NCBI RefSeq assembly: GCF_026168105.1
Contig: NZ_LBMW01000002.1
Span: 1 to 64,000 of the forward strand
Reading direction: 5' to 3'
Length of the DNA stretch: 64,000 nucleotides
Source of the DNA: Streptomyces hygroscopicus
GTDB lineage: Bacteria > Actinomycetota > Actinomycetes > Streptomycetales > Streptomycetaceae
Shown here: positions 1 to 64,000 of the stretch, piece after piece
How the letters are laid out: the number at the start of each line of letters is the position of its first letter
Numbering within the stretch: the stretch's first letter is position 1
The notes under the pieces: generated by a model
What the model saw: only the letters and a program-made list of their open reading frames with translations
Databases searched by the model: none
What the model was told of the DNA's origin: nothing
Translations under genes and position numbers: made by a program

Positions 1-755
1 GTATCCCGCTCAAGGAGTACGCCTCCTGGCTGGACGAGGGCGCACTGTTCAAGGGCCAGTGGGGCCTCAAGCAGGCGCGCACGGGCGAGGGACCGACCTA
101 CGAGGAACTGGTCGACACCGAGGGCCGGCCCCGGCTGCGCGGCCTGCTCGACAGGCTCCAGACCGACAACCTCCTCGAAGCGGCCGTCGTCTACGGCTAC
201 TTCCCCTGCGTGTCCAAGGACGACGACATGATCATCCTGGACGAACAGGGCAACGAGCGCACCCGGTTCACCTTCCCGCGCCAGCGCCGGGGCCGCCGGC
301 TGTGCCTGGCCGACTTCTTCCGCCCCGAGGAGTCGGGCGAGACGGACGTCGTCGGCTTCCAGGTCGTCACCGTCGGTTCCCGGATCGGCGAGGAGACCGG
401 GCGCCTCTTCGAGTCGAACTCCTACCGCGACTACCTCGAACTGCACGGCCTGTCCGTGCAACTGGCGGAGGCGCTCGCCGAGTACTGGCACGCGCGCGTC
501 CGCTCGGAGCTGGGCTTCGCCGGTGAGGACCCGGCCGACATCGAAGACATGTTCGCCCTGAAGTACCGCGGCGCCCGCTTCTCGCTCGGCTACGGCGCCT
601 GTCCCGACCTGGAGGACCGCGCCAAGATCGCCCGCCTGCTCGAGCCGGAGCGGATCGGCGTCCACCTCTCCGAGGAGTTCCAGCTCCACCCGGAGCAGTC
701 CACCGACGCCATCGTGATCCACCACCCCGAGGCCAAGTACTTCAACGCCCGCTAG
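1..755 (+). CDS. metH: Methionine synthase, cobalamin-dependent, C-terminal part
   Basis: Cobalamin-dependent homocysteine methyltransferase, cut at its 5' side by the window edge; the frame opens at base 3. The 250 visible residues are the C-terminal reactivation domain, which binds S-adenosylmethionine and re-methylates oxidised cobalamin. Family landmarks seen are the AAVVYGYFPC stretch, DFFRP, the RGARFSLGYGACPDLEDR block and the ending HHPEAKYFNAR. The frame ends at a TAG with no sign of damage. It acts in the cytoplasm in the last step of methionine synthesis. The catalytic homocysteine, folate and B12 domains lie outside the window. Confidence 0.95.
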   Translation, partial: IPLKEYASWLDEGALFKGQWGLKQARTGEGPTYEELVDTEGRPRLRGLLDRLQTDNLLEAAVVYGYFPCVSKDDDMIILDEQGNERTRFTFPRQRRGRRLCLADFFRPEESGETDVVGFQVVTVGSRIGEETGRLFESNSYRDYLELHGLSVQLAEALAEYWHARVRSELGFAGEDPADIEDMFALKYRGARFSLGYGACPDLEDRAKIARLLEPERIGVHLSEEFQLHPEQSTDAIVIHHPEAKYFNAR

Positions 756-1090
756 CGCACCGTCACGACCTACGTCGGCGGCCGCGCCCGCACCCGAGGT
801 GCCGGGCCGCGGGCGCCGGGGATGCTGGTCCGCGACACGGCCGTACGGGCACACGACCCGGCCGTGCGGGGGCGTGCCCCGGTACGCCCGGCCCGGAGGC
901 GGCGTCCTGGTTCGCTCGCACCCGGACCCCTCCCCATACGCCGTCCCGACTCGGCCCGTGCGCCCGCGGCACGGGGCACCTGCGTATCGAGAGGCACTTC
1001 GTCCGCGAGCGTCGTACACTGGTCGGTCCACCGCAGGCCGGTTCCCTCCGTGGGAACCGGCCTGGTCGTCCCCAGAAGGAGGTACGCCGG
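756..1090. promoter_or_regulatory. Intergenic region between metH and the HAD gene, with 5' UTR hairpin
   Basis: No gene is supported here. A possible metH terminator has arms GCGCCCGC at 784-791 and GCGGGCGC at 809-816. A TACACT -10-like hexamer lies at 1015-1020. Just downstream, inside the presumed 5' UTR of the HAD gene, is a perfect 12-bp hairpin with arms AGGCCGGTTCCC (1035-1046) and GGGAACCGGCCT (1052-1063) and a 5-nt loop. It ends about 12 nt before the AGAAGGAGG ribosome binding site (1075-1083). It could be a leaky terminator, an RNA-stabilising element or an attenuator; the sequence does not decide. Confidence 0.5.
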
Positions 1091-1792
1091 ATGACCACGA
1101 CGGTCCCCGCGCTCGGAACCCGTACGGCCGAAGGCTCCGCCCTGCAGGCCGTGCTCCTGGACATGGACGGCACCCTCGTGGACACCGAGGGTTTCTGGTG
1201 GGACGTCGAGGTGGACGTCTTCGCCGGCCTCGGCCACACGCTCGACGAGTCGTGGCGCCATGTGGTGGTCGGCGGCCCCATGACGCGCAGTGCGGGCTTC
1301 CTGATCGAGGCCACCGGCGCCGACATCACCCTCGACGAGCTCACCGTGCTGCTCAACGACGGGTTCGAGGACCGTATCGACCGAAGACTCCCCCTGATGC
1401 CGGGAGCCGCCCGGCTGTTGGCCGAGCTGGCGGCACACGAGATTCCCACCGCCCTCGTCTCCGCGTCGCACCGGCGCATCATCGACCGCATCCTGGCCTC
1501 GGTAGGGCCCAATTACTTCGCGCTGACCGTCGCGGGCGACGAGGTCGAGCGCACCAAGCCGTTCCCGGACCCGTATCTGCTGGCGGCAGGGGGCCTGGAC
1601 GCGGATCCCACCCGGTGCGCGGTCATCGAGGACACGGCGACCGGCGTCGCGGCCGCCGAGGCCGCGGGCTGCCGGGTGGTCGCCGTCCCCTCCGTCGCCC
1701 CGATCGCACCTGCCGCGGGCCGCACCGTCGTGACCTCACTCGAAGAGGTCGACCTGCCATTTCTGCAGCGATTGATGACGGAAATGCGGTAG
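1091..1792 (+). CDS. HAD-superfamily phosphatase (subfamily IA)
   Basis: Protein of 233 residues with haloacid dehalogenase motif I LLDMDGTLVD (nucleophile Asp24, acid/base Asp26), motif II Ser in ALVSASH, the lysine of RTKPFPDPYL and motif III VIEDTATGVAAA. The order and the small helical cap after motif I fit subfamily IA, the beta-phosphoglucomutase/phosphoglycolate phosphatase group. The substrate cannot be read from sequence; a small phosphorylated sugar or glycolate is typical. The ATG at 1091 has a strong AGAAGGAGG site. It stands alone downstream of metH and follows a conspicuous 5' UTR hairpin. Confidence 0.88.
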   Translation: MTTTVPALGTRTAEGSALQAVLLDMDGTLVDTEGFWWDVEVDVFAGLGHTLDESWRHVVVGGPMTRSAGFLIEATGADITLDELTVLLNDGFEDRIDRRLPLMPGAARLLAELAAHEIPTALVSASHRRIIDRILASVGPNYFALTVAGDEVERTKPFPDPYLLAAGGLDADPTRCAVIEDTATGVAAAEAAGCRVVAVPSVAPIAPAAGRTVVTSLEEVDLPFLQRLMTEMR

Positions 1793-2213
1793 ACGTTCAC
1801 CGAGCGTGCAGTTCGAATGGGCGGAATACCGCGAGCCGTTCGAACGAATAAATAAATACCAAGTCGGCCCGATGAATTCCGGTAGCTTCTGCCCGAGTTG
1901 AGAGTGTGACGTTCGCCACCGGCATGGGGGTCGACAAGGGGCCCGGCGTGTGCTGTTCCACCCCATTCGGGTGGCCTCTGCGCGCCCTTGTGTCCCGATT
2001 GGTGAGACACTGCACTAATCCTTCCCCCGACCGGTCTTTCGGTGCGTCCACAGCTGGTTTCGCAGCGTGATGGGAACTCAACTCCGGTTGTTGTCAGCGC
2101 TCCTGTGGGCGCGGACTAATCTCATCGCGAGAACATCACCCCACCCCCGTGATCCGCCGCACCACCCTTGCATGCCGGATACACGGACCCAACAGCTCTG
2201 GAGAAACTCGAGC
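1793..2213. other. Intergenic region upstream of the first peptide-binding lipoprotein
   Basis: About 420 bp of relatively AT-rich sequence with no supported gene. It contains two TTCGAA palindromes near 1811 and 1839, an AATAAATAAATA run near 1848, and CACTAATCC / GACTAATCTC segments that could be promoter elements. Nothing here is specific enough to name an operator. The lipoprotein gene's own ATG is at 2214, preceded by a weak GGAGAAAC site, so sequence just upstream of that is leader. Confidence 0.4.
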
Positions 2214-3818
2214 ATGAACCGCAAGACTTTGGTGCTGCCGGCCGTCGCCGGTCTGCTCACCCCTGTCCTCGCTGCCTGCGGAGGGTCCACCACTGGGGGC
2301 AAGAGTGGTAACGCCATCGTCGTCGGCACAACCGACCGGTTCACCGCCTCCGGTGACGCCCCCGCGCCGCTCGACCCGGCGTACGCGTACGACGTGGGCT
2401 CCTGGAACATCCTGCGGCAGACCGTGCAGACGCTGATGGTCCAGCCCCGCGGCGACGGCACGCCCGAGCCCGAGGCCGCCGAGAGCTGCGGCTTCACCGA
2501 CACCGGCAACGAGCGCTACGCCTGCAAGCTGCGCAAGGACCTGAAGTTCTCCAACGGGGACCCGGTGACCGCGGCCGATGTGAAGTACTCCATCGACCGT
2601 GCGCGTGCCCTCAAGGCCGACAGCGGTGTCTTCGCCCTGCTCTCCACCGTCGACACCGTCGAGACGCAGGGTGACAACGAAGTCATCTTCCACCTCAAGA
2701 CCGCCGATGCCACCTTCCCCTTCAAGCTGTCGACGCCGGTCGCCGGCATCATCAACCCCAAGGACTACGAGAAGGGCAAGCTCCGCGACGGCTTCCAGGT
2801 CGACGGCTCCGGCCCGTACACGATGCAGGCCGAGGTCAAGAACAACGAGCTGGTCAAGGCCACCTTCGCCAAGAACCCCAACTACAAGGGGCTGCTGACG
2901 CCGAAGAACGACCAGGTGCAGCTGGAGTCGTTCGCGGACTCCAACGCCATGAGCGCCGCGCTCGACAAGGGCGACATCGACGTCATGACCCGCACGATGG
3001 CGCCGGACCAGATCCGCCAGCTCCAGAACAAGACCAACAGCAACGTCAACCTGGTGGAGATGCCGGGCCTCGAGATCCGCTACCTGGCCTTCAACACCGA
3101 CGCCCCGACGGTGAAGACCAAGGCCGTCCGCCAGGCCATGGCCCAGCTCATCGACCGCGCCGCACTGGTCGCCAAGGTGTACGGCACCCAGGCCCAGCCG
3201 CTGTACTCGCTCGTCCCGGCCACCATCACCGGCCACTCCAACTCGTTCTTCAACAAGTACGGCGACCCCAGCCTGTCCAAGGCCCGGGCGCTGCTCTCCA
3301 AGGCGAACATCACCACCCCGGTGAAGCTGACGCTGCACTACACGACCGACCACTACGGCTCGGCCACCGCCAAGGAGTTCGAGGTGCTCAAGCAGCAGCT
3401 CAACGACAGCGGGCTGTTCGACGTCAGCGTCGAGGGCTCCCCCTGGGACAAGTTCCGCCCGGCGGAGAAGAAGGGACAGTACGACGTCTACGGGATGGGC
3501 TGGTTCCCCGACTTCCCGGACGCCGACAACTACCTCGCGCCGTTCCTCGACACGGACAACACCCTCGGCTCGCCGTACACCAACGCCGAGATCCGCAACG
3601 CCCTGATCCCGCAGTCCCGTCGGCAGGCCGACCGCCTCACCGCGTCCAAGAGCCTCACCGACATTCAGGACATAGTCGCCGAGGATGTGCCGATCCTCCC
3701 GCTGTGGCAGGGCAAGCAGTACGTCGCCACCCGCGACGACATCACGGGCAGCGAGTACGCCATGAACTCCTCCTCCACGCTCCAGCTGTGGGAGCTGGGC
3801 CGCGGCGTGGGCGGCTGA
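2214..3818 (+). CDS. Peptide ABC transporter substrate-binding lipoprotein (family 5)
   Basis: Extracytoplasmic solute-binding protein of the oligopeptide/dipeptide family (SBP_bac_5), 534 residues. ATG 2214 gives a lipoprotein signal: MNRKT, a hydrophobic core, then lipobox VLAAC followed by a Gly/Ser-rich linker. Family signatures include LRKDLKFSNGDPVTAADVKYS near residue 105 and VRQAMAQLIDRAALV, in which the pattern VRQA.A..IDR is typical. An upstream in-frame extension lacks a signal peptide and is unlikely. No permease or ATPase gene is adjacent, and a second homologous lipoprotein follows, so both are orphan receptors that must share a transporter encoded elsewhere or act as sensors. 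Confidence 0.92.
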   Translation: MNRKTLVLPAVAGLLTPVLAACGGSTTGGKSGNAIVVGTTDRFTASGDAPAPLDPAYAYDVGSWNILRQTVQTLMVQPRGDGTPEPEAAESCGFTDTGNERYACKLRKDLKFSNGDPVTAADVKYSIDRARALKADSGVFALLSTVDTVETQGDNEVIFHLKTADATFPFKLSTPVAGIINPKDYEKGKLRDGFQVDGSGPYTMQAEVKNNELVKATFAKNPNYKGLLTPKNDQVQLESFADSNAMSAALDKGDIDVMTRTMAPDQIRQLQNKTNSNVNLVEMPGLEIRYLAFNTDAPTVKTKAVRQAMAQLIDRAALVAKVYGTQAQPLYSLVPATITGHSNSFFNKYGDPSLSKARALLSKANITTPVKLTLHYTTDHYGSATAKEFEVLKQQLNDSGLFDVSVEGSPWDKFRPAEKKGQYDVYGMGWFPDFPDADNYLAPFLDTDNTLGSPYTNAEIRNALIPQSRRQADRLTASKSLTDIQDIVAEDVPILPLWQGKQYVATRDDITGSEYAMNSSSTLQLWELGRGVGG

Positions 3819-3820
3819 CC

Positions 3821-3923
3821 GGCCACCGCGCAGGTCTGTCCCACAAGGTTCTGAAGGGCCACTCCGCAGGTCCCACGAGGTTCTGAACGGCCACCGCGCA
3901 GGTCTCGAACGGCCACCGCGAGG
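3821..3923. repeat. Imperfect tandem repeat, four copies of GGCCAC(C/T)(G/C)CG-AGG units
   Basis: Immediately after the stop of the first lipoprotein gene, units begin at 3821, 3857, 3889 and 3911. Each starts GGCCAC followed by a GCGCAGG-like segment. The first two units also share a CCCAC(A/G)AGGTTCTGAA tail, and the third keeps only a short CGAAC tail. The unit length falls from 36 to 32 to 22 bp, so the array looks like slippage or unequal duplication. It abuts the terminator at 3921 and has no coding potential I would defend. Confidence 0.75.
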
Positions 3924-3949
3924 CCCCCGGGCACCCGGCCCGGGGGCCT
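3921..3949 (+). terminator. Intrinsic terminator hairpin after lipoprotein gene 1
   Basis: Perfect 11-bp stem AGGCCCCCGGG / CCCGGGGGCCT with a 7-nt loop, lacking a clear T-tract as is common in Streptomyces. It separates the two lipoprotein genes, suggesting they are transcribed independently. Confidence 0.7.
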
Positions 3950-4035
3950 TGGCCGCGTTCGCGGTAGGATCCGGAGGCTCCCGCACGCCCCGGGCACGCG
4001 GAGTCCGGGGCCAACGAGAACCGAAGACAAGGCAC

Positions 4036-5625
4036 ATGCACGTGAACATGCGCACCCAGTGGCCGGTCCTGTCCGTCGCGACGGGGCTGGCCGCAGGCCT
4101 GCTCACCGGATGCGGCGGCCCGACGGGCGACTCCTCGGGCACCGGCTCCTCCGTGGTGATGGGGATGTCCGACGACGTCCTGGCCACCGACCCCGCCTCC
4201 GGCTACGACCCGGGATCGTGGCTGCTGTTCGACAACGTCTTCCAAACCCTGCTGAGCTTCCCCAAGGGCGGTACGGAACCCGCGCCGGAAGCCGCCAGGG
4301 AGTGCAAGTTCACGGACACGCAGACGATGGCGTACGCGTGCACCCTCAAGGACGGACTGAAGTTCAGCAACGGTGACCCGCTCACTTCGAAGGACGTCAA
4401 GTTCTCCTTCGACCGCATGCTGAAGATCAACGACTCGGCCGGCCCCGCGATCATGTTCCCCATGCTGGGCTCGGTCGAGACACCCGACGCGAAGACCGTC
4501 GTCTTCAGGCTGAAGTACGCCGATGCCACCTTCCCCAGCAAGATAGCCTCCGGCGCCGGCTCGATCGTCGACCACAAGGCCTACCCGGAAGACGCGTTGC
4601 GCAAGGACGGCCAGGCGGTCGGCTCCGGCCCCTACAAGCTGGACTCCTTCACCAAGGACCAGGCCGTCTTCTCCGTCAACCCCAACTACCAGGGCACCGC
4701 CAAGGTACGCAACTCCGGCGTCACCCTGAAGCTCTTCCACGGCGACCAGTCCGCCCTGAAGAACGCCCTCCTCAATCACCAGGTCGACCTGGCCTACCGC
4801 GGTCTCGCCGCCGCCGACATCGCCGACATCGACAACAACGCCTCCACCGGCAAGGGCATCGAGGTCGTCGAGGGCTCCAGCGCCGAAGTACAGCACCTGG
4901 TCTTCAACATGGCCGACCCCGTCACGGGCAAGCTCGGAGTCCGCAAGGCCATCGCCTACCTCCTCGACCGTGACGCCCTGGTCAACAAGGTGTACGAGAA
5001 CACGGCGACTCCGCTGTACTCGATCATCCCGGCAGGCATCACCGCCCACGACACCGCCTTCTTCGACACCTACGGCGCCCGCCCCTCCAGGATCAAGGCG
5101 GCGGCCGCGCTGCGCGCCGACGGCATCACCGGCAAGGTGAAGCTGACCCTGTGGTCCACCCCTTCGCGCTACGGACCCGCCACCGACGAGGAGTTCAAGG
5201 CGATCGCCCAGCAGCTCAATGACAGCGGGCTGTTCGACGCCGGCGTCAAGTCCGTCGCCTTCGACCAGTACGAGAAGGACATCGCGGCGGGCAAGTACGG
5301 CGTGTACGTGAAGGGCTGGGTCCCCGACTACCCGGACCCCGACAACTTCACCGCCCCGTTCTTCGGCAAGGGCAACGTGCTGGACAACCACTACATCAAC
5401 AGCACGATCACGGGCGAACTCATCCCGAAGACGGCCGCCGAGAGCGACCGCTCCTCGACCGACAAGGAGTACGGCAAGCTCCAGGACATCGTCGCCCAGG
5501 ACGTGCCGATGATCCCGGTCTGGCAGGCCAAGCAGTACGCGCTGCGCCGGGACAACGTCTACGGGCTCGAGTACTGCCTCGACGCCTCGACGGTGTTCCG
5601 GTTCTGGGAGATCACCAAGGACTGA
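4036..5625 (+). CDS. Second peptide-binding lipoprotein (family 5), paralogue
   Basis: Family-5 solute-binding lipoprotein of 529 residues, clearly paralogous to the preceding gene over its whole length: shared segments include LKFSNGDP, YADATFPSK versus the neighbour's TADATFPFK, AIAYLLDRDALVNKVY, and QDIVAQDVPMIPVWQAKQY. The signal peptide ends in lipobox LLTGC with a Gly/Ser tail. The start is taken at ATG 4036 (MHVNM); ATG 4048 is an alternative giving a similar signal peptide. Tandem duplication followed by divergence is the simplest history. No transporter genes flank it. A strong terminator follows. Confidence 0.9.
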   Translation: MHVNMRTQWPVLSVATGLAAGLLTGCGGPTGDSSGTGSSVVMGMSDDVLATDPASGYDPGSWLLFDNVFQTLLSFPKGGTEPAPEAARECKFTDTQTMAYACTLKDGLKFSNGDPLTSKDVKFSFDRMLKINDSAGPAIMFPMLGSVETPDAKTVVFRLKYADATFPSKIASGAGSIVDHKAYPEDALRKDGQAVGSGPYKLDSFTKDQAVFSVNPNYQGTAKVRNSGVTLKLFHGDQSALKNALLNHQVDLAYRGLAAADIADIDNNASTGKGIEVVEGSSAEVQHLVFNMADPVTGKLGVRKAIAYLLDRDALVNKVYENTATPLYSIIPAGITAHDTAFFDTYGARPSRIKAAAALRADGITGKVKLTLWSTPSRYGPATDEEFKAIAQQLNDSGLFDAGVKSVAFDQYEKDIAAGKYGVYVKGWVPDYPDPDNFTAPFFGKGNVLDNHYINSTITGELIPKTAAESDRSSTDKEYGKLQDIVAQDVPMIPVWQAKQYALRRDNVYGLEYCLDASTVFRFWEITKD

Positions 5626-5637
5626 CCAGGGCCGTAC

Positions 5638-5679
5638 GCACGGAAGGCTCCCCCTCGGAGAAGGGGGAGCCTTCCGTGC
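5638..5679. terminator. Bidirectional terminator between lipoprotein gene 2 and response regulator
   Basis: Perfect 18-bp stem GCACGGAAGGCTCCCCCT (5638-5655) with its complement at 5662-5679 and a 6-nt loop. It lies between convergent genes and can serve both. Confidence 0.85.
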
Positions 5680-5734
5680 ACCAGGGGTCGCGGCAGTCGC
5701 TGCGGGGCGCAGGAGTTCCTGCGGGTCGCAAGGG

Positions 5735-6406
5735 CTACTGCGCGCCCGGGCGCACCAGCCCGCTCTCGTATGCGTACACCGCCGCCTGCACCCGGTCCCG
5801 CAGCCGCAGCTTCGTCAGGACATGACCGACGTGCGTCTTGACCGTGGTCTCGCTGACGAACAGATCGGCGGCGATCTCGGCGTTGGACAGCCCGCGCGCC
5901 ACCAGCTTCAGCACCTCCACCTCACGTTCGGTGAGCGTGTTCAGCGTGTCCGGAACCGGCTCCTCCCCGGACGGCAGGTGCCCCGCGTACTTGTCGAGCA
6001 GTCGGCGCGTGATGCTCGGAGCGAGCATCGCCTCGCCCCCCGCGACCACCCGGATCGCCTGCACCAGCTCGTTCGCCGGAGCGTCCTTGAGGAGGAAGCC
6101 GCTGGCACCGGCGCGCAGTGCCTCCACCACATACTCGTCGAGGTCGAAGGTGGTCAGCACGAGCACCTTGGCCGGACCGTCCCGGCCGGGCCCCGTGATC
6201 TGCCGGGTCGCCTCCACGCCGTCCATCCGGGGCATACGGATGTCCATCAGAACCACATCGGGCTGCAGGGCACGCACCTGGTCCAGTGCCTGGAGGCCGT
6301 CTCCGGCCTCGCCGACGACCGCGATGTCCTGCTCCGCCTCCAGGATCATCCGGAAGCCCGTGCGCAGCAGCGGCTGGTCGTCGACCAGTAGGACGCGGAT
6401 GGCCAC
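5735..6406 (-). CDS. NarL/LuxR-type response regulator, orphan
   Basis: Two-component response regulator of 223 residues. The receiver domain begins MAIRVLLVDDQPLL with acidic pair Asp9-Asp10, phosphoacceptor Asp55 in VVLMDIRMPRMDG, a Thr in VLVLTTF and a Lys in GFLLKDAP. The C-terminal LuxR helix-turn-helix is complete: LTEREVEVLKLVARGLSNAEIA followed by SETTVKTHVGHVLTKL. GTG 6406 is chosen because GAAGGAG precedes it; longer in-frame extensions are low-complexity. No histidine kinase is next to it, so its partner must be elsewhere. Its DNA target is unknown. Confidence 0.93.
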   Translation of the reverse strand: MAIRVLLVDDQPLLRTGFRMILEAEQDIAVVGEAGDGLQALDQVRALQPDVVLMDIRMPRMDGVEATRQITGPGRDGPAKVLVLTTFDLDEYVVEALRAGASGFLLKDAPANELVQAIRVVAGGEAMLAPSITRRLLDKYAGHLPSGEEPVPDTLNTLTEREVEVLKLVARGLSNAEIAADLFVSETTVKTHVGHVLTKLRLRDRVQAAVYAYESGLVRPGAQ

Positions 6407-6420
6407 GTAAGTCTCCTTCG

Positions 6421-7341
6421 CTAGTCCGGCCCCATTCTGCCCTGCTCGTCGCCGCCCGATTCGGGCGCCCTGACCGGCACCGGCCCGCCCGATCGAACCG
6501 GCAGCGGATACGGCGGGGGAGTGCCGCCGAATTCCGGACAGACCGCCCGGTGGTCGCACCAGCCGCACAGCTTGGTGGGGCGCGGCCGCCAGTCGCCCGT
6601 CTCGGTCGCCAGCCGGATCGCCTCCCACAGCGCCAGCAACTTCCGCTCGACGCGCTCGAGATCGGCGAGCACCGGGTCGTACGTCAGCACATCGCCGCTG
6701 CCGAGATACACGAGCTGGAGCCGCCGCGGGACGACCCCCTTCAGCCGCCACACCACCAGGGCGTAGAACTTCATCTGGAACAGTGCGCCCTCGGCGTACT
6801 CCGGCCGGGGTGCCCTGCCCGTCTTGTAGTCGACGATCCGCACCTCGCCCGTGGGCGCCACATCGACCCGGTCGATGATCCCGCGCAGCTTCAGCCCCGA
6901 CTCCAGCACCGCCTCCACGAACAGCTCCCGCTCGGCGGGCTCCAGGCGGGCCGGGTCCTCCAGGGTGAACCAGCGCTCGACGAGCTGCTCCGCCTCACCG
7001 AGCCAGCGCGCCAGCCGCTCACCGTCCGGATCGTCCGCGAACAGCTCCACGATCTCAGGTCTGCTCTCCCGCAGCCGGTCCCACTGGCCGGGGATGAGGG
7101 ACTTGGCCCGGGGCGCGGTCCGCTCCACCGCGGGCACGTCGAAGAGCCGCTCCAGCACCGCATGCACCAGCGTGCCCCGGGTCGCCGCCTCACTCGGCTT
7201 CTCCGGCAGCTTGTCGATCACCCGGAAGCGGTACAGCAGCGGGCACTGCATGAAGTCACCGGCGCGCGAGGGCGACAGCGACTCCGGAGGCGCGGCGGCC
7301 ACGGCGGACGGCACGGCGGCACCGTCGGAGCTGGTTTCCAT
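6421..7341 (-). CDS. RecB-family PD-(D/E)XK exonuclease-like protein
   Basis: Protein of 306 residues with the Cas4/RecB nuclease fold. It shows the leading SLSPSRAGDFMQCPLLYRF with an early cysteine, the RGTLVHAVLERLF motif, GIIDRVDV (metal-binding Asp), VRIVDYKTGR (the D...DYKTG core of PD-(D/E)XK) and a C-terminal cluster CGWCDHRAVCPEF. With the early Cys this cluster could bind an Fe-S centre as in AddB/Cas4 enzymes. It likely acts in DNA processing. ATG 7341 is chosen; a GTG two codons upstream is possible. The stop lies 15 bp from the response regulator start, so the two may be cotranscribed. Confidence 0.88.
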   Translation of the reverse strand: METSSDGAAVPSAVAAAPPESLSPSRAGDFMQCPLLYRFRVIDKLPEKPSEAATRGTLVHAVLERLFDVPAVERTAPRAKSLIPGQWDRLRESRPEIVELFADDPDGERLARWLGEAEQLVERWFTLEDPARLEPAERELFVEAVLESGLKLRGIIDRVDVAPTGEVRIVDYKTGRAPRPEYAEGALFQMKFYALVVWRLKGVVPRRLQLVYLGSGDVLTYDPVLADLERVERKLLALWEAIRLATETGDWRPRPTKLCGWCDHRAVCPEFGGTPPPYPLPVRSGGPVPVRAPESGGDEQGRMGPD

Positions 7342-7554
7342 GACCACAGACCATACGGCCCGACACTGACAGTGACCCAGTCGCGGCCCGGCCCCCGCGG
7401 TGCGGCGGTGTGCCGGGCGACGGAGGGGCGAACGGACGGGAGAACGGAGGGGGTGCCGGGGCGGAACACGACGCGACGGCCGCATACCATCGACTCCAGA
7501 CCCTGCCACCCGGCACGACCGGGCCCCGGCAGACGCTTCGAACGAGGGGACATC

Positions 7555-9342
7555 GTGGACGAGAGCGGCGGGAGCGGACAGCCGCGCTCCGGCAACGACG
7601 GGGCGACCGACCGCGAAACGAAGGCCCCCGAGGCACGACCCGATCGGAACCGGACCCCTACCACGCCCCACGCGACGGAGCCGGAGGGCACCGTGACGCC
7701 TCCCGACGAGCCGGGTGAGGAAGCGGACCGCCCGTTGGTACCCCGCGCGGAGGAGAAGGAATCCGCAGCGCCCCACGCGGAGCCCGCGGACTCCGTGCCG
7801 CCGCGCGACGCGGCAGAGAAGGCGCAGGGGTCGGCGGCCTCCCCCGAGAACGACAAGCCCACGACGGCTCCCGGGAAGCAGACGGCCCCCGAGGAGCGAA
7901 CGGCCGCTGGAGAGCGAACGGCTCCCGGGAAACGAACGCCCCCCGGAGAGCGAACGCCCCCCGGAGAGCGAACGCCCCCCGGAGAGCGAACGCCCCCCGG
8001 AGAGCGAACGCCCCCCGGAGAGCGAACTTCCCCTGGAGAGCGGACGGTCGGCGGCGAGCAGCCGCCGAGTGCGTCACCCCACGACCCCGCCGACACCCCG
8101 CCGGCCGGCCGGCCCGCCGTCACCGCCCCGGAGCGCAGCCATGCCCACGCCCGTGCCGGTGTCCGGGGAAGGCCCCCGCAGCGGCCCAGAGAGCCCGGCG
8201 GCGGGATCCTCATGGGGCGCCCCTTCGGGGTTCCCGTCTACGTCGCCCCCAGCTGGTTCCTCGTCGCCGCTCTGATCACCTGGGTGTTCGGCGGCCAGCT
8301 CGACCGCGTACTGCCCGGACTCGGCCTCACCCGCTACCTCGTCTCCCTCTTCTTCGCCGTCGCCTTCTACGCCTCCGTCCTCATCCACGAGCTCGCCCAC
8401 ACCGTCGTCGCCCTCCGCTACCAGCTGCCGGTGCGCCGCATCCAGCTCCAGTTCTTCGGCGGCGTGTCCGAAATCGAGAAGGAGGCCGAAACCCCCGGCC
8501 GGGAGTTCCTCCTCGCCTTCGTCGGCCCCCTGCTCTCCCTCGTCCTTGCCGGCGTCTTCTACCTCGCCCTCCAGCCCGTGGAACCCGGTACCGTCACCGG
8601 AGTCCTGCTGGCCGGCCTGATGATCTCCAACCTCATCGTGGCCGCCTTCAACCTGCTCCCCGGCCTGCCCCTCGACGGCGGGCGTATGCTCCGCGCCGTC
8701 GTCTGGAAGATCACCGGCAGGCCGATGAGCGGCACCGTCGCAGCAGCCTGGGTCGGCCGCGCCCTCGCCGTCAGCGTCCTGATCGGCCTCCCCCTGCTCA
8801 CCCAGTCCGGCGCACTCGGCGCCACCGCCGAGGACAGCGTCGGCGTGGACACCGTCACCGACGCCCTGCTGGCCGCCATCCTCGCCGCGATCATCTGGAC
8901 CGGCGCCGGCAACAGCCTGCGCATGGCCCGCCTGCGCGAACACCTCCCCGAACTGCGCGCCCGCACCCTCACCCGCCGCGCGGTCCCCGTCGAGACCGAC
9001 ACCCCGCTCTCCGAAGCCCTCCGCCGCGCCAACGACGCCGGCGCCCGCGCCCTCGTCGTCGTCGACCCCCACGGCGAACCCCTCTCCCTCGTCCGTGAGG
9101 CGGCCATCGTCGGCGTACCGGAACACCGCCGTCCCTGGGTCGCCGTCAGCGGCCTCGCCCAGGAACTCACCGACGGCATGCGCGTCTCCGCGGAACTCGC
9201 CGGCGAGGACCTCCTCGACGTCCTGCGCGCCACCCCGGCGACCGAGTACCTCGTCGTGGAGGAAACCGGCGAGATCTACGGAGTCCTGTCCGCCGCGGAC
9301 GTGGAACGGGCCTTCGTGAAGGCCATGGCCCGCCCCAGCTGA
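7555..9342 (+). CDS. Site-2 (M50) intramembrane metalloprotease with CBS domains and long disordered N-terminus
   Basis: Membrane protease of 595 residues. Residues 1 to about 220 are hydrophilic, Pro/Glu/Thr-rich and contain a hexapeptide repeat (RTPPGE type). Then comes the M50 core: GVPVYVAPSWFLVAAL, zinc motif HELAH (His278, Glu279, His282), several hydrophobic spans, and LPGLPLDGGRML with zinc ligand Asp374. After the last membrane span are two CBS modules (around residues 470-590, LSEALRRANDAGARALVVVD and TEYLVVEETGEIYGVLSAADV). GTG 7555 is preceded by GAGGGGA. The family cleaves membrane-embedded regulators; the substrate is unknown. The disordered head is absent from the usual Rip3-like protein and is the odd feature. 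Confidence 0.9.
   Translation: MDESGGSGQPRSGNDGATDRETKAPEARPDRNRTPTTPHATEPEGTVTPPDEPGEEADRPLVPRAEEKESAAPHAEPADSVPPRDAAEKAQGSAASPENDKPTTAPGKQTAPEERTAAGERTAPGKRTPPGERTPPGERTPPGERTPPGERTPPGERTSPGERTVGGEQPPSASPHDPADTPPAGRPAVTAPERSHAHARAGVRGRPPQRPREPGGGILMGRPFGVPVYVAPSWFLVAALITWVFGGQLDRVLPGLGLTRYLVSLFFAVAFYASVLIHELAHTVVALRYQLPVRRIQLQFFGGVSEIEKEAETPGREFLLAFVGPLLSLVLAGVFYLALQPVEPGTVTGVLLAGLMISNLIVAAFNLLPGLPLDGGRMLRAVVWKITGRPMSGTVAAAWVGRALAVSVLIGLPLLTQSGALGATAEDSVGVDTVTDALLAAILAAIIWTGAGNSLRMARLREHLPELRARTLTRRAVPVETDTPLSEALRRANDAGARALVVVDPHGEPLSLVREAAIVGVPEHRRPWVAVSGLAQELTDGMRVSAELAGEDLLDVLRATPATEYLVVEETGEIYGVLSAADVERAFVKAMARPS
7897..8040 (+). repeat. 18-bp in-frame minisatellite, eight units
   Basis: Eight consecutive 18-bp units start at 7897, 7915, 7933, 7951, 7969, 7987, 8005 and 8023. 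The five from 7933 to 8022 are identical (CGAACGCCCCCCGGAGAG); the outer three are diverged. Each adds six residues of the RTPPGE type to the site-2 protease N-terminus, so copy number changes keep the frame. Confidence 0.95.
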
Positions 9343-9419
9343 ACCACGGGCCGCCCCGGCCGGGCCCACGCCCCGGGCACGTGGTCGGCGGCCCCTCCGG
9401 CGACCGGTAGGCTGGTCAC

Positions 9420-10322
9420 ATGTCCGAACCGACCGGTGCCGCCCGCCGTCGCGGGCCCTTCAAGGTCGGGGACCAGGTACAGCTGACCGATCCCAAGGGC
9501 CGCCACTACACGTTCACGCTCGAAGCGGGGAAGAATTTCCACACCCACAAGGGTTCCTTCCCCCACGACGAACTGATCGGCGCACCCGAGGGCAGCGTTG
9601 TCCGCACCACCGGGAACGTCGCCTACCTCGCGTTGCGCCCCCTGCTCCCCGACTACGTCCTGTCCATGCCCCGCGGGGCAGCCGTCGTCTACCCCAAGGA
9701 CGCGGGGCAGATCCTCGCCTTCGCCGACATCTTCCCCGGCGCACGCGTCGTGGAGGCCGGCGTCGGCTCAGGCTCGCTCAGCAGCTTCCTGCTGCGCGCC
9801 ATCGGCGACCAGGGCATGCTCCACAGCTACGAACGCCGCGCCGACTTCGCCGAGATCGCCCAGCAGAACGTGGAACGCTACTTCGGCGGCCCCCACCCCG
9901 CCTGGCAACTCACCGTCGGCGACCTCCAGGACAACCTGAGCGACACCGACGTCGACCGCGTCATCCTCGACATGCTCGCCCCCTGGGAATGCCTCGAAGC
10001 CGTCTCCAAGGCACTCGTCCCCGGCGGCATCCTCTGCTGCTACGTGGCCACCACCACCCAGCTCGCCCGGACCGTCGAGTCCATCCGCGAGATCGGCTGC
10101 TTCAACGAGCCGACCGCCTGGGAGACGATGATCCGCAACTGGCACATCGAAGGCCTCGCCGTCCGCCCCGACCACCGGATGATCGGCCATACGGGCTTCC
10201 TCCTCACCGCCCGCCGCCTCGCCGACGGAGTCGAGCCGCCCATGCGCCGCCGCCGCCCCGCCAAGGGCGCCTACGGCGAGGACTACGCCGGCCCCAACCC
10301 CGACGGAGGCGCCGGCCGCTGA
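9420..10322 (+). CDS. trmI: tRNA (adenine-58-N1)-methyltransferase
   Basis: SAM-dependent methyltransferase of 300 residues that makes m1A58 in the tRNA T-loop. An N-terminal beta-barrel domain (FKVGDQVQLTDPKGRHYTFTL) precedes the Rossmann domain with motif I VVEAGVGSGSLSSFLL and the DMLAPWECLEA motif. The ending carries a basic PMRRRRPAKG stretch. ATG 9420 has no strong Shine-Dalgarno in the bases just upstream. In actinobacteria trmI is often near the arc/proteasome genes, as here. A very long hairpin follows. Confidence 0.95.
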   Translation: MSEPTGAARRRGPFKVGDQVQLTDPKGRHYTFTLEAGKNFHTHKGSFPHDELIGAPEGSVVRTTGNVAYLALRPLLPDYVLSMPRGAAVVYPKDAGQILAFADIFPGARVVEAGVGSGSLSSFLLRAIGDQGMLHSYERRADFAEIAQQNVERYFGGPHPAWQLTVGDLQDNLSDTDVDRVILDMLAPWECLEAVSKALVPGGILCCYVATTTQLARTVESIREIGCFNEPTAWETMIRNWHIEGLAVRPDHRMIGHTGFLLTARRLADGVEPPMRRRRPAKGAYGEDYAGPNPDGGAGR

Positions 10323-10339
10323 CGCCGCCCCGCGCCCCC

Positions 10340-10412
10340 GCCAACGCATGAGCGCCGTGGCCCAGTTCCCGGAGACATTCCGGGAACTGGGCCACGGCGC
10401 TCATGCGTTGGC
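10340..10412. terminator. Exceptionally long perfect hairpin downstream of trmI
   Basis: A 33-bp arm (10340-10372, beginning GCCAACGCATGAGC) is perfectly repeated in inverted orientation at 10380-10412, with a 7-nt loop AGACATT. It starts 18 bp after the trmI stop. It is most simply a terminator, but the arm is about twice the length of the others in this window and there is no T-tract. Confidence 0.85.
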
Positions 10413-10539
10413 ACACCGTCCCCCCACCGGACCCTGACGCGCCGCCAGAAGTACGCACCCGCCGTTCCCCTGCACTGTGACGTGTGGCACGATGCGGGAC
10501 ACCGCCACCGGCACAGCTCTCACAGGAGACACTTCTCGC

Positions 10540-11115
10540 GTGCAGCACCCCGCCGCCCCGGAACTCGCTCACACCACCCCCCGGCCCATCCACTGGGTCG
10601 CCACGGCCACCGCCGTCTCCGGCGCCATCGCCCTGGCCTCCGTGCTGCACCCCGCCTCCGCGACGGCGGCCCAGCCCCAGGCCGAGACGAAGTCGGCCCC
10701 CGCAGCCCCGGCACCCCCCGACCCGGCCAAGGCCGACTTCCCCCTCGACTGCGGCCCCACCAAGATCCTCATCGTGAAACAGGCCACCGGCGACCTCGAC
10801 GGCGACGGCCGGCCCGAGACCGTCGCCGTCGTCCACTGCGACGCGAGCATGGGCACCCCACCCGACGGGGTCTACGTCCTCACCCGGACCGCCGACGCCC
10901 CCCGGCCCCGCGTCGTCGCCACCCTCGTCAACCCCAAGGACCGCCTCACCGTCACCGACTTCACCGTCCGCGACGCCTCCGTCACCGCCACGCTGCTCGG
11001 CTACTCCTCGGCCGACGTACCCAGTTGCTGCCCGGACGTGAAGAGCGCCGTCAAATGGCAGTGGAAGGGGGGCGCGTTCATCCGCTCCACACCCTCCGGC
11101 GCACAGACCATGTGA
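10540..11115 (+). CDS. Secreted hypothetical protein
   Basis: Protein of 191 residues with no family I can name. GTG 10540 follows an ACAGGAGAC ribosome site; longer in-frame starts lack one. The N-terminus carries a signal peptide (hydrophobic WVATATAVSGAIALASVL, then PASATAAQ as a likely signal peptidase I site), an Ala/Pro linker and a globular part. It contains GDLDGDGRPETVAVVHC, an FG-GAP/dockerin-like Asp-rich loop that may bind calcium, and cysteines including an adjacent pair in DVPSCCPDVKS. The ending KWQWKGGAFIRS resembles other actinobacterial secreted proteins of unknown role. Probably exported. Confidence 0.75.
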   Translation: MQHPAAPELAHTTPRPIHWVATATAVSGAIALASVLHPASATAAQPQAETKSAPAAPAPPDPAKADFPLDCGPTKILIVKQATGDLDGDGRPETVAVVHCDASMGTPPDGVYVLTRTADAPRPRVVATLVNPKDRLTVTDFTVRDASVTATLLGYSSADVPSCCPDVKSAVKWQWKGGAFIRSTPSGAQTM

Positions 11116-11229
11116 CCCCACGCTTCCACACCCGCCCCCGGGCGCACCACCAGTCCGTGGACGCACCGCCTCAGGGCGCAACCCCGATGTGAGAAACCAG
11201 ACAGCACATGACCTGCAGTGGTCGTACGA

Positions 11230-11532
11230 TCACTCCGCGTCCGGCCCGTAGACCTCCACCCTGTCCGAAACGCGACGTACGTGGATGCACTCACCCGGAC
11301 ACTCCCGCGCCGAGTCCACCACATCCGTGAGAAGCGGCAGCGGTACGGGCGTTGCCGCCCCACTGGCCTGCAAAAGCTCCTCGTCCGGCCCCTTCACATA
11401 GGCCAGACCGTCGATGTCCAGCTCGAAGATCTCAGGCGCGTACTGGGCACAGATGCCGTCGCCGGTACACAGATCCTGGTCGATCCAGACCTCCAGCGCC
11501 TCGCCGCCGACTCCGGCCTGCTGCACGGTCAT
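11230..11532 (-). CDS. Ferredoxin, probable single [3Fe-4S] cluster
   Basis: Acidic electron carrier of 100 residues. Four cysteines are visible at 22, 28, 78 and 82. CTGDGIC gives the C-x5-C spacing of ferredoxins in which the second cluster Cys is replaced, and ECPGECI gives the C-P partner, so a 3Fe-4S (or labile 4Fe-4S) cluster is expected. Such ferredoxins usually serve P450s or other oxygenases. The P450 in this window is about 23 kb away and probably unrelated. ATG 11532 has a weak purine-rich upstream. It is divergent from arc. Confidence 0.85.
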   Translation of the reverse strand: MTVQQAGVGGEALEVWIDQDLCTGDGICAQYAPEIFELDIDGLAYVKGPDEELLQASGAATPVPLPLLTDVVDSARECPGECIHVRRVSDRVEVYGPDAE

Positions 11533-11717
11533 CTCCCCTGCCGATCGCTGCGCAGAGCGGCCCGGGAATCCGGCCAGCTCTGACGGGTGTTGAACACCCC
11601 GACCCTACCTTCGGCCGCTTTCCAATCATGTTCGGTGGGTATTCCCCTGGCGTGAGGGAGAGCGCAAGGGTGAAGATCGGACACACCTCGACAGTCTTTG
11701 TGATCTAGGGGTTTCAA

Positions 11718-11742
11718 TCGACACCCACCCAGGTAGGGTCTG
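11718..11742 (+). promoter_or_regulatory. Candidate arc promoter sharing a block with pup
   Basis: The block begins TCGACACCC and ends GTAGGGTCTG (11733-11742). The pup upstream region has TCGGACCC ending in the same GTAGGGTCTG at 15401-15410. TAGGGT is a plausible -10 hexamer; it lies about 45 nt before the arc start. The likeness suggests shared transcription of unfoldase and tag. Confidence 0.4.
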
Positions 11743-11777
11743 GAAGCGTCCAGCTCCCCTTGGAGGAGGTGAGGACC

Positions 11778-13544
11778 GTGGCAGCCCACGACGACGACAT
11801 GAACCGCGGCATCCGCCCGGGACGAGGGTCCGAAGACCCGGCCGGGCAGATCGCCTACCTTGAGCAGGAGATCGCCGTCCTGCGACGCAAGCTCGCCGAC
11901 TCTCCGCGACACACGAGGATTCTCGAAGAGCGGATCGTCGAGCTGCAGACCAACCTGGCCGGCGTATCCGCGCAGAACGAGCGGCTCGCCAACACGCTCC
12001 GTGAGGCCCGCGACCAGATCGTGGCCCTCAAGGAAGAGGTCGACCGGCTCGCACAGCCACCAGCCGGCTTCGGTGTCTTCCTGCAGGCGAACGAGGACGG
12101 CACGGCCGACATCTTCACCGGAGGCCGCAAACTCCGGGTGAACGTCAGCCCCAGCGTGGAACTCGACGAGCTCCGCCGCGGCCAGGAAGTGATGCTCAAC
12201 GAGGCGCTCAACGTGGTCGAGGCCATGGAATTCGAGCGGGTCGGGGACATCGTCACCCTCAAGGAAGTCCTCGAGGACGGCGAGCGCGCCCTCGTGCTCG
12301 GGCACACCGACGAGGAACGGGTGGTACGGCTCGCCGAGCCGCTGCTGGACGTCACCATCCGCCCCGGCGACGCCCTCCTGCTCGAGCCCCGCTCCGGCTA
12401 CGTCTACGAAGTCGTACCGAAGAGCGAAGTCGAGGAACTCGTCCTCGAAGAGGTACCCGACATCGGCTACGACCAGATCGGCGGCCTCGGTAACCAGATC
12501 GAAGCCATCCGCGACGCGGTCGAGCTCCCGTACCTCTACCCCGACCTGTTCAAGGAGCACGAACTGCGGCCGCCCAAGGGCGTCCTGCTGTACGGGCCCC
12601 CCGGATGCGGAAAGACGCTCATCGCCAAGGCCGTGGCCAACTCCCTGGCCAAGAAGGTCGCCGAAGTCACCGGCCAGGCCGCGGGCAAGAGTTTCTTCCT
12701 CAACATCAAGGGCCCCGAGCTGCTGAACAAGTACGTCGGCGAGACCGAGCGGCAGATCCGCCTCGTCTTCCAGCGCGCCCGTGAGAAGGCCAGCGAGGGC
12801 ACCCCCGTCATCGTCTTCTTCGACGAGATGGAATCCCTCTTCCGCACCCGCGGCTCCGGCGTCAGTTCGGACGTGGAGAACACCATCGTCCCCCAGCTGC
12901 TCGCCGAGATCGACGGCGTGGAAGGCCTGCAGAACGTCGTGGTCATCGGCGCCTCCAACCGCGAGGACATGATCGACCCCGCGATCCTGCGGCCCGGCCG
13001 CCTCGACGTGAAGATCAAGATCGAACGTCCGGACGCCGAAGCGGCCAAGGACATCTTCGGCAAGTACCTCACGGAAAGGCTCCCGCTGCACGGCGACGAC
13101 GTCAGCGAGCACGGAGGCGACAAGTCGGCAACCGTCCACGGCATGATCCAGACCGCCGTGGAACAGATGTACGCCGAATCCGACGAGAACCGCTTCCTCG
13201 AGGTCACCTACGCCAACGGCGACAAGGAAGTCCTCTACTTCAAGGACTTCAACTCCGGCGCCATGATCGAAAACATCGTCGGCCGCGCCAAGAAGATGGC
13301 GATCAAGGACTTTCTCGAACACAGCCAGAAGGGCCTCAGGGTCTCCCACCTCCTCCAGGCGTGCGTGGACGAGTTCAAGGAGAACGAGGACCTGCCCAAC
13401 ACCACCAACCCGGACGACTGGGCCAGGATCTCCGGAAAGAAGGGTGAACGGATCGTCTACATCCGCACCCTCATCACCGGAAAACAGGGCGCAGACACCG
13501 GACGCTCCATCGACACGGTGGCGAACACCGGTCAGTACCTGTAA
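11778..13544 (+). CDS. arc: Proteasome-associated AAA ATPase ARC/Mpa
   Basis: Hexameric unfoldase of 588 residues that recognises pupylated proteins and feeds them to the 20S proteasome. Domains in order: N-terminal coiled coil (about 20-75) that binds Pup, tandem OB folds (about 80-230), AAA+ module with Walker A GPPGCGKT (273-280) and Walker [11 protein letters not shown] (Asp349, Glu350), arginine-finger region [17 protein letters not shown], and C-terminal GQYL tail. That tail docks in the alpha-ring and opens the gate. GTG 11778 is chosen because AGGAGGT sits 7 nt upstream; the length matches S. coelicolor Arc. It heads the pupylation locus and is followed by its own terminator. Confidence 0.98.
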
Positions 13545-13550
13545 AAGGCG

Positions 13551-13591
13551 GGGCGGCTGCGGGTGCCCTCACCGGGTACCCGCAGCCGCCC
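13551..13591 (+). terminator. Terminator after arc
   Basis: 14-bp stem GGGCGGCTGCGGGT (13551-13564) paired with 13578-13591, 13-nt loop, flanked by an AAAAGG / CGCTTTT outer complement. Confidence 0.8.
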
Positions 13592-13778
13592 GCTTTTCAG
13601 GCCACGGCTGGAGCACAGCAATGACGCAAATGATCTCCCCACCAGCGCAAAGGCGTTCTAGGCTCTTTCGTACCGCCGCGTCGCGCCGTGCGGGGACGGG
13701 CACCGCACGCGCACCGGAGCACCAGCGGTATCTGAGCGCCGCCCCCGACCGAGGGCGCCGCCGGGCAAGGAGGGCCGC

Positions 13779-15290
13779 ATGACCGTACGGCGAGTAATGG
13801 GCATCGAGACGGAGTACGGCATCTCCGTCCCCGGCCACCCCAACGCCAATGCCATGCTCACCTCGTCCCAGATCGTCAACGCCTACGCGGCGGCGATGCA
13901 CCGGGCCCGCCGGGCCCGCTGGGACTTCGAGGAGGAGAACCCGCTGCGCGACGCGCGAGGCTTCGACCTCGCCCGCGAGGCCGCCGACGCCAGCCAGCTC
14001 ACCGACGAGGACATCGGACTCGCCAACGTGATCCTCACCAACGGCGCGCGGCTCTACGTCGACCACGCACACCCCGAGTACAGCGCGCCCGAGGTCACCA
14101 ACCCGCGCGACGCCGTCCTCTGGGACAAGGCCGGCGAGCGGATCATGGCCGAGGCCGCGGAACGGGCCGCCCAGCTCCCCGGCGCCCAGCCGATCCACCT
14201 CTACAAGAACAACACCGACAACAAGGGCGCCTCCTACGGCACGCACGAGAACTACCTGATGAAGCGGGAGACTCCCTTCTCGGACATCGTGCGCCACCTC
14301 ACGCCCTTCTTCGTCTCCCGCCAGGTCTTCGCCGGAGCGGGCCGGGTCGGCATCGGCCAGGACGGGCACGAACACGGCTTCCAGCTCAGCCAGCGCGCCG
14401 ACTACTTCGAGGTCGAAGTGGGCCTCGAGACGACGCTCAAGCGCCCCATCATCAACACCCGGGACGAGCCGCACGCCGACGCCGAGAAATACCGGCGACT
14501 GCACGTCATCATCGGTGACGCAAATCTGTCCGAAATCTCGACCTACCTGAAGCTGGGCACCACCGCCCTCGTCCTCTCCATGATCGAGGACGGCTTCATC
14601 GCCGTCGACCTCGCCGTCGACCAGCCCGTACGCACCCTCCACCAGGTCTCCCACGACCCCACCCTCAAGCGACTCGTCACCCTCCGCAGCGGCCGGACAC
14701 TCACCGCCGTCCAGCTCCAGATGGAGTACTACGAGCTGTCACGCAAATACGTGGAGGAACGGTACGGGGCGGATGCCGACGAACAGACGAAGGATGTCCT
14801 GTCCCGCTGGGAAGACACCCTCAACCGCCTCGAGAACGACCCCATGAGCCTCGCCGGCGAACTGGACTGGGTCGCCAAGCGAGAGCTCATGGAGGGCTAC
14901 CGGCGCCGTGACGGCCTCGACTGGGACGCCGCCCGGCTCCACCTCGTCGACCTCCAGTACGCCGACGTACGCGCCGAGAAGGGCCTCTACAACCGTCTGG
15001 TGGCCCGCGGACGCATGAAGCGGCTCCTGGACGAGACCGACGTCGAGCGGGCCCGCACCAAGCCGCCGGAGGACACACGCGCCTACTTCCGCGGCCGCTG
15101 CCTCGAGCAGTACGCCGACGACGTCGCCGCCGCATCCTGGGACTCGGTCATCTTCGACCTCCCCGGCCGCGACTCGCTCCAGCGCGTCCCAACCCTGGAA
15201 CCGCTTCGCGGAACGCGTAATCACGTCAAGGAGCTCCTGGACCGCTGCCGCACGGCGGAGGACCTGGTCAGGGTCCTGTCCGGCGGCTGA
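13779..15290 (+). CDS. dop: Deamidase/depupylase of Pup
   Basis: Dop, 503 residues, glutamine-synthetase-fold enzyme that converts the Pup C-terminal Gln to Glu and also removes Pup from substrates. Diagnostic features are [18 protein letters not shown] at the start, the insert [23 protein letters not shown] (the Dop loop missing from PafA), [38 protein letters not shown], and [29 protein letters not shown] 13779 follows GCAAGGAGGGCCGC. It is paralogous to pafA about 6.6 kb downstream. Likely cotranscribed with, or closely upstream of, pup. Confidence 0.98.
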
Positions 15291-15387
15291 GCGGGCACAG
15301 GGCCGTCCCGGCGGACGGGGTGGAAAACCCGGCGGCCGGGAATCATCGAGGTGCGCCCCGTACGTTGGAGTAACTGCGGGGCCGATG

Positions 15388-15410
15388 TCGGACCCGGCTT
15401 GTAGGGTCTG
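15388..15410 (+). promoter_or_regulatory. Candidate pup promoter
   Basis: TCGGACCC followed by GTAGGGTCTG, resembling the block upstream of arc. TAGGGT would be the -10 element. It lies about 60 nt before the pup ATG. Confidence 0.4.
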
Positions 15411-15469
15411 ATCATCACCAATCGGCACGATTGCCGACCATGTCGGGCGAACTGAGCGGGGTGAGGGTT

Positions 15470-15688
15470 ATGGCGACCAAGGACACCGGCGGCGGACAGC
15501 AGAAGGCCACGCGCTCCACGGAGGAGGTCGAGGAGCAGGAGCAGGACGCGCAGGCGCAGGGCGACCTCAAGGAGCGGCACGAGAAACTGAGCGACGACGT
15601 GGACTCCGTCCTCGACGAAATCGATGATGTGCTCGAGGAGAATGCCGAGGACTTCGTGCGCTCCTTCGTTCAAAAGGGCGGACAGTAG
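15470..15688 (+). CDS. pup: Prokaryotic ubiquitin-like protein Pup
   Basis: Small, acidic, largely disordered protein tag of 72 residues. It begins MATKDTGGGQQK, has an extended coiled-coil segment (KERHEKLSDDVDSVLDEIDDVLEEN) that binds Arc, and ends FVQKGGQ. The terminal Gln must be deamidated by Dop to Glu before PafA can ligate it to lysines. ATG 15470 is preferred to upstream TTG/ATG codons because it yields the conserved Pup N-terminus and length. It sits between dop and the endonuclease VII-like ORF. Confidence 0.98.
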   Translation: MATKDTGGGQQKATRSTEEVEEQEQDAQAQGDLKERHEKLSDDVDSVLDEIDDVLEENAEDFVRSFVQKGGQ

Positions 15689-15729
15689 GCCACTCTTCCC
15701 TGCGATTCGAAGGTGGACGGGGTTCAGGG

Positions 15730-16176
15730 GTGGTGGACGCGCCGAAGGTGAAGTGCTGCGCGCGGTGCGGCGAGGTCAAGCCGCGCGCAGTCTTCGCGAC
15801 AAAGCCGCACTCTGACCGGGGCCGAAGCACGAGTGCGTCATCCGGCGGCCTGGTCGCGCGACGCCAGGCGTGTCGGGCCATCGACAACCGAGTCGGCCGC
15901 CTGAAGCGTCCGTACGGCATCACCGAAGCCGAACACGACGCGTTGATCGCCTCCCGAGGGGGCGTCTGCTGCATATCTCTGTCAGCTCCGGCAACGCATG
16001 TGGATCACTGCCATGAGACGGGTAGGGTCCGTGGCGTACTGTGCTTCAACTGCAATTCCGGCCTCGGCCTGTTGAGGGACGATCCCGCAGCTGCGCACCG
16101 AGCTGCCGACTACCTGGAAGGAAACGCGTGGAAGCCAACACTCGTAGCACCGGGCGTCTACCAGCTGCCTTCCTGA
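15730..16176 (+). CDS. Endonuclease VII-like HNH/zinc protein, probably decaying
   Basis: A 148-residue ORF with the C-terminal half of the recombination endonuclease VII family: [47 protein letters not shown] (DH-H-N core), and [15 protein letters not shown], an ending I associate with the Streptomyces copy of this gene. Zinc-ligand pairs look damaged: the GVCxIC pattern reads GVCCIS, and the second half of the N-terminal ribbon has one Cys (RRQACRAI) in an unusually Ser/Arg-rich segment. A neighbouring frame there reads AAWSRDARR, resembling the family, so compensating frameshifts are possible. GTG 15730 is the assumed start. Its 3' 49 bases overlap prcB. Nuclease activity is doubtful. Confidence 0.65.
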
Positions 16177-16973
16177 CGCCTGGGTCGTCGTCCTTCATGG
16201 ACTTCCTGTCGGAGCACCAGCCCCAGCTGCTGCCCGGCAACCGTCAGCTGCCCCCCACCCAGGGCGTGATCGAGGCCCCGCACGGCACGACCATCGTGGC
16301 CGCCACGTTCCCCGGCGGCGTGGTGCTCGCCGGTGACCGGCGGGCGACGATGGGCAATGTCATCGCGCAGCGGGACATCGAGAAGGTGTTTCCGACGGAC
16401 GAGTACTCGGCGGTCGGCATCGCCGGTACGGCGGGTCTCGCCGTGGAGATGGTGAAGCTGTTCCAGCTGGAGCTGGAGCACTTCGAGAAGGTGGAGGGCG
16501 CGCAGCTCTCCCTGGAGGGCAAGGCGAACCGCCTGTCGACCATGATCCGTTCCAATCTCGGCATGGCCATGCAGGGCCTGGCCGTGGTTCCGCTCTTCGC
16601 CGGTTATGACGTGGACCGCGACAAGGGCCGCATTTTCTCCTATGACGTGACGGGCGGCCGCTCCGAGGAACACGGGTACGCGGCGACGGGTTCCGGCTCC
16701 ATCTTCGCGCGCGGCTCGATGAAGAAGCTCTACCGTGAGGACCTGACCGAGGAGCAGGCGACGACGCTGGTGGTCCAGGCTCTGTACGACGCGGCTGACG
16801 ACGACTCGGCGACCGGTGGTCCCGATCCCGCCCGCCGGATCTATCCGATTGTCACGGTGATCACCGAGGACGGTTTCCGCAGGCTCACCGAGGATGAGGC
16901 GGGCGAGACCTCGCACGCGGTCCTGGAGCACCGTCTGCGGCAGCCGGACGGCCCGAGGGCCGCTCTGCTCTGA
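16128..16973 (+). CDS. prcB: 20S proteasome beta subunit
   Basis: Catalytic subunit, 281 residues with a 53-residue propeptide removed autocatalytically. The mature protein starts at Thr54 in [26 protein letters not shown], with the catalytic Thr, the Asp and Lys/Arg neighbours conserved. [19 protein letters not shown] and RIYPIVTVI are typical. GTG 16128 is chosen because GGAAGGAAA lies just upstream and the propeptide [15 protein letters not shown] matches the S. coelicolor protein as I recall it. It overlaps the end of the preceding ORF by 49 nt and is followed 65 bp later by prcA. Confidence 0.97.
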
Positions 16974-17038
16974 CGGCGGGCGTGTCCGGTTCTTGGCAAG
17001 GTGATCGAGTGACTTCGACTGAAAGGGACGGATAACCG

Positions 17039-17803
17039 GTGTCGACGCCGTTCTATGTCTCCCCCCAGCAGGCCATGGCCGACCGGGCGGAGTACGCCCG
17101 CAAGGGCATCGCGCGCGGCCGCAGCCTGGTCGTGATGCAGTATGCCGACGGCATCGTGTTCGTCGGTGAGAACCCGTCCCGTGCGCTGCACAAGTTCAGT
17201 GAGATCTATGACCGGATCGGTTTCGCGGCCGCCGGTAAGTACAACGAGTACGAGAATCTGCGGATCGGCGGTGTCCGCTATGCCGATCTGCGTGGGTACA
17301 CGTACGACCGTGACGATGTGACCGCCCGTGGTCTGGCCAATGTGTACGCCCAGACGCTGGGCACGATCTTCTCGAGTGCGGCCGAGAAGCCGTACGAGGT
17401 GGAGCTGGTGGTGGCCGAGGTGGGGGAGACCCCGGAGGGCGACCAGATCTACCGTCTGCCGCATGATGGTTCGATCGTGGACGAGCACGGTTCGGTCGCG
17501 GTGGGCGGCAATGCCGAGCAGATCAGCAACTTCCTGGATCAGCGTCATCGCGACGGGATGACTCTGGCGGAGGCGCTCAAGCTGGCCGTGCAGGCTCTGT
17601 CGCGTGACACCAACGGCAGTGAGCGGGAGATTCCCGCGGAGCGCCTGGAGGTGGCGGTGCTGGATCGTACGCGTCCGCAGAAGCGCAAGTTCAAGCGGAT
17701 CGTCGGCCGTCAGCTGGCGCGTCTGCTGCAGGCCGACGGGGCGACCTCGGCCGCGGAGGCGGAGGCGGAGGCCGAAGGGGAGGGTTCGGAGGACGAGGAG
17801 TGA
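17039..17803 (+). CDS. prcA: 20S proteasome alpha subunit
   Basis: Non-catalytic ring subunit, 254 residues, forming the gate to the PrcB chamber. It begins [23 protein letters not shown], the standard actinobacterial PrcA start. [20 protein letters not shown] and [19 protein letters not shown] follow. The C-terminal tail after residue 235 is Ala/Glu-rich and probably disordered. GTG 17039 has a GGGACGG site. It forms an operon with prcB and ends before a strong bidirectional terminator. Confidence 0.97.
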
Positions 17804-17853
17804 TCGTCCGTTCTGCCCGGGTGAGGTGTGTGGCGCCTCGTCCGCATCATGTC

Positions 17854-17887
17854 GCGCGCCCCGGCCGTTTCGACGGCCGGGGCGCGC
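17854..17887. terminator. Bidirectional terminator between prcA and the LacI gene
   Basis: Perfect 15-bp stem GCGCGCCCCGGCCGT with a TTCG tetraloop and its exact complement (17873-17887), between convergent genes. Confidence 0.9.
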
Positions 17888-17914
17888 GGCGTTTGTCGGT
17901 CAGGAGTGTGTGGG

Positions 17915-18931
17915 TCAGGAGTGTGGGGGTGCCGTGGACCCTCGTGCGACGAGTTCCACGGGGATGTCGCCCTGTTCGGGGGTGCCGCCTTCCAGAACGG
18001 CGAGGAGGGCCCGCATGCCGCGTTCGCCGAAGAGTTCGGCGTCCAGGCGGACGGTGGTCAGTTCGGGGTCGAGGGCGGTGGCGAGGGCGAGGTCGTCGAG
18101 GCCGGTGACGGAGAGGTCGTCGGGGATGCGGAGGCCGAGGCGGCGGGCTGCCTTGTAGGCGCCGGCGGCGAGTTTGTCGTCGTCGCAGACGACGGCGGTG
18201 GGGCAGAGGCCTTCCGGGGCGGCGAGGGCGGCTTCGGCGGCGGCGCGGGCGTCCTCGATGGAGATGGGGGCACGGGTGGTGCTCAGGCTGGTGCCGGGCA
18301 CCTGGGCGAGGCGGTCGGCCAGTTCGCGGGCTCGTATTTCGAAGGTCCAGGAGGGGACGTCGGCGGCGAGGTGGAGGAAGCGGCGGTGGCCGAGGGTGAG
18401 GAGGTGTTCGGCGACCTGTCGTACGCCGTCGGCGATGTCCAGGTTGACGGTGGCGGCGCCGAGGCTGCCTTCGGGGTCGCTGTCGAGCATGACGAGGGGG
18501 AGTTGGTCGCCCCGGATCGCGGTGAGGGCGTCGGCAGCCATGGAGGAGGCGATCACGCCGTCGAGTGCTGCCTGCGCGGAGTGAAAGGGGTCTCGGGCGG
18601 GGCCGACGCCTTCGGGCGAGGGGTACAGGACGACGCCGAAGCCGTGTTCGGCGGCGACGCGGGCGGCGCCGGTGTAGACGCCGGCGAAGAATTCGGTGGT
18701 CAGTGCGGGGACGACGAGGAGGACGGTGCGGGTGCGGCCGAGGCGTAGGTTGCGGGCGGCGAGGTTGGGCCGGTAACCGAGTTCGCGTGCGGCCTGCCGG
18801 ACGCGTTCGGCGGTGGTCTCGGAGACGCGTCCGCGCCATTTGTCGCCGAGGACGAGTGACACCGCGGCCTGGGAGACCCCGGCGGCCTGGGCGACGTCGC
18901 GGCTGGTGGGTCGCGTGCTAGCTCGTGCCAC
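17915..18931 (-). CDS. LacI/GalR-family transcriptional regulator
   Basis: Repressor-type protein of 338 residues. The N-terminal helix-turn-helix with hinge reads TSRDVAQAAGVSQAAVSLVL, then ERVRQAARELGYRPNLAARNLR, followed by a periplasmic-binding-like effector domain (VLLVVPALTTEFFAGVYTGA, VVCDDDKLAAGAYKAARRLGL, VTGLDDL). The start is GTG 18931. It is divergent from an MFS gene with 159 bp between them, which hold two TACGTA-centred palindromes, so it most likely controls that exporter/importer. Effector unknown. The TGA lies within a short tandem repeat of GGTCAGGAGTGTG type. Confidence 0.92.
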   Translation of the reverse strand: MARASTRPTSRDVAQAAGVSQAAVSLVLGDKWRGRVSETTAERVRQAARELGYRPNLAARNLRLGRTRTVLLVVPALTTEFFAGVYTGAARVAAEHGFGVVLYPSPEGVGPARDPFHSAQAALDGVIASSMAADALTAIRGDQLPLVMLDSDPEGSLGAATVNLDIADGVRQVAEHLLTLGHRRFLHLAADVPSWTFEIRARELADRLAQVPGTSLSTTRAPISIEDARAAAEAALAAPEGLCPTAVVCDDDKLAAGAYKAARRLGLRIPDDLSVTGLDDLALATALDPELTTVRLDAELFGERGMRALLAVLEGGTPEQGDIPVELVARGSTAPPHS

Positions 18932-18994
18932 CGTGGACCTGCTCTCGTGCCACCGTGGGCCTGCTCTCTCGTCTGGACTCTCGGACAGCGCACA

Positions 18995-19032
18995 TGGTAC
19001 GTATGGCAGGAGAAGTTATACGTAAAACTTCT
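18995..19032. promoter_or_regulatory. Paired TACGTA palindromes, candidate LacI-family operators
   Basis: A 22-bp near-perfect palindrome at 19011-19032 has 7-bp outer arms AGAAGTT / AACTTCT and centre TACGTA (19019-19024), with two mismatched positions between. A second TACGTA lies at 18998-19003, exactly 21 bp (two helical turns) away. Even-numbered palindromes with a central CG are characteristic of LacI-family sites. Confidence 0.6.
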
Positions 19033-19090
19033 TTCGTCGCGGCCCGTCGCCGCACGGACAGGCACGGCAGAAGCACGGGAAGGGGTGGGT

Positions 19091-20350
19091 ATGGCCGCCG
19101 GGTACCTCGAGATCCTCAGGGCGAGGCACGCCGCGCGCCTGCTCGTCGGGACGCTCGTGGGCCGGCTGCCGAACGCGACCGCCGCGATCGCCGTGGTGAT
19201 GTTCGTGCGTGCCGAGGGCGGCACCTACAGTCTGGCCGGGGCGCTCGCCGCGGTCTACGGGGTCGCCAACGCCGTGGGTCAGCCGCTGCTCGGGCGGCTC
19301 GTCGACCTGTACGGGCAGCCGCGTGTGCAGGTGCCCGCGGCGGTCGTCTCCGCGCTCGCCATGACGGTGTTCGCTCTGACGGGCCTGGGACCGCTCGTGG
19401 TGGCGTATGCCGCCATGGTCGTCGCGGGGCTGTTCACGCCGCCCCTGGAGGGCGGTCTGCGGGCCCTGTGGCCGGTCGTGCTGCGCCGGGAGGAGCAGGT
19501 CCACACGGCGTACGCCATGGACGCGGTCGCCCAGGAGGTGATGTTCACCGTCGGCCCGCTGCTGGTGACCTTGTGTGTGTCGCTGTGGTCGGCGGGGGCC
19601 GCGCTCGTGGTGCTGAATGCCCTCGGTGTGCTGGGGGCGCTGTCGGTGGTCGTCTCGACACCGTCGCGTGCGTGGCGGTCGGCGCCGCGGGAGGCGCACT
19701 GGCTCGGTGCGCTGCGTTCGCCGGGGCTGCTGGCGCTGCTCGGCTCGTTCCTGTTCGTGGGGATCGCGCTCGGCTCCATCACGGTTGCGGCGGTGTCGTA
19801 TGCCGACGGGCACGGCGGCGATGCGGCGTACGGCTGGCTGATGGCCGCGGTGGGGCTCGGGGCGCTGGTCGGTGGAGCCCTGTACGGGGCGCGGCAGTGG
19901 TCCGGTGCGCCGGAGCGGCGACTGCGTGCGCTCGTGGGGCTTCTGGCGGTGTGTTACCTGCCGCTGACGCTGATGCCGGGGGTGGTGGCGATGGTGCTGC
20001 TCACGGCGCTGGCGGGGGTCTTCCTGGCGCCCTGTATCGCATGCGCGTTCATCATCGTGGACCGGCATGCGCCGAGCGGTACCGTCACCGAGGCGTTCTC
20101 CTGGCTTGTGACGACGTTCACGGTGGGCGCGTCGGTGGGGACGGGGCTGGCGGGTCCGGTCGTGCAGGCGGGTGGTGCCCGCTGGGGATTCGCGGTGCCG
20201 GGCGCCGCGGGGGCCGTGTCGCTGCTGGTGTTGGTGGCCACCGGGCGGGTCCTCGCAGCTCCCGCTGGGGGTGAGGTGGTTGCGGGTTCACCGGAAAATG
20301 ATCGAAACCGTGCTGTCGAACCCCGTTTCAGCTCAGGGGATCGGGCGTAA
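19091..20350 (+). CDS. Major facilitator superfamily transporter
   Basis: Integral membrane protein of 419 residues with about 12 hydrophobic segments. The loop motif GQPLLGRLVDLYGQPRVQ between TM2 and TM3 matches the MFS motif A (G-x-L-x-D-x-x-G-x-R). No substrate can be read; drug-efflux-like and sugar-type MFS proteins look similar at this level. ATG 19091 is chosen with AAGGGGTGG upstream, since upstream in-frame extension is hydrophilic and crosses the operator. It is divergent from the LacI regulator and followed 9 bp later by pafA, so read-through into pafA is possible. Confidence 0.88.
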   Translation: MAAGYLEILRARHAARLLVGTLVGRLPNATAAIAVVMFVRAEGGTYSLAGALAAVYGVANAVGQPLLGRLVDLYGQPRVQVPAAVVSALAMTVFALTGLGPLVVAYAAMVVAGLFTPPLEGGLRALWPVVLRREEQVHTAYAMDAVAQEVMFTVGPLLVTLCVSLWSAGAALVVLNALGVLGALSVVVSTPSRAWRSAPREAHWLGALRSPGLLALLGSFLFVGIALGSITVAAVSYADGHGGDAAYGWLMAAVGLGALVGGALYGARQWSGAPERRLRALVGLLAVCYLPLTLMPGVVAMVLLTALAGVFLAPCIACAFIIVDRHAPSGTVTEAFSWLVTTFTVGASVGTGLAGPVVQAGGARWGFAVPGAAGAVSLLVLVATGRVLAAPAGGEVVAGSPENDRNRAVEPRFSSGDRA

Positions 20351-20359
20351 TGTTCAGTC

Positions 20360-21721
20360 ATGGACCGCCGCATTTTCGGGCTGGAGAACGAGTACGGCGT
20401 CACGTGCACGTTCAGGGGACAGCGCCGCCTGTCTCCTGACGAGGTGGCGCGGTACCTCTTCCGCCGTGTCGTGTCATGGGGCCGCAGCAGCAATGTGTTT
20501 CTGCGGAACGGTGCCCGCCTCTATCTCGACGTGGGCTCGCACCCGGAATACGCGACACCCGAGTGTGACAATGTGATCGAACTGGTCACTCACGACAAGG
20601 CCGGTGAGCGCATTCTCGAGGGGCTCCTCGTCGATGCCGAACGTCGCCTGCACGAGGAGGGAATCGCGGGTGACGTCTACCTCTTCAAGAACAACACCGA
20701 CTCGGCGGGCAACTCCTACGGCTGTCACGAGAACTATCTGGTGGCGCGTCACGGGGAGTTCTCGCGGCTCGCGGACATTCTGATTCCGTTCCTGGTCACG
20801 CGGCAGCTGCTGTGCGGTGCCGGCAAGGTGCTGCAGACCCCGCGGGGTGCGGTGTACTGCGTGAGTCAGCGGGCCGAGCACATCTGGGAGGGCGTCAGCT
20901 CGGCGACCACGCGCTCCCGGCCGATCATCAACACGCGTGACGAGCCGCACGCGGACGCCGAGCGCTACCGCCGTCTGCATGTGATCGTCGGCGACTCGAA
21001 CATGTCCGAGACGACCATGCTGCTCAAGGTGGGCGCCACGGATCTGGTGCTGCGCATGATCGAGGCGGGCACGGTGATGCGTGACCTGACCCTGGAGAAC
21101 CCGATCCGGGCGATCCGGGAGGTCAGCCATGACATCACCGGCCGCCGCAAGGTACGTCTGGCGAGCGGCCGGGAGGCCTCCGCGCTGGAGGTGCAGCGGG
21201 AGTACTACGAGAAGGCCGTGGACTTCTGCGAGCGCCGTGGCATCCGCACGGGCACCGTGGAGCAGGTCCTGGAGCTGTGGGGCCGCACGCTGGACGCGAT
21301 CGAGTCGGAGGACCTGGACCGGATCGGTACCGAAATCGACTGGGTGATGAAGTACAAGCTCATCGAGCGGTACCGCGCCAAGCACAACATGACGATGTCG
21401 CATCCGCGGGTCGCGCAGATAGACCTCGCGTACCACGACATCCACCGTCGCCGCGGCCTGTACTACCTGCTGGAAAAGAAGGGCCAAGCCGCCCGGATCT
21501 GCAACGACTTGAAGATTTTCGAGGGTAAGTCGGTGCCTCCGCAGACCACTCGGGCGCGGCTGCGCGGCGACTTCATCCGGCGAGCCCAGGAGCAGCGCCG
21601 CGATTTCACGGTCGACTGGGTGCATCTCAAACTCAACGACCAGGCCCAGCGGACGGTGTTGTGCAAGGACCCGTTCCGTTCGGTGGACGACCGGGTGGAG
21701 AAGCTCATCGCGGGAATGTGA
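20360..21721 (+). CDS. pafA: Pup--protein ligase
   Basis: PafA, 453 residues, glutamine-synthetase-like ligase that uses ATP to attach the Pup C-terminal glutamate to substrate lysines. Motifs: [18 protein letters not shown] with the catalytic-region Glu, [43 protein letters not shown], and [28 protein letters not shown]. It lacks the Dop-specific insert, which distinguishes it from the paralogue at 13779. ATG 20360 matches the family start. It is only 9 bp downstream of the MFS gene, an arrangement I recall from other Streptomyces. Confidence 0.98.
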
Positions 21722-21757
21722 GTCACGCGTTTCCCTGCATATCGCAGGAACGCAACG

Positions 21758-21788
21758 CGGGCGCCGTACGTTTCCCGTACGGCGCCCG
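21758..21788 (+). terminator. Terminator after pafA
   Basis: Perfect 13-bp stem CGGGCGCCGTACG / CGTACGGCGCCCG with a 5-nt loop. Confidence 0.85.
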
Positions 21789-21849
21789 TCCCACGCCGTA
21801 GAGTTGCGCGCACGTCATCCATCAAGATCGACCGATACGAGGCTCCATC

Positions 21850-22854
21850 GTGCGCCGACGCTCTCTTCTTCTTGCCGCCGTGCCCGCCGGACTGGTCACG
21901 CTCGCCGCCTGTGGCGAGAACAAGTCCGGGAAGGGCGTGTCCGGCACGAGTTCCTCTCCGGCGGCTCCGGCCACCTCCGCCGTACCTCCGCCGAAGATCG
22001 TCTCGGGGCCGTTGCCTCCGATCACCGCGGGCACCGGGTTCGGCGAGAAGCCGACGGTGGCCAAGGGCACCGGTTCCCCGTCGAAGGACCTGGCGGTGAA
22101 GACGGTGATCGCGGGCAACGGCCAGACGGTCGCGGAGAACGACTACGTCCAGGCGAACTACCTGGGCCAGATCTGGGCGACGGGGAAGGTCTTCGACAAC
22201 TCCTACGACCGCAAGACTCCGCTGGTGATCCAGCTGTCCCGGGGCGGCATCATCGACGGCTGGCGGTATGCCCTCCAGGGGAAGAAGGCCGGCAGCCGCG
22301 TGGAGATGGCCGTGCCCCCGGCCTGGGGTTATGGCTCGCAGGGCAACCCGCAGGGGGGCATCAAGGGCACCGACACACTGGTGTTCGTGGTGGACATCCA
22401 GAACACGTTCAACTCCAAGAGCTCCGCCAAGGGCAAGGTCGTTCCGCAGAACAACGCCGATCTGCCGAAGGTCGGCACCAACACCGACGGCAAGGCTCCG
22501 TCGATCCAGGTGCCGAAGGCGAAGCCTCCGACGGGCCTGGTCGCGGACTACGTGATCGAGGGTGACGGGGACAAGGTCGCCGCGAACAGCAGCGTTCTGG
22601 TGCAGTACAAGGGCGTGCTGTGGGACACCGGCAAGGAGTTCGACTCCACGTACAGCCGCGGTCAGCTCGCGTCGTTCTCGCTGCAGCAGGTCGTCAAGGG
22701 CTGGGCCGAGGGCCTGACGGGCAAGAAGGTGGGCAGCCGGGTGCTCATCGTGGTCCCGCCGCAGCTTGGTTACGGCAACAACCCGCCCCAGGGCAGCGAC
22801 ATCAAGAAGGACTCCACACTGGTCTTCTCCGTGGACATCCTGGCGAAGATGTAA
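21850..22854 (+). CDS. FKBP-type peptidyl-prolyl isomerase lipoprotein, two domains
   Basis: Extracytoplasmic prolyl isomerase of 334 residues. MRRRSLLLAAVPAGLVTLAAC is a lipoprotein signal with lipobox LAAC, followed by a Ser/Pro/Ala linker. Two FKBP domains follow at about 80-200 and 225-334, each with the VxANYLGQIW/VLVQYKGVLWDTGKEFDST pattern, a GWxxGLxGKKVGSRV core and a YG(S/N) proline-binding loop. It probably assists folding of exported proteins. GTG 21850 is used. It is followed within 70 bp by a cytoplasmic single-domain FKBP, so the pair covers both sides of the membrane. Confidence 0.93.
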   Translation: MRRRSLLLAAVPAGLVTLAACGENKSGKGVSGTSSSPAAPATSAVPPPKIVSGPLPPITAGTGFGEKPTVAKGTGSPSKDLAVKTVIAGNGQTVAENDYVQANYLGQIWATGKVFDNSYDRKTPLVIQLSRGGIIDGWRYALQGKKAGSRVEMAVPPAWGYGSQGNPQGGIKGTDTLVFVVDIQNTFNSKSSAKGKVVPQNNADLPKVGTNTDGKAPSIQVPKAKPPTGLVADYVIEGDGDKVAANSSVLVQYKGVLWDTGKEFDSTYSRGQLASFSLQQVVKGWAEGLTGKKVGSRVLIVVPPQLGYGNNPPQGSDIKKDSTLVFSVDILAKM

Positions 22855-22924
22855 CCCCCGCGGGGATGTGAGAGTGTCGGTGGTGCCGCAATGGCCTCGA
22901 CAAGAACAACCAGGAGCTTTTGAC

Positions 22925-23296
22925 GTGAGCATCGAGAAGCCCGAGATCGACTTCCCGGGCGGCGAGCCCCCGGCCGACCTCGAGATCAAGGACATCTGGG
23001 AGGGCGACGGCCCGGCGGCCAAGGCGGGCGACACCGTCGCCGTCCACTACGTGGGCGTGTCTTTCTCCTCGGGTGAGGAGTTCGACGCTTCCTGGAACCG
23101 CGGTACGCCGCTGAGGTTCCAGCTCGGCGTGGGCCAGGTCATCCCGGGTTGGGACAAGGGTGTGCAGGGCATGAAGGTCGGCGGCCGCCGCCAGCTGATC
23201 ATTCCTCCGCACCTGGCCTACGGCGACCGTGGCGCCGGCGGCCGTATCAAGCCCGGTGAGACGCTGATCTTCGTCTGCGACCTGGTAGCCGTCTGA
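22925..23296 (+). CDS. Cytoplasmic FKBP-type peptidyl-prolyl isomerase
   Basis: Single FKBP domain of 123 residues: VAVHYVGVSFSSGEEFDASWNRGTPLRFQLG, VIPGWDKGVQGMKVGGRRQLIIPPHLAYGDRGAGG and ETLIFVCDLV. The active-site aromatic residues are present. There is no signal peptide, so it is cytoplasmic. GTG 22925 is chosen with CAGGAGC upstream; the longer frame runs back into the previous gene. A terminator follows. Confidence 0.95.
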   Translation: MSIEKPEIDFPGGEPPADLEIKDIWEGDGPAAKAGDTVAVHYVGVSFSSGEEFDASWNRGTPLRFQLGVGQVIPGWDKGVQGMKVGGRRQLIIPPHLAYGDRGAGGRIKPGETLIFVCDLVAV

Positions 23297-23318
23297 TCCG
23301 ACCGGAAACGATCAGCTG

Positions 23319-23346
23319 GGGCCCATGCCTGTCAGGGCATGGGCCC
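23319..23346 (+). terminator. Terminator after the FKBP pair
   Basis: Perfect 11-bp stem GGGCCCATGCC / GGCATGGGCCC, 6-nt loop, followed by CTCGGCTTTTG. Confidence 0.85.
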
Positions 23347-23420
23347 TCGGCTTTTGCCGCGACCCGTGCGAGCGGTACGGTCGTCGACCGTAAGCAATAT
23401 AGGGAAGGCGAAGGGCGTCG

Positions 23421-24446
23421 ATGGCCATTGCCAAGGCCGAGCGGCTGATGAACCTGGCGCTGTGTCTGCTCGGGACGCGACGGCCGCTCAGCAAGCGCGA
23501 GCTGCGGGAGTCCATCGAGGCTTACGTCGAGGCCTTTGGGCCGGGAAGAGGCGCGGCCTTTGGGCCGGGAAGAGGCGCGGCCTCCGGGCCGGAGAAGGCC
23601 GCGGCCGGGTCCGACGACTCCTTCAACCGCATGTTCGAGCGGGACAAGGACGACCTGCGTGAGCTGGGCCTGGTCATCGAGACGGTGGAGAACCTGGACG
23701 GCGAGGTCGGCTATCTCGCCCGCCGTGACAGCAACCGCCTTCCGCCCATCACCCTCGACGCCGAGGAGGCCGCCGCCCTCGGGCTGGCCGCCAAAGTGTG
23801 GCAGCAGGCCCGTCTCGCCGGCGCCGCGAGCGGTGCCCTGCAGAAGCTGCGCGCCGCGGGCCTGCCCGAGGACGTGGACCCGTACGAGGTCCATGGCGCG
23901 CTGGAGCCGCGCATCCCCGTGCACGAGGCCGCCTTCGAGCCGCTGATGCTGGCCTGCCGCGACCGCCGCCCCGTCGTCTTCGACTACCGCAAGGCCACCG
24001 CCGCCCGTCCCGAGCCGCGCCATGTCGAGCCCTGGGCGCTGGAGTGCTGGCGTGGCCACTGGTATCTGGCCGGCTGGGACCGGGACCGGGGCGCGGAGCG
24101 TGTGTTCCGGCTGTCCCGGATCACCGGCAAGGTACGCAGCCGCGGCGGCAGCTTCACCGCCGAGGTGCCCGACGTGGTCACCGTCCGCGAGACCGTCGCC
24201 GGCTGGGCGGGGGAGATCACCGACCGTTCGGCCCGGATCCGGCTGCGCACGGGCGCGGGCTATCCCCTTCGGGCGAAGGCCACCGCCGTACGGGAACTCG
24301 GTGACGGCTGGGACGAGTTGGAGATTCCGTACGGGCACGGCCTGGACGCGTGGCTGGTCGAGTTCGGGCCCGACGTGGTGGTCCTGGAGCCCGCGGAGCT
24401 GCGGGCCGACGTGGTGGACCGGCTGCGTGCCGTGGCCAAGGGCTGA
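23421..24446 (+). CDS. pafB: WYL-domain transcriptional regulator PafB
   Basis: Regulator of 341 residues with N-terminal winged helix (MAIAKAERLMNLALCLLGTRRPLSKRELRESIEAY), a middle WYL domain (about 165-245; PWALECWRGHWYLAGWDRDRGAERVFRLSRI) and a C-terminal WCX extension. In mycobacteria PafB with PafC is an activator of the RecA-independent DNA-damage response; the same is inferred here. The odd feature is a Gly/Pro/Arg-rich insertion at residues 38-61, made by three copies of a 24-bp repeat, inside the DNA-binding domain between the helix-turn-helix and FNRMFERDKDDLRELG. It forms an operon with pafC, 17 bp downstream. Confidence 0.93.
   Translation: MAIAKAERLMNLALCLLGTRRPLSKRELRESIEAYVEAFGPGRGAAFGPGRGAASGPEKAAAGSDDSFNRMFERDKDDLRELGLVIETVENLDGEVGYLARRDSNRLPPITLDAEEAAALGLAAKVWQQARLAGAASGALQKLRAAGLPEDVDPYEVHGALEPRIPVHEAAFEPLMLACRDRRPVVFDYRKATAARPEPRHVEPWALECWRGHWYLAGWDRDRGAERVFRLSRITGKVRSRGGSFTAEVPDVVTVRETVAGWAGEITDRSARIRLRTGAGYPLRAKATAVRELGDGWDELEIPYGHGLDAWLVEFGPDVVVLEPAELRADVVDRLRAVAKG
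23532..23603 (+). repeat. 24-bp in-frame tandem repeat inside pafB
   Basis: Units at 23532-23555 and 23556-23579 are identical (GCCTTTGGGCCGGGAAGAGG plus CGCG); the third, 23580-23603, is diverged but alignable. They encode AFGPGRGA, AFGPGRGA and ASGPEKAA. The array expands a loop in the PafB DNA-binding domain without breaking the frame. Confidence 0.95.
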
Positions 24447-24463
24447 GGGGGAGACGTAGGACA

Positions 24464-25492
24464 GTGGCAGGCAAACCGGCCAGGCCCGCGAACGCCATCG
24501 ACCAGACCCGGCGGATGCTCTCCCTGGTGACGTATCTGCGGGAGCGCCCGGGCGCGCGCGTGGAGGACGTCGCGCGGGCGTTCGGGATCACCGAGGACGA
24601 GTTGGTCTCTGACCTCGACGTGCTGCCGATGTGCGGCACCAGCTTCCGCGGCGGTGACCTGCTCGACATCGACACCGACGGCGAGCACATCTGGTGGCAC
24701 AACCCGGCCGCCCTCGGGGAGGATGCGGCCGAGCCGCTGCGCCTGGCGGCCGACGAGGCCACCGCGCTGCTGGTGGCCGCGCGGGCGGTCGCCACCCTGC
24801 CGGGTCTGCGCGAGAGCGACCGGCAGGCGCTGCTGCGCGCCACGGCCAAGGTGGAGAACGCGGCCGGCGAGGCCGCGGGCGCCAGCTCCCGCCTCTCGGT
24901 GACCTTCGAGTCCGAGGGCGGTGTCTTCGCGGACGTCGACCGGGCCATCTCGGAGCGCCGCCGTCTGTGGATCCGCTACTACTCGCCGGCCCGTGACGAG
25001 GTCACCGAGCGCGAGATCGACCCGATCCGGCTGGTCTCCGTCGGTCACACCTATGTGGAGGCGTGGTGCCGCCGCTCGGAGGCGCGCCGTACCTTCCGGC
25101 TCGACCGGGTCGCCGAGATCAAGATCCTGGACGAGCCGTCGGAGCCTCCGGAGGTCGAGCTGCGGGACCTTTCGGAAGGGCTGGTCCAGCCCGCCGCGGA
25201 GGACCCCGAGGTGGTCGTGGAGGTCGGCCCGGGCGGGCGCTGGGTCGCCGAGTACTACCCGCACGACAGCGCGGATGAGCTGCCGGACGGCGGGCTGCGT
25301 ATCACCCTTCGGACCCCGGATCCGGCGTCGCTGCGCCGGCTGGCGCTGCGGCTCGGGCACGACGGCCGGATCGTGTCGCCGCCGGACCTCGCGGACAGTG
25401 CCCGCCGGGCGGCCCGTGAGGCGCTGGCGGCGTACGACGGACCGGACAGGGTCGAGGACGGGCCGTACGACAGGCGGGAGCAGGGGCTGTGA
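24464..25492 (+). CDS. pafC: WYL-domain transcriptional regulator PafC
   Basis: Second half of the PafBC pair, 342 residues. It has a winged-helix start (QTRRMLSLVTYLRERPGARVEDVARAFGI), a WYL domain (IRYYSPARDEVTEREIDPIRLVSVGHTYVEAWCRRSEARRTFRLDRV) and a C-terminal WCX domain. The WYL fold senses nucleic acid or nucleotide ligands in related proteins. GTG 24464 has GGGGGAG upstream and lies 17 bp after pafB. It overlaps the next gene by 4 nt (GTGA), indicating translational coupling. Confidence 0.93.
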   Translation: MAGKPARPANAIDQTRRMLSLVTYLRERPGARVEDVARAFGITEDELVSDLDVLPMCGTSFRGGDLLDIDTDGEHIWWHNPAALGEDAAEPLRLAADEATALLVAARAVATLPGLRESDRQALLRATAKVENAAGEAAGASSRLSVTFESEGGVFADVDRAISERRRLWIRYYSPARDEVTEREIDPIRLVSVGHTYVEAWCRRSEARRTFRLDRVAEIKILDEPSEPPEVELRDLSEGLVQPAAEDPEVVVEVGPGGRWVAEYYPHDSADELPDGGLRITLRTPDPASLRRLALRLGHDGRIVSPPDLADSARRAAREALAAYDGPDRVEDGPYDRREQGL

Positions 25493-25830
25493 GCGGTTCT
25501 ACGATGTCTGGTGCCTCGGAGCAGCCGGGTGCGCTGACCGGTGTGGAGCAGGCGCCCGGGGTCGCGGAGATGTCGGTGCGGACGGCCTTCGCCGGTATGA
25601 GACGGGTGGCCGACGTGGTGTTCAGAGCCGGCTGCCCGGACTGCAGGGCCCGTTTCGAACTGGGTGCGAGCGCGCTGCGGCTGGCGATCGGCGCCACCAG
25701 CAAGACCACCTTCTACTCCTTCACGTGCCCCGAGTGCGGTGCGTCCGTCCGCAAGCCGGCGGGGGAGCGCATCGTCGAGCTCCTCACCGGGGGCGGGGTG
25801 CGGACCCTGCGTCTGCACTCGACCCTCTAG
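25489..25830 (+). CDS. Zinc-ribbon protein of unknown function
   Basis: Small protein of 113 residues translationally coupled to pafC through GTGA. Residues 46-84 form a four-cysteine zinc ribbon: GCPDCRARFELG then FTCPECGASVRK, two C-x2-C knuckles separated by about 26 residues. The C-terminus RIVELLTGGGVRTLRLHSTL is conserved-looking. I cannot name a function. Position between the DNA-damage regulators PafBC and the Tat genes suggests a long-standing actinobacterial neighbourhood rather than a clear pathway. Confidence 0.8.
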   Translation: MSGSTMSGASEQPGALTGVEQAPGVAEMSVRTAFAGMRRVADVVFRAGCPDCRARFELGASALRLAIGATSKTTFYSFTCPECGASVRKPAGERIVELLTGGGVRTLRLHSTL

Positions 25831-25840
25831 GCTCGGCGTC

Positions 25841-26035
25841 ATGTTCTGGCCGATGCTCGCGATCGCCCTGGGGTTCCTCGGGCTCGTGGTTCTGGGTGTG
25901 CTCGCCGTCCGGGTCTTCCTGGAGGCCGAGCGTCTTGGGCGGCAGGTGTCGGAATCCGCTCGCCGTATCAACCGCGCCGCGGCGGACCTGGAGCGGGCGA
26001 CCGTGGGCGCCGCGCAGGCCGCCGAGCGGATATGA
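25841..26035 (+). CDS. Small single-pass membrane protein
   Basis: A 64-residue protein starting MFWPMLAIALGFLGLVVLGVLAVRVFLEAERLG. One N-terminal transmembrane helix is followed by an amphipathic, coiled-coil-like tail (ESARRINRAAADLERATVGAAQ). It starts 10 bp after the zinc-ribbon gene, in the same operon, and resembles a TatA/TatB topology in miniature without its motifs. Function unknown. Codon usage (third-position GC) supports coding. Confidence 0.75.
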   Translation: MFWPMLAIALGFLGLVVLGVLAVRVFLEAERLGRQVSESARRINRAAADLERATVGAAQAAERI

Positions 26036-26342
26036 GCCGCTTCCCCGCGCCGGGGCCGGGCCGACGGTCTCATCCGAGTCAGGACGGCAGGTGCCTGCGA
26101 CAGGAGTCGCCCGGGAGGGGGCGCAATGAGGTACTTCGCCCTGTCTACTTGCCTCCGCGGACAGGTACCCTGCTGATCGCGGCCCGGAGAACGAGGCGCG
26201 GTCCGCAGCGCGGGAGTACGCACAGGGATTGCCCCGCGTTCATCCCTGAGCGTTACGATCGCTGCACGGTAGCCGGACACATGTCCGACTGAATCGGACA
26301 GCATCCCCACCCCATGCCGCCTCGGTGAGAAGGTAAAGACTT
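26036..26342 (+). promoter_or_regulatory. Leader region of tatA
   Basis: No gene supported in 307 bp. A possible promoter is TTGCCC (26229-26234) with TTACGA (26253-26258), spacing 18. A 7-bp hairpin TGTCCGA / TCGGACA (26282-26288, 26294-26300) lies about 40 nt before the tatA start in the presumed 5' UTR. GAGAAGGTAAAG before the ATG is the ribosome site. Confidence 0.4.
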
Positions 26343-26624
26343 ATGTTCGGAAGGCTCGGAGCTCCCGAGATCATTCTCATCCTCGTCGTCATCGTCCTGC
26401 TGTTCGGCGCGAAGAAGCTTCCGGACATGGCGCGCTCTCTCGGCAAGTCCGCCCGTATCCTGAAGAGCGAGGCCAAGGCGATGAAGGATGACGGCAAGCC
26501 GTCCACGCCGGCCGGCCCGCCGAACGACGAGCAGTCCCCGGCCCAGCGCACGATCCAGGCCTCGCCCGGCGATGTGGCCAGCTCCCGGCCGGTCAACGAG
26601 CCGACGGACACGACCCAGCGCTGA
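26343..26624 (+). CDS. tatA: Twin-arginine translocase subunit TatA
   Basis: Pore-forming subunit, 93 residues. [41 protein letters not shown] shows the short transmembrane helix, the FG hinge and the amphipathic helix typical of TatA/TatE; the C-terminal half is polar and disordered. It works with TatC (48 bp downstream) to export folded proteins with RR signals. Streptomyces use Tat heavily. The TatB subunit is not encoded here. Confidence 0.96.
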
Positions 26625-26672
26625 CGCACGGACCGGAGACTCCCGGTCCACTGCACGAGATGAGGATGTGGG

Positions 26673-27623
26673 TTGCTCAAGCCTGCCCGCAAGAAGGAGA
26701 AGGATCCCGAGGGGCGGATGCCGCTCGCGGATCACCTTCGTGAGCTACGCAACCGGCTCGCGAAAGCGATGCTGGCGATTCTCGCCGTCACGGTCGTCGC
26801 TGCCTTCTTCTACAACGACATCATCAACTTCTTCACCAAGCCGGTGCTCAGCTCGGTCGGCTGCCCCACCAGCTTCGCCGAACTTGCGAAGCAGCCCAAG
26901 GGCGCGACCTGCGCGCGGATCACGATCAACGGACTGCTCGCGCCGTTCACGCTCGCGCTGAAGGTGTCCCTGATGGCCGGCGTCGTGCTGGCCACGCCGG
27001 TGTGGCTGTACCAGCTGTGGGCCTTCGTCGCCCCCGGCCTGCACAGGAGCGAGAAGAAGTACGCCTACGCGTTCGTCGGCACCGGCGTCCCGCTCTTCCT
27101 CAGCGGCGCCTTCTTCGCATACAAGGTGCTGCCCACCACCGCGAAGGTCCTGATCGACTTCACGCCGCACGGCGTCGACAACCTGCTGCCGCTGGACGAC
27201 CTGCTCAATCTCGTCACGCGCATGGTGATCGTCTTCGGTCTCTCCTTCGAGCTTCCGCTGCTGCTGATCATGCTCAACCTGACGGGCGTGCTGTCCGGCA
27301 AGCGCATGCTCGGCTGGTGGCGCGGCATGATCCTCGGCATCACGATCTTCGCCGCCTTCGCCACGCCCAGCACCGACCCTCTGACGATGCTGGCGCTCGC
27401 GGTACCGATCTGGGTGCTGTACTTCGGAGCGGTGGTCTTCGCGCTGATGAACGACAAGCGCAGGCGCCAGCGGGCGGCCATGGGCCCGGGCGACGACGAG
27501 GCCTCCGACCTGGACCTCACACCCGAGGCCATCGGCGAGGTGGAAGCGGTTCCCGCCTCCCGCGCGCTCCCGGAGAACGGCTCGGGCGAGGACCGGGTCA
27601 ACGGTTACGACGACGTGACGTGA
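26673..27623 (+). CDS. tatC: Twin-arginine translocase subunit TatC
   Basis: Polytopic receptor of 316 residues that recognises twin-arginine signals. MPLADHLRELRNRLAKAMLAI is the cytoplasmic N-terminal signature, SLMAGVVLATPVWLYQLWAFVAPGLHRSEKKYA and the FGLSFELPLLLIML helix (with the key Glu) follow, with six transmembrane segments overall. Residues from about 255 form an acidic tail of the actinobacterial type. TTG 26673 is the likely start, preceded by ATGAGGATG; an internal ATG at residue 16 would remove the basic MLKPARKKEKD head. Confidence 0.96.
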   Translation: MLKPARKKEKDPEGRMPLADHLRELRNRLAKAMLAILAVTVVAAFFYNDIINFFTKPVLSSVGCPTSFAELAKQPKGATCARITINGLLAPFTLALKVSLMAGVVLATPVWLYQLWAFVAPGLHRSEKKYAYAFVGTGVPLFLSGAFFAYKVLPTTAKVLIDFTPHGVDNLLPLDDLLNLVTRMVIVFGLSFELPLLLIMLNLTGVLSGKRMLGWWRGMILGITIFAAFATPSTDPLTMLALAVPIWVLYFGAVVFALMNDKRRRQRAAMGPGDDEASDLDLTPEAIGEVEAVPASRALPENGSGEDRVNGYDDVT

Positions 27624-27658
27624 GTCCCCGGACACACCCCGAGGCGCCCTGACAACGG

Positions 27659-27695
27659 CGGTGTGCCCCACCGAGGACATCGGCGGGGCACACCG
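27659..27695 (+). terminator. Terminator after tatC
   Basis: 11-bp stem CGGTGTGCCCC / GGGGCACACCG with an inner CCGA / TCGG pairing, 38 bp after the tatC stop. Confidence 0.75.
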
Positions 27696-27760
27696 TCGTC
27701 CTCGTGATCCGGTTAATGATCGTCCCGTTGTCAGTGGGTCCCGGTACGCTCGAAAGCACG

Positions 27761-30568
27761 ATGACAGAGGACCTCTCACCGGCCGAGCGGTACGCGGCAG
27801 CCCGCCAGCGCGCTGCCGAGCAGGCCACCGCGCTCGACTCCTTCCGCGAGATGTACGACTTCGGCCTCGACCCCTTCCAGATCGAGGCCTGCCAGGCGCT
27901 CGAGGCGGGCAAGGGCGTGCTGGTGGCCGCGCCCACCGGCTCCGGCAAGACGATCGTCGGCGAATTCGCCGTCCACCTCGCCCTCGGACAGGGCAGGAAG
28001 TGCTTCTACACGACACCCATCAAGGCGCTGTCGAACCAGAAGTACGCCGATCTGTGCCGCCGCTACGGCGTGGACAAGGTCGGCCTCCTCACCGGTGACA
28101 ACAGCGTCAACTCCGAAGCCCCGATCGTCGTGATGACCACCGAGGTCCTGCGGAACATGCTGTACGCGGGCTCCCAGACGCTCCTCGGCCTCGGCTACGT
28201 GGTCATGGACGAGGTGCACTACCTCTCCGACCGTTTCCGCGGCGCCGTCTGGGAGGAAGTGATCATCCATCTGCCGGAGTCCGTGACGCTGGTGTCACTG
28301 TCGGCGACCGTGTCGAACGCGGAGGAGTTCGGCGACTGGCTCGACACCGTCCGCGGCGACACCGAGGTGATCGTGTCCGAGCACCGGCCCGTGCCGCTGT
28401 TCCAGCACGTTCTGGCCGGCCGCCGGATGTACGACCTGTTCGAGGAGGGCGAGGGCCACAAGAAGGCCGTCAACCCGGACCTCACCCGCCTGGCCCGGAT
28501 GGAGGCCAGCCGCCCGTCGTACCAGGACCGCAGACGTGGCCGGGCCATGCGTGAGGCCGACCGCGAGCGGGAGCGCAGACAGCGCTCCCGGGTGTGGACA
28601 CCGGGCCGGCCCGAGGTCATCGAGCGACTCGACGCCGAGGGCCTGCTGCCCGCGATCACGTTCATCTTCAGCCGGGCGGCCTGCGAGGCCGCCGTCCAGC
28701 AGTGCCTGTACGCCGGCCTCAGGCTCAACGACGAGGAGGAGCGGGAACACGTGCGCTCCCTCGTGGAGGAGCGTACGGCGTCCATTCCCGCCGAGGACCT
28801 GCACGTCCTGGGCTACTACGAGTGGCTGGAAGGCCTGGAGCGCGGTATCGCCGCCCACCACGCCGGCATGCTGCCGACGTTCAAGGAGGTCGTCGAGGAG
28901 CTCTTCGTACGGGGCCTGGTGAAGGCCGTGTTCGCGACCGAGACCCTCGCGCTCGGCATCAACATGCCCGCGCGCTCCGTGGTGTTGGAGAAGCTCGTCA
29001 AGTGGAACGGCGAGCAGCACGCCGACATCACTCCCGGCGAGTACACCCAGCTGACCGGCCGGGCCGGCCGGCGCGGCATCGACGTCGAGGGGCACGCGGT
29101 CGTGCTGTGGCAGCGCGGCATGAGCCCCGAGCACCTCGCGGGCCTGGCGGGCACGCGCACGTACCCGCTGCGCTCCAGCTTCAAGCCGTCGTACAACATG
29201 GCGGTCAACCTGGTCGCGCAGTTCGGCAGGCACCGCTCCCGCGAGCTGCTGGAGACGTCCTTCGCCCAGTTCCAGGCGGACAAGTCGGTCGTCGGCATAT
29301 CGCGTCAGGTGCAGCGCAACGAAGAGGGCCTCGAGGGTTACAAGGAGGCCATGACCTGCCATCTCGGCGACTTCGAGGAGTACGCCCGGATGCGCCGCGA
29401 GCTGAAGGACCGCGAGACCCAGCTGGCCCGGCAGGGCGCGGCGCAGCGCCGCGCCGAGGCCGCCGTCGCCCTGGAGAAGCTCAAGCCCGGTGACGTCATC
29501 CACGTCCCGACCGGGAAGTACGCGGGCCTGGCCCTGGTCCTCGACCCCGGTCTGCCCGCCGGCCGTTCCAACGGGCATCGCGGATTCGAACACCATGACG
29601 GTCCGCGCCCGCTGGTTCTCACCGCCGAGCGGCAGGTCAAGCGGCTGGCGTCGATGGACTTTCCGGTGCCCGTCGAGCCGCTGGAGCGGATGCGCATCCC
29701 GAAGTCGTTCAACCCGCGCTCGCCGCAGTCCCGTCGCGACCTCGCCTCCGCGCTGCGCACCAAGGCCGGGCACATCCCGCCGGAGCGGCACCGCAAGAGG
29801 CGGTCGGAGGCCGCCGACGACCGGGAGATCGCCCGGCTGCGCACGGCGCTGCGCGCCCACCCCTGCCATGGGTGCAACGACCGTGAGGACCACGCCCGTT
29901 GGGCCGAGCGCCATCACCGGCTGCTGCGTGACACCTCGCAGCTGGAGCGCCGTATCGAGGGCCGTACCAACACCATCGCCCGCACCTTCGACCGTATCGT
30001 TGCGCTGCTCACCGAGCTGGACTATCTGCGCGGTGACGAGGTGACGGAACACGGCAAGCGCCTCGCGCGGCTGTACGGCGAACTGGACCTGCTGGCCAGC
30101 GAATGCCTGCGGGCCGGCGTGTGGGAAGGCCTCGCCCCGGCCGAACTGGCCGCCTGCGCCTCGGCATTGGTGTACGAGGCCCGAGCCGGCGACGACGCGA
30201 TGGCGCCGAAGCTGCCGTCCGGCAAGGCGAAGGACGCGCTGGGCGAGATGGTGCGCATCTGGGGCAGGCTGGACGCCCTGGAGGAGGAGTTCCGGATCAC
30301 CCAGACCGAGGGTGTCGGCCAGCGCGAGCCGGACCTCGGCTTCGCGTGGGCCGCGTACATGTGGGCGAGCGGCAAGGGACTCGACGAGGTCCTGCGCGAG
30401 GCGGAGATGCCGGCCGGTGACTTCGTGCGCTGGACCAAGCAGGTCATCGACGTCCTCGGCCAGATAGCGGCCGCTCCCGCAGAAGAGGGCTCGACCGTAA
30501 CGAAGAACGCCCGCAAGGCGGTGGACGGCCTGTTGCGGGGAGTTGTGGCCTACTCGTCGGTCGGCTGA
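27761..30568 (+). CDS. helY: Ski2-like DEAD/DEAH-box RNA helicase (HelY family)
   Basis: Superfamily-2 helicase of 935 residues. Q-motif region GLDPFQIEACQALEAG, Walker A APTGSGKT (57-64), Ia TTPIKALSNQKY, motif II VVMDEVHYL, motif III LSATVSN, motif V/VI TETLALGINMPARSVV and QLTGRAGRRGID are all present. A long C-terminal region matches the DSHCT domain of Mtr4/Ski2 enzymes. It likely acts in RNA processing or decay. ATG 27761 gives MTEDLSPAERYAAARQR. It sits directly behind tatC in the conserved actinobacterial order. Confidence 0.94.
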   Translation: MTEDLSPAERYAAARQRAAEQATALDSFREMYDFGLDPFQIEACQALEAGKGVLVAAPTGSGKTIVGEFAVHLALGQGRKCFYTTPIKALSNQKYADLCRRYGVDKVGLLTGDNSVNSEAPIVVMTTEVLRNMLYAGSQTLLGLGYVVMDEVHYLSDRFRGAVWEEVIIHLPESVTLVSLSATVSNAEEFGDWLDTVRGDTEVIVSEHRPVPLFQHVLAGRRMYDLFEEGEGHKKAVNPDLTRLARMEASRPSYQDRRRGRAMREADRERERRQRSRVWTPGRPEVIERLDAEGLLPAITFIFSRAACEAAVQQCLYAGLRLNDEEEREHVRSLVEERTASIPAEDLHVLGYYEWLEGLERGIAAHHAGMLPTFKEVVEELFVRGLVKAVFATETLALGINMPARSVVLEKLVKWNGEQHADITPGEYTQLTGRAGRRGIDVEGHAVVLWQRGMSPEHLAGLAGTRTYPLRSSFKPSYNMAVNLVAQFGRHRSRELLETSFAQFQADKSVVGISRQVQRNEEGLEGYKEAMTCHLGDFEEYARMRRELKDRETQLARQGAAQRRAEAAVALEKLKPGDVIHVPTGKYAGLALVLDPGLPAGRSNGHRGFEHHDGPRPLVLTAERQVKRLASMDFPVPVEPLERMRIPKSFNPRSPQSRRDLASALRTKAGHIPPERHRKRRSEAADDREIARLRTALRAHPCHGCNDREDHARWAERHHRLLRDTSQLERRIEGRTNTIARTFDRIVALLTELDYLRGDEVTEHGKRLARLYGELDLLASECLRAGVWEGLAPAELAACASALVYEARAGDDAMAPKLPSGKAKDALGEMVRIWGRLDALEEEFRITQTEGVGQREPDLGFAWAAYMWASGKGLDEVLREAEMPAGDFVRWTKQVIDVLGQIAAAPAEEGSTVTKNARKAVDGLLRGVVAYSSVG

Positions 30569-31028
30569 AACAGGGAATCCCGGCACCCGGGTGGCGTCGG
30601 CCGGTTCGACGCTGCCCGGCGTCATCGGGTGGTCGCCGTCTTCACTGAGGCAGCGGTGGACGCCGCGCCCGCTGTCGCCGACTCCTGACGCGTAGTCACT
30701 TCATAAGTGTTTCAAGGGATTTCACCCGTGCGGGCGGTCGATTCCGGACGTCCGTTCACCGTGACTCATTGCGTTCGAACAAAGACGCAGTGTGTAAATG
30801 CTGCCGAGCGTACTCCTGCTCCAGTGGCGATTTCAGGTGCTTGCTGAATATGACACAGCGATGATCCGGTCGGACTAAGCTCGCCCGCGGCGCACCGAGT
30901 TGAGGTGAATTCGCGCGCCTGTTCCCAAAAATTCCGAAGATCCAGTTGCTTCCTCATTCGATCCGGTACCTACCCCCGCTTTCCTTCCGCAAGCACCCAG
31001 ATCCAGCCGATTCGTCTCAGAGGCATAC
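30569..31028 (+). promoter_or_regulatory. Upstream region of the rar conservon
   Basis: 460 bp with no supported gene and locally lower GC, as expected for a developmentally controlled promoter region. An inverted repeat CACTT-CAT-AAGTG lies at 30697-30709, and TTCATAAGTG/AATATGAC tracts follow. No -35/-10 pair is convincing. The conservon operon starts at 31029. Confidence 0.45.
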
Positions 31029-32651
31029 ATGGTGAGTGTTCAATCGCCCCCCGGTGGCCGTGAACTTCCCTCCCCGCGCGAGCTGTTGCTGCCCGCCATA
31101 CTGATGGGAGCGGCGACGGGGGCCGCCGTCGCGGTGGTGCCGGGGCCCGCCCGGATCGCCGTGGGCTGGTGCGGAGCCGTCGCCACGATCCTGGTGACGG
31201 CCCTCGCGTCGATGGCGGCCCGCCGTGGCCGCACCCTCCGCGCGCTGCGTGCCGACTTCGCACAGCGCACCGCCCTTCTGGAACAGCGCATCGCCTCCCA
31301 GGACGACGACCTCGAGTACTTCCGCACGGAGGTCCTGCCCAGGACGCTCGAGGTGCTGCGCGGCGGAGTCTCCCCTGCCGAGGTGATCCGCACGGTCGTC
31401 GACGCGAGTCCCCAGTTCCGCGGAATCCCCCACCCCCAGCGCCAGTTGCTGCGCACCCTGCTCCAGATCGTCGACCGCGAGATCGCGATGCGCGACTCCT
31501 CGCAGCGCGCCTTCGTCAACATCGCCCGCCGCGTCCAGGCGATCGTGCACCAGCAGGCCAAGGAACTGAGGGAGATGGAGGAGGACCACGGGCGCAACCC
31601 CGAGGTCTTCGACGACCTGCTGCGCATCGACCACGGCACCGCGCTGATCGGGCGTCTCGCCGACTCCATCGCGGTCATCGGCGGCGGCCGCCCCGGCCGC
31701 CAGTGGCCCAAGCCCGTACCCCTCTACAGCGTGCTGCGCGGCGCGATGTCCCGCATCCTGGAGTACCGGCGCATCGACCTGGACTCCATCGCCAAGGTCA
31801 ACATCAAGGGCACCTCCGTCGAGCCGATCATCCACGCCGCGGCCGAACTCCTCGACAATGCAACCCGCTACTCGCCGCCCCAGACCCGGGTGCACGTCAC
31901 CGCCACCGAGGTGCAGACCGGCATCGCCGTCGAGATCGAGGACGGCGGCATCAGCCTCAGCGAGGAGAGCCGGGCCAAGGTCGAGAGGATGCTCGCCGAC
32001 GCCCAGGCGGGCGTGGACGTCCAGAAGCTCGGCGAGGCGCCGCGCCTCGGTCTGGCCGTCGTCGGGCGCCTGTCGTCGATGTTCAACATGCACGTCTCGC
32101 TGCGGAAGTCGGCGTACGGCGGTGTCCGCGCCATCCTCGTCATTCCGAACGACATGCTGACCACCGAGCCGGCGCCCGGGTTCGCCCACGGCATCGGCGC
32201 CACCTCCGTGCCGACTCTGGACAACGACGGGGTCAAGGGCCCCGACCGCTCGATGAAGAAGCGCCGTCCGACCACCGGGCCCCGGATCCCGGCGCAGCTC
32301 GCCATGGAGGACGACGTCCCCGTGGTCACCGAGTGGACGGCGGGCGGCCTGCCGCAGCGGCGCAGCCGGGTGAAGATCCCGCTGAGCCAGCGCATCGCGG
32401 AGGCCGCCGACGCGGAGGCCGCCGCCCGGGCCGTGAAAGCCGCGACGCACGCCCCCTGGCGACCCGAACCCGAACCGGAGAAGGAGGAGCCCGCCCCCGG
32501 CCTGTGGGTCGAGGCGTTCATGAACGGGCTCAAGGCCGACCCGGACCCCAACGCCTTCTCCGCCGGGCCCCCGGCCGACGACGCGCATGCATTCAGCAGG
32601 AACGACGAGCCGGCTCCCGCCGAGGCCGACGACAAGGGGGACCTCAAATGA
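31029..32651 (+). CDS. rarA: Conservon sensor histidine-kinase-like protein RarA/CvnA
   Basis: Membrane sensor of 540 residues heading the five-gene conservon. Two hydrophobic segments lie at about 18-62 (LLLPAILMGAATGAAVAVV and GWCGAVATILVTALA), then a helical signalling region, then an HATPase domain with AAELLDNATRYSPP (N box) and APRLGLAVVGRLS (G box). In S. coelicolor the rar operon restrains aerial mycelium formation, and the complex resembles eukaryotic G-protein receptors. The C-terminal 150 residues are Pro/Glu-rich. ATG 31029. It overlaps the next gene by ATGA. Confidence 0.93.
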   Translation: MVSVQSPPGGRELPSPRELLLPAILMGAATGAAVAVVPGPARIAVGWCGAVATILVTALASMAARRGRTLRALRADFAQRTALLEQRIASQDDDLEYFRTEVLPRTLEVLRGGVSPAEVIRTVVDASPQFRGIPHPQRQLLRTLLQIVDREIAMRDSSQRAFVNIARRVQAIVHQQAKELREMEEDHGRNPEVFDDLLRIDHGTALIGRLADSIAVIGGGRPGRQWPKPVPLYSVLRGAMSRILEYRRIDLDSIAKVNIKGTSVEPIIHAAAELLDNATRYSPPQTRVHVTATEVQTGIAVEIEDGGISLSEESRAKVERMLADAQAGVDVQKLGEAPRLGLAVVGRLSSMFNMHVSLRKSAYGGVRAILVIPNDMLTTEPAPGFAHGIGATSVPTLDNDGVKGPDRSMKKRRPTTGPRIPAQLAMEDDVPVVTEWTAGGLPQRRSRVKIPLSQRIAEAADAEAAARAVKAATHAPWRPEPEPEKEEPAPGLWVEAFMNGLKADPDPNAFSAGPPADDAHAFSRNDEPAPAEADDKGDLK

Positions 32652-33055
32652 TCCAGCAGCGCGGCAACTTCGACTGGTTGCTGAAGGAGCTCGCGGACGG
32701 CGTACCGGGCGTCCACCAGGTGGTGGTCCTCTCCGCCGACGGTCTGCGCATCGCCCGCTACGGCGGGGACCCCGACGCGGCCGACCGGGTCGCCGCGGCC
32801 TGCGCCGGACTGCAGAGCCTGGCCGGGGCGGTCGCGGCGGAGATCCCGGACAGCGACGGCCGGATGCGCATGGTCATCATCGAGATCGACGGCGGCTACT
32901 TCTACATGATGGCGGCCGGTCCCAACGCCTATCTCGCGGTGCTCGCCGACACCGTCGCGGAGGCCGGTCTGATGAGCAACCGCATGCGCGACCTGGTCCT
33001 GCGCATCGGCTCCCATCTGACGAGTCCGCCGCGGCGCAACGGGCAGACCGTATGA
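32648..33055 (+). CDS. rarB: Conservon roadblock/LC7 protein RarB/CvnB
   Basis: Roadblock/LC7-domain protein of 135 residues: FDWLLKELADGVPGVHQVVVLSADGLRIARYGG, then MRMVIIEIDGGYFYMMAAGPNAYLAVLAD. Members bind the small GTPase of the same conservon and may act as GTPase regulators. ATG 32648 overlaps the rarA stop (ATGA), and its own stop overlaps rarC in the same way, so the first three genes are translationally coupled. Confidence 0.93.
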   Translation: MIQQRGNFDWLLKELADGVPGVHQVVVLSADGLRIARYGGDPDAADRVAAACAGLQSLAGAVAAEIPDSDGRMRMVIIEIDGGYFYMMAAGPNAYLAVLADTVAEAGLMSNRMRDLVLRIGSHLTSPPRRNGQTV

Positions 33056-33468
33056 CTCCTCCGCAACGCCGAAGGCGCAAACCAGAGGAGCAGCCCCCGC
33101 CGGAGCCCGTCACCTCCGACGGCGGGAAGCAGGGCGAGGAGAAGAACCCCGAGCGGTTGTACATCCTCACCGGCGCGGCCGACGGGACCGGGCGGGCCCC
33201 CATCGACCTGGTCACCCTGATCGTGGCGAGCGCCGATCCCCCGCCCACGGCCACCCCGGAGCAGTCGGCGCTGCTCCGGCTGTGCCGGGCCCCCCTGTCC
33301 GTGGCCGAGATCTCGGCCTATCTCAGTCTGCCGTTCAGTGTGGTGACCGTCCTGCTCACCGACCTGCTGGCGGCCGAACTGGTCCAGGCGCGCGCCCCGG
33401 TCGTCCGGCAGGCGGTGCCCGACCGTTCCCTCCTCGAAGCGGTGATACATGGACTTCAAAAGCTCTGA
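33052..33468 (+). CDS. rarC: Conservon DUF742 protein RarC/CvnC
   Basis: DUF742 protein of 138 residues. A basic Pro-rich head is followed by RLYILTGAADGTGRAPIDLVTLIV and a winged-helix-like C-terminus (LCRAPLSVAEISAYLSLPFSVVTVLLTDLLAAELVQAR). The precise role is unknown; it is an invariant third member of conservons and is thought to bridge sensor and GTPase. It overlaps the start of rarD by 20 nt. Confidence 0.92.
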   Translation: MTPPQRRRRKPEEQPPPEPVTSDGGKQGEEKNPERLYILTGAADGTGRAPIDLVTLIVASADPPPTATPEQSALLRLCRAPLSVAEISAYLSLPFSVVTVLLTDLLAAELVQARAPVVRQAVPDRSLLEAVIHGLQKL

Positions 33469-34069
33469 CACCGTCCCCGGTCCACGGGCCGGGGACCACC
33501 TGCCGCACACGGCTCAGGCCGCGGTCAAGATCGTGATCGTGGGCGGCTTCGGGGTCGGCAAGACGACCATGGTCGGTTCCGTCAGCGAGATCAGGCCGCT
33601 GACGACCGAGGAGACCATGACCCAGGCGGGCATCGGAGTCGACGACAACTACGGCTCCGACAGCAAGACGGCGACGACCGTGGCCATGGACTTCGGCCGG
33701 ATCAGCATCACCGATCAACTGGTGCTGTACCTGTTCGGCACCCCCGGCCAGGAACGCTTCTGGTTCCTTTGGAACGGCCTGTTCGAGGGCGCGCTCGGCG
33801 CGGTCGTGCTGCTCGACACCCGCCGCCTCGAGGTCAGCTTCGATGTGATCGGCCGACTGGAGGAGCGTGGCGTTCCCTTCGTCATCGCCGTCAACTCCTT
33901 CCCGGACGCGCCGCGTTATCCCGTCGAGGAGCTCCGCGCGGCCCTGGACCTGTCCGTCGAGATCCCGATCCTGGAGTGCGATGCGCGCCGCCGCGCCTCC
34001 AGCCGCGACGTCCTGATGACACTGATGCGCTTCCTGCACTCCCTGGCGACGGCCCGCGCGCGCGTCTGA
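33449..34069 (+). CDS. rarD: Conservon small GTPase RarD/CvnD
   Basis: MglA/Ras-like GTP-binding protein of 206 residues. P-loop VGGFGVGKTTMV, switch II region LFGTPGQERFWFLWNGLF, and VIAVNSFPDAP in place of NKxD. The TPGQERFW motif is the conservon hallmark. ATG 33449 begins inside rarC. It would cycle GTP under control of rarA-C and signal onward, perhaps to the P450 partner rarE. Confidence 0.94.
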   Translation: MDFKSSDTVPGPRAGDHLPHTAQAAVKIVIVGGFGVGKTTMVGSVSEIRPLTTEETMTQAGIGVDDNYGSDSKTATTVAMDFGRISITDQLVLYLFGTPGQERFWFLWNGLFEGALGAVVLLDTRRLEVSFDVIGRLEERGVPFVIAVNSFPDAPRYPVEELRAALDLSVEIPILECDARRRASSRDVLMTLMRFLHSLATARARV

Positions 34070-34164
34070 CCGGCCACGCACCCCGCCGAACCCGTTCCAC
34101 CGCCCTGTCCCGTCCCTCATGCCCAGACACCGGATCCACCTCAGCTTTTCTCGGAGCGATCACC

Positions 34165-35682
34165 GTGACGCCTGAATCCCACTCCCTGACCGGCACGGAC
34201 CTCACCGCCATGAACCTCGCCGGTACCCACGACCCGGCTCCCGTCCCGCCGCCCGGCTGCCCGGCCCACGGCCGCGGCCCCGGCGGGGTGCACCGGCTGT
34301 ACGGTCCCGAGGCGGAGGACCGGGAAGCCCTGTACGAGAAGATGCGTGCCGAACACGGGGCCGTGGCCCCCGCGCTGCTCCACGACGACGTGCCGATCTG
34401 GGTGGTGCTCGGTCACAGCGAGAACCTGCACATGGTGCGTTCCCCCGCGCACTTCACCCGGGACAGCCGCATCTGGGCCCCGCTGCTGTCCGGCGAGATC
34501 CAGCCCGACCACCCGCTGACGCCGCACTTCGCCTGGCAGCCCATCTGCTCGTACGCCGAGGGCGACGAGCACCTGCGACTGCGCGGCGCGGTCACCGGCG
34601 CCATCTCGACCATCGACTACCGAGGTCTGCGCCGGTACATCAACCGGGCGACGCAGGCCCTCGTCAACCGGTTCTGCGAGGAGGGCCAGGCCGATCTGGT
34701 CGGCCAGTTCGCAGACCACCTGCCGATGGCGGTGATGTGCGAGGTCCTCGGCATGCCCGACGAGTACAACGACCGGATCGTGCACGCGGCCCGGGACATG
34801 CTCAAGGGCACCGAGACCGCGATCGCCAGCAACCAGTACATCGTGGACGCCCTGACCCGGCTCACCGCGTCCCGCCGGTCCCAACCCGAGGACGATTTCA
34901 CCAGCCACCTCATCAAGCACCCGGCCGGGCTCACCGATGACGAGATCAGGGAGCATCTGCGGCTGGTCCTGATCGCGGCCTACGAGGCGACCGCCAATCT
35001 GCTCGCCAATGTGCTGCGCGTGGTGCTCACCGATCCGCGCTTCCGGGCCCAGCTCAACGGTGGGCAGATGACGGTGCCCGAGGCGGTCGAGCAGTCCCTG
35101 TGGGACGAGCCGCCCTTCAGCAGCATCCTCGGCTACTTCGCCAAGCAGGACACGGAGCTCGGCGGTCGGCGCATCCGCAAGGGCGACGGCCTGCTGCTGG
35201 GCATCGCGCCCGGCAACGTCGACCCCCGGGTGCGGCCCGACCTGTCCGCCAGCATGCAGGGAAACCGGTCCCACCTCGCCTTCGGCGGCGGCCCGCACGA
35301 GTGCCCCGGGCAGGACATCGGCCGCGCGATCGCCGACACCGGCATCGACGCGCTGCTGATGCGCCTGCCGGACATCGAACTCGACTGTGCGGAGGGCGAA
35401 CTGCGCTGGACGGGGTCCATCGCCTCAAGGCATCTGGTGGAGCTGCCGGTGCGGTTCGAGCCGAGGCCACCGCAGGACGTGACCCAGCAGCCGGCCCTGG
35501 GCCCGATGCCGCAGCAGCGCCCCGGGTGGCTGATCACGACGCACGGGGCCGCGGACCCGGCGGCTGCCCCGGCCGCTCCGACGCAGCCGGCCGCCCGTCC
35601 GGCACCGTTCGAGCGGGCCGCCGAGCCCCGCCGCCGTCCGGGTCTTTGGCGGCGGGTGGTGCGGTGGTGGCGCGGTGAGTGA
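34165..35682 (+). CDS. rarE: Cytochrome P450 of the CYP157 type, RarE
   Basis: P450 of 505 residues closing the conservon. Heme motif FGGGPHECPG with ligand Cys380 and an I-helix LIAAYEATANL are present. The K-helix reads EQSLW at residues 309-313 where nearly all P450s have ExxR; this replacement is the known peculiarity of the CYP157 family, so catalysis is questionable although heme should still bind. GTG 34165 is preferred (GGAG 9 nt upstream); ATG 34210 is an alternative. The C-terminal 75 residues are Pro/Ala-rich with an Arg/Trp-rich end (RRRPGLWRRVVRWWRGE) that may touch the membrane. Confidence 0.93.
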   Translation: MTPESHSLTGTDLTAMNLAGTHDPAPVPPPGCPAHGRGPGGVHRLYGPEAEDREALYEKMRAEHGAVAPALLHDDVPIWVVLGHSENLHMVRSPAHFTRDSRIWAPLLSGEIQPDHPLTPHFAWQPICSYAEGDEHLRLRGAVTGAISTIDYRGLRRYINRATQALVNRFCEEGQADLVGQFADHLPMAVMCEVLGMPDEYNDRIVHAARDMLKGTETAIASNQYIVDALTRLTASRRSQPEDDFTSHLIKHPAGLTDDEIREHLRLVLIAAYEATANLLANVLRVVLTDPRFRAQLNGGQMTVPEAVEQSLWDEPPFSSILGYFAKQDTELGGRRIRKGDGLLLGIAPGNVDPRVRPDLSASMQGNRSHLAFGGGPHECPGQDIGRAIADTGIDALLMRLPDIELDCAEGELRWTGSIASRHLVELPVRFEPRPPQDVTQQPALGPMPQQRPGWLITTHGAADPAAAPAAPTQPAARPAPFERAAEPRRRPGLWRRVVRWWRGE

Positions 35683-35734
35683 GCCGCCGGCGCGGTCTGA
35701 CCGTTCCCGCCGGGCGCGCACCGGTCGGACACGC

Positions 35735-36676
35735 TCAGGGTGACCAGTCGTCGTACGACGACCACGACCGGAGCTCCCGCCCGCTCACGAAACGGTGTGC
35801 GCGACCCGTGACCGGATCGGTGAACTCCAGTACCCGCGCCAGCAGTTGGAGCGGGCGCCGGAAGTCGCCGGCCGGCACGGGGGCGGTCACCACCGGGTAG
35901 AGCGGATCGCCGAGGATCGGTAGTCCCAACGTCGCCATGTGCACGCGCAGTTGATGCGTCTGCCCGGTGCGCGGAAACAGTCGGTAGCGGCCACGCCCGG
36001 CGCGGTGCTCCAGCAGCTCGATGCGGCTGACTGCGTTGGGCTCGCCGGGAACCTCCCGGGCGGCCATGACCCCGCGTTCCTTCACGATCCGGCTGTGCAC
36101 GGTGGTGGGCAGGGCCACCTCGGGGTCGTACGGGGCGACGGCCTCGTACTCCTTGCCGACCCGTCTGTCGCGGAACAGCGACTGGTACGTCCCGCGCTCC
36201 TCGGGCCGCACCGTGAACAGCACGAGCCCGGCGGTGAGCCGGTCCAGCCGGTGTGCGGCGGTCAGCGTCGGGATGCCCAGGTCGCGCCGGAGCCGCGCGA
36301 GGGCCGTCTCGGCGACATGGCTGCCGCGCGGGGTGGTGGCGAGGAAGTGCGGCTTGTCGGCGACGACGATGTGCTCGTCTCGGTGGACCACCTCGACCGG
36401 GTAGGGCACGCGCACCTCGTCGGGCAGGGCGCGGTGGAACCACACGTACATGCCCGGTACGTACGGCGCGTCACGCGTGACGGGCCGCCCGTCCGCCCCG
36501 ACGACCAGCCCCGCCTCGAGCATCCCGTCGATCGTCCCGTCCCCGGCCGCGAGCCGTGCCACGAGATGGTCCCGCACGGTCGCCCACCCCTCCCCGAACG
36601 GCAACCGCACCCGCACGGGGTCGACCCCGTCGCGCTGGGGGAGGGGAGGGGGCGGGATCCGGGTCTTGCGTCGCAT
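35735..36676 (-). CDS. RluA-family RNA pseudouridine synthase
   Basis: Pseudouridine synthase of 313 residues with HRLDRLTAGLVLFT, where the Asp is the catalytic nucleophile. Also seen are VVADKPHFLATTP, GKEYEAV, and TGQTHQLRVHMATLGLPILGDPLYP. No clear S4 domain is visible, but a 90-residue N-terminal head with GWATVRDHLVARL precedes the core. It modifies rRNA or tRNA; the target is not predictable. ATG 36676 is chosen over TTG 36685. It is convergent with the conservon. Confidence 0.9.
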   Translation of the reverse strand: MRRKTRIPPPPLPQRDGVDPVRVRLPFGEGWATVRDHLVARLAAGDGTIDGMLEAGLVVGADGRPVTRDAPYVPGMYVWFHRALPDEVRVPYPVEVVHRDEHIVVADKPHFLATTPRGSHVAETALARLRRDLGIPTLTAAHRLDRLTAGLVLFTVRPEERGTYQSLFRDRRVGKEYEAVAPYDPEVALPTTVHSRIVKERGVMAAREVPGEPNAVSRIELLEHRAGRGRYRLFPRTGQTHQLRVHMATLGLPILGDPLYPVVTAPVPAGDFRRPLQLLARVLEFTDPVTGRAHRFVSGRELRSWSSYDDWSP

Positions 36677-36737
36677 CACGGCCAAGCGTACGAGGTGCGG
36701 TGACCGCCGCGGGCCCGGAGCGCAACGGCTTCGGCAG

Positions 36738-37100
36738 TCAGGACCCCGTGCCGGACTGCTCCCGGTAGAAGGTGATCAGGGTGGCGGTGCCGTCCTTGTC
36801 GACGATCCGGATCGTCGGCTCGGCGATGTCGCTCGGGGCGACGTCGATCTCCCTGGGGTTCTGCACCATGTGCCGCAGGACGACCGGGTAGCGCGACGAC
36901 TGCCCGCCGACGGCGACGACCACCACGTCGTCCTTGGGGTCGTAGGCCTCGTAGGCGAAGGGCAGTCGCTCGGCCTCGTGCTGGTGCCCGATCTCGGGGT
37001 CCAGTATCTCGATGGTGACGAGTTCCCCCTCGTGTTCCTGGGTGATCTCGTCGAGGGCGGTCTGCCAGGTCCTCCGGTCGAGCGTTCCGGTGTCGGCCAT
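36738..37100 (-). CDS. DUF5335-type conserved protein
   Basis: Protein of 120 residues, MADTGTLDRRTWQTALDEITQEHEGELVTIEILDPEIGHQHEAERLPF and so on. I associate this with the actinobacterial DUF5335 family; function unknown. It is acidic, compact and has no signal peptide or membrane span. ATG 37100 has GGAGGGAGACC upstream; longer frames add a basic low-complexity head. It is divergent from the PadR gene with 266 bp between. Confidence 0.75.
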   Translation of the reverse strand: MADTGTLDRRTWQTALDEITQEHEGELVTIEILDPEIGHQHEAERLPFAYEAYDPKDDVVVVAVGGQSSRYPVVLRHMVQNPREIDVAPSDIAEPTIRIVDKDGTATLITFYREQSGTGS

Positions 37101-37266
37101 CGTCGGGTCTCCCTCCGGTGGTGCGGATCGGTTCTCCCTACGACGTTCGTCGCAGCCCTCGCCGGCCGCCTCGGCCCGGTAGGTCGAGCGGCGCGGCCGT
37201 GCTTGACCCACCGGGACGAACCGGTCGGACACCGGCCCCGTCAGTGGGCTGGGCTCTTGCGAGACC

Positions 37267-37321
37267 TCGCGGGACGCGATACATCGTGTCTATTGCGGGC
37301 TTCGCGTCAACGCGATATGTT
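37267..37321 (+). promoter_or_regulatory. PadR promoter with twin palindromic operators
   Basis: Candidate sigma-70-type promoter TTGCGG (37293-37298), 17-bp spacer, TATGTT (37316-37321). Two palindromes with the same arms flank and fill it: TCGCG-GGA-CGCGA at 37267-37279, and TCGCG-TCAA-CGCGA at 37302-37315, which lies wholly in the spacer and abuts the -10. Both continue as ATA. They are 35 bp apart. This arrangement predicts repression by a dimeric regulator, most simply the PadR protein encoded 46 bp downstream. Confidence 0.6.
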
Positions 37322-37366
37322 CGTTCACGGATATTCGGTGACGGAGTGTGGAGCGAGGTGCACGCC

Positions 37367-38017
37367 ATGGCGACGAAGCGTCGGAAGCTGGGCAACCCGC
37401 TGGCGCTCGCGGTCATGGTGCTGCTCACCGAGAAGCCGATGCATCCGTACGAGATCGCCCAGACCCTGCGCCGTCGCGGCAAGGACGCCAGCCTGAAGAT
37501 CAACTACGGCTCCCTGTACACCGTCGTCCAGAACCTGGAGAAGCACGGCTTCGTCGAGGTCGCCGAGGTGCAGCGGCAGGGCAACCGCCCCGAGCGCACG
37601 CTCTACGGCATCACGGACGCAGGGCGGGTGGAGGCCATGGAGTGGCTGTCCGACCTGCTCGCCGTCCCGGTGCAGGAGTACCCCGTCTTCGAGGCGGCGC
37701 TCTCCCTGCTGGGCATGCTTCACCCCGACGAGGTGGCCCGTCTGCTGGGGGAGCGGCTCGACACCCTCGAGGTGCGGGCCGCGAGCCTGCGCGGCGGCCT
37801 GGAGAAGCTCTCCGAGGCCCTTCCGCGGCTCTTCCTGATCGAGTCCGAGTACAAGCTGCACATGATCGAGGCGGAGGCCGCCTGGGTCCGCGGCTTCCTC
37901 GCGGAGATCACGGCAGGCACGTTCCCCGGGGTCGAGGAGTGGCGGACGTTCAACGAGACGGGGGAGGTCCCTCAGGAGTACCGGAAGCTGCAGGGCGGCG
38001 ACTTCGACAGACCGTAG
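37367..38017 (+). CDS. PadR-family transcriptional regulator
   Basis: Regulator of 216 residues. Winged helix: LALAVMVLLTEKPMHPYEIAQTLRRRGKDASLKINYGSLYTVVQNLEKHGFVEV, with the GSLYTV recognition segment of PadR proteins. A long C-terminal helical region (Vir_Tif type) follows and mediates dimerisation. PadR proteins usually repress adjacent exporters and respond to the exported compound. Here a two-gene ABC exporter lies downstream. ATG 37367 has GCGAGGTG upstream. Confidence 0.93.
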   Translation: MATKRRKLGNPLALAVMVLLTEKPMHPYEIAQTLRRRGKDASLKINYGSLYTVVQNLEKHGFVEVAEVQRQGNRPERTLYGITDAGRVEAMEWLSDLLAVPVQEYPVFEAALSLLGMLHPDEVARLLGERLDTLEVRAASLRGGLEKLSEALPRLFLIESEYKLHMIEAEAAWVRGFLAEITAGTFPGVEEWRTFNETGEVPQEYRKLQGGDFDRP

Positions 38018-38032
38018 CCGCCGTAGAGAAGA

Positions 38033-38072
38033 GGACCCCGGCAGGGCTGTTGCAGCAGCCGGGCCGGGGTCC
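38033..38072 (+). terminator. Hairpin between PadR gene and ABC exporter
   Basis: 10-bp stem GGACCCCGGC (38033-38042) / GCCGGGGTCC (38063-38072) with a 20-nt apical part that can itself pair (GGCTG / CAGCAGCC). It may terminate or attenuate transcription into the exporter genes. Confidence 0.6.
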
Positions 38073-38245
38073 CCGACCCCGAGCTGAATCCGCCGTGAGG
38101 CACATCCAGGCGATCGAGGTGCGGCACACCCAGGATAGCCCGGCGCTCTTCACGCGGATCAGTCGTCATCCGCTCGTCCGGAGGGCGGCGCCGTCCGCAT
38201 ACCGCGGACCCGCCGTCGTCCGCTGTCCACAGGAGAGCAGTCGTC

Positions 38246-39255
<1,010 letters not shown>

Positions 39256-39259
<4 letters not shown>

Positions 39260-40032
39260 GCACCGCCGTCTCCCAGACCTGGTACATGACTCAGCGTCAG
39301 CTCATGGTGTTCGCGCGCCAGCCCGCCTACGCGGTCGTCACCCTGATCCAGCCGGTGATCTGGCTTTTCCTCTTCGGCAGTCTCTTCAGGAAGGTCGTCG
39401 AACTGGGCGGCTTCGGCACGACGTCCTACTTGGACTACCTCGTGCCGGGCGTGGTCGTGATGAGCGCCCTCAGCTCCAACATGTGGGCGGGGATGAGTAC
39501 GCTCGACGAGATCCAGCGGGGCACGCTCAACCGCTTCCTGACCACCCCGGTCAGCCGGGCCGCGCTGATGAACGGCAACGTCGTCCACAACGCCCTCACC
39601 ACGGCCCTGCAGTCGGTGATCATCGTGCTGCTCGGACTGCTGGGCGGCGCGGACTACCCCGGCGGGGCCGCGGGCGTCACGATACTGATCATCGCCGCGG
39701 TGCTGCTCGGCACCGTCTTCGGGGCGCTGTCCAATGCGCTGGGCATGCTGGTACGGGAGCGGGAGTCGATCATCGGGATCAACACCTTCCTGCTGCTCCC
39801 GCTCACCTTCCTGTCCTCGGCGTTCATGGCAACGTCGCAGATGCCCTCGTGGATGCGGCACATCGCCGACTTCAATCCGCTCAACTGGGCGATGGTGGCG
39901 GGCCGTTCGGCGATGTCCGAGCATCCCGACTGGGGTGTGGTGGCCGGCCGGGGCGGAGCGCTGCTGGTGCTGGCGGTCGTCGCGGTATGGCTGTCGATCC
40001 GGACGTTCCGGTCGTACCAGCGATCGGTGTGA
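39256..40032 (+). CDS. ABC-2 type permease, DrrB-like
   Basis: Membrane protein of 258 residues with six hydrophobic spans. Typical pieces are PVIWLFLFGSLFRKVVELGGFG, SYLDYLVPGVVVMSALSSNMWAGMS, RFLTTPVSRAALMNGNVVHNA and FLSSAFMATSQMPSWMRHIADFNPLNWAMVAGR, the ABC-2 family pattern. It pairs with the upstream ATPase (4-nt overlap). A perfect terminator follows. Confidence 0.94.
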
Positions 40033-40043
40033 GCACGGCACGA

Positions 40044-40078
40044 GGAAGCGGCGGCACCTCGAGGGTGCCGCCGCTTCC
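40044..40078. terminator. Bidirectional terminator between exporter and siderophore-interacting gene
   Basis: Perfect 15-bp stem GGAAGCGGCGGCACC / GGTGCCGCCGCTTCC with a TCGAG loop, between convergent genes. It overlaps no stop codon. Confidence 0.9.
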
Positions 40079-40084
40079 CGTGTC

Positions 40085-40927
40085 CTACGCGGCGGACGCG
40101 CCTTCCTGCTCCGCCTCGATGCGCGCGTTCCACTCACGCTTCGACGCCTGCCAGCCGTCCTCGTTGTGCCCGAGACGCCAGTAGCCGGAGATCGAGAGGT
40201 TCTCGCGCGGAATCTGGCGCTCGACGCGCAGCAGCCGGCGCAGCTCCTTCACAAAGGCGGCCTCGCCGTGCACGAACGCGTGCACCCGGCCCTCGGGGAA
40301 GTCCAGCGTCCGCACCGCCTCGAGCAGCGCCGCACCGACCGGCCGGTCCCCGCGGTGCAGCCAGACCACGTTCACATCGGAGTCGATCTTCTGCTCCTCC
40401 TCGGGCCCGGGCACCTCCACGAAGGCGCGGGCCTCGGCGCTGTCGGGCAGTGCCTCCAAGGCGGCCGCGATCGCGGGCAGTGCGCTCTCGTCCCCCGCGA
40501 GCAGATGCCAGTCGGCGCTCGCGTCCGGGGCATAGGCGCCACCGGGGCCCATGAAGCGCACGGTCTCGCCCGGCCGGACACGCACCGCCCACGGTCCGGC
40601 GAGGCCCTCGTCGCCGTGGATCACGAAGTCCAGGGTCAGCTCGCGGTGTTCGGGATCCCAGGCGCGCACGGTGTACGTCCGCGTCACCGGCCACTGGTCG
40701 CGCGGGAACTCCTCGCGGATCCGCTGCAAGTCGAAGGGTTCCGGGTAGGTGACGCCCTCGGCCGGAAAGAGCAGCTTCACATAATGGTCGGTGCAGGTGC
40801 CCGCAGCGAAGTCGGCCAGACCCTCACCGCCCAGCACCACACGCTGCATGTGCGGAGTCAGCCGCTCCGTGCGGATGACCTGCGCGGAATGCGCCTTGCG
40901 GGCCCTGCCTGCCGGGCGCTCTGACAT
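40085..40927 (-). CDS. Siderophore-interacting protein (ferric-siderophore reductase)
   Basis: FAD-binding SIP-family protein of 280 residues. The N-terminal FAD barrel shows VKLLFPAEG and WPVTRTYTVRAWDPEHRELTLDFVIHGDEGLAGPWA, and the C-terminal NAD(P)H-like domain shows WHLLAGDESALPAIAAAL, VVWLHRG, and ISGYWRLGHNEDGWQASKREW. It reduces ferric iron bound to siderophores in the cytoplasm. ATG 40927 has GGGAGGCGGTT upstream. An iron-box palindrome lies 21 bp before the start, so it should be induced by iron starvation. No siderophore synthesis genes are nearby. Confidence 0.95.
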   Translation of the reverse strand: MSERPAGRARKAHSAQVIRTERLTPHMQRVVLGGEGLADFAAGTCTDHYVKLLFPAEGVTYPEPFDLQRIREEFPRDQWPVTRTYTVRAWDPEHRELTLDFVIHGDEGLAGPWAVRVRPGETVRFMGPGGAYAPDASADWHLLAGDESALPAIAAALEALPDSAEARAFVEVPGPEEEQKIDSDVNVVWLHRGDRPVGAALLEAVRTLDFPEGRVHAFVHGEAAFVKELRRLLRVERQIPRENLSISGYWRLGHNEDGWQASKREWNARIEAEQEGASAA

Positions 40928-40948
40928 AACCGCCTCCCAGTTCCCATG

Positions 40949-40964
40949 CTTAGGTTTACCTAAG
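40949..40964 (-). promoter_or_regulatory. Iron box for a DmdR/DtxR-type repressor
   Basis: Perfect palindrome CTTAGGT-TT-ACCTAAG upstream of the siderophore-interacting gene, followed by GTTAGC and CCTAAC half-site-like elements at 40964-40979. The TTAGGT/ACCTAA arms are those of streptomycete iron boxes. Confidence 0.7.
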
Positions 40965-41053
40965 TTAGCACCTCCTAACAGTTAACACCCATCCCATGAG
41001 GAGTTGAGGGTCACTCGTCGCCGGAGCGGTTTCGGCCTTGCGTCGGCAGACCG

Positions 41054-41986
41054 TCAGGCGCCGAGCGTGGTGATCAGTCGCTGCAGCGACCCGCCCAGCC
41101 CCCAGTGGGTCGCCAGCGCCTCCAGGGCGGCCGGGTCGCGCGGCGCGTGCGGCAGTGCGGTGTCGACCTGTGGCAGCGGTACGTCGTCGGCGACCCGTAC
41201 GACCCTGGCCGCGACGGCGACGTACGGCCGCGCCTCCTCGAGCCGTCTGCGCTGCGCCGGGGAAAGTTTCGCCTTCGGATCGTCGACCGCGGCCATGATC
41301 CCGGCCAGGTCCCCGAACTCGGCGAGCAGCTTCGCGGCCGTCTTCTCGCCGACGCCGGGTACGCCGGGCAGTCCGTCGCTCGGGTCGCCGCGCAGCAGTG
41401 CGAGATCCGCGTAACCCCTCCCGTCGACTCCGTACTTCTCGCGCAGGAACGCCTCGTCGGCGAACTGGAGCGTGCCCACGCCCTTGAGCGGATACAGCAC
41501 CCGGACCCGGCGCGCGTCGTCGACCAGCTGGTACAGGTCGCGATCGCCGGTGACGATGTCGACCGGGCCCACCGCGCGCGCCGTGAACGTGCCGATCACG
41601 TCGTCCGCCTCGTATCCCTCGACGCCCACGCGCGCGATGCCCAGCGCGTCCAGGACGTCCTCGATGACCGGGACCTGCGGGGAGAGCGTGTCCGGCACCT
41701 CCTCTTCGTCCGGGCCCGCCTCGTGCTCCTCGGCCACGCGGTGCGCCTTGTAGGAGGGGATCAGTTCGACGCGCCAGTGCGGGCGCCAGTCCGCGTCCAT
41801 GCAGGCGACCAGGTCGTCCGGGTGGTGGTCGCGGACCAGGCGGTCGATGAACTCGAGCAGCCCGCGCACGGCGTTCACGGGGGTGCCGTCCGGGGCCCGC
41901 ACGGAGTCCGGGACGCCGAAGTAGGCGCGGAAGTAGAGCGAGGCGGTGTCGAGAAGCATCAGGCGTCGGGTCACCTTCCGCATCAT
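41054..41986 (-). CDS. 5'-3' exonuclease (flap endonuclease/PolI N-domain type)
   Basis: Stand-alone 5' nuclease of about 310 residues. The family's metal-binding acidic residues appear in MLLDTASLYFRAYFGVP, LVACMDADWRPHWR, GYEADDVIGTF and VTGDRDLYQLV, followed by the helix-hairpin-helix DGLPGVPGVGEKTAAKLLAEFG. It processes flaps or RNA primers. The start is uncertain among GTG 41998, ATG 41986 and ATG 41983; 41986 has GGTGG at suitable distance. The gene is monocistronic and faces the SIP gene's promoter. Confidence 0.92.
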   Translation of the reverse strand: MMRKVTRRLMLLDTASLYFRAYFGVPDSVRAPDGTPVNAVRGLLEFIDRLVRDHHPDDLVACMDADWRPHWRVELIPSYKAHRVAEEHEAGPDEEEVPDTLSPQVPVIEDVLDALGIARVGVEGYEADDVIGTFTARAVGPVDIVTGDRDLYQLVDDARRVRVLYPLKGVGTLQFADEAFLREKYGVDGRGYADLALLRGDPSDGLPGVPGVGEKTAAKLLAEFGDLAGIMAAVDDPKAKLSPAQRRRLEEARPYVAVAARVVRVADDVPLPQVDTALPHAPRDPAALEALATHWGLGGSLQRLITTLGA

Positions 41987-42932
41987 GCCGTACGCCACCG
42001 ACAGCGATCCGCCGGTGCCGGGTGGCCCCCCTCATGCGGCACCGTGAACGCCTTGTGCAAGGCGGGCCGGGTGCGTTTGCCGGTGTGGACGCGGGTGGCG
42101 CATCCCGGAGCGAGATTTGTTGCAAGTTCCACATTTTGTTGGGCGGCTCGGAGGCGGTGCGCCTGAGCCAGGAAGGGGCCGGTCGCCGTCGTGCTCCGGT
42201 CGCCGCACTGGGCCTGCGGTGAGTACCGGCTCACCAAGCGCGCCTTTCCGCTACCCCCAACTCACAAGAGGGATCGAGAGCTTCAGGATGGAGAGGCCGA
42301 ACTGGGCAGCCTGGAGAGCGAGACGAGAACCGGCCGGGGCCAGGAAGGGGCCCCAGGTGCTCCGTGGCTCACGCGGAAAGGGGAAACGGCGGCGCGGATG
42401 ACGCCGCAGTAATCCGCGGGCGGGCCGCACTCCGTACTGGCGTACGGGAAGGATCCGGACAACCCGATCGGGCGCACGACCACGCCCGTCCCCACGCTCC
42501 GCCGACCGGGGGGTGCCGAACACCGTTTCGGCGCCTCGGGGCCCTTTTGTGCTGCTGCCGGGTGCAGCCGGCTCGCCTGCGCGCCCGTCCGCACCGCCCG
42601 ACCTGCACTCGAGGGCCCCCGTGGCCCCCGGCACCCCTCGCCCGATCGGGGTCACGCTCCGAGGCCGGTTTCCTGCCCCCTGGTCTGCCCCTTTCGTCAC
42701 ACCTGCGGGCGGCGTGCGCGGGGGAGGCGGGCGGCTCGTCCGGTGGCGCGAACCGTGGCCCTCACCACTCTTGTATATGACACCGATGTGACGGGCGCAT
42801 GAAACGGTTTGCCGAACATGCGTAGGGTGCAGACAACTCAACAGAAGCAGTGCACCGATGAACCATCGGAATGCGGCGGCACGCCCGCCGGGCAGGGCAG
42901 CGGACCGACGAGCGAGGGAGGGAGCCGGAGCG
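41987..42932. other. Gene-poor stretch of about 0.95 kb
   Basis: I find no ORF on either strand with convincing length, codon bias and ribosome site. Open frames here are Arg/Pro-rich and look like non-coding GC-rich sequence. A hairpin-like GTGCCGAA-CACCG-TTTCGGCGC lies near 42515, and TTGTATATGACA near 42774 is an AT-rich patch that could belong to the promoter of the following regulator. A small gene or sRNA could be hidden here. Confidence 0.4.
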
Positions 42933-43508
42933 ATGGGCGACCACAAAGAACAGCCCCTTCGGGTGGGCGCGGCCGTCCGGCGGCGGCGCCGGGCGCTGGA
43001 GCTCACCCTTGCCGTCGTCGCCGAGCGCAGCGGCCTGTCGGTCCCGTTCCTGAGCCAGGTCGAGAACGAGCGGGCGCGTCCCAGCCGGCCCTCCCTCGAG
43101 CGGATCGCCGACGCCCTCGGCACCACCGCCGTCGAACTGCTCGCGGCGGCCGACCCGGCGTGCAGCGTGGACGTCCTGCGCGCGGACGACGAGGCGGTAC
43201 CCCCCGGTCAGGCACGGGTGCGCCCTCTGGTCCGCGGTCACCATCAGCTGCATGCGATGGAGTTCATCGGGGATCACGACGAGGGACGCGAGTTCCAGCA
43301 CCGCAACGACGAGTTGATGTACATCGTCGACGGCGCCGTCGAGGTCGAGGCGGAGGGCCGGGCGCAGCGGCTCGGGCGCGGTGACACGCTGTATCTGAGC
43401 GGGGGAGTGCGCCACCGCTGGCGGGCCACCGAGCCGGACACCCGGGTGATCGTGGTCGCGGTCGCGGACCACATCGAGGCGGTCGAGGACCCCTCGGGCC
43501 GGCGCTGA
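42933..43508 (+). CDS. XRE-family regulator with cupin domain
   Basis: Two-domain regulator of 191 residues. The N-terminal helix-turn-helix reads VGAAVRRRRRALELTLAVVAERSGLSVPFLSQVENERARPSRPSLERIADALG. The C-terminal cupin 2 barrel has HDEGREFQHRNDELMYIVDGAVEVEAEGR and LGRGDTLYLSGGVRHRWRA, with His residues able to bind metal. Such SutR/PuuR-like proteins respond to small metabolites. ATG 42933 is chosen for its GGAGCCGGAG site; ATG 42858 is longer but weaker. Target unknown. Confidence 0.9.
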   Translation: MGDHKEQPLRVGAAVRRRRRALELTLAVVAERSGLSVPFLSQVENERARPSRPSLERIADALGTTAVELLAAADPACSVDVLRADDEAVPPGQARVRPLVRGHHQLHAMEFIGDHDEGREFQHRNDELMYIVDGAVEVEAEGRAQRLGRGDTLYLSGGVRHRWRATEPDTRVIVVAVADHIEAVEDPSGRR

Positions 43509-43515
43509 AGCTTTC

Positions 43516-43543
43516 GGGGCGTCCCTTCGGGGGCGTCCCTTCG
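43516..43543. repeat. 14-bp tandem duplication
   Basis: GGGGCGTCCCTTCG occurs at 43516-43529 and again at 43530-43543, just after the XRE-cupin stop. Each copy can fold on itself weakly. Confidence 0.8.
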
Positions 43544-43569
43544 GGTGCGGCGCGGGCATACTGATCGAC

Positions 43570-43620
43570 ATGACCGACAACTCCGGTCCCGCGACCGGCC
43601 CCTGGGAACGGCCGTCGTGA
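43570..43620 (+). CDS. Possible 16-residue leader peptide
   Basis: Short ORF MTDNSGPATGPWERPS whose TGA (43618-43620) overlaps the ATG of the next gene as TGATG. The arrangement suits translational coupling. It has no strong ribosome site, and codon evidence is too short to judge. Confidence 0.35.
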   Translation: MTDNSGPATGPWERPS

Positions 43621-44339
43621 TGCGGCTGGTCTCCCTCGTGCCGTCGCTGACCGAGGCCGTCGCCGTGTCGGTGCCGGGCGCGCTGGTCGGCGTCACCGAC
43701 TGGTGCAGCCACCCGGCAGACCTCGACGTCGTCCGGATCGGCGGCACCAAGAACCCCAGGGTCGAGCGGATCGTCCGGCTCGCCCCCGACCTGGTGCTCG
43801 CCAACGAGGAGGAGAACCGCGAGCCGGATCTCGCCGCCCTGCGCGAGGCGGGCCTCGAGGTCCTGGTCACCGAGGTGCGGAACGTCCCGGAGGCCTTCCG
43901 CGAACTGGAGCGGGTCGTGGCCGTGTGCGGGGCCCCCTCCCCGCCGCGCTGGCTGGACGAGGCCCGCGCCGCGTGGTCCGGCCTGCCGGTGGCGGAGCGT
44001 CGCACGACGGCCGTCGTCCCCGTCTGGCGACGGCCCTGGATGGTGCTGGGCCGGGACACCTTCGCCGGGGACGTGCTGGCCCGGCTCGGCGTAGACAACC
44101 TGTACGCGGCGCACACGGAGCGCTATCCGCGCATCCCCCTGGACGAGCTGCGCGCGGCGGCCCCCGACCTCGTGGTGCTGCCCGACGAGCCGTACCGCTT
44201 CACCGCCGAGGACGGCCCGGAGGCATTCGGGGACACACCGTGCGCACTGGTCGCAGGACGCCACCTCACCTGGTACGGGCCGTCGTTGACCGAGGCTCCG
44301 CGCGTCCTCGCCGAGGCGCTGCGAGCAGGTCGCCACTGA
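43620..44339 (+). CDS. Helical-backbone metal receptor, BtuF-like without signal peptide
   Basis: Protein of 239 residues related to cobalamin/siderophore binding proteins (periplasmic-binding-like class III): MRLVSLVPSLTEAVAV, GVTDWCSHP, VRIGGTKNPRVERIVRLAPDLVLANEEENREPDLAALREAGLEVLVTEVR. It lacks a signal peptide or lipobox, so it is probably cytoplasmic, unlike true ABC receptors. Such orphans are common in Streptomyces and their ligand is unknown. ATG 43620 is coupled to the small upstream ORF. Its 3' end overlaps the convergent transporter gene by 74 nt. Confidence 0.85.
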   Translation: MRLVSLVPSLTEAVAVSVPGALVGVTDWCSHPADLDVVRIGGTKNPRVERIVRLAPDLVLANEEENREPDLAALREAGLEVLVTEVRNVPEAFRELERVVAVCGAPSPPRWLDEARAAWSGLPVAERRTTAVVPVWRRPWMVLGRDTFAGDVLARLGVDNLYAAHTERYPRIPLDELRAAAPDLVVLPDEPYRFTAEDGPEAFGDTPCALVAGRHLTWYGPSLTEAPRVLAEALRAGRH

Positions 44340-45414
44340 GGACCCCCCGGCCCGTGCGGGCGGCGGCAACGGCCCAGGCGGCGACGAGCAGCGCGTACAG
44401 GAGAACCGCGAGCCCGGCGAGGACCACGAGCCCGGTCCGTCGGGCCAGCGCCTCCGCACCGGTGACACAGGTGCCCACCGGGAAGGTGAACGCCCACCAG
44501 GCCATCGTGAACCCCATCCCCCGCCGCCGGGCGCGCACCACCAGTGCCGCGGCGAGCGCCAGCCACAGCAGGGCGAACCCCAGCACCGGCACGCCGTAGA
44601 GCACCGCGAGAACGCCGTAGCCCCGGGCGTACGGGGCCGGTACGACGCTCGCGGACGTGCCGACGGCGGTGGTGGACTGGCCCAGGGGGCCGAGGACCAG
44701 GAACAGGGTCGGGGTGAGGGCGAGCGGCAGCGGGCCCGCGGTGATCAGTCGGGCCAGGATCAGCGGCAGCGTCACGAGTGTGGCAAGCAGCGAGATCCCG
44801 AACATTGCGGAGCAGGCGAGCAGCAGGCTCTCCCGCGGCTGGCCGGCGGGCAGATGCGGGACCAGCAGCGGGCCCTGGGCTGCCGAGACCATGGGGGCGA
44901 CCAGCGGCAGCAGCCAGACGGGGGTGGCCTCGCCCAGCTCGATGCGGTGCGAGGCGATCATCAGATACGGCACCCCGACGGCGGCGACGAGTCCCACGAC
45001 GGTGCCGGCGGTGAAGAGGACGGCGTCCAGGACGACGGCCGGGCCCGTACCGGTCCAGTCCCGGCCCACGGCCAGGGCGCCGCCGCCCACGGCCAGCAGG
45101 GCCATGGCGAGGCAGCCGTAGAAGGGGGCCACGGCGGGGTCGAGGAGATGGGCGCGGGCCTGGTCGCGATGGTGGATCCAGTGCAGGGCGCGAGCGCCGA
45201 GAAGGACCGCGAGAGCAGCCGCCGAGAGCGCCCAGACGGCCGCGCAGACGGTACGCAGCCCGGGTATGTGCCCGGCGCCGGGCAGACCGGCGCCGGCCGT
45301 CGCCACGATCGCGGTGCCCATCACGGAGGCGTACCAGTTCGGGCCGAGGTGGCGGACGACGGGGGCACGCCGTGGGCGGGCGGCGCGTGCGAGGGGCTGG
45401 GCTGCGATGACCAT
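44266..45414 (-). CDS. TDT/SLAC1-family transporter (tellurite resistance/dicarboxylate type)
   Basis: Integral membrane protein of 382 residues with about ten helices. LGPNWYASVMGTAIVATAGAGLPG, WLLPLVAPMVSAAQGPLLVPHL and GMGFTMAWWAFTFPVGTCVTG are the characteristic TDT/C4-dicarboxylate-malic acid transporter features. It probably moves an anion such as sulfite, malate or chloride. ATG 45414 has GCGGAAGC upstream; GTG 45423 is possible. It is divergent from a LysR gene, which likely controls it. The 3' end overlaps the preceding gene on the other strand. Confidence 0.88.
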   Translation of the reverse strand: MVIAAQPLARAARPRRAPVVRHLGPNWYASVMGTAIVATAGAGLPGAGHIPGLRTVCAAVWALSAAALAVLLGARALHWIHHRDQARAHLLDPAVAPFYGCLAMALLAVGGGALAVGRDWTGTGPAVVLDAVLFTAGTVVGLVAAVGVPYLMIASHRIELGEATPVWLLPLVAPMVSAAQGPLLVPHLPAGQPRESLLLACSAMFGISLLATLVTLPLILARLITAGPLPLALTPTLFLVLGPLGQSTTAVGTSASVVPAPYARGYGVLAVLYGVPVLGFALLWLALAAALVVRARRRGMGFTMAWWAFTFPVGTCVTGAEALARRTGLVVLAGLAVLLYALLVAAWAVAAARTGRGVLSGDLLAAPRRGRAEPRSTTARTR

Positions 45415-45485
45415 GGAAAGCACGCTTCCGCGGGGGCGCCGTTCCCACCAGGGAGTACGTGTCTATGGGGGCATAAGCTGTCCTT
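45415..45485. promoter_or_regulatory. Divergent LysR control region
   Basis: The 71 bp between the transporter and LysR genes hold a TATG-GGGG-CATA palindrome at 45464-45475, matching the loose interrupted-palindrome pattern of LysR sites. It is the obvious operator candidate for co-regulation of both genes. Confidence 0.4.
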
Positions 45486-46409
45486 ATGAGCGAGGGCGGA
45501 GACGAGGCATATCCGCGCGGTGGTCTGGCGCACCGGGTGCCGGATCTGGGCGCGCTGGAGCTGCTGCTCGCCGTGGCCCGGCTGGGCAGTCTGGGGCGGG
45601 CCGCGCGGGAGCTGGGGATCACCCAGCCCGCGGCCAGCAGCCGGATCCGGTCGATGGAGCGGCAGCTGGGTGTGGCGCTGGTGGACCGGTCGCCGCGGGG
45701 CTCGCGGCTGACCGACGCGGGGGCGCTGGTCACGGACTGGGCGCGGCGGATCATGGAGGCGGCGGAGGCCTTCGACGCGGGGGCCCAGGCGCTGCGGGGG
45801 CGGCGGGATTCGCGACTGCGGGTGGCGGCGAGCATGACGATTGCGGAGTACCTGCTGCCGGGCTGGCTGATCGCGCTGCGCGCGCTGCGGCCGGACACGG
45901 CGGTGTCGCTGCTGGCCGGGAACTCGGCGGCGGTCGCCGAACGCCTGCTCGCGGACGAGGCGGACCTGGGCTTCGTGGAAGGGCTGTCCCTGCCCGCGGG
46001 CCTGGACGGGGCCGTGGTGGCCCACGACCGTCTGATCGTGGTGACGGCACCGGGGCACCCGTGGGCACGCCGCCGGGGGCCGCTCTCGGCCGGGGAGCTG
46101 GCGTCCACCCCGCTCATCCTCCGGGAGGAGGGCTCGGGCACCCGCCAGGTGCTGAACGCGGCCCTGGGCGGCCTGGCCCGCCCGCTGCTCGAACTGTCCT
46201 CGACGACGGCGGTCAAGGCGTCCGCGGTGAGCGGCGCGGGCCCGGCGGTCCTGAGCGAACTCGCCGTGGGGGAGGAACTCGCATCCCGTCGTCTGGTGAG
46301 CGTGCCGGTCGAGGGCGTACGGCTGGACCGGGAGCTACGGGCGGTGTGGCGCACGGGCCACCGCCCGACGGGGCCGGGACGGGAACTGCTGGGGCTGACG
46401 CGGGGGTAA
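45486..46409 (+). CDS. LysR-family transcriptional regulator
   Basis: Regulator of 307 residues. Winged helix LGALELLLAVARLGSLGRAARELGITQPAASSRIRSMERQLGVALVDRSPRGSRLT, followed by a type-2 periplasmic effector domain (LRVAASMTIAEYLLPGWLIALR, ADLGFVEG, LILREEGSGTRQVL). The GSGTR motif is typical of CysB/CbbR-like anion sensors, such as sulfur or carboxylate ligands. That fits control of the divergent anion transporter. Confidence 0.92.
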   Translation: MSEGGDEAYPRGGLAHRVPDLGALELLLAVARLGSLGRAARELGITQPAASSRIRSMERQLGVALVDRSPRGSRLTDAGALVTDWARRIMEAAEAFDAGAQALRGRRDSRLRVAASMTIAEYLLPGWLIALRALRPDTAVSLLAGNSAAVAERLLADEADLGFVEGLSLPAGLDGAVVAHDRLIVVTAPGHPWARRRGPLSAGELASTPLILREEGSGTRQVLNAALGGLARPLLELSSTTAVKASAVSGAGPAVLSELAVGEELASRRLVSVPVEGVRLDRELRAVWRTGHRPTGPGRELLGLTRG

Positions 46410-46448
46410 CGGGAACTGCCGGAGCCGACCCCGGGGTTGGGCGAGCGG

Positions 46449-47135
46449 CTAGCCGGCCGCCGCCCGGATCAGCGCCCTCATCACCCGCATGTCCTCTCCC
46501 ATCTCCGGATGCCACTGGACGCCCAGCACCCAGTCCCCGGACGGGAGTTCGATCGCCTCCACGGTGCCGTCCGCCGCGTACGCGGACGGCACCAGACCCC
46601 GGCCGAGGCGGTCCACGGCCTGGTGGTGGTAGGTCGGTACGGACGTCTCCTCGGGGACGGCACCGGCGTACCGGGTGCCGGGCACCGGCGTGACCGGGTG
46701 CCGGCCGAAGACCCCGACGGCCTCCGCGTGCCCGTCGATGTGCTGCACGAGCGTGCCGCCGAGGGCGACGTTCAGCAGCTGCATACCGCGGCAGATGCCG
46801 AGCAGCGGGGTGCCGGACGCCAGCGCCGCCTCGATCAGGGCCAGTTCCCAGGCATCGCGCTCCGGCGCCGGACGTCCGGTCCTGGAGGAGCGCTCCGCGC
46901 CGTAGCGGGAGGGGTCGACGTCCGGTCCGCCCGCGATCACCACGCCGTCCAGCCGGGCCACCGTCGCCGCGGCGCGGGCCGGATCGTCCGGCGGCAGGAG
47001 TGCGGCGAGCCCGCCGGCCCGCTGCACGAGCAGGGGATAGCCTGCCGGCAGCAGCGCCGCGTCCAGCTCCCAGATGCCCCAGCGCGTCCCGGCCTCCAGA
47101 TACGTACTCACACCGATCAGCGGTCGTCCGGTCAT
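46449..47135 (-). CDS. Class I glutamine amidotransferase-like gamma-glutamyl hydrolase (peptidase C26)
   Basis: PuuD-like hydrolase of 228 residues. Catalytic Cys115 in LLGICRGMQLLNV, His209 and Glu211 in GVQWHPE, plus GVVIAGGPDVDPSRYG. It removes gamma-glutamyl groups from small amides. Next to glnA4 and an aldehyde dehydrogenase, it fits the last step of a gamma-glutamylated amine route, releasing glutamate. ATG 47135 has GGGGAGGCC upstream. It lies 52 bp after the FadR-type regulator on the same strand. Confidence 0.92.
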   Translation of the reverse strand: MTGRPLIGVSTYLEAGTRWGIWELDAALLPAGYPLLVQRAGGLAALLPPDDPARAAATVARLDGVVIAGGPDVDPSRYGAERSSRTGRPAPERDAWELALIEAALASGTPLLGICRGMQLLNVALGGTLVQHIDGHAEAVGVFGRHPVTPVPGTRYAGAVPEETSVPTYHHQAVDRLGRGLVPSAYAADGTVEAIELPSGDWVLGVQWHPEMGEDMRVMRALIRAAAG

Positions 47136-47187
47136 GCGGGCCTCCCCGGGTTCCAATGGATCCCCCTCGTACCTTTGCATGGCGTGC

Positions 47188-47934
47188 TCACGCCAGGAAC
47201 CCCCGCAGCAACGCCGCCGTTCCCGCGCAGTGCTCCCGCATCATCTCCCGGGCCCCGTCCGCGTCCCCGTCGAGCACCGCCTCCACCAGCGCCTCGTGCT
47301 GGCGCTGCGAGTGCTCCAGGTTCCGCACCAGCAGCGGGATGCAGTCCAGCAGGTCGTTCACCGTCGCCCGTACGGCCGCGTACTGCCCCGTCAGCGACGG
47401 CGACCCGCACAACTCGGCCAGCGTGAGGTGCAGCAGCGTGTCCAGCCGCCGGTACTCCGCGAGCGGCGCGTCCTGGGTGCGCGCCAGCGCCTCCCGCAGC
47501 CGCTCGGCCTGCTCCGCGGTGAGGCCGTGCGCCGCGCACAGGCCCGCCGCCCCCACCTCCAGCACCTCACGGAAGCGCAGCACGTCCTCGATGTCGACCT
47601 TCTCGATACGCCGACGCAGCTCGTCCTCGCCGCCGACGTCGATGCGCGGCCGCACGAACGTGCCGCCGTACCGCCCGCGGCGCGACTCCACCAGACCCTG
47701 GTCCTGGAGCACCTTCAGCACCTCGCGCAGCGTGACCCGGCTGATCCCCAGCCGGTCCGCCAGCTCCCGCTCCGCGGGCAGCCGCTCACCGCCCGGCACC
47801 AGCCCGAGGCGGACGACCTGGAGGATCTGCTCCAGTGCCTCCTCGAAGCCGTTGCCGGCCCGCACGGGCCGCAGGACCGGCGTCAACCGATCCCGCGGGC
47901 CGCCGAAGCCGTCCTCGGTTTCCGCCTGCGACAT
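47188..47934 (-). CDS. FadR/GntR-family transcriptional regulator
   Basis: Regulator of 248 residues. Winged helix with PGGERLPAERELADRLGISRVTLREVLKVLQDQGLVESRRGRYGGTFV, and an FCD domain (about 105-240; RFREVLEVGAAGLCAA, LLHLTLAEL, HEALVEAVLDGDADGAREMMREH) with His residues that usually bind metal and a carboxylate ligand. It is divergent from glnA4 and upstream of the C26 hydrolase, so it is the likely controller of the amine module. ATG 47934; a GGAAGGGGG segment precedes it. Confidence 0.93.
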   Translation of the reverse strand: MSQAETEDGFGGPRDRLTPVLRPVRAGNGFEEALEQILQVVRLGLVPGGERLPAERELADRLGISRVTLREVLKVLQDQGLVESRRGRYGGTFVRPRIDVGGEDELRRRIEKVDIEDVLRFREVLEVGAAGLCAAHGLTAEQAERLREALARTQDAPLAEYRRLDTLLHLTLAELCGSPSLTGQYAAVRATVNDLLDCIPLLVRNLEHSQRQHEALVEAVLDGDADGAREMMREHCAGTAALLRGFLA

Positions 47935-48009
47935 CTTGCCGCGCCCCCTTCCCAAGCAATGGTTCTCGGAAATACCTTATGACTCTCGGCGGACCTAAGG
48001 AGACCTCCC
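47935..48009. promoter_or_regulatory. Divergent control region of the glnA4 module
   Basis: Between the FadR-type gene and glnA4. It contains GGT-TCTCGGAAAT-ACC (47961-47976) and CTTATG...CTAAG, weakly symmetric elements that could be operator half-sites. TAAGGAGACC is the ribosome site of glnA4. No promoter hexamers are certain. Confidence 0.35.
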
Positions 48010-49380
48010 GTGGCAGACCGCACACCCCCGCTCGGTATCGAGGAGCTGCATGCCCTCGTCGCGGGCGGCGAGATCGACACTGTCGTCCTGGCCTTCCCCG
48101 ACATGCAAGGGCGCCTCCAGGGCAAGCGGTTCGCCGCACGTTTTTTCCTCGACGAGGTGCTGGAGCACGGCACGGAGGGCTGCAACTACCTCCTCGCCGT
48201 CGACACCGAGATGAACACGGTCGACGGCTACGAGATGTCCTCGTGGGACCGCGGCTACGGAGACTTCGCCCTGCACCCGGACCTGAGCACACTGCGCCGG
48301 GTGCCGTGGAACGAGGGTACGGCCATGCTCATCGCCGACCTGGCCTGGGCGGACGGTTCGCCCGTGGCCGCCGCGCCCCGCCAGATCCTGCGCCGCCAGC
48401 TCGACCGACTCGCCGCCCTCGGGCACACCGCCCGGGTCGGCACCGAGCTGGAGTTCATCGTCTTCAAGGACACCTACGAGCAGGCCTGGGACGCGAACTA
48501 CCGGGGACTGACCCCGGCCAACCAGTACAACGTCGACTACTCCGTGCTCGGCACGGGACGGATCGAGCCCCTTCTGCGCCGCATCCGCAACGAGATGGCG
48601 GGCGCCGGTCTCACCGTGGAGTCGGCCAAGGGCGAGTGCAACCCCGGCCAGCACGAGATCGCCTTCCGCTACGACGAGGCCCTGGTCACCTGCGACCAGC
48701 ACGCGATCTACAAGACGGGCGCCAAGGAGATCGCCGCCCAGGAGGGCGTCTCGATCACCTTCATGGCCAAGTACAACGAGCGCGAGGGCAACTCCTGTCA
48801 TATCCACCTCTCCCTCGCGGACGAGCACGGCCGGGGCGTCATGGCCGGCACGTCAAGCGAGCCGGGCGGCATGTCGGAGGTCATGCGGCACTTCCTCGCC
48901 GGGCAGCTCGCCGCTCTGCGGGACTTCTCGCTGCTGTACGCCCCCAACATCAACTCCTACAAGCGCTTCCAGCCGGGCTCCTTCGCCCCGACCGCGGTCG
49001 CCTGGGGGTACGACAACCGAACCTGCGCCCTGCGGGTCGTCGGCCACGGCCGCTCGCTGCGCTTCGAGAACCGGCTGCCCGGCGGCGACGTCAACCCGCA
49101 CCTCGCGGTCGCCGGGATGGTCGCGGCCGGACTGTACGGCATCGAGCAGAAGCTGGAGCTGCCCGAGCCGTGCCCGGGCAACGCCTACACCGCCGCGTAC
49201 GAACATGTGCCCACCACGCTGCGCGAGGCTGCGGAGCTCTGGGAGAACAGCCCCATCGCCAAGGCCGCCTTCGGTGACGAGGTGGTCGCGCACTACCGCA
49301 ACATGGCCCGCGTCGAGCTGGCCGCCTTCGACGCCGCGGTGACCGACTGGGAGCTGCGCCGCTCCTTCGAACGCATGTGA
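48010..49380 (+). CDS. glnA4: Glutamine-synthetase-like gamma-glutamylamide synthetase
   Basis: Type I glutamine-synthetase fold, 456 residues: ADLAWADGSPVAAAPRQIL, GTELEFIVF (metal Glu), ESAKGECNPGQHEIAFRYDEAL, MAKYNEREGNSCHIHLSL, and NSYKRFQPGSFAPTAVAWGYDNRTCALRVVG. The adenylylation loop NLYDLP of true GlnA is missing, and context differs from ammonium assimilation. In S. coelicolor the orthologue GlnA4 glutamylates ethanolamine. GTG 48010 has AAGGAG. Likely operon glnA4-aldehyde dehydrogenase-SDR, with 4-nt overlaps or less. Confidence 0.88.
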   Translation: MADRTPPLGIEELHALVAGGEIDTVVLAFPDMQGRLQGKRFAARFFLDEVLEHGTEGCNYLLAVDTEMNTVDGYEMSSWDRGYGDFALHPDLSTLRRVPWNEGTAMLIADLAWADGSPVAAAPRQILRRQLDRLAALGHTARVGTELEFIVFKDTYEQAWDANYRGLTPANQYNVDYSVLGTGRIEPLLRRIRNEMAGAGLTVESAKGECNPGQHEIAFRYDEALVTCDQHAIYKTGAKEIAAQEGVSITFMAKYNEREGNSCHIHLSLADEHGRGVMAGTSSEPGGMSEVMRHFLAGQLAALRDFSLLYAPNINSYKRFQPGSFAPTAVAWGYDNRTCALRVVGHGRSLRFENRLPGGDVNPHLAVAGMVAAGLYGIEQKLELPEPCPGNAYTAAYEHVPTTLREAAELWENSPIAKAAFGDEVVAHYRNMARVELAAFDAAVTDWELRRSFERM

Positions 49381-49391
49381 GAGGTCTTCCC

Positions 49392-50771
49392 TTGTCCGAC
49401 CAGCACGAGCTGCAGGTACTCAATCCGGCCACCGAAGAGGCCGTCGCCACCGTTGCGGCCGCCACGGCGGCCGACGTCGACGCGGCGGTCACGCGGGCCG
49501 CGAAGGCGCAGACCCGGTGGGCCGCCCTCGCGCCCGGCGATCGCGCCAGGCTGCTGCGCCGGTTCGCGGTCGCCGTCGACGAACACCTCGAAGAGCTGGC
49601 GCAGTTGGAAGTACGGGAGGCCGGGCACGTCATCGGCAACGCCCGCTGGGAGGCGGGCAACGTCCGTGACCTTCTCGAGTACGCGGCCGGGGGAGTGGAG
49701 CGACTGACCGGTCGTCAGATCCCGGTCCCGGGCGGGCTGGACATCACGATCCTCGAACCGCTCGGCGTCGTCGGCGTCATCGCGCCCTGGAACTTCCCGA
49801 TGCCGATCGCCGCCTGGGGCACGGCCCCGGCGCTCGCGGCGGGCAACGCGGTGATCCTCAAGCCCGCCGAGACGACCCCGCTCACGGCCCTGCGCCTGGC
49901 CGAGCTGGCGCTGCACGCGGGGCTGCCGGACGGGCTGTTCCAGGTGCTGCCCGGCCTCGGACCCGTGGCGGGCAACGCGCTCGTCGAGCACCCGGGCGTG
50001 GCGAAGATCGTCTTCACCGGGTCGACCGCCGTGGGCAGACAGGTACTGGCGAAGGGCTCCGCCCTTCTCAAGCGCGTCACCCTCGAACTCGGCGGCAAGA
50101 GTCCCAACATCGTCTTCGCGGACGCCGACCTGGACGCCGCCGCGGCCGCCGCCCCCATGTCCTTCCTCGACAACTCCGGCCAGGACTGCTGCGCCCGCAC
50201 CCGAATCCTGGTCCAGCGCTCCGCCTACGACCGCTTCCTCGGCCTCCTCGCCCCCGCCGTCGAGTCCGTCCTGGTCGGCGACCCCGCGGACGAAAACACC
50301 CACATGGGTCCGCTGATCTCCAAGTCCCAGCTGGACCGCGTCCGTTCGTACGTCCCGGTCGACACGCCCGGCATCCGTGGCAAGGCTCCCGAAGGCCCCG
50401 GCTTCTGGTTCCCGCCCACCGTCCTCACCGATGTCGACCCGCACGCGCGCGTCGCCGTCGAGGAGGTCTTCGGCCCTGTCGCCGTCGTCCTGCCCTTCGA
50501 GGACGAGGCCGACGCGATCCGCCTCGCCAACGACACTGCGTACGGGCTCTCCGGCTCCATCTGGACCCGCGACGTGGGCCGGGCGCTGCGTGTCTCGGGG
50601 GCCGTCCGCGCCGGCAACCTGTCCGTCAACTCCCACTCCAGCGTCCGCTACTGGACCCCCTTCGGCGGCTTCAAGCAGTCGGGGATCGGCCGCGAACTCG
50701 GCCCGGACGCCCTGACCGCCTTCACCGAAACCAAGAACGTCTTCATCAGTACGGAGGGCCCCGCACAGTGA
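49392..50771 (+). CDS. Aldehyde dehydrogenase
   Basis: NAD(P)-dependent aldehyde dehydrogenase of 459 residues. VVGVIAPWNFPMPIAAWG, FTGSTAVGRQV, LELGGKSPNIVF (catalytic-base Glu) and NSGQDCCARTR, where one of Cys266/Cys267 is the nucleophile. In this operon it likely oxidises the aldehyde formed from the glutamylated amine. The start is taken at TTG 49392 because GAGAGG sits 7 nt upstream; GTG 49377 overlapping the glnA4 stop is the alternative. The stop overlaps the next gene by 4 nt. Confidence 0.93.
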   Translation: MSDQHELQVLNPATEEAVATVAAATAADVDAAVTRAAKAQTRWAALAPGDRARLLRRFAVAVDEHLEELAQLEVREAGHVIGNARWEAGNVRDLLEYAAGGVERLTGRQIPVPGGLDITILEPLGVVGVIAPWNFPMPIAAWGTAPALAAGNAVILKPAETTPLTALRLAELALHAGLPDGLFQVLPGLGPVAGNALVEHPGVAKIVFTGSTAVGRQVLAKGSALLKRVTLELGGKSPNIVFADADLDAAAAAAPMSFLDNSGQDCCARTRILVQRSAYDRFLGLLAPAVESVLVGDPADENTHMGPLISKSQLDRVRSYVPVDTPGIRGKAPEGPGFWFPPTVLTDVDPHARVAVEEVFGPVAVVLPFEDEADAIRLANDTAYGLSGSIWTRDVGRALRVSGAVRAGNLSVNSHSSVRYWTPFGGFKQSGIGRELGPDALTAFTETKNVFISTEGPAQ

Positions 50772-51559
50772 CCGCACCCAGCGAAGACATCGTCTGCCGC
50801 CGGCTCGTCGGCCGTACCGCCGTCATCACCGGTGCCGGCAGCGGCATCGGTCTCGCCGCCGCACGCCGGCTCGCCGCCGAGGGCGCCCACGTCGTCTGCG
50901 GCGACGTCGACGAGACCCGCGGCAAGGCTGCCGCCGAGGAGGTCGGCGGGCTGTTCGTGAACGTCGACGTCACCGACCCCGAGCAGGTCGAAGCGTTCTT
51001 CAAGGCCGCGTACGACGCCTACGGCTCCGTCGACATCGCCTTCAACAACGCGGGCATCTCACCGCCCGACGACGACTCCATCCTGGACACCGGCCTGGAG
51101 GCCTGGAAGCGGGTCCAGGAGGTCAACCTGACCTCCGTCTACCTGTGCTGCAAGGCCGCCATCCCCTACATGCGGCGTCAGGGCAAGGGCTCCATCATCA
51201 ACACGGCGTCGTTCGTGGCCCGGATGGGCGCGGCCACCTCGCAGATCTCGTACACGGCATCCAAGGGCGGTGTGCTCGCCATGTCCCGCGAACTGGGTGT
51301 GCAGTTCGCCCGGGACGGCATCCGGGTCAACGCCCTGTGCCCCGGGCCGGTCAACACCCCGCTCCTGCAGGAGCTGTTCGCCAAGGACCCCGAACGGGCC
51401 GCCCGCCGTCTGGTCCACATCCCGGTCGGGCGGTTCGCGGAGGCCGAGGAGATCGCCGCGGCGGTCGCGTTCCTCGCCAGCGACGACTCCTCGTTCGTGA
51501 ACGCCACCGACTTCCTGGTGGACGGCGGGATCTCCGGCGCGTACGTCACGCCTCTGTAG
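50768..51559 (+). CDS. Short-chain dehydrogenase/reductase
   Basis: Classical SDR of 263 residues. Cofactor motif VITGAGSGIGLAAARRL with acidic GDVDE suggesting NAD(H), NNAGIS, catalytic Ser/Tyr/Lys in NTASFVARMGAATSQISYTASKGG, and PGPVNTPLL. It likely oxidises an alcohol to the aldehyde used by the preceding dehydrogenase. GTG 50768 overlaps that gene's stop (GTGA), so the two are translationally coupled. Confidence 0.93.
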   Translation: MTAPSEDIVCRRLVGRTAVITGAGSGIGLAAARRLAAEGAHVVCGDVDETRGKAAAEEVGGLFVNVDVTDPEQVEAFFKAAYDAYGSVDIAFNNAGISPPDDDSILDTGLEAWKRVQEVNLTSVYLCCKAAIPYMRRQGKGSIINTASFVARMGAATSQISYTASKGGVLAMSRELGVQFARDGIRVNALCPGPVNTPLLQELFAKDPERAARRLVHIPVGRFAEAEEIAAAVAFLASDDSSFVNATDFLVDGGISGAYVTPL

Positions 51560-51675
51560 CGGGGCCACGGCACGCGCGGCACCACCTGGAGCGGCGGGGG
51601 CGAGCGGCACGCCGCCCCCGCCGGGCCGGTGCCGCGCCCCGTCGTAGCCGCTCACCGAAGGCCCGTGGACGGGCG

Positions 51676-52878
51676 TCACAGGAACGTGCGCCCCTCGCCG
51701 CGATACGTCGGCACGGTCGCCGTGACCTTGTCGCCCTCCACCAGGTGCAGCGCGTCGAAGCGCTCGCACAACTCGCCGGCCTTGGCGTGCCGGAACCACA
51801 CCTTGTCACCGATGAGGAGGTCGTCGGCGGGCGCGCCCAGCAGCGGCGTCTGCACCTCGCCGGGACCCTCCTGGGGGTCGTACTCCAGTCCCTCGGGCAG
51901 ATACGGGACGGGCAGCCGGTCGCGGCCCGCGGCGCCCGACGCCGGATAGCCGCCGCCCAGCACGGTCACCACCCCGACACCCGGCCTGCGCACGACCGGC
52001 TGGGCGAACAGGGCGGCCGGACAGCCGTGGAACGAGGTGTAGTTGTCGAACAGCCTTGGTACGTACAGCCCCGAGCCCGCCGCTATCTCGGTCACCGCGT
52101 CCTCGGCGGCGGTGTACTGCACGCTGCCCGTCCCGCCGCCGTTGACGAACTCCAGGTCCGGCGCCACGGCGCGGACGGCGCGCACCACTTCGGCACGCCG
52201 CGACGCGAGCTCCCGGCGCGCCGCGGCCTGCATCAGCCGGATCGCCCGTGAGCGCACCGGACGCCCGGCCACCGCGTCGCCCACCCCGGCCACATGACCC
52301 TCGTACGCCATGATCCCCACCAGCCGGAAACCCGGCGTGCGCGCGACCGCGCGGGCCAGCTCGGCGACTTGAGCCGGGGAGCGGAGCGGGGAGCGGCGCG
52401 CGCCGACGCGGACGCGCCCGCCGAGCAGCACCAGGGACGTGTCCAACTCCACGCAGACACGCACCACTTCGGTGCCGCCCCGGCGGGCGTCGTCGACGAG
52501 CCGCAGCTGGGCGGGGTCGTCGATCATCACCGTGACGGCGGCGGCGAGCTTGGGGTCGGCGGTGAGTTCGGCGAAACCCTGCCGGTCGGCCGACGGATAG
52601 GCGAGCAGCACGTCGTCGAACCCGGAGCGGGCCAGCCACAGGGACTCGGCGAGCGTGAACGACATGATGCCCGCGAACCCCGCACGGGCCAGGACGCGTT
52701 CGAGCAGGACACGGCAGCGGACGGACTTGCTGGCGACGCGGATCGGCTTGCCGCCGGCCCTGCGGAGGAGGTCGTCGGCGTTCGCGTCGAACGCCCCCAG
52801 GTCCACGATCGCCAGCGGGGCGTCGAGGTGTTCGGTGGCCCGGTCGTAGCGGGCGCGGTCTGCGGCGCGGGCAGTCAT
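51676..52878 (-). CDS. PLP-dependent alanine racemase/D-threonine aldolase-fold enzyme
   Basis: Fold-type III PLP enzyme of 400 residues. PIRVASKSVRCRVLLERVL holds the PLP lysine, followed by MSFTLAESLWLARSGFDDVLLAYPS, ELDTSLVLLGGRVRVG, GIMAYEGHVAGVGD, NGGGTGSVQYTAAEDAVTEIAAGSGLY, and a C-terminal barrel LIGDKVWFRHAKAGELCERFDALHLVEG. It resembles the amino-acid deaminase/D-threonine aldolase group rather than a biosynthetic alanine racemase. ATG 52878 lacks a good ribosome site. Convergent with the SDR operon. Confidence 0.85.
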   Translation of the reverse strand: MTARAADRARYDRATEHLDAPLAIVDLGAFDANADDLLRRAGGKPIRVASKSVRCRVLLERVLARAGFAGIMSFTLAESLWLARSGFDDVLLAYPSADRQGFAELTADPKLAAAVTVMIDDPAQLRLVDDARRGGTEVVRVCVELDTSLVLLGGRVRVGARRSPLRSPAQVAELARAVARTPGFRLVGIMAYEGHVAGVGDAVAGRPVRSRAIRLMQAAARRELASRRAEVVRAVRAVAPDLEFVNGGGTGSVQYTAAEDAVTEIAAGSGLYVPRLFDNYTSFHGCPAALFAQPVVRRPGVGVVTVLGGGYPASGAAGRDRLPVPYLPEGLEYDPQEGPGEVQTPLLGAPADDLLIGDKVWFRHAKAGELCERFDALHLVEGDKVTATVPTYRGEGRTFL

Positions 52879-53168
52879 GAACGCAGCGTGCCAGATGCGA
52901 TTACCGCAGGGTAGGGGGACGTTCCGGGCAGATGCCCCGGTGCCGCGGACTGGTTCCCGTTCGAGGGGCATCAACCCGTAGAGTGACGCGGACGTGGGAA
53001 GCGGTGGCTCCGCCCGGGCGCGTACGCCCGGGATGGGTATCCGCCCGCGCGGGTATGCCTGCCAGGACGGGCGGCGCGTCCCGCACCACGCGTACCGGCC
53101 GCTCCGCAGGGGCGGTCGGACACCCCGGCGGACCCGGGGGCGGCCCGGCACAACGAAACGGGGGGAGC

Positions 53169-55124
53169 ATGAGCACGGAAGCGCGCCGCGCCTCCATCCC
53201 TCCGCGCCCCACGACCCCGCCCCGTCCGCCGGCCCCTCCGGGCGAACCGTCCGCGGAGCCGGACCGTACGCCTCCCGCCGCGCAGGGTCCGCTCCGGTCC
53301 GCGCCGCGCGACCGCGCCTCCGGGCCGGTCCCGCCCCGCCCCGGACACCCGCCCGCCACCGGGAGCGCTCCAGGACCGCAGGAGGCCCGGTCCGCCCGTC
53401 CGTTCCCGATCCCGGCTCCGACGCGCCCTGAGTGGCCGGCCGGGGCCGCATCCGGCGCGGCCGCCGCACCTCCCCGGCCCAGCGGTCCGCCGCGCGGGAC
53501 GCCCGCGTCCCCGGCCGCGACCCGGCCCGGGACGCCGACGGCGACCGGGAACGGTATACCGCGCTCCGCCGCGGCGAACGGCTCGCCCGACCGCCCGGGC
53601 ATGAACGGTTCTTCCGGGGGCCCCGTCGCGAACGGCACCGTCGAGCACCCGGGCGCGGCCCAGTCCCCTGCCCGAACCGGCGCGTCCGGGTCCGATGGGC
53701 CGCCCGGCCGGAACGGCACCCCGGAGCCCTCGCGCCCGGCGGACACGCCGGCCCACGCCGGGGCGAGCGGGGCTCCTGCGGGCTCCGGTCCGAATGGCGC
53801 CCCCGGTTGCCCGGAGGCCCCTGTCGTGCCGGCCGCGTCCGGGGCTCCGGCCCGGTCCGGGGTGGAGGGTTCAGCGGCGTGGTCCGGCGCGAACGGGTCC
53901 TCGGGGCCCTCGAGTTCGGGTGCGGGGGCGGCTGGGGCCCGCGCCGTCGCACGGCCCTTCCGGATCCTGGCGCCCGACACCGAACGGCCCACGAACGTGC
54001 CCGGCGATAGGCAACGGCCCGCCTCCGGTGGCGAGACGGACGGTGCGGCACGGCGCACTCCCGCATCCCAGCGGTTCCCGAACCTGCGGATCGGCCGCAC
54101 CGCCGAGCCCGTCGACCCGCCCCCGCCCGCGCCCTCCGCCCGCTTCCCGGACGCGCCGCCGACGGCCGGCGTGCCCGCGCGCGGCGCCGACGCGGACGCC
54201 GTGCCGCCGCCCGGCACCCCCCTGCCCACCGACGGCATCGTGGAGACGACCGCGCGCGTGGGGCACCGCCATGACGAAAACCGGCCCGCGGCCCCCACCC
54301 GCCCCATCGTGACCTTCGCCGAGCCCGACACGCGTGCCCTCGACACCGAGCGCCCCCGGCTCCTCGGTATCCGGGTACGGCCCCGCGCCGCGGCGGCCGC
54401 CGCCTGTCTGGTCCTCGGTCTCGGGCTCATCGGCGGTGCCGTTGCCGGAAGCTGGCTCACCGGGGACGACGCCGACGGCGGGGCACGGGGCGGGTTCACC
54501 ATCGCCGGGAGCCTGTGGCACAGCGTGCCCGTCGACCAGCTCTTCCCGCCCACCGTGGCGGGACCGGGCGCCGGCCCCGGCGGCTCGGACCGCGTCTGGA
54601 CCCGCATCGCCGTAGCCCCCGACAGCGGTTGCGCGGACGCCTTCGACCCCCTGCTGCGCAAGGCCCTGACCCCCGTCGGCTGTCTGCGGCTGCTGCGCGC
54701 CACCTACACGGACGCCACCCGCAGCGACGTCACCACGGTGGGGCTGTTGTTCACCCGTGCCGACGCTCCCGCCATGACCGCCCTGAACAGCCGCTTCAAG
54801 AGGGAGGGCCTCGACCGGCGCACCGATCTGATGCCCCGTCCGTACGCGGCGAAGGGCACCGTCGCCGAGGGATTCGGCGACGCCCAGCGCGCCTCCTGGA
54901 CGATCTCGGTCCGCACGGACATGCCCGTCGTCGTCTACGCCGTCTCCGGCTTCCCCGACGGCCGTACCGTCACCGAACCGCAGCCCGCCGACGCGGCCAT
55001 GGCGACCGGCGCCACCACGGCCCCCGCCCAGGCGGGCCTCGGCAACGAGGCGGTGGGCCTCGCCGACCGCATCGAAGGGGACCTGCGCACCACCATCACC
55101 GCGGCCACGGAGAAGCCGTCATGA
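53169..55124 (+). CDS. Proline-rich single-pass membrane protein paired with mycosin-like protease
   Basis: Protein of 651 residues, family not recognised. Residues 1 to about 395 are Pro/Ala/Gly/Ser-rich and disordered (many NG and PG dipeptides). A transmembrane helix sits around 402-425 (AAAAAACLVLGLGLIGGAVAG). A globular C-terminal domain of about 220 residues with two Cys (GCADAF, VGCLRLL) is predicted outside. ATG 53169 has GGGGGAGC. The stop overlaps the mycosin-like gene start (ATGA), so the proteins are made together. It could present or be the substrate of the protease. Confidence 0.8.
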   Translation: MSTEARRASIPPRPTTPPRPPAPPGEPSAEPDRTPPAAQGPLRSAPRDRASGPVPPRPGHPPATGSAPGPQEARSARPFPIPAPTRPEWPAGAASGAAAAPPRPSGPPRGTPASPAATRPGTPTATGNGIPRSAAANGSPDRPGMNGSSGGPVANGTVEHPGAAQSPARTGASGSDGPPGRNGTPEPSRPADTPAHAGASGAPAGSGPNGAPGCPEAPVVPAASGAPARSGVEGSAAWSGANGSSGPSSSGAGAAGARAVARPFRILAPDTERPTNVPGDRQRPASGGETDGAARRTPASQRFPNLRIGRTAEPVDPPPPAPSARFPDAPPTAGVPARGADADAVPPPGTPLPTDGIVETTARVGHRHDENRPAAPTRPIVTFAEPDTRALDTERPRLLGIRVRPRAAAAAACLVLGLGLIGGAVAGSWLTGDDADGGARGGFTIAGSLWHSVPVDQLFPPTVAGPGAGPGGSDRVWTRIAVAPDSGCADAFDPLLRKALTPVGCLRLLRATYTDATRSDVTTVGLLFTRADAPAMTALNSRFKREGLDRRTDLMPRPYAAKGTVAEGFGDAQRASWTISVRTDMPVVVYAVSGFPDGRTVTEPQPADAAMATGATTAPAQAGLGNEAVGLADRIEGDLRTTITAATEKPS

Positions 55125-56290
55125 GCACCCGTACCACCGGCGCCCGCCTGCTGACCCTCCTGCTCGCCGGCTCCCTGGCCCTGCTGCCCTCCACCGCCGC
55201 TCACGCCGACGGCATACGTGCCCAGGAGTGGGCCCTGGACGCCCTGCACAGCCAGGCGCTCTGGCAGACCACCAAGGGCAAGGGCATCACCGTCGCCGTC
55301 CTCGACACCGGCGTCGACGGCACCCACCCCGACCTGACCGGCAACGTCCTGCCCGGCAAGGACATGGTCGGCTTCGGAGCCCGGCGCGGCGACCGCCCCT
55401 GGGCCCGGCACGGCACCGCCATGGCCGGCATCATCGCCGGTCACGGCCACGGCATCGGCGATGGCGACGGTGTCATCGGCATCGCCCCCGAGGCGAAGAT
55501 CCTGCCCGTCCGCGTCATCCTCGAGGACGGTGACCCGGCCCGCACGAGGGCGCGGAACGCCCGCGGCAACGCACTCGCCGAAGGCATCCGCTGGGCCACC
55601 GACCACGGCGCCGACGTCATCAACCTCTCCCTCGGCGACGACTCCGACTCCGCGCACCCCGAAGCGGCCGAGGACGAGGCGGTGCAGTACGCCCTCAAGA
55701 AGGGCGCCGCCGTCGTCGCCTCGGCCGGCAACGGCGGCGAGAAGGGCGACCACATCTCGTATCCCGCGGCCTACCCGGGAGTCATCGCCGCGACCGCCGT
55801 CGACCGCTACGGCACCCGCGCCTCCTTCTCCACCCGCCGCTGGTACGCCACCGTCAGCGCACCCGGTGTCGACGTGGTCATCGCCGACCCCGATCGCAAG
55901 TACTACGACGGCTGGGGCACCAGCGCGGCGTCCGCGTTCGTCTCCGGTGCCGTCGCGCTGATCAAGGCGGCCCGCCCGGGGCTGTCCCCGGCCCAGATCA
56001 AGCAACTCCTGGAGAGGACCGCCCGCGACGCCCCCACCGGGGGCCGCGACGACGCCCGTGGCTTCGGCTTCATCGACCCCGTGGCGGCCATCAGGGCGGC
56101 GGCACACCTGAAGCCGGAGGGGCTGCACGCGGCGGCATACGGGCAGAAGTACTTCGGCACGGGCCCCGACACGAGCGACGACGCGGCGGGCTCCCCCGGC
56201 TGGGCGGGCGCGCTCGCGGGCGGCCTGGGCGTGGCACTGCTGGTGGTCTCGGTTGTGCTGTGGCGGGGCCGACGCAGGGGCGCCCAATAG
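55121..56290 (+). CDS. Mycosin-like subtilase (S8), membrane anchored
   Basis: Subtilisin-family serine protease of 389 residues. Signal peptide to about Ala29 (LLTLLLAGSLALLPSTAAHAD), catalytic Asp62 (VAVLDTGVDGTHPDL), His97 (RHGTAMAGIIAGH), Ser268 (GTSAASAFVSGAVAL), and a C-terminal membrane helix (WAGALAGGLGVALLVVSVVLW) before RGRRRGAQ. This build matches type VII secretion mycosins (MycP), but no EccB-E, WXG100 or EspG gene is nearby. It is coupled to the proline-rich partner. Confidence 0.9.
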   Translation: MSTRTTGARLLTLLLAGSLALLPSTAAHADGIRAQEWALDALHSQALWQTTKGKGITVAVLDTGVDGTHPDLTGNVLPGKDMVGFGARRGDRPWARHGTAMAGIIAGHGHGIGDGDGVIGIAPEAKILPVRVILEDGDPARTRARNARGNALAEGIRWATDHGADVINLSLGDDSDSAHPEAAEDEAVQYALKKGAAVVASAGNGGEKGDHISYPAAYPGVIAATAVDRYGTRASFSTRRWYATVSAPGVDVVIADPDRKYYDGWGTSAASAFVSGAVALIKAARPGLSPAQIKQLLERTARDAPTGGRDDARGFGFIDPVAAIRAAAHLKPEGLHAAAYGQKYFGTGPDTSDDAAGSPGWAGALAGGLGVALLVVSVVLWRGRRRGAQ

Positions 56291-56311
56291 GGGCGGGACC
56301 TCCTACGTGAG

Positions 56312-57181
56312 CTACTCGTCGCACCCGAGCTCGACGCCGTCCCTGAACCACGCGGCGTCCCGGAACGCCGAAACGGCCGCCTGCGCCGCCGCCTCCACCA
56401 GCGAAATCCCCATCGCCTTCGTCGTGTTGCCGTTCGACAGCGCGGCCACCAGACAGTCGCGGCCGTCCGCCGTCACCCGACCGATGCTGTTGACGTTCCA
56501 CAGCCCGGTCGTGCTGCGCGGCAGCCAGCCGTTCTTCAGCGCCCACCGCGAGCCGTCGGCGACCGCGGACACGCCCCAGTCCTGATCCTCGGCGATGTTG
56601 CCCATGAGCCCCTGCAGATACGCCCGCGAGCCCTCGCTCAGCCGGGAGTCGTCCCCGAACACCTGCTGGAGCAGGACGAGCTGATCGGCCGCCGTGGTCC
56701 GGGTCAGCCCCCACAGCCCGCCGTCGCCACCCTTGGTGTCCGTCAGGCCGAAGCGCTTGTTGGCGCTGTCGAGGCCGTCCGCCTGCCCGATCGCGGTCCA
56801 CAGCGCCGACGCGGAGTCGTTGTCGCTGTTCTCGATCATCACGGTGGCGTACGACCTCTCCCGCGCACTCAGATGTCGGCCGGCGTCCTGCGCCTGGAGC
56901 AGCAGCGCCGCCAGGATGTCGACCTTCACGATGCTCGCCGTGCCGAAGGTGCCCCGGCCGTGCGTGGCGCTCCGGCCGGATTCCATGTCCAGCACCGCCA
57001 CGGCCACGTCCGCGCCGTCCTCGACGGTCACCGACTTCATGGCCGTCCCGAGCAGCGCGTCCGGGTCCGCCGAGGGCTCCGCCGCAGCTTCCACCGATGC
57101 CTCCCGGCTCCTGGAGGACGACGCCGAGGGCGTCACAGACCGACTGCGACGATACGGCCCCGCAACGGCGTGCGCCCGCAC
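56312..57181 (-). CDS. Beta-lactamase/penicillin-recognising-fold serine hydrolase
   Basis: About 289 residues. SxxK at Ser83-Lys86 (TASIVKVDIL), SDN at 119-121 (IENSDNDSAS), and WALKNGWLPRS in place of KTG. The fold is class A beta-lactamase-like. No signal peptide or lipobox is seen from the GTG 57181 start, so it may be cytoplasmic or mis-started. Just upstream is a repeat with several AGGAG sequences. GTG 57136 is another start. Antibiotic hydrolysis cannot be claimed. It is divergent from the SseB gene. Confidence 0.75.
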   Translation of the reverse strand: MRAHAVAGPYRRSRSVTPSASSSRSREASVEAAAEPSADPDALLGTAMKSVTVEDGADVAVAVLDMESGRSATHGRGTFGTASIVKVDILAALLLQAQDAGRHLSARERSYATVMIENSDNDSASALWTAIGQADGLDSANKRFGLTDTKGGDGGLWGLTRTTAADQLVLLQQVFGDDSRLSEGSRAYLQGLMGNIAEDQDWGVSAVADGSRWALKNGWLPRSTTGLWNVNSIGRVTADGRDCLVAALSNGNTTKAMGISLVEAAAQAAVSAFRDAAWFRDGVELGCDE

Positions 57182-57185
57182 CCTC

Positions 57186-57245
57186 GCATCCGCCTTCTCC
57201 TGGTCTGTACCGTCTCCTGTACCGCGTATCCGCCGTCTCCTGTAC
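57186..57245. repeat. Imperfect repeat upstream of the beta-lactamase-fold gene
   Basis: CCGTCTCCTGTAC occurs at 57210-57222 and 57233-57245. Longer units CG(C/T)ATCCGCC(T/G)TCTCCTG...TGTAC start at 57186 and 57224. On the minus strand each unit supplies AGGAG, giving three Shine-Dalgarno-like sites ahead of the hydrolase. Confidence 0.75.
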
Positions 57246-57308
57246 GGGGGGCTCCGCGTCCCGGGGGCGGCACGAGTGCGGCAGAGACCCCCGATAGGGT
57301 CGGTGACC

Positions 57309-58040
57309 GTGGCGAACAAGAACATTCCCGACTCCGGCTTCTCCGACGACGACGGTTCCGCCGATCCCCGGCTGAGCGCGGCGCTCGCCGCGTGGGCCGA
57401 GGACCGCACCGCCGTGCAGCCTGTCCTGGAGGCACTCAAGGGCGCCCGGCTGCTTGTGCCGGTCGTGGCCCTGCTCGGTGAGGTCGAGGAGGACGAGAAC
57501 GGCCTGCGCCGCGAGAAGACCAGCGAGATGGCCGTGCCGACGCTGAAGGCCGCGGGCCGCACCGCCCTGCCCGCCTTCACGTCCACCGAGACGCTGGGCC
57601 GGTGGGACCCCGCGGCCCGCCCCGTCGCCGTCCCCCTGCACCAAGCCCTGCAGGCCGCCGTGCACGAGAAAGCCGACACGATCGTGCTGGACATGTCGGG
57701 TCCGGTGCCGTTCGAGCTGACGGGCCCCGCTCTGGTCGCCCTCGCGGAGGGCCGTACGTCCACCGATCCGCTCGCCGACCCCGCTGTGACCGGCGCCGTA
57801 CGGGCCGCCGTCGTCGCGGAGCCCGCCGTGGTGCGCGCCTATCTCGGCCCGGGGCAGGCGGACGGCATCCTGGCGCTCGTCCTGGACCCGGCGGCGGACC
57901 CGGCCGAGGCCGCACGCGCAGTGGCCCGGCGCCTGGCCGCAGACGAAACGCTGAGGGCCCGCCTGGTGCGCGGCCTCGACCTGGCAGTACTGCCGGCCGG
58001 GGCGACACCGCCGGGCGAGCCCTTGTTCGTACGTCGGTGA
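57309..58040 (+). CDS. SseB-family protein
   Basis: Protein of 243 residues: MANKNIPDSGFSDDDGSADPRLSAALAAWAEDRTAVQPVLEALKGARLLVPVVALLGE, KTSEMAVPTLKAAGRTALPAFTSTETLGRWDPAARPVAVPL, then a second SseB-like C-terminal half. SseB proteins have regulatory roles in enterobacteria; in Streptomyces the role is unknown. GTG 57309 is preferred to GTG 57303. The frame stays open after the TGA through a tandem repeat, so the stop may be recent. Confidence 0.85.
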   Translation: MANKNIPDSGFSDDDGSADPRLSAALAAWAEDRTAVQPVLEALKGARLLVPVVALLGEVEEDENGLRREKTSEMAVPTLKAAGRTALPAFTSTETLGRWDPAARPVAVPLHQALQAAVHEKADTIVLDMSGPVPFELTGPALVALAEGRTSTDPLADPAVTGAVRAAVVAEPAVVRAYLGPGQADGILALVLDPAADPAEAARAVARRLAADETLRARLVRGLDLAVLPAGATPPGEPLFVRR

Positions 58041-58112
58041 AGTTCGTATGTCGGTGATCCGGATGAACCGGTCGCCGAGCCGGGTGATCCGGATGAACCG
58101 GCCGAAGGGCCG
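58025..58112 (+). repeat. Tandem repeats spanning the SseB stop codon
   Basis: A 17-bp unit GTTCGTACGTCGGTGAA at 58025-58041 recurs at 58042-58058 with two changes. It is followed by two 30-bp units (58053-58082, 58083-58112) beginning GGTGATCCGGATGAACCGG. The second array is in frame with SseB beyond its TGA and would read GDPDEP-type repeats. Confidence 0.85.
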
Positions 58113-58118
58113 GGTGAA

Positions 58119-58514
58119 CTAGCCGTAGACGGGCCCGGTGTACTTCTCACCGGGTCCCTGGCCCGGCTCGTCCGGGACGATCGACGCCTCGCGGAACGCC
58201 AGCTGGAGCGACTTCAGGCCGTCGCGCAGCGGGGCCGCGTGGAAGGAGCTGATCTCCGTGGCGCTCGCGTCGAGCAGACCGGCGAGGGCGTGCACCAGCT
58301 TGCGGGCCTCGTCCAGGTCCTTGTACTTGTCGCCCTCCTCGGTCAGACCGAGCTTCACGGCGGCGGCGCTCATCAGGTTGACGGCGACCGTCACGATCAC
58401 CTCGACCGCGGGGACCTCCGCGATGTCACGGGTCATGGCGTCGAAGTCGGGACCGTCGGCGGCAGCCGGAAATTCTGCGGACGCCGGGGATTCCTCGGGG
58501 GAGGTGTCACTCAT
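58119..58514 (-). CDS. DUF1844 protein
   Basis: Protein of 131 residues, MSDTSPEESPASAEFPAAADGPDFDAMTRDIAEVPAVEVIVTVAVNLMSAAAVKLGLTEEGDKYKDLDEARKLVHALAGLLDASATEISSFHAAPLRDGLKSLQLAFREAS. The helical core LMSAAAVKLGL...D-EAR-LI-AL fits DUF1844. Function unknown; the family frequently sits next to infC. ATG 58514 is used. It is divergent from infC. Confidence 0.85.
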   Translation of the reverse strand: MSDTSPEESPASAEFPAAADGPDFDAMTRDIAEVPAVEVIVTVAVNLMSAAAVKLGLTEEGDKYKDLDEARKLVHALAGLLDASATEISSFHAAPLRDGLKSLQLAFREASIVPDEPGQGPGEKYTGPVYG

Positions 58515-58940
58515 GTCCCACACGATAGGCCCCGGCGTATTGCCTCCCGCGCACGGGAGGGGCGCGGGAGGGAGCCGGGTGCGGGGCGTTGGGTGCCGGG
58601 TGCACTCCGGTTCGCACCACTCCGGGGGAGCTGCTAACCTTGTGTGACGACCGGCTGGATGCGACTGTGTCCGGCCCACAAGTGGAGGCTCCGATCTCCC
58701 ACCTGGCCGCCCTCCGGGGCGGCGGGTCACCGGTCAGGCGGCCACCACCGTTCCGTACGGACGGTGGAGTCGCCCGAAAGCGCGCCCCGCGGTCACCGCG
58801 GCGGTGCTCCGGAAAGCTCGGAGTCCCGCCTGTGCACCGTCCGGGGCATTTTTTGATGCGTCGCGATGGTTGGTCCCTATGTCATCCAGACATACGCGGC
58901 TGTCCGCCAGACGGCCGTGTGGTGCTACCGAGGAGGATCC
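58515..58940 (+). promoter_or_regulatory. infC leader with possible attenuator
   Basis: About 425 bp without a gene. A candidate promoter is TTCGCA with TAACCT near 58611-58640. Downstream, TGCTCCGGA (58805-58813) pairs with TCCGGGGCA (58840-58848), one G-U pair, followed by T6 (58849-58854), a rare proper intrinsic terminator for this GC-rich genome. It lies about 85 nt before infC. Several GC stems precede it, allowing an anti-terminator. An attenuator sensing L20 or IF3 is an inference. Confidence 0.55.
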
Positions 58941-59588
58941 ATCAGCGCCGAGCCCCGCATCAACGACCGGATTCGCGTTCCCGAGGTGCGACTTGTCGGT
59001 CCCAGTGGCGAGCAGGTGGGCATTGTGCCGCTTGCCAAGGCCCTGGAGCTTGCGCAGGAGTACGACCTGGACCTGGTCGAGGTCGCGGCGAACGCCCGTC
59101 CGCCCGTGTGCAAGCTCATGGACTACGGGAAGTTCAAGTACGAGTCGGCCATGAAGGCCCGTGAGGCGCGTAAGAACCAGGCGCACACGGTCATCAAGGA
59201 GATGAAGCTCCGGCCGAAGATCGACCCGCACGACTATGACACCAAGAAGGGTCACGTCGTCCGGTTCCTCAAGCAGGGCGACAAGGTCAAGATCACGATC
59301 ATGTTCCGTGGTCGCGAGCAGTCCCGGCCCGAACTGGGCTACCGACTGCTGCAGCGCCTCGCGGAGGACGTCCAGGACCTCGGTTTCGTCGAGTCGAACC
59401 CGAAGCAGGACGGCCGCAACATGATCATGGTTCTCGGTCCGCACAAGAAGAAGACCGAGGCGATGGCCGAGGCCCGTCAGGCGCAGGAGGCCCGCAAGGC
59501 GTCCGCGAAGGCCAACCCCGGCCGCTCGCAGAACGTCGCTGATGCCGAGACCACTGAGGCCCCGGCCGAGGCTTCCGCCGAGGCGTGA
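58941..59588 (+). CDS. infC: Translation initiation factor IF-3, probable ATC start
   Basis: IF-3 of about 215 residues: [92 protein letters not shown], with an Ala/Glu-rich tail. It keeps non-initiator tRNA off the 30S P site. Choice of start: AGGAGG (58931-58936) sits 4 nt before ATC 58941, and family homology begins right there. GTG 58917 would put the AGGAGG inside the gene. Non-AUG starts (AUU in E. coli) let IF-3 repress itself. First gene of infC-rpmI-rplT. Confidence 0.93.
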
Positions 59589-59775
59589 TCCCGGGGCGAA
59601 GGCCCCGGGGGAGCACCGGACGTACGGACGTACGCACCTCCGCAAGGAGGACGTACGGACCCCGGAAGACCCGGGACGCCAGTCCCAGGATGTAACCGAT
59701 ACAAGAGCGACGCTCCAACGTGCCCGGTTTCGCGACCGGGCACCGGAGCGCCACCGACGAGGAGAGAACGGCGCT

Positions 59776-59970
59776 ATGCCGAAGAACAAGTCGCACAGCG
59801 GTGCCAGCAAGCGCTTCAAGATCACCGGCTCCGGCAAGGTGCTCCGCGAGCGCGCCGGCAAGCGCCACCTGCTCGAGCACAAGTCGTCCCGTCTGACGCG
59901 TCGCCTCACCGGCAACGCCGAGATGGCCCCGGGCGACGCCAAGAAGATCAAGAAGCTTCTCGGCAAGTGA
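59776..59970 (+). CDS. rpmI: 50S ribosomal protein L35
   Basis: Basic protein of 64 residues, [44 protein letters not shown], full length for the family. ATG 59776 follows GAGGAGAGAACGGC. It is the second gene of the conserved infC operon. The 187 bp after infC contain an inverted ACGTACGG region and could hold further regulation. Confidence 0.97.
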
Positions 59971-60065
59971 CGCCTCGGCGCCTGAGCGCCGTACGTCTGG
60001 ACCGGGACCCAATCGATTCCGGGCCGCGTGAGTCCAACCGCGGCCCCGCTACAAGGAGTTAACAA

Positions 60066-60449
60066 GTGGCACGCGTCAAGCGGGCAGTCAACGCCCACAA
60101 GAAGCGCCGGGCGATCCTCGAGCAGGCCTCCGGCTACCGCGGTCAGCGTTCGCGCCTGTACCGCAAGGCCAAGGAGCAGGTCACCCACTCGCTGGTCTAC
60201 AACTACAACGACCGCAAGAAGCGCAAGGGTGACTTCCGCCAGCTGTGGATCCAGCGCATCAATGCCGCTGCCCGCGCCAACGGCATCACCTACAACCGCT
60301 TCATCCAGGGTCTGAAGGCCGCCAACATCGAGGTCGACCGCAAGATCCTCGCGGAGCTGGCCGTCAACGACGCGGGTGCGTTCGCCGCGCTCGTCGAGGC
60401 CGCGCAGAAGGCGCTGCCGGCGGACGTGAACGCGCCGAAGGCGGCCTGA
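60066..60449 (+). CDS. rplT: 50S ribosomal protein L20
   Basis: Protein of 127 residues, [80 protein letters not shown]. It binds 23S rRNA early in assembly and in other bacteria represses its own operon. GTG 60066 has AAGGAG upstream. Terminator follows. Confidence 0.97.
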
Positions 60450-60778
60450 CCGCTGCGCCGGCGCAGGCCGACGTAACCACGGACCCGCAGGCTTCGCAGC
60501 CTGCGGGTCCGACTGCGTCCGGCTCCGCACGGTCGCGGGCCGTCGTGCCGCTGGGGCCCACGGCGCGCGCAGCGGCACCCTGCCGGGGCCGGGTGGGCGA
60601 GACCCTTCCGGTTCGGACAGCACGCTGCGCGTCGCCACCGGTGGTGCGGGCACCGCCGTCGTCCGCCCGCGTGGCCCCGCGCCGCCGCCGCAGAGGAAAG
60701 CGGCTGCCGCCGACCGCGGTGCCGAAGCCTCCGGTGGCCGCTGATCCGAGACTCCTGACCTCCCCGAAGGTGAACCGC
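60450..60778 (+). terminator. Region after rplT with terminator at 60481-60510
   Basis: No gene supported in these 329 bp. The perfect 13-bp stem GGACCCGCAGGCT (60481-60493) / AGCCTGCGGGTCC (60498-60510) with a TCGC loop ends the ribosomal-protein operon. The rest is Arg/Pro-type GC-rich sequence leading to the methyltransferase gene. Confidence 0.8.
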
Positions 60779-61639
60779 ATGCCCCCCGCCACGCCCGAGC
60801 CGATCTCCCCCCGGTCGCCCCGCGTCAGTGCCGCACGGCGGCTGGCCAAGCGGAACTTCCGGGGGAAGGAGCGGCTGTTCCTCGCGGAGGGACCGCAGGC
60901 CGTGCGGGAGGCGGCGGCGCACCGGGCCGACGGCACGGCGACGCTCGTCGAACTGTTCGCCACCCCGGACGCCGCGGATCGGTACGCCGACATCGTGGGC
61001 GAGGCCCGGGACGCCGGTGCCCGGGTGCACCTCGCCTCCGAAGAGGTCATCGCCGACATCTCCACCACGGTCACCCCGCAGGGCCTCGTAGGGATCTGCC
61101 GGTTCCTCGACACCCCCTTCGAGGAGATCCTGGACAGCGGCCCAAGGCTCGTCGCCGTGCTCGCGCACGTGCGGGACCCGGGGAACGCCGGGACCGTGCT
61201 GCGGTGCGCGGACGCCGCGGGGGCCGACGCCGTCGTGCTCACCGACGCCTCCGTCGACCTCTACAACCCCAAGGCCGTGCGCGCCTCCGTCGGGTCCCTC
61301 TTCCATCTGCCGGTCGCCGTCGGCGTTCCTGTCGAGCACGCCGTGGCGGGGCTCAAGGACGCCGGGGTGCGGATCCTCGCCGCCGACGGCGCGGGGGAGG
61401 ACGACCTCGACGACGAGCTCGACCGGGGCACCATGGGCGGCCCCACCGCCTGGGTGTTCGGCAACGAGGCCTGGGGGCTCCCCGAGGAGACCCGTGCGCT
61501 CGCCGACGCCGTCGTCCGCGTGCCCATCCACGGAAAGGCCGAGAGTCTGAACCTCGCGACCGCCGCGGCCGTATGTCTCTATGCGTCCGCTCGTGCACAG
61601 CGCGCGGCCGGAGGGTGCCGTTCAGTCACCCCCGGCTAG
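60779..61639 (+). CDS. SpoU/TrmH-family RNA 2'-O-methyltransferase
   Basis: SPOUT methyltransferase of 286 residues. RLAKRNFRGKERLFLAEGPQAVREAA is the RNA 2'-O-ribose substrate-binding domain. The knotted domain has VAVLAHVRDPGNAGTVLRCADAAGADAVVLTD, SVGSLFHLPV, WVFGNEAWGLPEE and VRVPIHGKAESLNLATAAAVCLYA (motifs 1-3). It methylates rRNA (TsnR/RlmB-like), target unknown. ATG 60779 with GAAGGTG upstream; GTG 60770 is possible. Confidence 0.93.
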   Translation: MPPATPEPISPRSPRVSAARRLAKRNFRGKERLFLAEGPQAVREAAAHRADGTATLVELFATPDAADRYADIVGEARDAGARVHLASEEVIADISTTVTPQGLVGICRFLDTPFEEILDSGPRLVAVLAHVRDPGNAGTVLRCADAAGADAVVLTDASVDLYNPKAVRASVGSLFHLPVAVGVPVEHAVAGLKDAGVRILAADGAGEDDLDDELDRGTMGGPTAWVFGNEAWGLPEETRALADAVVRVPIHGKAESLNLATAAAVCLYASARAQRAAGGCRSVTPG

Positions 61640-61736
61640 TAGGGTGGCGGGCTCGGGGGCCCTCCCCAGGCTCTCGGCCTGTCTCCCCGCCCGCGGCCTC
61701 GCTCGGGCGGTGGGCCCGGAGCAGGGAGGTACCCCG

Positions 61737-62927
61737 ATGCCAGAGGAGAGGTGGGGTACGGGGATGGGTGTCGGCACGAGCAGAGCACCGGGAGTACGCG
61801 GCGCGCGCCGCGCGCCCGCGTCCCTGTGCGGTGATCTCGCCGATCTCGCCGATCTCGGCATCGACCCGGACGACCTCCCCGACGGACTCGTGATCGCCGA
61901 CGAACACGGCCGCGTGATCTCCTTCAACGCCGCGGCCACCCGCATCACCGCCGTCGCCGTCGCCGACGCCCTCGGCCGGCGCCTCGAACACGTGCTGCCG
62001 CTGGAGGACCTGGAGGGGCGCCGCTGGTGGCAGCTCACCGACCCCTACGGCGGGCTCGCCATCCGCGTACGGCAGCCCGAGCGCAATCTGCTGCTGCCCG
62101 GCGGCCGGGAGGTCATGGTGTCTGCGCGGTACGTACGCACGCATCCCACCGGGCCGATCCGCCGCGTCGTCGTCTGTCTCCGCGACACCGAGGCCCGGCG
62201 CCGAACCGAGCGCAGCCACGCCGAGCTGATCGCCACCGTGGCCCACGAGCTGCGCTCGCCCCTCACCTCCGTCAAGGGCTTCACCGCCACCCTGCTCGCC
62301 AAGTGGGAACGCTTCACCGACGACCAGAAGCGGCTCATGCTGGAGACCGTCGACGCCGACGCGGACCGGGTCACGCGGCTCATCGCCGAACTGCTGGACA
62401 TCTCACGGATCGACTCCGGGCGGCTGGAGGTGCGCCGCCAGCCGGTGGACATAGCCGCGGCGGTCGGCCGGCACATCCAGGCGTACGTCGCCGCGGGCCA
62501 GCCCGCAGACCGCTTCCTGCTGCGCGTGGAGCAGCCCCTGCCCGCCCTGTGGGCAGACCCGGACAAGATCGACCAGGTGCTCAGCAACCTCCTCGAAAAT
62601 GCCGTGCGCCACGGCGAGGGAACCGTCACGATTGACGTCACGCCCTCGGCGTCCCTGCGCGAAGGCACGGACGGGGGGAGCGACGAGAACACCGCCACGT
62701 CGGTCACGGTGAGCGACGAGGGTCCCGGCATTCCGGAGGAGTCCATGAACCGCGTCTTCACCCGCTTCTGGCGGGGCAGCAAGCGCGGCGGCACGGGCCT
62801 CGGGCTGTATATCGTCAAGGGCATCGTCGAGGCTCACGGCGGCGCCATCACGGTCGGTCGTGCCCCGGGCGGCGGGGCCGAGTTCCGATTTACATTGCCC
62901 GTGGGCGCCCCGGCGTATCTCCAGTAA
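61737..62927 (+). CDS. PAS-domain sensor histidine kinase
   Basis: Kinase of 396 residues without a transmembrane span. A PAS fold (about 45-150; LPDGLVIADEHGRVISFNAAATRITAV), HisKA with phosphoacceptor His in IATVAHELRSPLTSVKGF, and HATPase_c with N box LSNLLENAVRHGEG, VSDEGPGIP, and GGTGLGLYIVKGIVEAHGG. It is cytoplasmic and senses through PAS. ATG 61737 has GGGAGGT. No response regulator is adjacent. Confidence 0.94.
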   Translation: MPEERWGTGMGVGTSRAPGVRGARRAPASLCGDLADLADLGIDPDDLPDGLVIADEHGRVISFNAAATRITAVAVADALGRRLEHVLPLEDLEGRRWWQLTDPYGGLAIRVRQPERNLLLPGGREVMVSARYVRTHPTGPIRRVVVCLRDTEARRRTERSHAELIATVAHELRSPLTSVKGFTATLLAKWERFTDDQKRLMLETVDADADRVTRLIAELLDISRIDSGRLEVRRQPVDIAAAVGRHIQAYVAAGQPADRFLLRVEQPLPALWADPDKIDQVLSNLLENAVRHGEGTVTIDVTPSASLREGTDGGSDENTATSVTVSDEGPGIPEESMNRVFTRFWRGSKRGGTGLGLYIVKGIVEAHGGAITVGRAPGGGAEFRFTLPVGAPAYLQ

Positions 62928-62935
62928 CGCCGCGA

Positions 62936-62977
62936 GGGCCCACGGGCTCCTCCGCCCTCCCCGGGAGCCTCGGGCCC
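62936..62977 (+). terminator. Terminator after the sensor kinase
   Basis: Outer GGGCCC / GGGCCC (62936-62941, 62972-62977) and inner GGCTCC / GGAGCC (62945-62950, 62964-62969) pair in a two-part stem. Confidence 0.65.
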
Positions 62978-63129
62978 TGTCGTGGACACCCGGTCCGGCA
63001 GCCGCTCCCACCCCGTTAGACTCGGCCTTTGGCACCTTTGCGTCCCGAAGTCGGCGACGATTGCTCATCGGACCAGTGTCAGGACCAGTGACGGGACCTT
63101 CAGCCAGCCAATCGGAAGCACGGGAAGAG

Positions 63130-64000
63130 ATGTCGGCACCCAATAAGTCGTACGACCCTGTCGAGGTCGAGGCCTTGAAACCGGAAGAGATCGAGCGCAT
63201 GCGGGACGAGGCGCTCGCCGCCTTCGCCGCCGCGGACTCCCTCGACGCGCTCCACGAGGCCAAGGTCGCCCACACCGGCCCCGCCTCGCCGCTGGCCCTC
63301 GCCAACCGCGAGATCGGCGCCCTGCCCCCGCACGCCAAGGCCGAGGCCGGCAAGCGCGTCGGCATGGCCCGCGGCGCCGTGAACAAGGCTCTCGCCACGC
63401 GCCAGGCCGAGCTCGAGGCCGAGCGGGACGCCCGCGTGCTGGTCGAGGAGTCGGTGGACGTCACGCTGCCCTACGACCGTGTCCCGCCCGGCGCCCGGCA
63501 CCCGCTGACCACGTTCATGGAGCGGGTCGCGGACGTCTTCGTGTCCATGGGGTACGAGATCGCCGAGGGCCCCGAGGTGGAGGCGGAGTGGTTCAACTTC
63601 GACGCCCTGAACTTCGGCCCCGACCACCCCGCCCGGCAGATGCAGGACACCTTCTTCGTCGAGGGCCCGAAGGGCGATCACGGTGAGTCCGGTGTCGTGC
63701 TGCGCACCCACACCTCGCCGGTGCAGGCCCGCTCCCTGCTCGACCGCGAGCCCCCCGTCTACATCGTCTGTCCCGGCCGGGTGTACCGCACCGACGAGCT
63801 GGACGCCACGCACACCCCGGTCTTCCACCAGATCGAGCTGCTGGCCGTCGACGAGGGCCTGACCATGGCCGACCTGAAGGGCACGATGGACCACATGGTC
63901 CAGTCGCTCTTCGGGCCGGAGATGAAGACCCGGCTGCGGCCGAACTACTTCCCCTTCACCGAGCCGTCCGCAGAGATGGACATGCTCTGCTACGTCTGCA
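63130..64000 (+). CDS. pheS: Phenylalanyl-tRNA synthetase alpha subunit, 5' part
   Basis: First 290 residues, cut by the window edge. N-terminal coiled-coil (about 1-100; LKPEEIERMRDEALAAF, LEAERDARVLVEE) that binds tRNA, then the class II core: HPLTTFMERVADVFVSMGYEIAEGPEVEAEWFNFDALNFGPDHPARQMQDTFFV (motif 1), LRTHTSPVQAR, YRTDELDATHTPVFHQIELLAVDEG (motif 2). It charges tRNA-Phe with PheT. ATG 63130 has GGGAAGAG. TTAGACT at 63016-63022 could be a -10. Confidence 0.97.
   Translation, partial: MSAPNKSYDPVEVEALKPEEIERMRDEALAAFAAADSLDALHEAKVAHTGPASPLALANREIGALPPHAKAEAGKRVGMARGAVNKALATRQAELEAERDARVLVEESVDVTLPYDRVPPGARHPLTTFMERVADVFVSMGYEIAEGPEVEAEWFNFDALNFGPDHPARQMQDTFFVEGPKGDHGESGVVLRTHTSPVQARSLLDREPPVYIVCPGRVYRTDELDATHTPVFHQIELLAVDEGLTMADLKGTMDHMVQSLFGPEMKTRLRPNYFPFTEPSAEMDMLCYVC

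Follow-up and report, generated by a model that had tools for sequence, protein, structure and literature searches.

A Streptomyces mycosin encoded with its own single-pass membrane partner: a variant of the mycosin system independent of ESX

What does a mycosin do when it is encoded apart from a type VII secretion system (T7SS, or ESX)? A 2016 study, in the part accessible to us, describes the ESX mycosin as required to keep the membrane complex stable, with a protease activity that secretion can do without, reports low-level co-purification of MycP5 with EccB5 and EccE5, and calls the essential role of mycosin in ESX unclear (PMC5082899). The question is raised here by a locus in Streptomyces hygroscopicus, within a stretch of 64,000 nucleotides referred to as the window. 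The original prediction described an S8 protease of mycosin layout that overlaps by ATGA a 651-residue partner made up of a long head, one membrane helix and a C-terminal domain with two cysteines. The overlap is present, and composition and hydropathy bear out this layout of the partner (Table 1). Since both reading frames, their order and their overlap are kept across relatives, the pair is not a product of chance.

Table 1. Positions of the two genes and their features within the window
Feature	Position	Strand	Description or basis
Partner gene	53169..55124	+	651 aa, single-pass membrane protein, first of the pair
Partner head, residues 1–406	53169..54386	+	Composition, helix position
Head motif MSTEARRASIPPRP	53169..53210	+	Conserved in near relatives
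Head motif SARFPD, residues 323–328	54135..54152	+	Conserved in near relatives
Partner transmembrane helix, residues 407–425	54387..54443	+	Hydropathy; helix in AlphaFold2 model
Extracytoplasmic domain, 226 residues	54444..55121	+	Alignment, AlphaFold2 model, fold matches
Protease gene	55121..56290	+	389 aa, tail-anchored S8 protease, mycosin family
ATGA stop/start overlap, partner/protease	55121..55124	+	Read from sequence
Catalytic Asp62 codon	55304..55306	+	Alignment
Catalytic His97 codon	55409..55411	+	Alignment
Catalytic Ser268 codon	55922..55924	+	Alignment
Protease C-terminal membrane helix, residues 362–380	56204..56260	+	Hydropathy; model helix 361–387

The protease is assigned to the mycosins by the curated NCBIfam model TIGR03921 (321.3 bits; cut-off 278.75) and also matches Pfam S8. 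Its predicted structure has a subtilisin fold, with MycP1 (4m1z) among the matches listed. An N-terminal helix in the model corresponds to an apparent signal peptide, whose cleavage was judged by eye; together with the conserved Asp, His and Ser and the C-terminal helix, this agrees with the layout described originally. Asn204 is also present and completes a catalytic tetrad that is retained in 137 of 138 aligned pair proteases (143 protease matches, 139 of them paired and one of these too short; G125 is counted twice). The exception is the second-copy protease of locus L208, in family f89, which has lost all four catalytic residues and retains its partner; the adjoining first copy is intact. 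The pair proteases of L147, L148, L203 (both) and L219 fall below the TIGR03921 cut-off, as does P0004, a mycosin of the host T7SS locus (260.5). The protease of Streptomyces sp. TP-A0356 shares 90% identity with the one in the window.

The two genes form a module, as first proposed, and it is a conserved one, with adjacency and overlap kept across relatives. In 80/80 of the nearest Streptomyces loci the gene immediately upstream of the protease is the partner, which also adjoins it in 27/27 regions of more distant Streptomycetaceae, chosen for full-length partner matches; the former were picked by protease similarity and the latter by partner similarity, and the pairing rate is therefore partly built in. 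A four-base overlap is found in 79 of the 80 nearest loci (in-frame ATGA in 66, GTGA in 13), and 104 of 105 sampled Streptomyces genomes contain a strong partner match. At L089 an early stop interrupts the partner frame, for which the C-terminal match alone was used, and the frame is broken at L059. Two further families, f3 and f89, contain pairs as well; in the latter, 7 of the 17 regions fetched contain pairs, and 6 of the 7 contain two in tandem.

The whole neighbourhood is syntenic among near loci long enough to tell, with an alanine-racemase-like gene upstream (52/54) and a beta-lactamase-like gene downstream (72/76), as would be expected if the two genes merely shared an old operon and had unconnected functions. 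We regard that as very improbable, because the pair stays together in other families despite different flanking genes, because it occurs in tandem copies, and because the divergence of partner and protease is more closely linked than that of either with a flanking gene. In 55 loci the partial r is 0.66 for the pair, and comparison with a control neighbour that was not rate-matched gives 0.21 and 0.35. Restricting the set to the 54 near loci lowers the value for the pair to 0.41; the correlation could reflect shared location or rate and not contact.

Phylogenetic analysis of the proteases indicates that those of the pairs are a branch of mycosins separate from the mycosins of T7SS loci. In the first of two quick SH-aLRT trees, which included just 7 of the 80 nearest loci, all 66 pair rows fall on one side of one branch (support 98) and the 22 T7SS-locus rows stand apart. 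Three short mycosin fragments (L242, L244) were excluded ahead of this tree, and its duplicates, namely two host T7SS mycosins and the G125 pair protease (L220, L234), were removed in the second. With 22 rows added the branch holds (77 rows, support 99), now including 10 partnerless proteases of f89. A partner is thus not found beside every pair-branch protease: of 20 places picked from a longer list, whose families f99, f81, f5, f113 and f103 lie beyond this survey, two (L258, L259) were known beforehand to match the partner, and no partner was recognised at the other 18, of which the 10 in f89 lie inside the pair branch and 8 outside it. The prospect that the two genes separate freely, raised originally as an argument against a module, is therefore seen only in part: the 10 f89 proteases and protease-free copies of the partner domain are cases of separation, whereas none was seen in the Streptomycetaceae loci examined.

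Profile searches agree with the original observation that the window lacks T7SS genes: none for EccC, EccB or WXG100 is among the matches listed for the window contig. A T7SS is present in other parts of the host genome, with genes on other contigs and above-cut-off matches on C119, C56 and C108. Its presence, the TIGR03921 membership of the window protease and an exceptional genome (G083) in which one pair lies inside an ESX cluster, so that some T7SS link may exist, would all suit a spare mycosin serving the host ESX from a distant locus. We give this reading only a slight probability. Twelve Streptomycetaceae genomes without EccB, and with EccC absent or weakly matched, retain the pair, while EccC is matched in 71 of 72 genomes that have no partner match; the host ESX locus already contains two mycosins of its own; and the tree places the pair proteases on their own branch. 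These twelve genomes also fit the stand-alone character first ascribed to the protease; the pair is not consistently part of an ESX locus and mostly lies outside one. At the window locus, then, the protease is not encoded with EccB, EccC and WXG100 genes as an ESX component would be, and across genomes the presence of the pair is not tied to the secretion core. We regard the pair as a variant of the mycosin system that is independent of ESX.

A further survey addressed the surroundings of rplM in 20 genomes. ESX and a partner-type domain occur together there in none of them, although in 8 of the 20 stretches no truA was identified and the rplM interval is therefore not always covered. ESX without the domain is present in G686 and G834, the domain without ESX in G004 and G018, and neither was detected by these searches in 16 of the 20; three f90 genomes have a domain match somewhere, none of them near rplM.

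The partner itself has no matches in profile searches against Pfam or NCBIfam. Its head is probably disordered, judging by its composition (21% Pro, 18% Ala and 13% Gly, with no Lys or Tyr), and an Arg-rich flank preceding the helix suggests that it lies on the cytoplasmic side. In the 57 of 80 near loci for which an approximate start was set, heads vary in length from 13 to 863, with a median of 417; these starts are guesses from ribosome-binding signals, and some near heads are clipped at contig ends. Two short motifs are conserved within this region among near relatives. The first, [ST]TEA[RQH], is found in 52/80 near heads (shuffled mean 0.3) and 0/27 heads of the more distant Streptomycetaceae; it occurs as MSTEAR at the N-terminus of 37 of 57 heads, and this conservation supports the assigned partner start. 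The second, RFPD, is present in 55/80 near heads (shuffled mean 0.5) and in 1/27 distant ones. Outside the ectodomain, the partner has one cysteine in the head (C214) and one in the helix (C413).

The ectodomain is predicted as a compact domain (AlphaFold2; pLDDT 89.5, pTM 0.80). Residues C488, C505 and R510 are invariant among 45 aligned homologues, 10 of which come from protease-free contexts; because C488 and C505 are its only cysteines, the domain can contain one disulfide at most. The best fold matches from both Foldseek and VIA-align are the sensor domain of PknH (4ESQ; VIA-align Z 6.7) and TiME (VIA-align Z 6.4). The 4ESQ match is weak, with an rmsd of 4.4 over 145 aligned residues and the next other fold family at Z 5.2; all VIA-align scores are below 8, and Foldseek matches have E-values of 0.09 or worse. 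The PF14032 profile, to which the PknH domain belongs, does not match the window partner and matches 3 of the 45 homologues weakly (best E 0.0033). Sequence searches for homologues of solved structure gave three matches only, at E 0.24–0.29 in the membrane-helix region, and a literature search on TiME found nothing about that protein. Judged by the model, the PknH sensor domain is a probable fold relative of the ectodomain. The pair could not be named originally; the protease can now be called a mycosin, while for the partner ectodomain the PknH sensor fold is the nearest match and a weak one. Partner-type domains are also found without any protease, and the basic job of the domain may therefore not concern proteases.

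We propose, tentatively and at somewhat less than even confidence, that the pair is a dedicated protease–receptor unit for which T7SS is not needed. Placed on the external side of the cytoplasmic membrane, this unit would comprise the partner and a protease from the mycosin branch that travels together with it. The ectodomain would most likely dock the protease and control its activity, by analogy with EccB as a membrane contact of mycosins in ESX, and the proline-rich head may bind a cytoplasmic factor via its short motifs. We infer the physical contact, the direction of control, the topology and the function of the head from the observations above.

The main rival is that the partner is a substrate, with the protease cutting the ectodomain or its stalk, shedding it, and so releasing or signalling via the cytoplasmic head in the manner of regulated membrane proteolysis. 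Near-complete retention of the catalytic residues, the predicted location of protease and ectodomain on the same membrane face, head motifs kept in near relatives as potential signal carriers, and a membrane-proximal stalk that is one of the regions where the AlphaFold2 model is less confident are all consistent with shedding. The ectodomain is nevertheless compact and well predicted, and no cut sites were recognised. At L208 the catalytically dead copy keeps its partner and so cannot itself cut it, although the intact first copy adjoins it. We consider shedding unlikely and docking and regulation the most likely role.

The ectodomain might instead act in trans as a folding helper or inhibitor, substituting for a subtilisin pro-domain. 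Secreted subtilisins carry a pro-domain. Only about 25 residues separate the apparent signal peptide from the catalytic domain, which is too short for a classical pro-domain, and the pairs examined open with the partner gene. After the membrane helix the modelled ectodomain begins strand–helix–strand–strand–helix–strand (a short strand at 72–75 omitted), which is the element order of subtilisin pro-domains. Against this, mycosins are not known to have a classical inhibitory pro-domain, although the title of the 4m1z structure does name an N-terminal propeptide. The partner-type domains that exist without proteases also count against it, as do the fold matches listed, which include no pro-domain structures, an absence that does not amount to exclusion. 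We judge a pro-domain role distinctly unlikely.

Returning to the proposed protease–receptor unit, a possible though doubtful extension is that the mycosin branch and its sensor-like partner are a signalling unit of the envelope, independent of ESX and near-universal in the genus Streptomyces, whose protease would respond to ligand binding outside while the head informs the cytoplasm. If this is true, mycosins are not solely parts of type VII secretion, and a whole branch of them works in envelope signalling. The locus presents a near-core Streptomyces mycosin with an intact active site and its own partner, present where the secretion core is not found. A mycosin label alone is thus poor evidence of a T7SS, and the pair, which family models would otherwise label as a T7SS-associated protease beside a matchless protein, gains a likely meaning. 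The pair also makes it possible to study docking, protease activity and secretion apart from one another, in a simple setting and in a non-pathogen well suited to the laboratory. The literature covered, which includes few subscription journals, yielded no description of the pair under Streptomyces mycosins, Streptomyces T7SS, orphan or stand-alone mycosins, or PknH-like proteins.

A mycosin beside an uncharacterised protein has a precedent in Sfla_1620/1621 of Streptomyces pratensis, which differs in lying in the bldB region; the mycosin neighbour there reportedly resembles ESX-1-associated Ala/Pro-rich proteins, according to the part of that report available (PMC4239341). The host counterpart of Sfla_1620/1621 is likely the T7SS-locus pair P0003/P0004 on C119. 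We rejected the partner as a counterpart of the Ala/Pro-rich protein because P0003 is, by eye, a long WXG-like protein and because 13 other T7SS-locus regions have no partner match.

Among better-known systems, the PknH sensor domain (4ESQ, PF14032) and the soluble domain of TiME (7CU8, 7CU9) likewise are extracytoplasmic domains that follow one membrane helix, but they share 11–12% identity with the partner (VIA-align rows). The partner has no kinase domain and one cysteine pair in its ectodomain, whereas the PknH sensor domain carries two intramolecular disulfides, as described in the accessible part of PMC3601408. The arrangement of EccB and MycP in ESX is similar in that a single-pass membrane protein is encoded beside a mycosin; in the host ESX locus, EccB (P0006) and a mycosin (P0005) are separated by 9 bases. 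The partner differs from EccB in its long disordered head, its fold match and its lack of profile similarity to host EccB, and a relationship between them was rejected (hhalign probability 0.1 against host EccB as a single sequence). The window protease shares with mycosins (MycP, TIGR03921) the S8 fold, the tetrad, the apparent signal peptide and the C-terminal helix, and differs from those of ESX in its location outside an ESX locus, its separate branch, its lack of cysteines and its dedicated upstream partner.

The pair consists of a single-pass membrane protein gene, which we term the partner, followed by a mycosin-type subtilase gene. The original prediction had described the two ORFs accurately: they have the four bases ATGA in common, the partner combines a proline-rich head, one helix and a two-cysteine domain, and the protease is a subtilase with a catalytic triad and a C-terminal helix. 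The protease belongs to a known type: it matches PF00082, passes the curated mycosin model TIGR03921 (321.3 bits against a cut-off of 278.75) and has Asp62, His97, Asn204 and Ser268 all in place in the alignment; its C-terminal helix is seen both by hydropathy and in the AlphaFold2 model. The 651-residue partner gave no Pfam or NCBIfam match at the thresholds used. The closest protease in the species-genome search, from Streptomyces sp. TP-A0356, is 90% identical.

Features of the pair and its flanking genes in the window
Feature	Position	Strand	Size	Description
Upstream flank	51679-52881	-		alanine-racemase N-terminal domain protein
Partner ORF	53169-55124	+	651 aa	
Partner head			406 residues	Pro/Ala/Gly-rich
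Partner membrane helix	residues 407-425			single, hydrophobic
Partner C-terminal domain			226 residues	two cysteines, C488 and C505
Protease ORF	55121-56290	+	389 aa	
Downstream flank	56315-57250	-		beta-lactamase-like protein

The partner C-terminal domain lies directly upstream of the protease in 80/80 near loci, the best 80 of 409 loci from a protease search of species genomes (all from actinobacteria, Streptomyces where named). The stop/start overlap is in frame, as ATGA in 66 and GTGA in 13 of the 80, with a frame break in the remaining locus, L059. The protease also adjoins the partner in all 27 Streptomycetaceae regions retrieved by way of more divergent, full-length matches to the partner, and a 4-base overlap occurs in 32/47 distinct pairs of the more distant set, in which L127, L133 and L160 deviate. 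Where flanks are long enough, the upstream flanking gene is kept in 52/54 and the downstream one in 72/76 near loci. One rival reading is that partner and protease are mere neighbours. In the 55 loci where both flanking genes are present, partner and protease distances correlate at 0.92, with a partial correlation of 0.66 when controlled for the upstream alanine-racemase-like gene; under the same control, values against the downstream beta-lactamase-like gene are 0.21 for the partner and 0.35 for the protease. Partner–protease partial correlations are 0.52 for 76 loci and 0.41 for 54 near loci (0/2000 permutations each). Such linked divergence is compatible with contact between the two proteins.

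In the sample of Streptomycetaceae genomes, 177/249 match the partner at a threshold of E 1e-3. Within the window's genus the rows listed give a match in 104/105 genomes (host included), every one at E 4e-40 or better; the one genome without (G218) is split into 910 contigs. Some genomes of this genus carry a second pair (L147, L218, L219, L220). In genera g3, g4 and g14 the matches are often weak. At eight loci with such a match (L162-L169) no protease was found within 900 bases downstream; three of these, all g3, lie beside truA, and the other five have no truA neighbour within their short flanks. Counting protease-free homologues, a narrow partner profile matched 15/396 genomes of the phylum and a wide one 95/394 of the class. 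Outside Streptomycetaceae, pairs were found in families f3 (L148) and f89. Seven of 17 fetched f89 regions carry pairs, six of them two in tandem, and in these 12 tandem pairs an in-frame protease start lies 7 to 25 bases before the partner end; the remaining 10 regions have only a protease-free domain, beside truA.

In the host, a protease-free protein with a partner-type ectodomain lies between truA and rplM/rpsI (G000:C80:50385-51092 (-); ORF 5377-6354 (-) of L146). Partner-type genes occupy the same place in L151 and L152 of the window's genus and in f89 (L205, L211-L217, L222), with two adjoining in L205 and L211-L213; in L221 (f89) one lies beside truA at a contig end. In M. tuberculosis this interval is the site of ESX-4. 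Near rplM, an ESX cluster (EccC, EccD, mycosin) was found in two genomes (L277 in G686, L280 in G834), where the partner-type domain was not found, the domain in two others (G004 and G018; L268, L269), where no ESX match was found, and neither in 16/20 genomes examined.

C488, C505 and R510 are invariant in an alignment of 45 homologues, 10 of them protease-free. The AlphaFold2 model of the partner domain (pLDDT 89.5, pTM 0.80) has TiME and PknH extracytoplasmic domains as its top five Foldseek hits, with poor E-values (0.09 to 0.43); in VIA-align PknH comes first (Z 6.7 over 145 residues, 4.4 Å), followed by TiME (6.4) and StARkin domains (5.2). PF14032 (PknH_C) is matched by 3/45 homologues (best E 0.0033). 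The modelled domain is likely related to PknH in fold, and we do not assign it to the family. PMC3601408 and PMC4118811 describe two disulfides in the PknH sensor domain and a cleft supposed to bind a small molecule. In another rival reading, the partner is a trans-acting folding helper or inhibitor of the protease. Head length varies widely (median 417 residues in the 57/80 near loci with a usable upstream part), and yet the short motifs [ST]TEA[RQH] and RFPD persist in 52/80 and 55/80 near heads (means after shuffling, 0.3 and 0.5); among near relatives the head therefore probably has a specific binding contact. The 27 heads of more distant Streptomycetaceae contain them in 0/27 and 1/27 cases.

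The protease might instead be a spare ESX mycosin. The host genome (8.65 Mb, 159 contigs) has a type VII secretion system (T7SS) on contig C119, with EccC (782 bits), EccB, WXG100 proteins and two mycosins, and a second EccC on C56; EccB, EccC and WXG100 are absent among the matches listed for the window contig, C95. As to INDEPENDENCE from ESX, 11/249 Streptomycetaceae genomes gave no EccC match reaching E 1e-60. The partner is matched in ten of these but not in G138, which is 71% complete. These ten, together with G170 and G210, whose EccC matches are weak (7e-61 and 2e-62), form a set of 12, in which EccB had no match at E 1e-3 (positive controls G000 and G060, 191 and 181 bits). All 12 genomes contain the adjacent pair, and several are close to closed: G170 and G118 consist of one contig, G230 and G186 of two. 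Conversely, among the 72 genomes with no match to the partner, 71 have an EccC match, the exception being G138. This double dissociation argues against the pair as a part of ESX. A counter-case is G083, in which one pair lies 20 kb from EccC, amid WXG-type genes (by eye) and two further mycosins. The locus, L219 (30-10820), is an ESX-type cluster that has three mycosin genes, one accompanied by the partner, and several WXG-like proteins (by eye).

A maximum-likelihood tree was built from 88 protease rows, the host's two T7SS mycosins being entered twice. In it a single branch (SH-aLRT 98) separates 66 pair rows from 22 T7SS-locus rows, and the L219 pair protease groups with other pair copies. 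A protease-side survey fetched 20 places, two (L258, L259) already with a known partner match; no partner was found beside the protease in the other 18, of which 10 are f89 proteases within the pair branch and eight have proteases that fall with T7SS-type mycosins. A second tree, with 22 added rows and duplicates removed, gives a pair branch of 77 rows (support 99). The association is therefore old and strong, but in one f89 lineage it was lost or can no longer be recognised. Partner-less proteases of the pair branch (L248-L253, L255-L257) follow a conserved gene about 270-310 codons long, presumably a DUF62-type SAM-dependent enzyme.

The catalytic tetrad is kept in 137/138 pair rows, and this retention suggests that protease activity matters in the pair. 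The remaining rival makes the partner a substrate that the protease sheds. In one f89 tandem second copy (L208:8377-9462 (+)) Asp, His, Asn and Ser are all replaced and the partner is retained, making this an apparent pseudoprotease.

The reading with the best support is a unit at the membrane, with the partner predicted to dock and regulate the protease. We found no description of an ESX-independent, partner-bound mycosin branch in the papers searched on mycosins, Streptomyces T7SS and PknH-like proteins; a passage in PMC8401907, citing others, raises an S. scabies subtilisin-type protease outside the ESX cluster that might act as EccB. PMC5082899 describes low-level co-purification of MycP5 with EccB5 and EccE5; it also reports that the ESX complex is stabilised by mycosins, although secretion does not require their proteolytic activity. 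The pair resembles a sub-unit composed of protease and membrane dock, minus the channel; the partner itself, however, is not an EccB.
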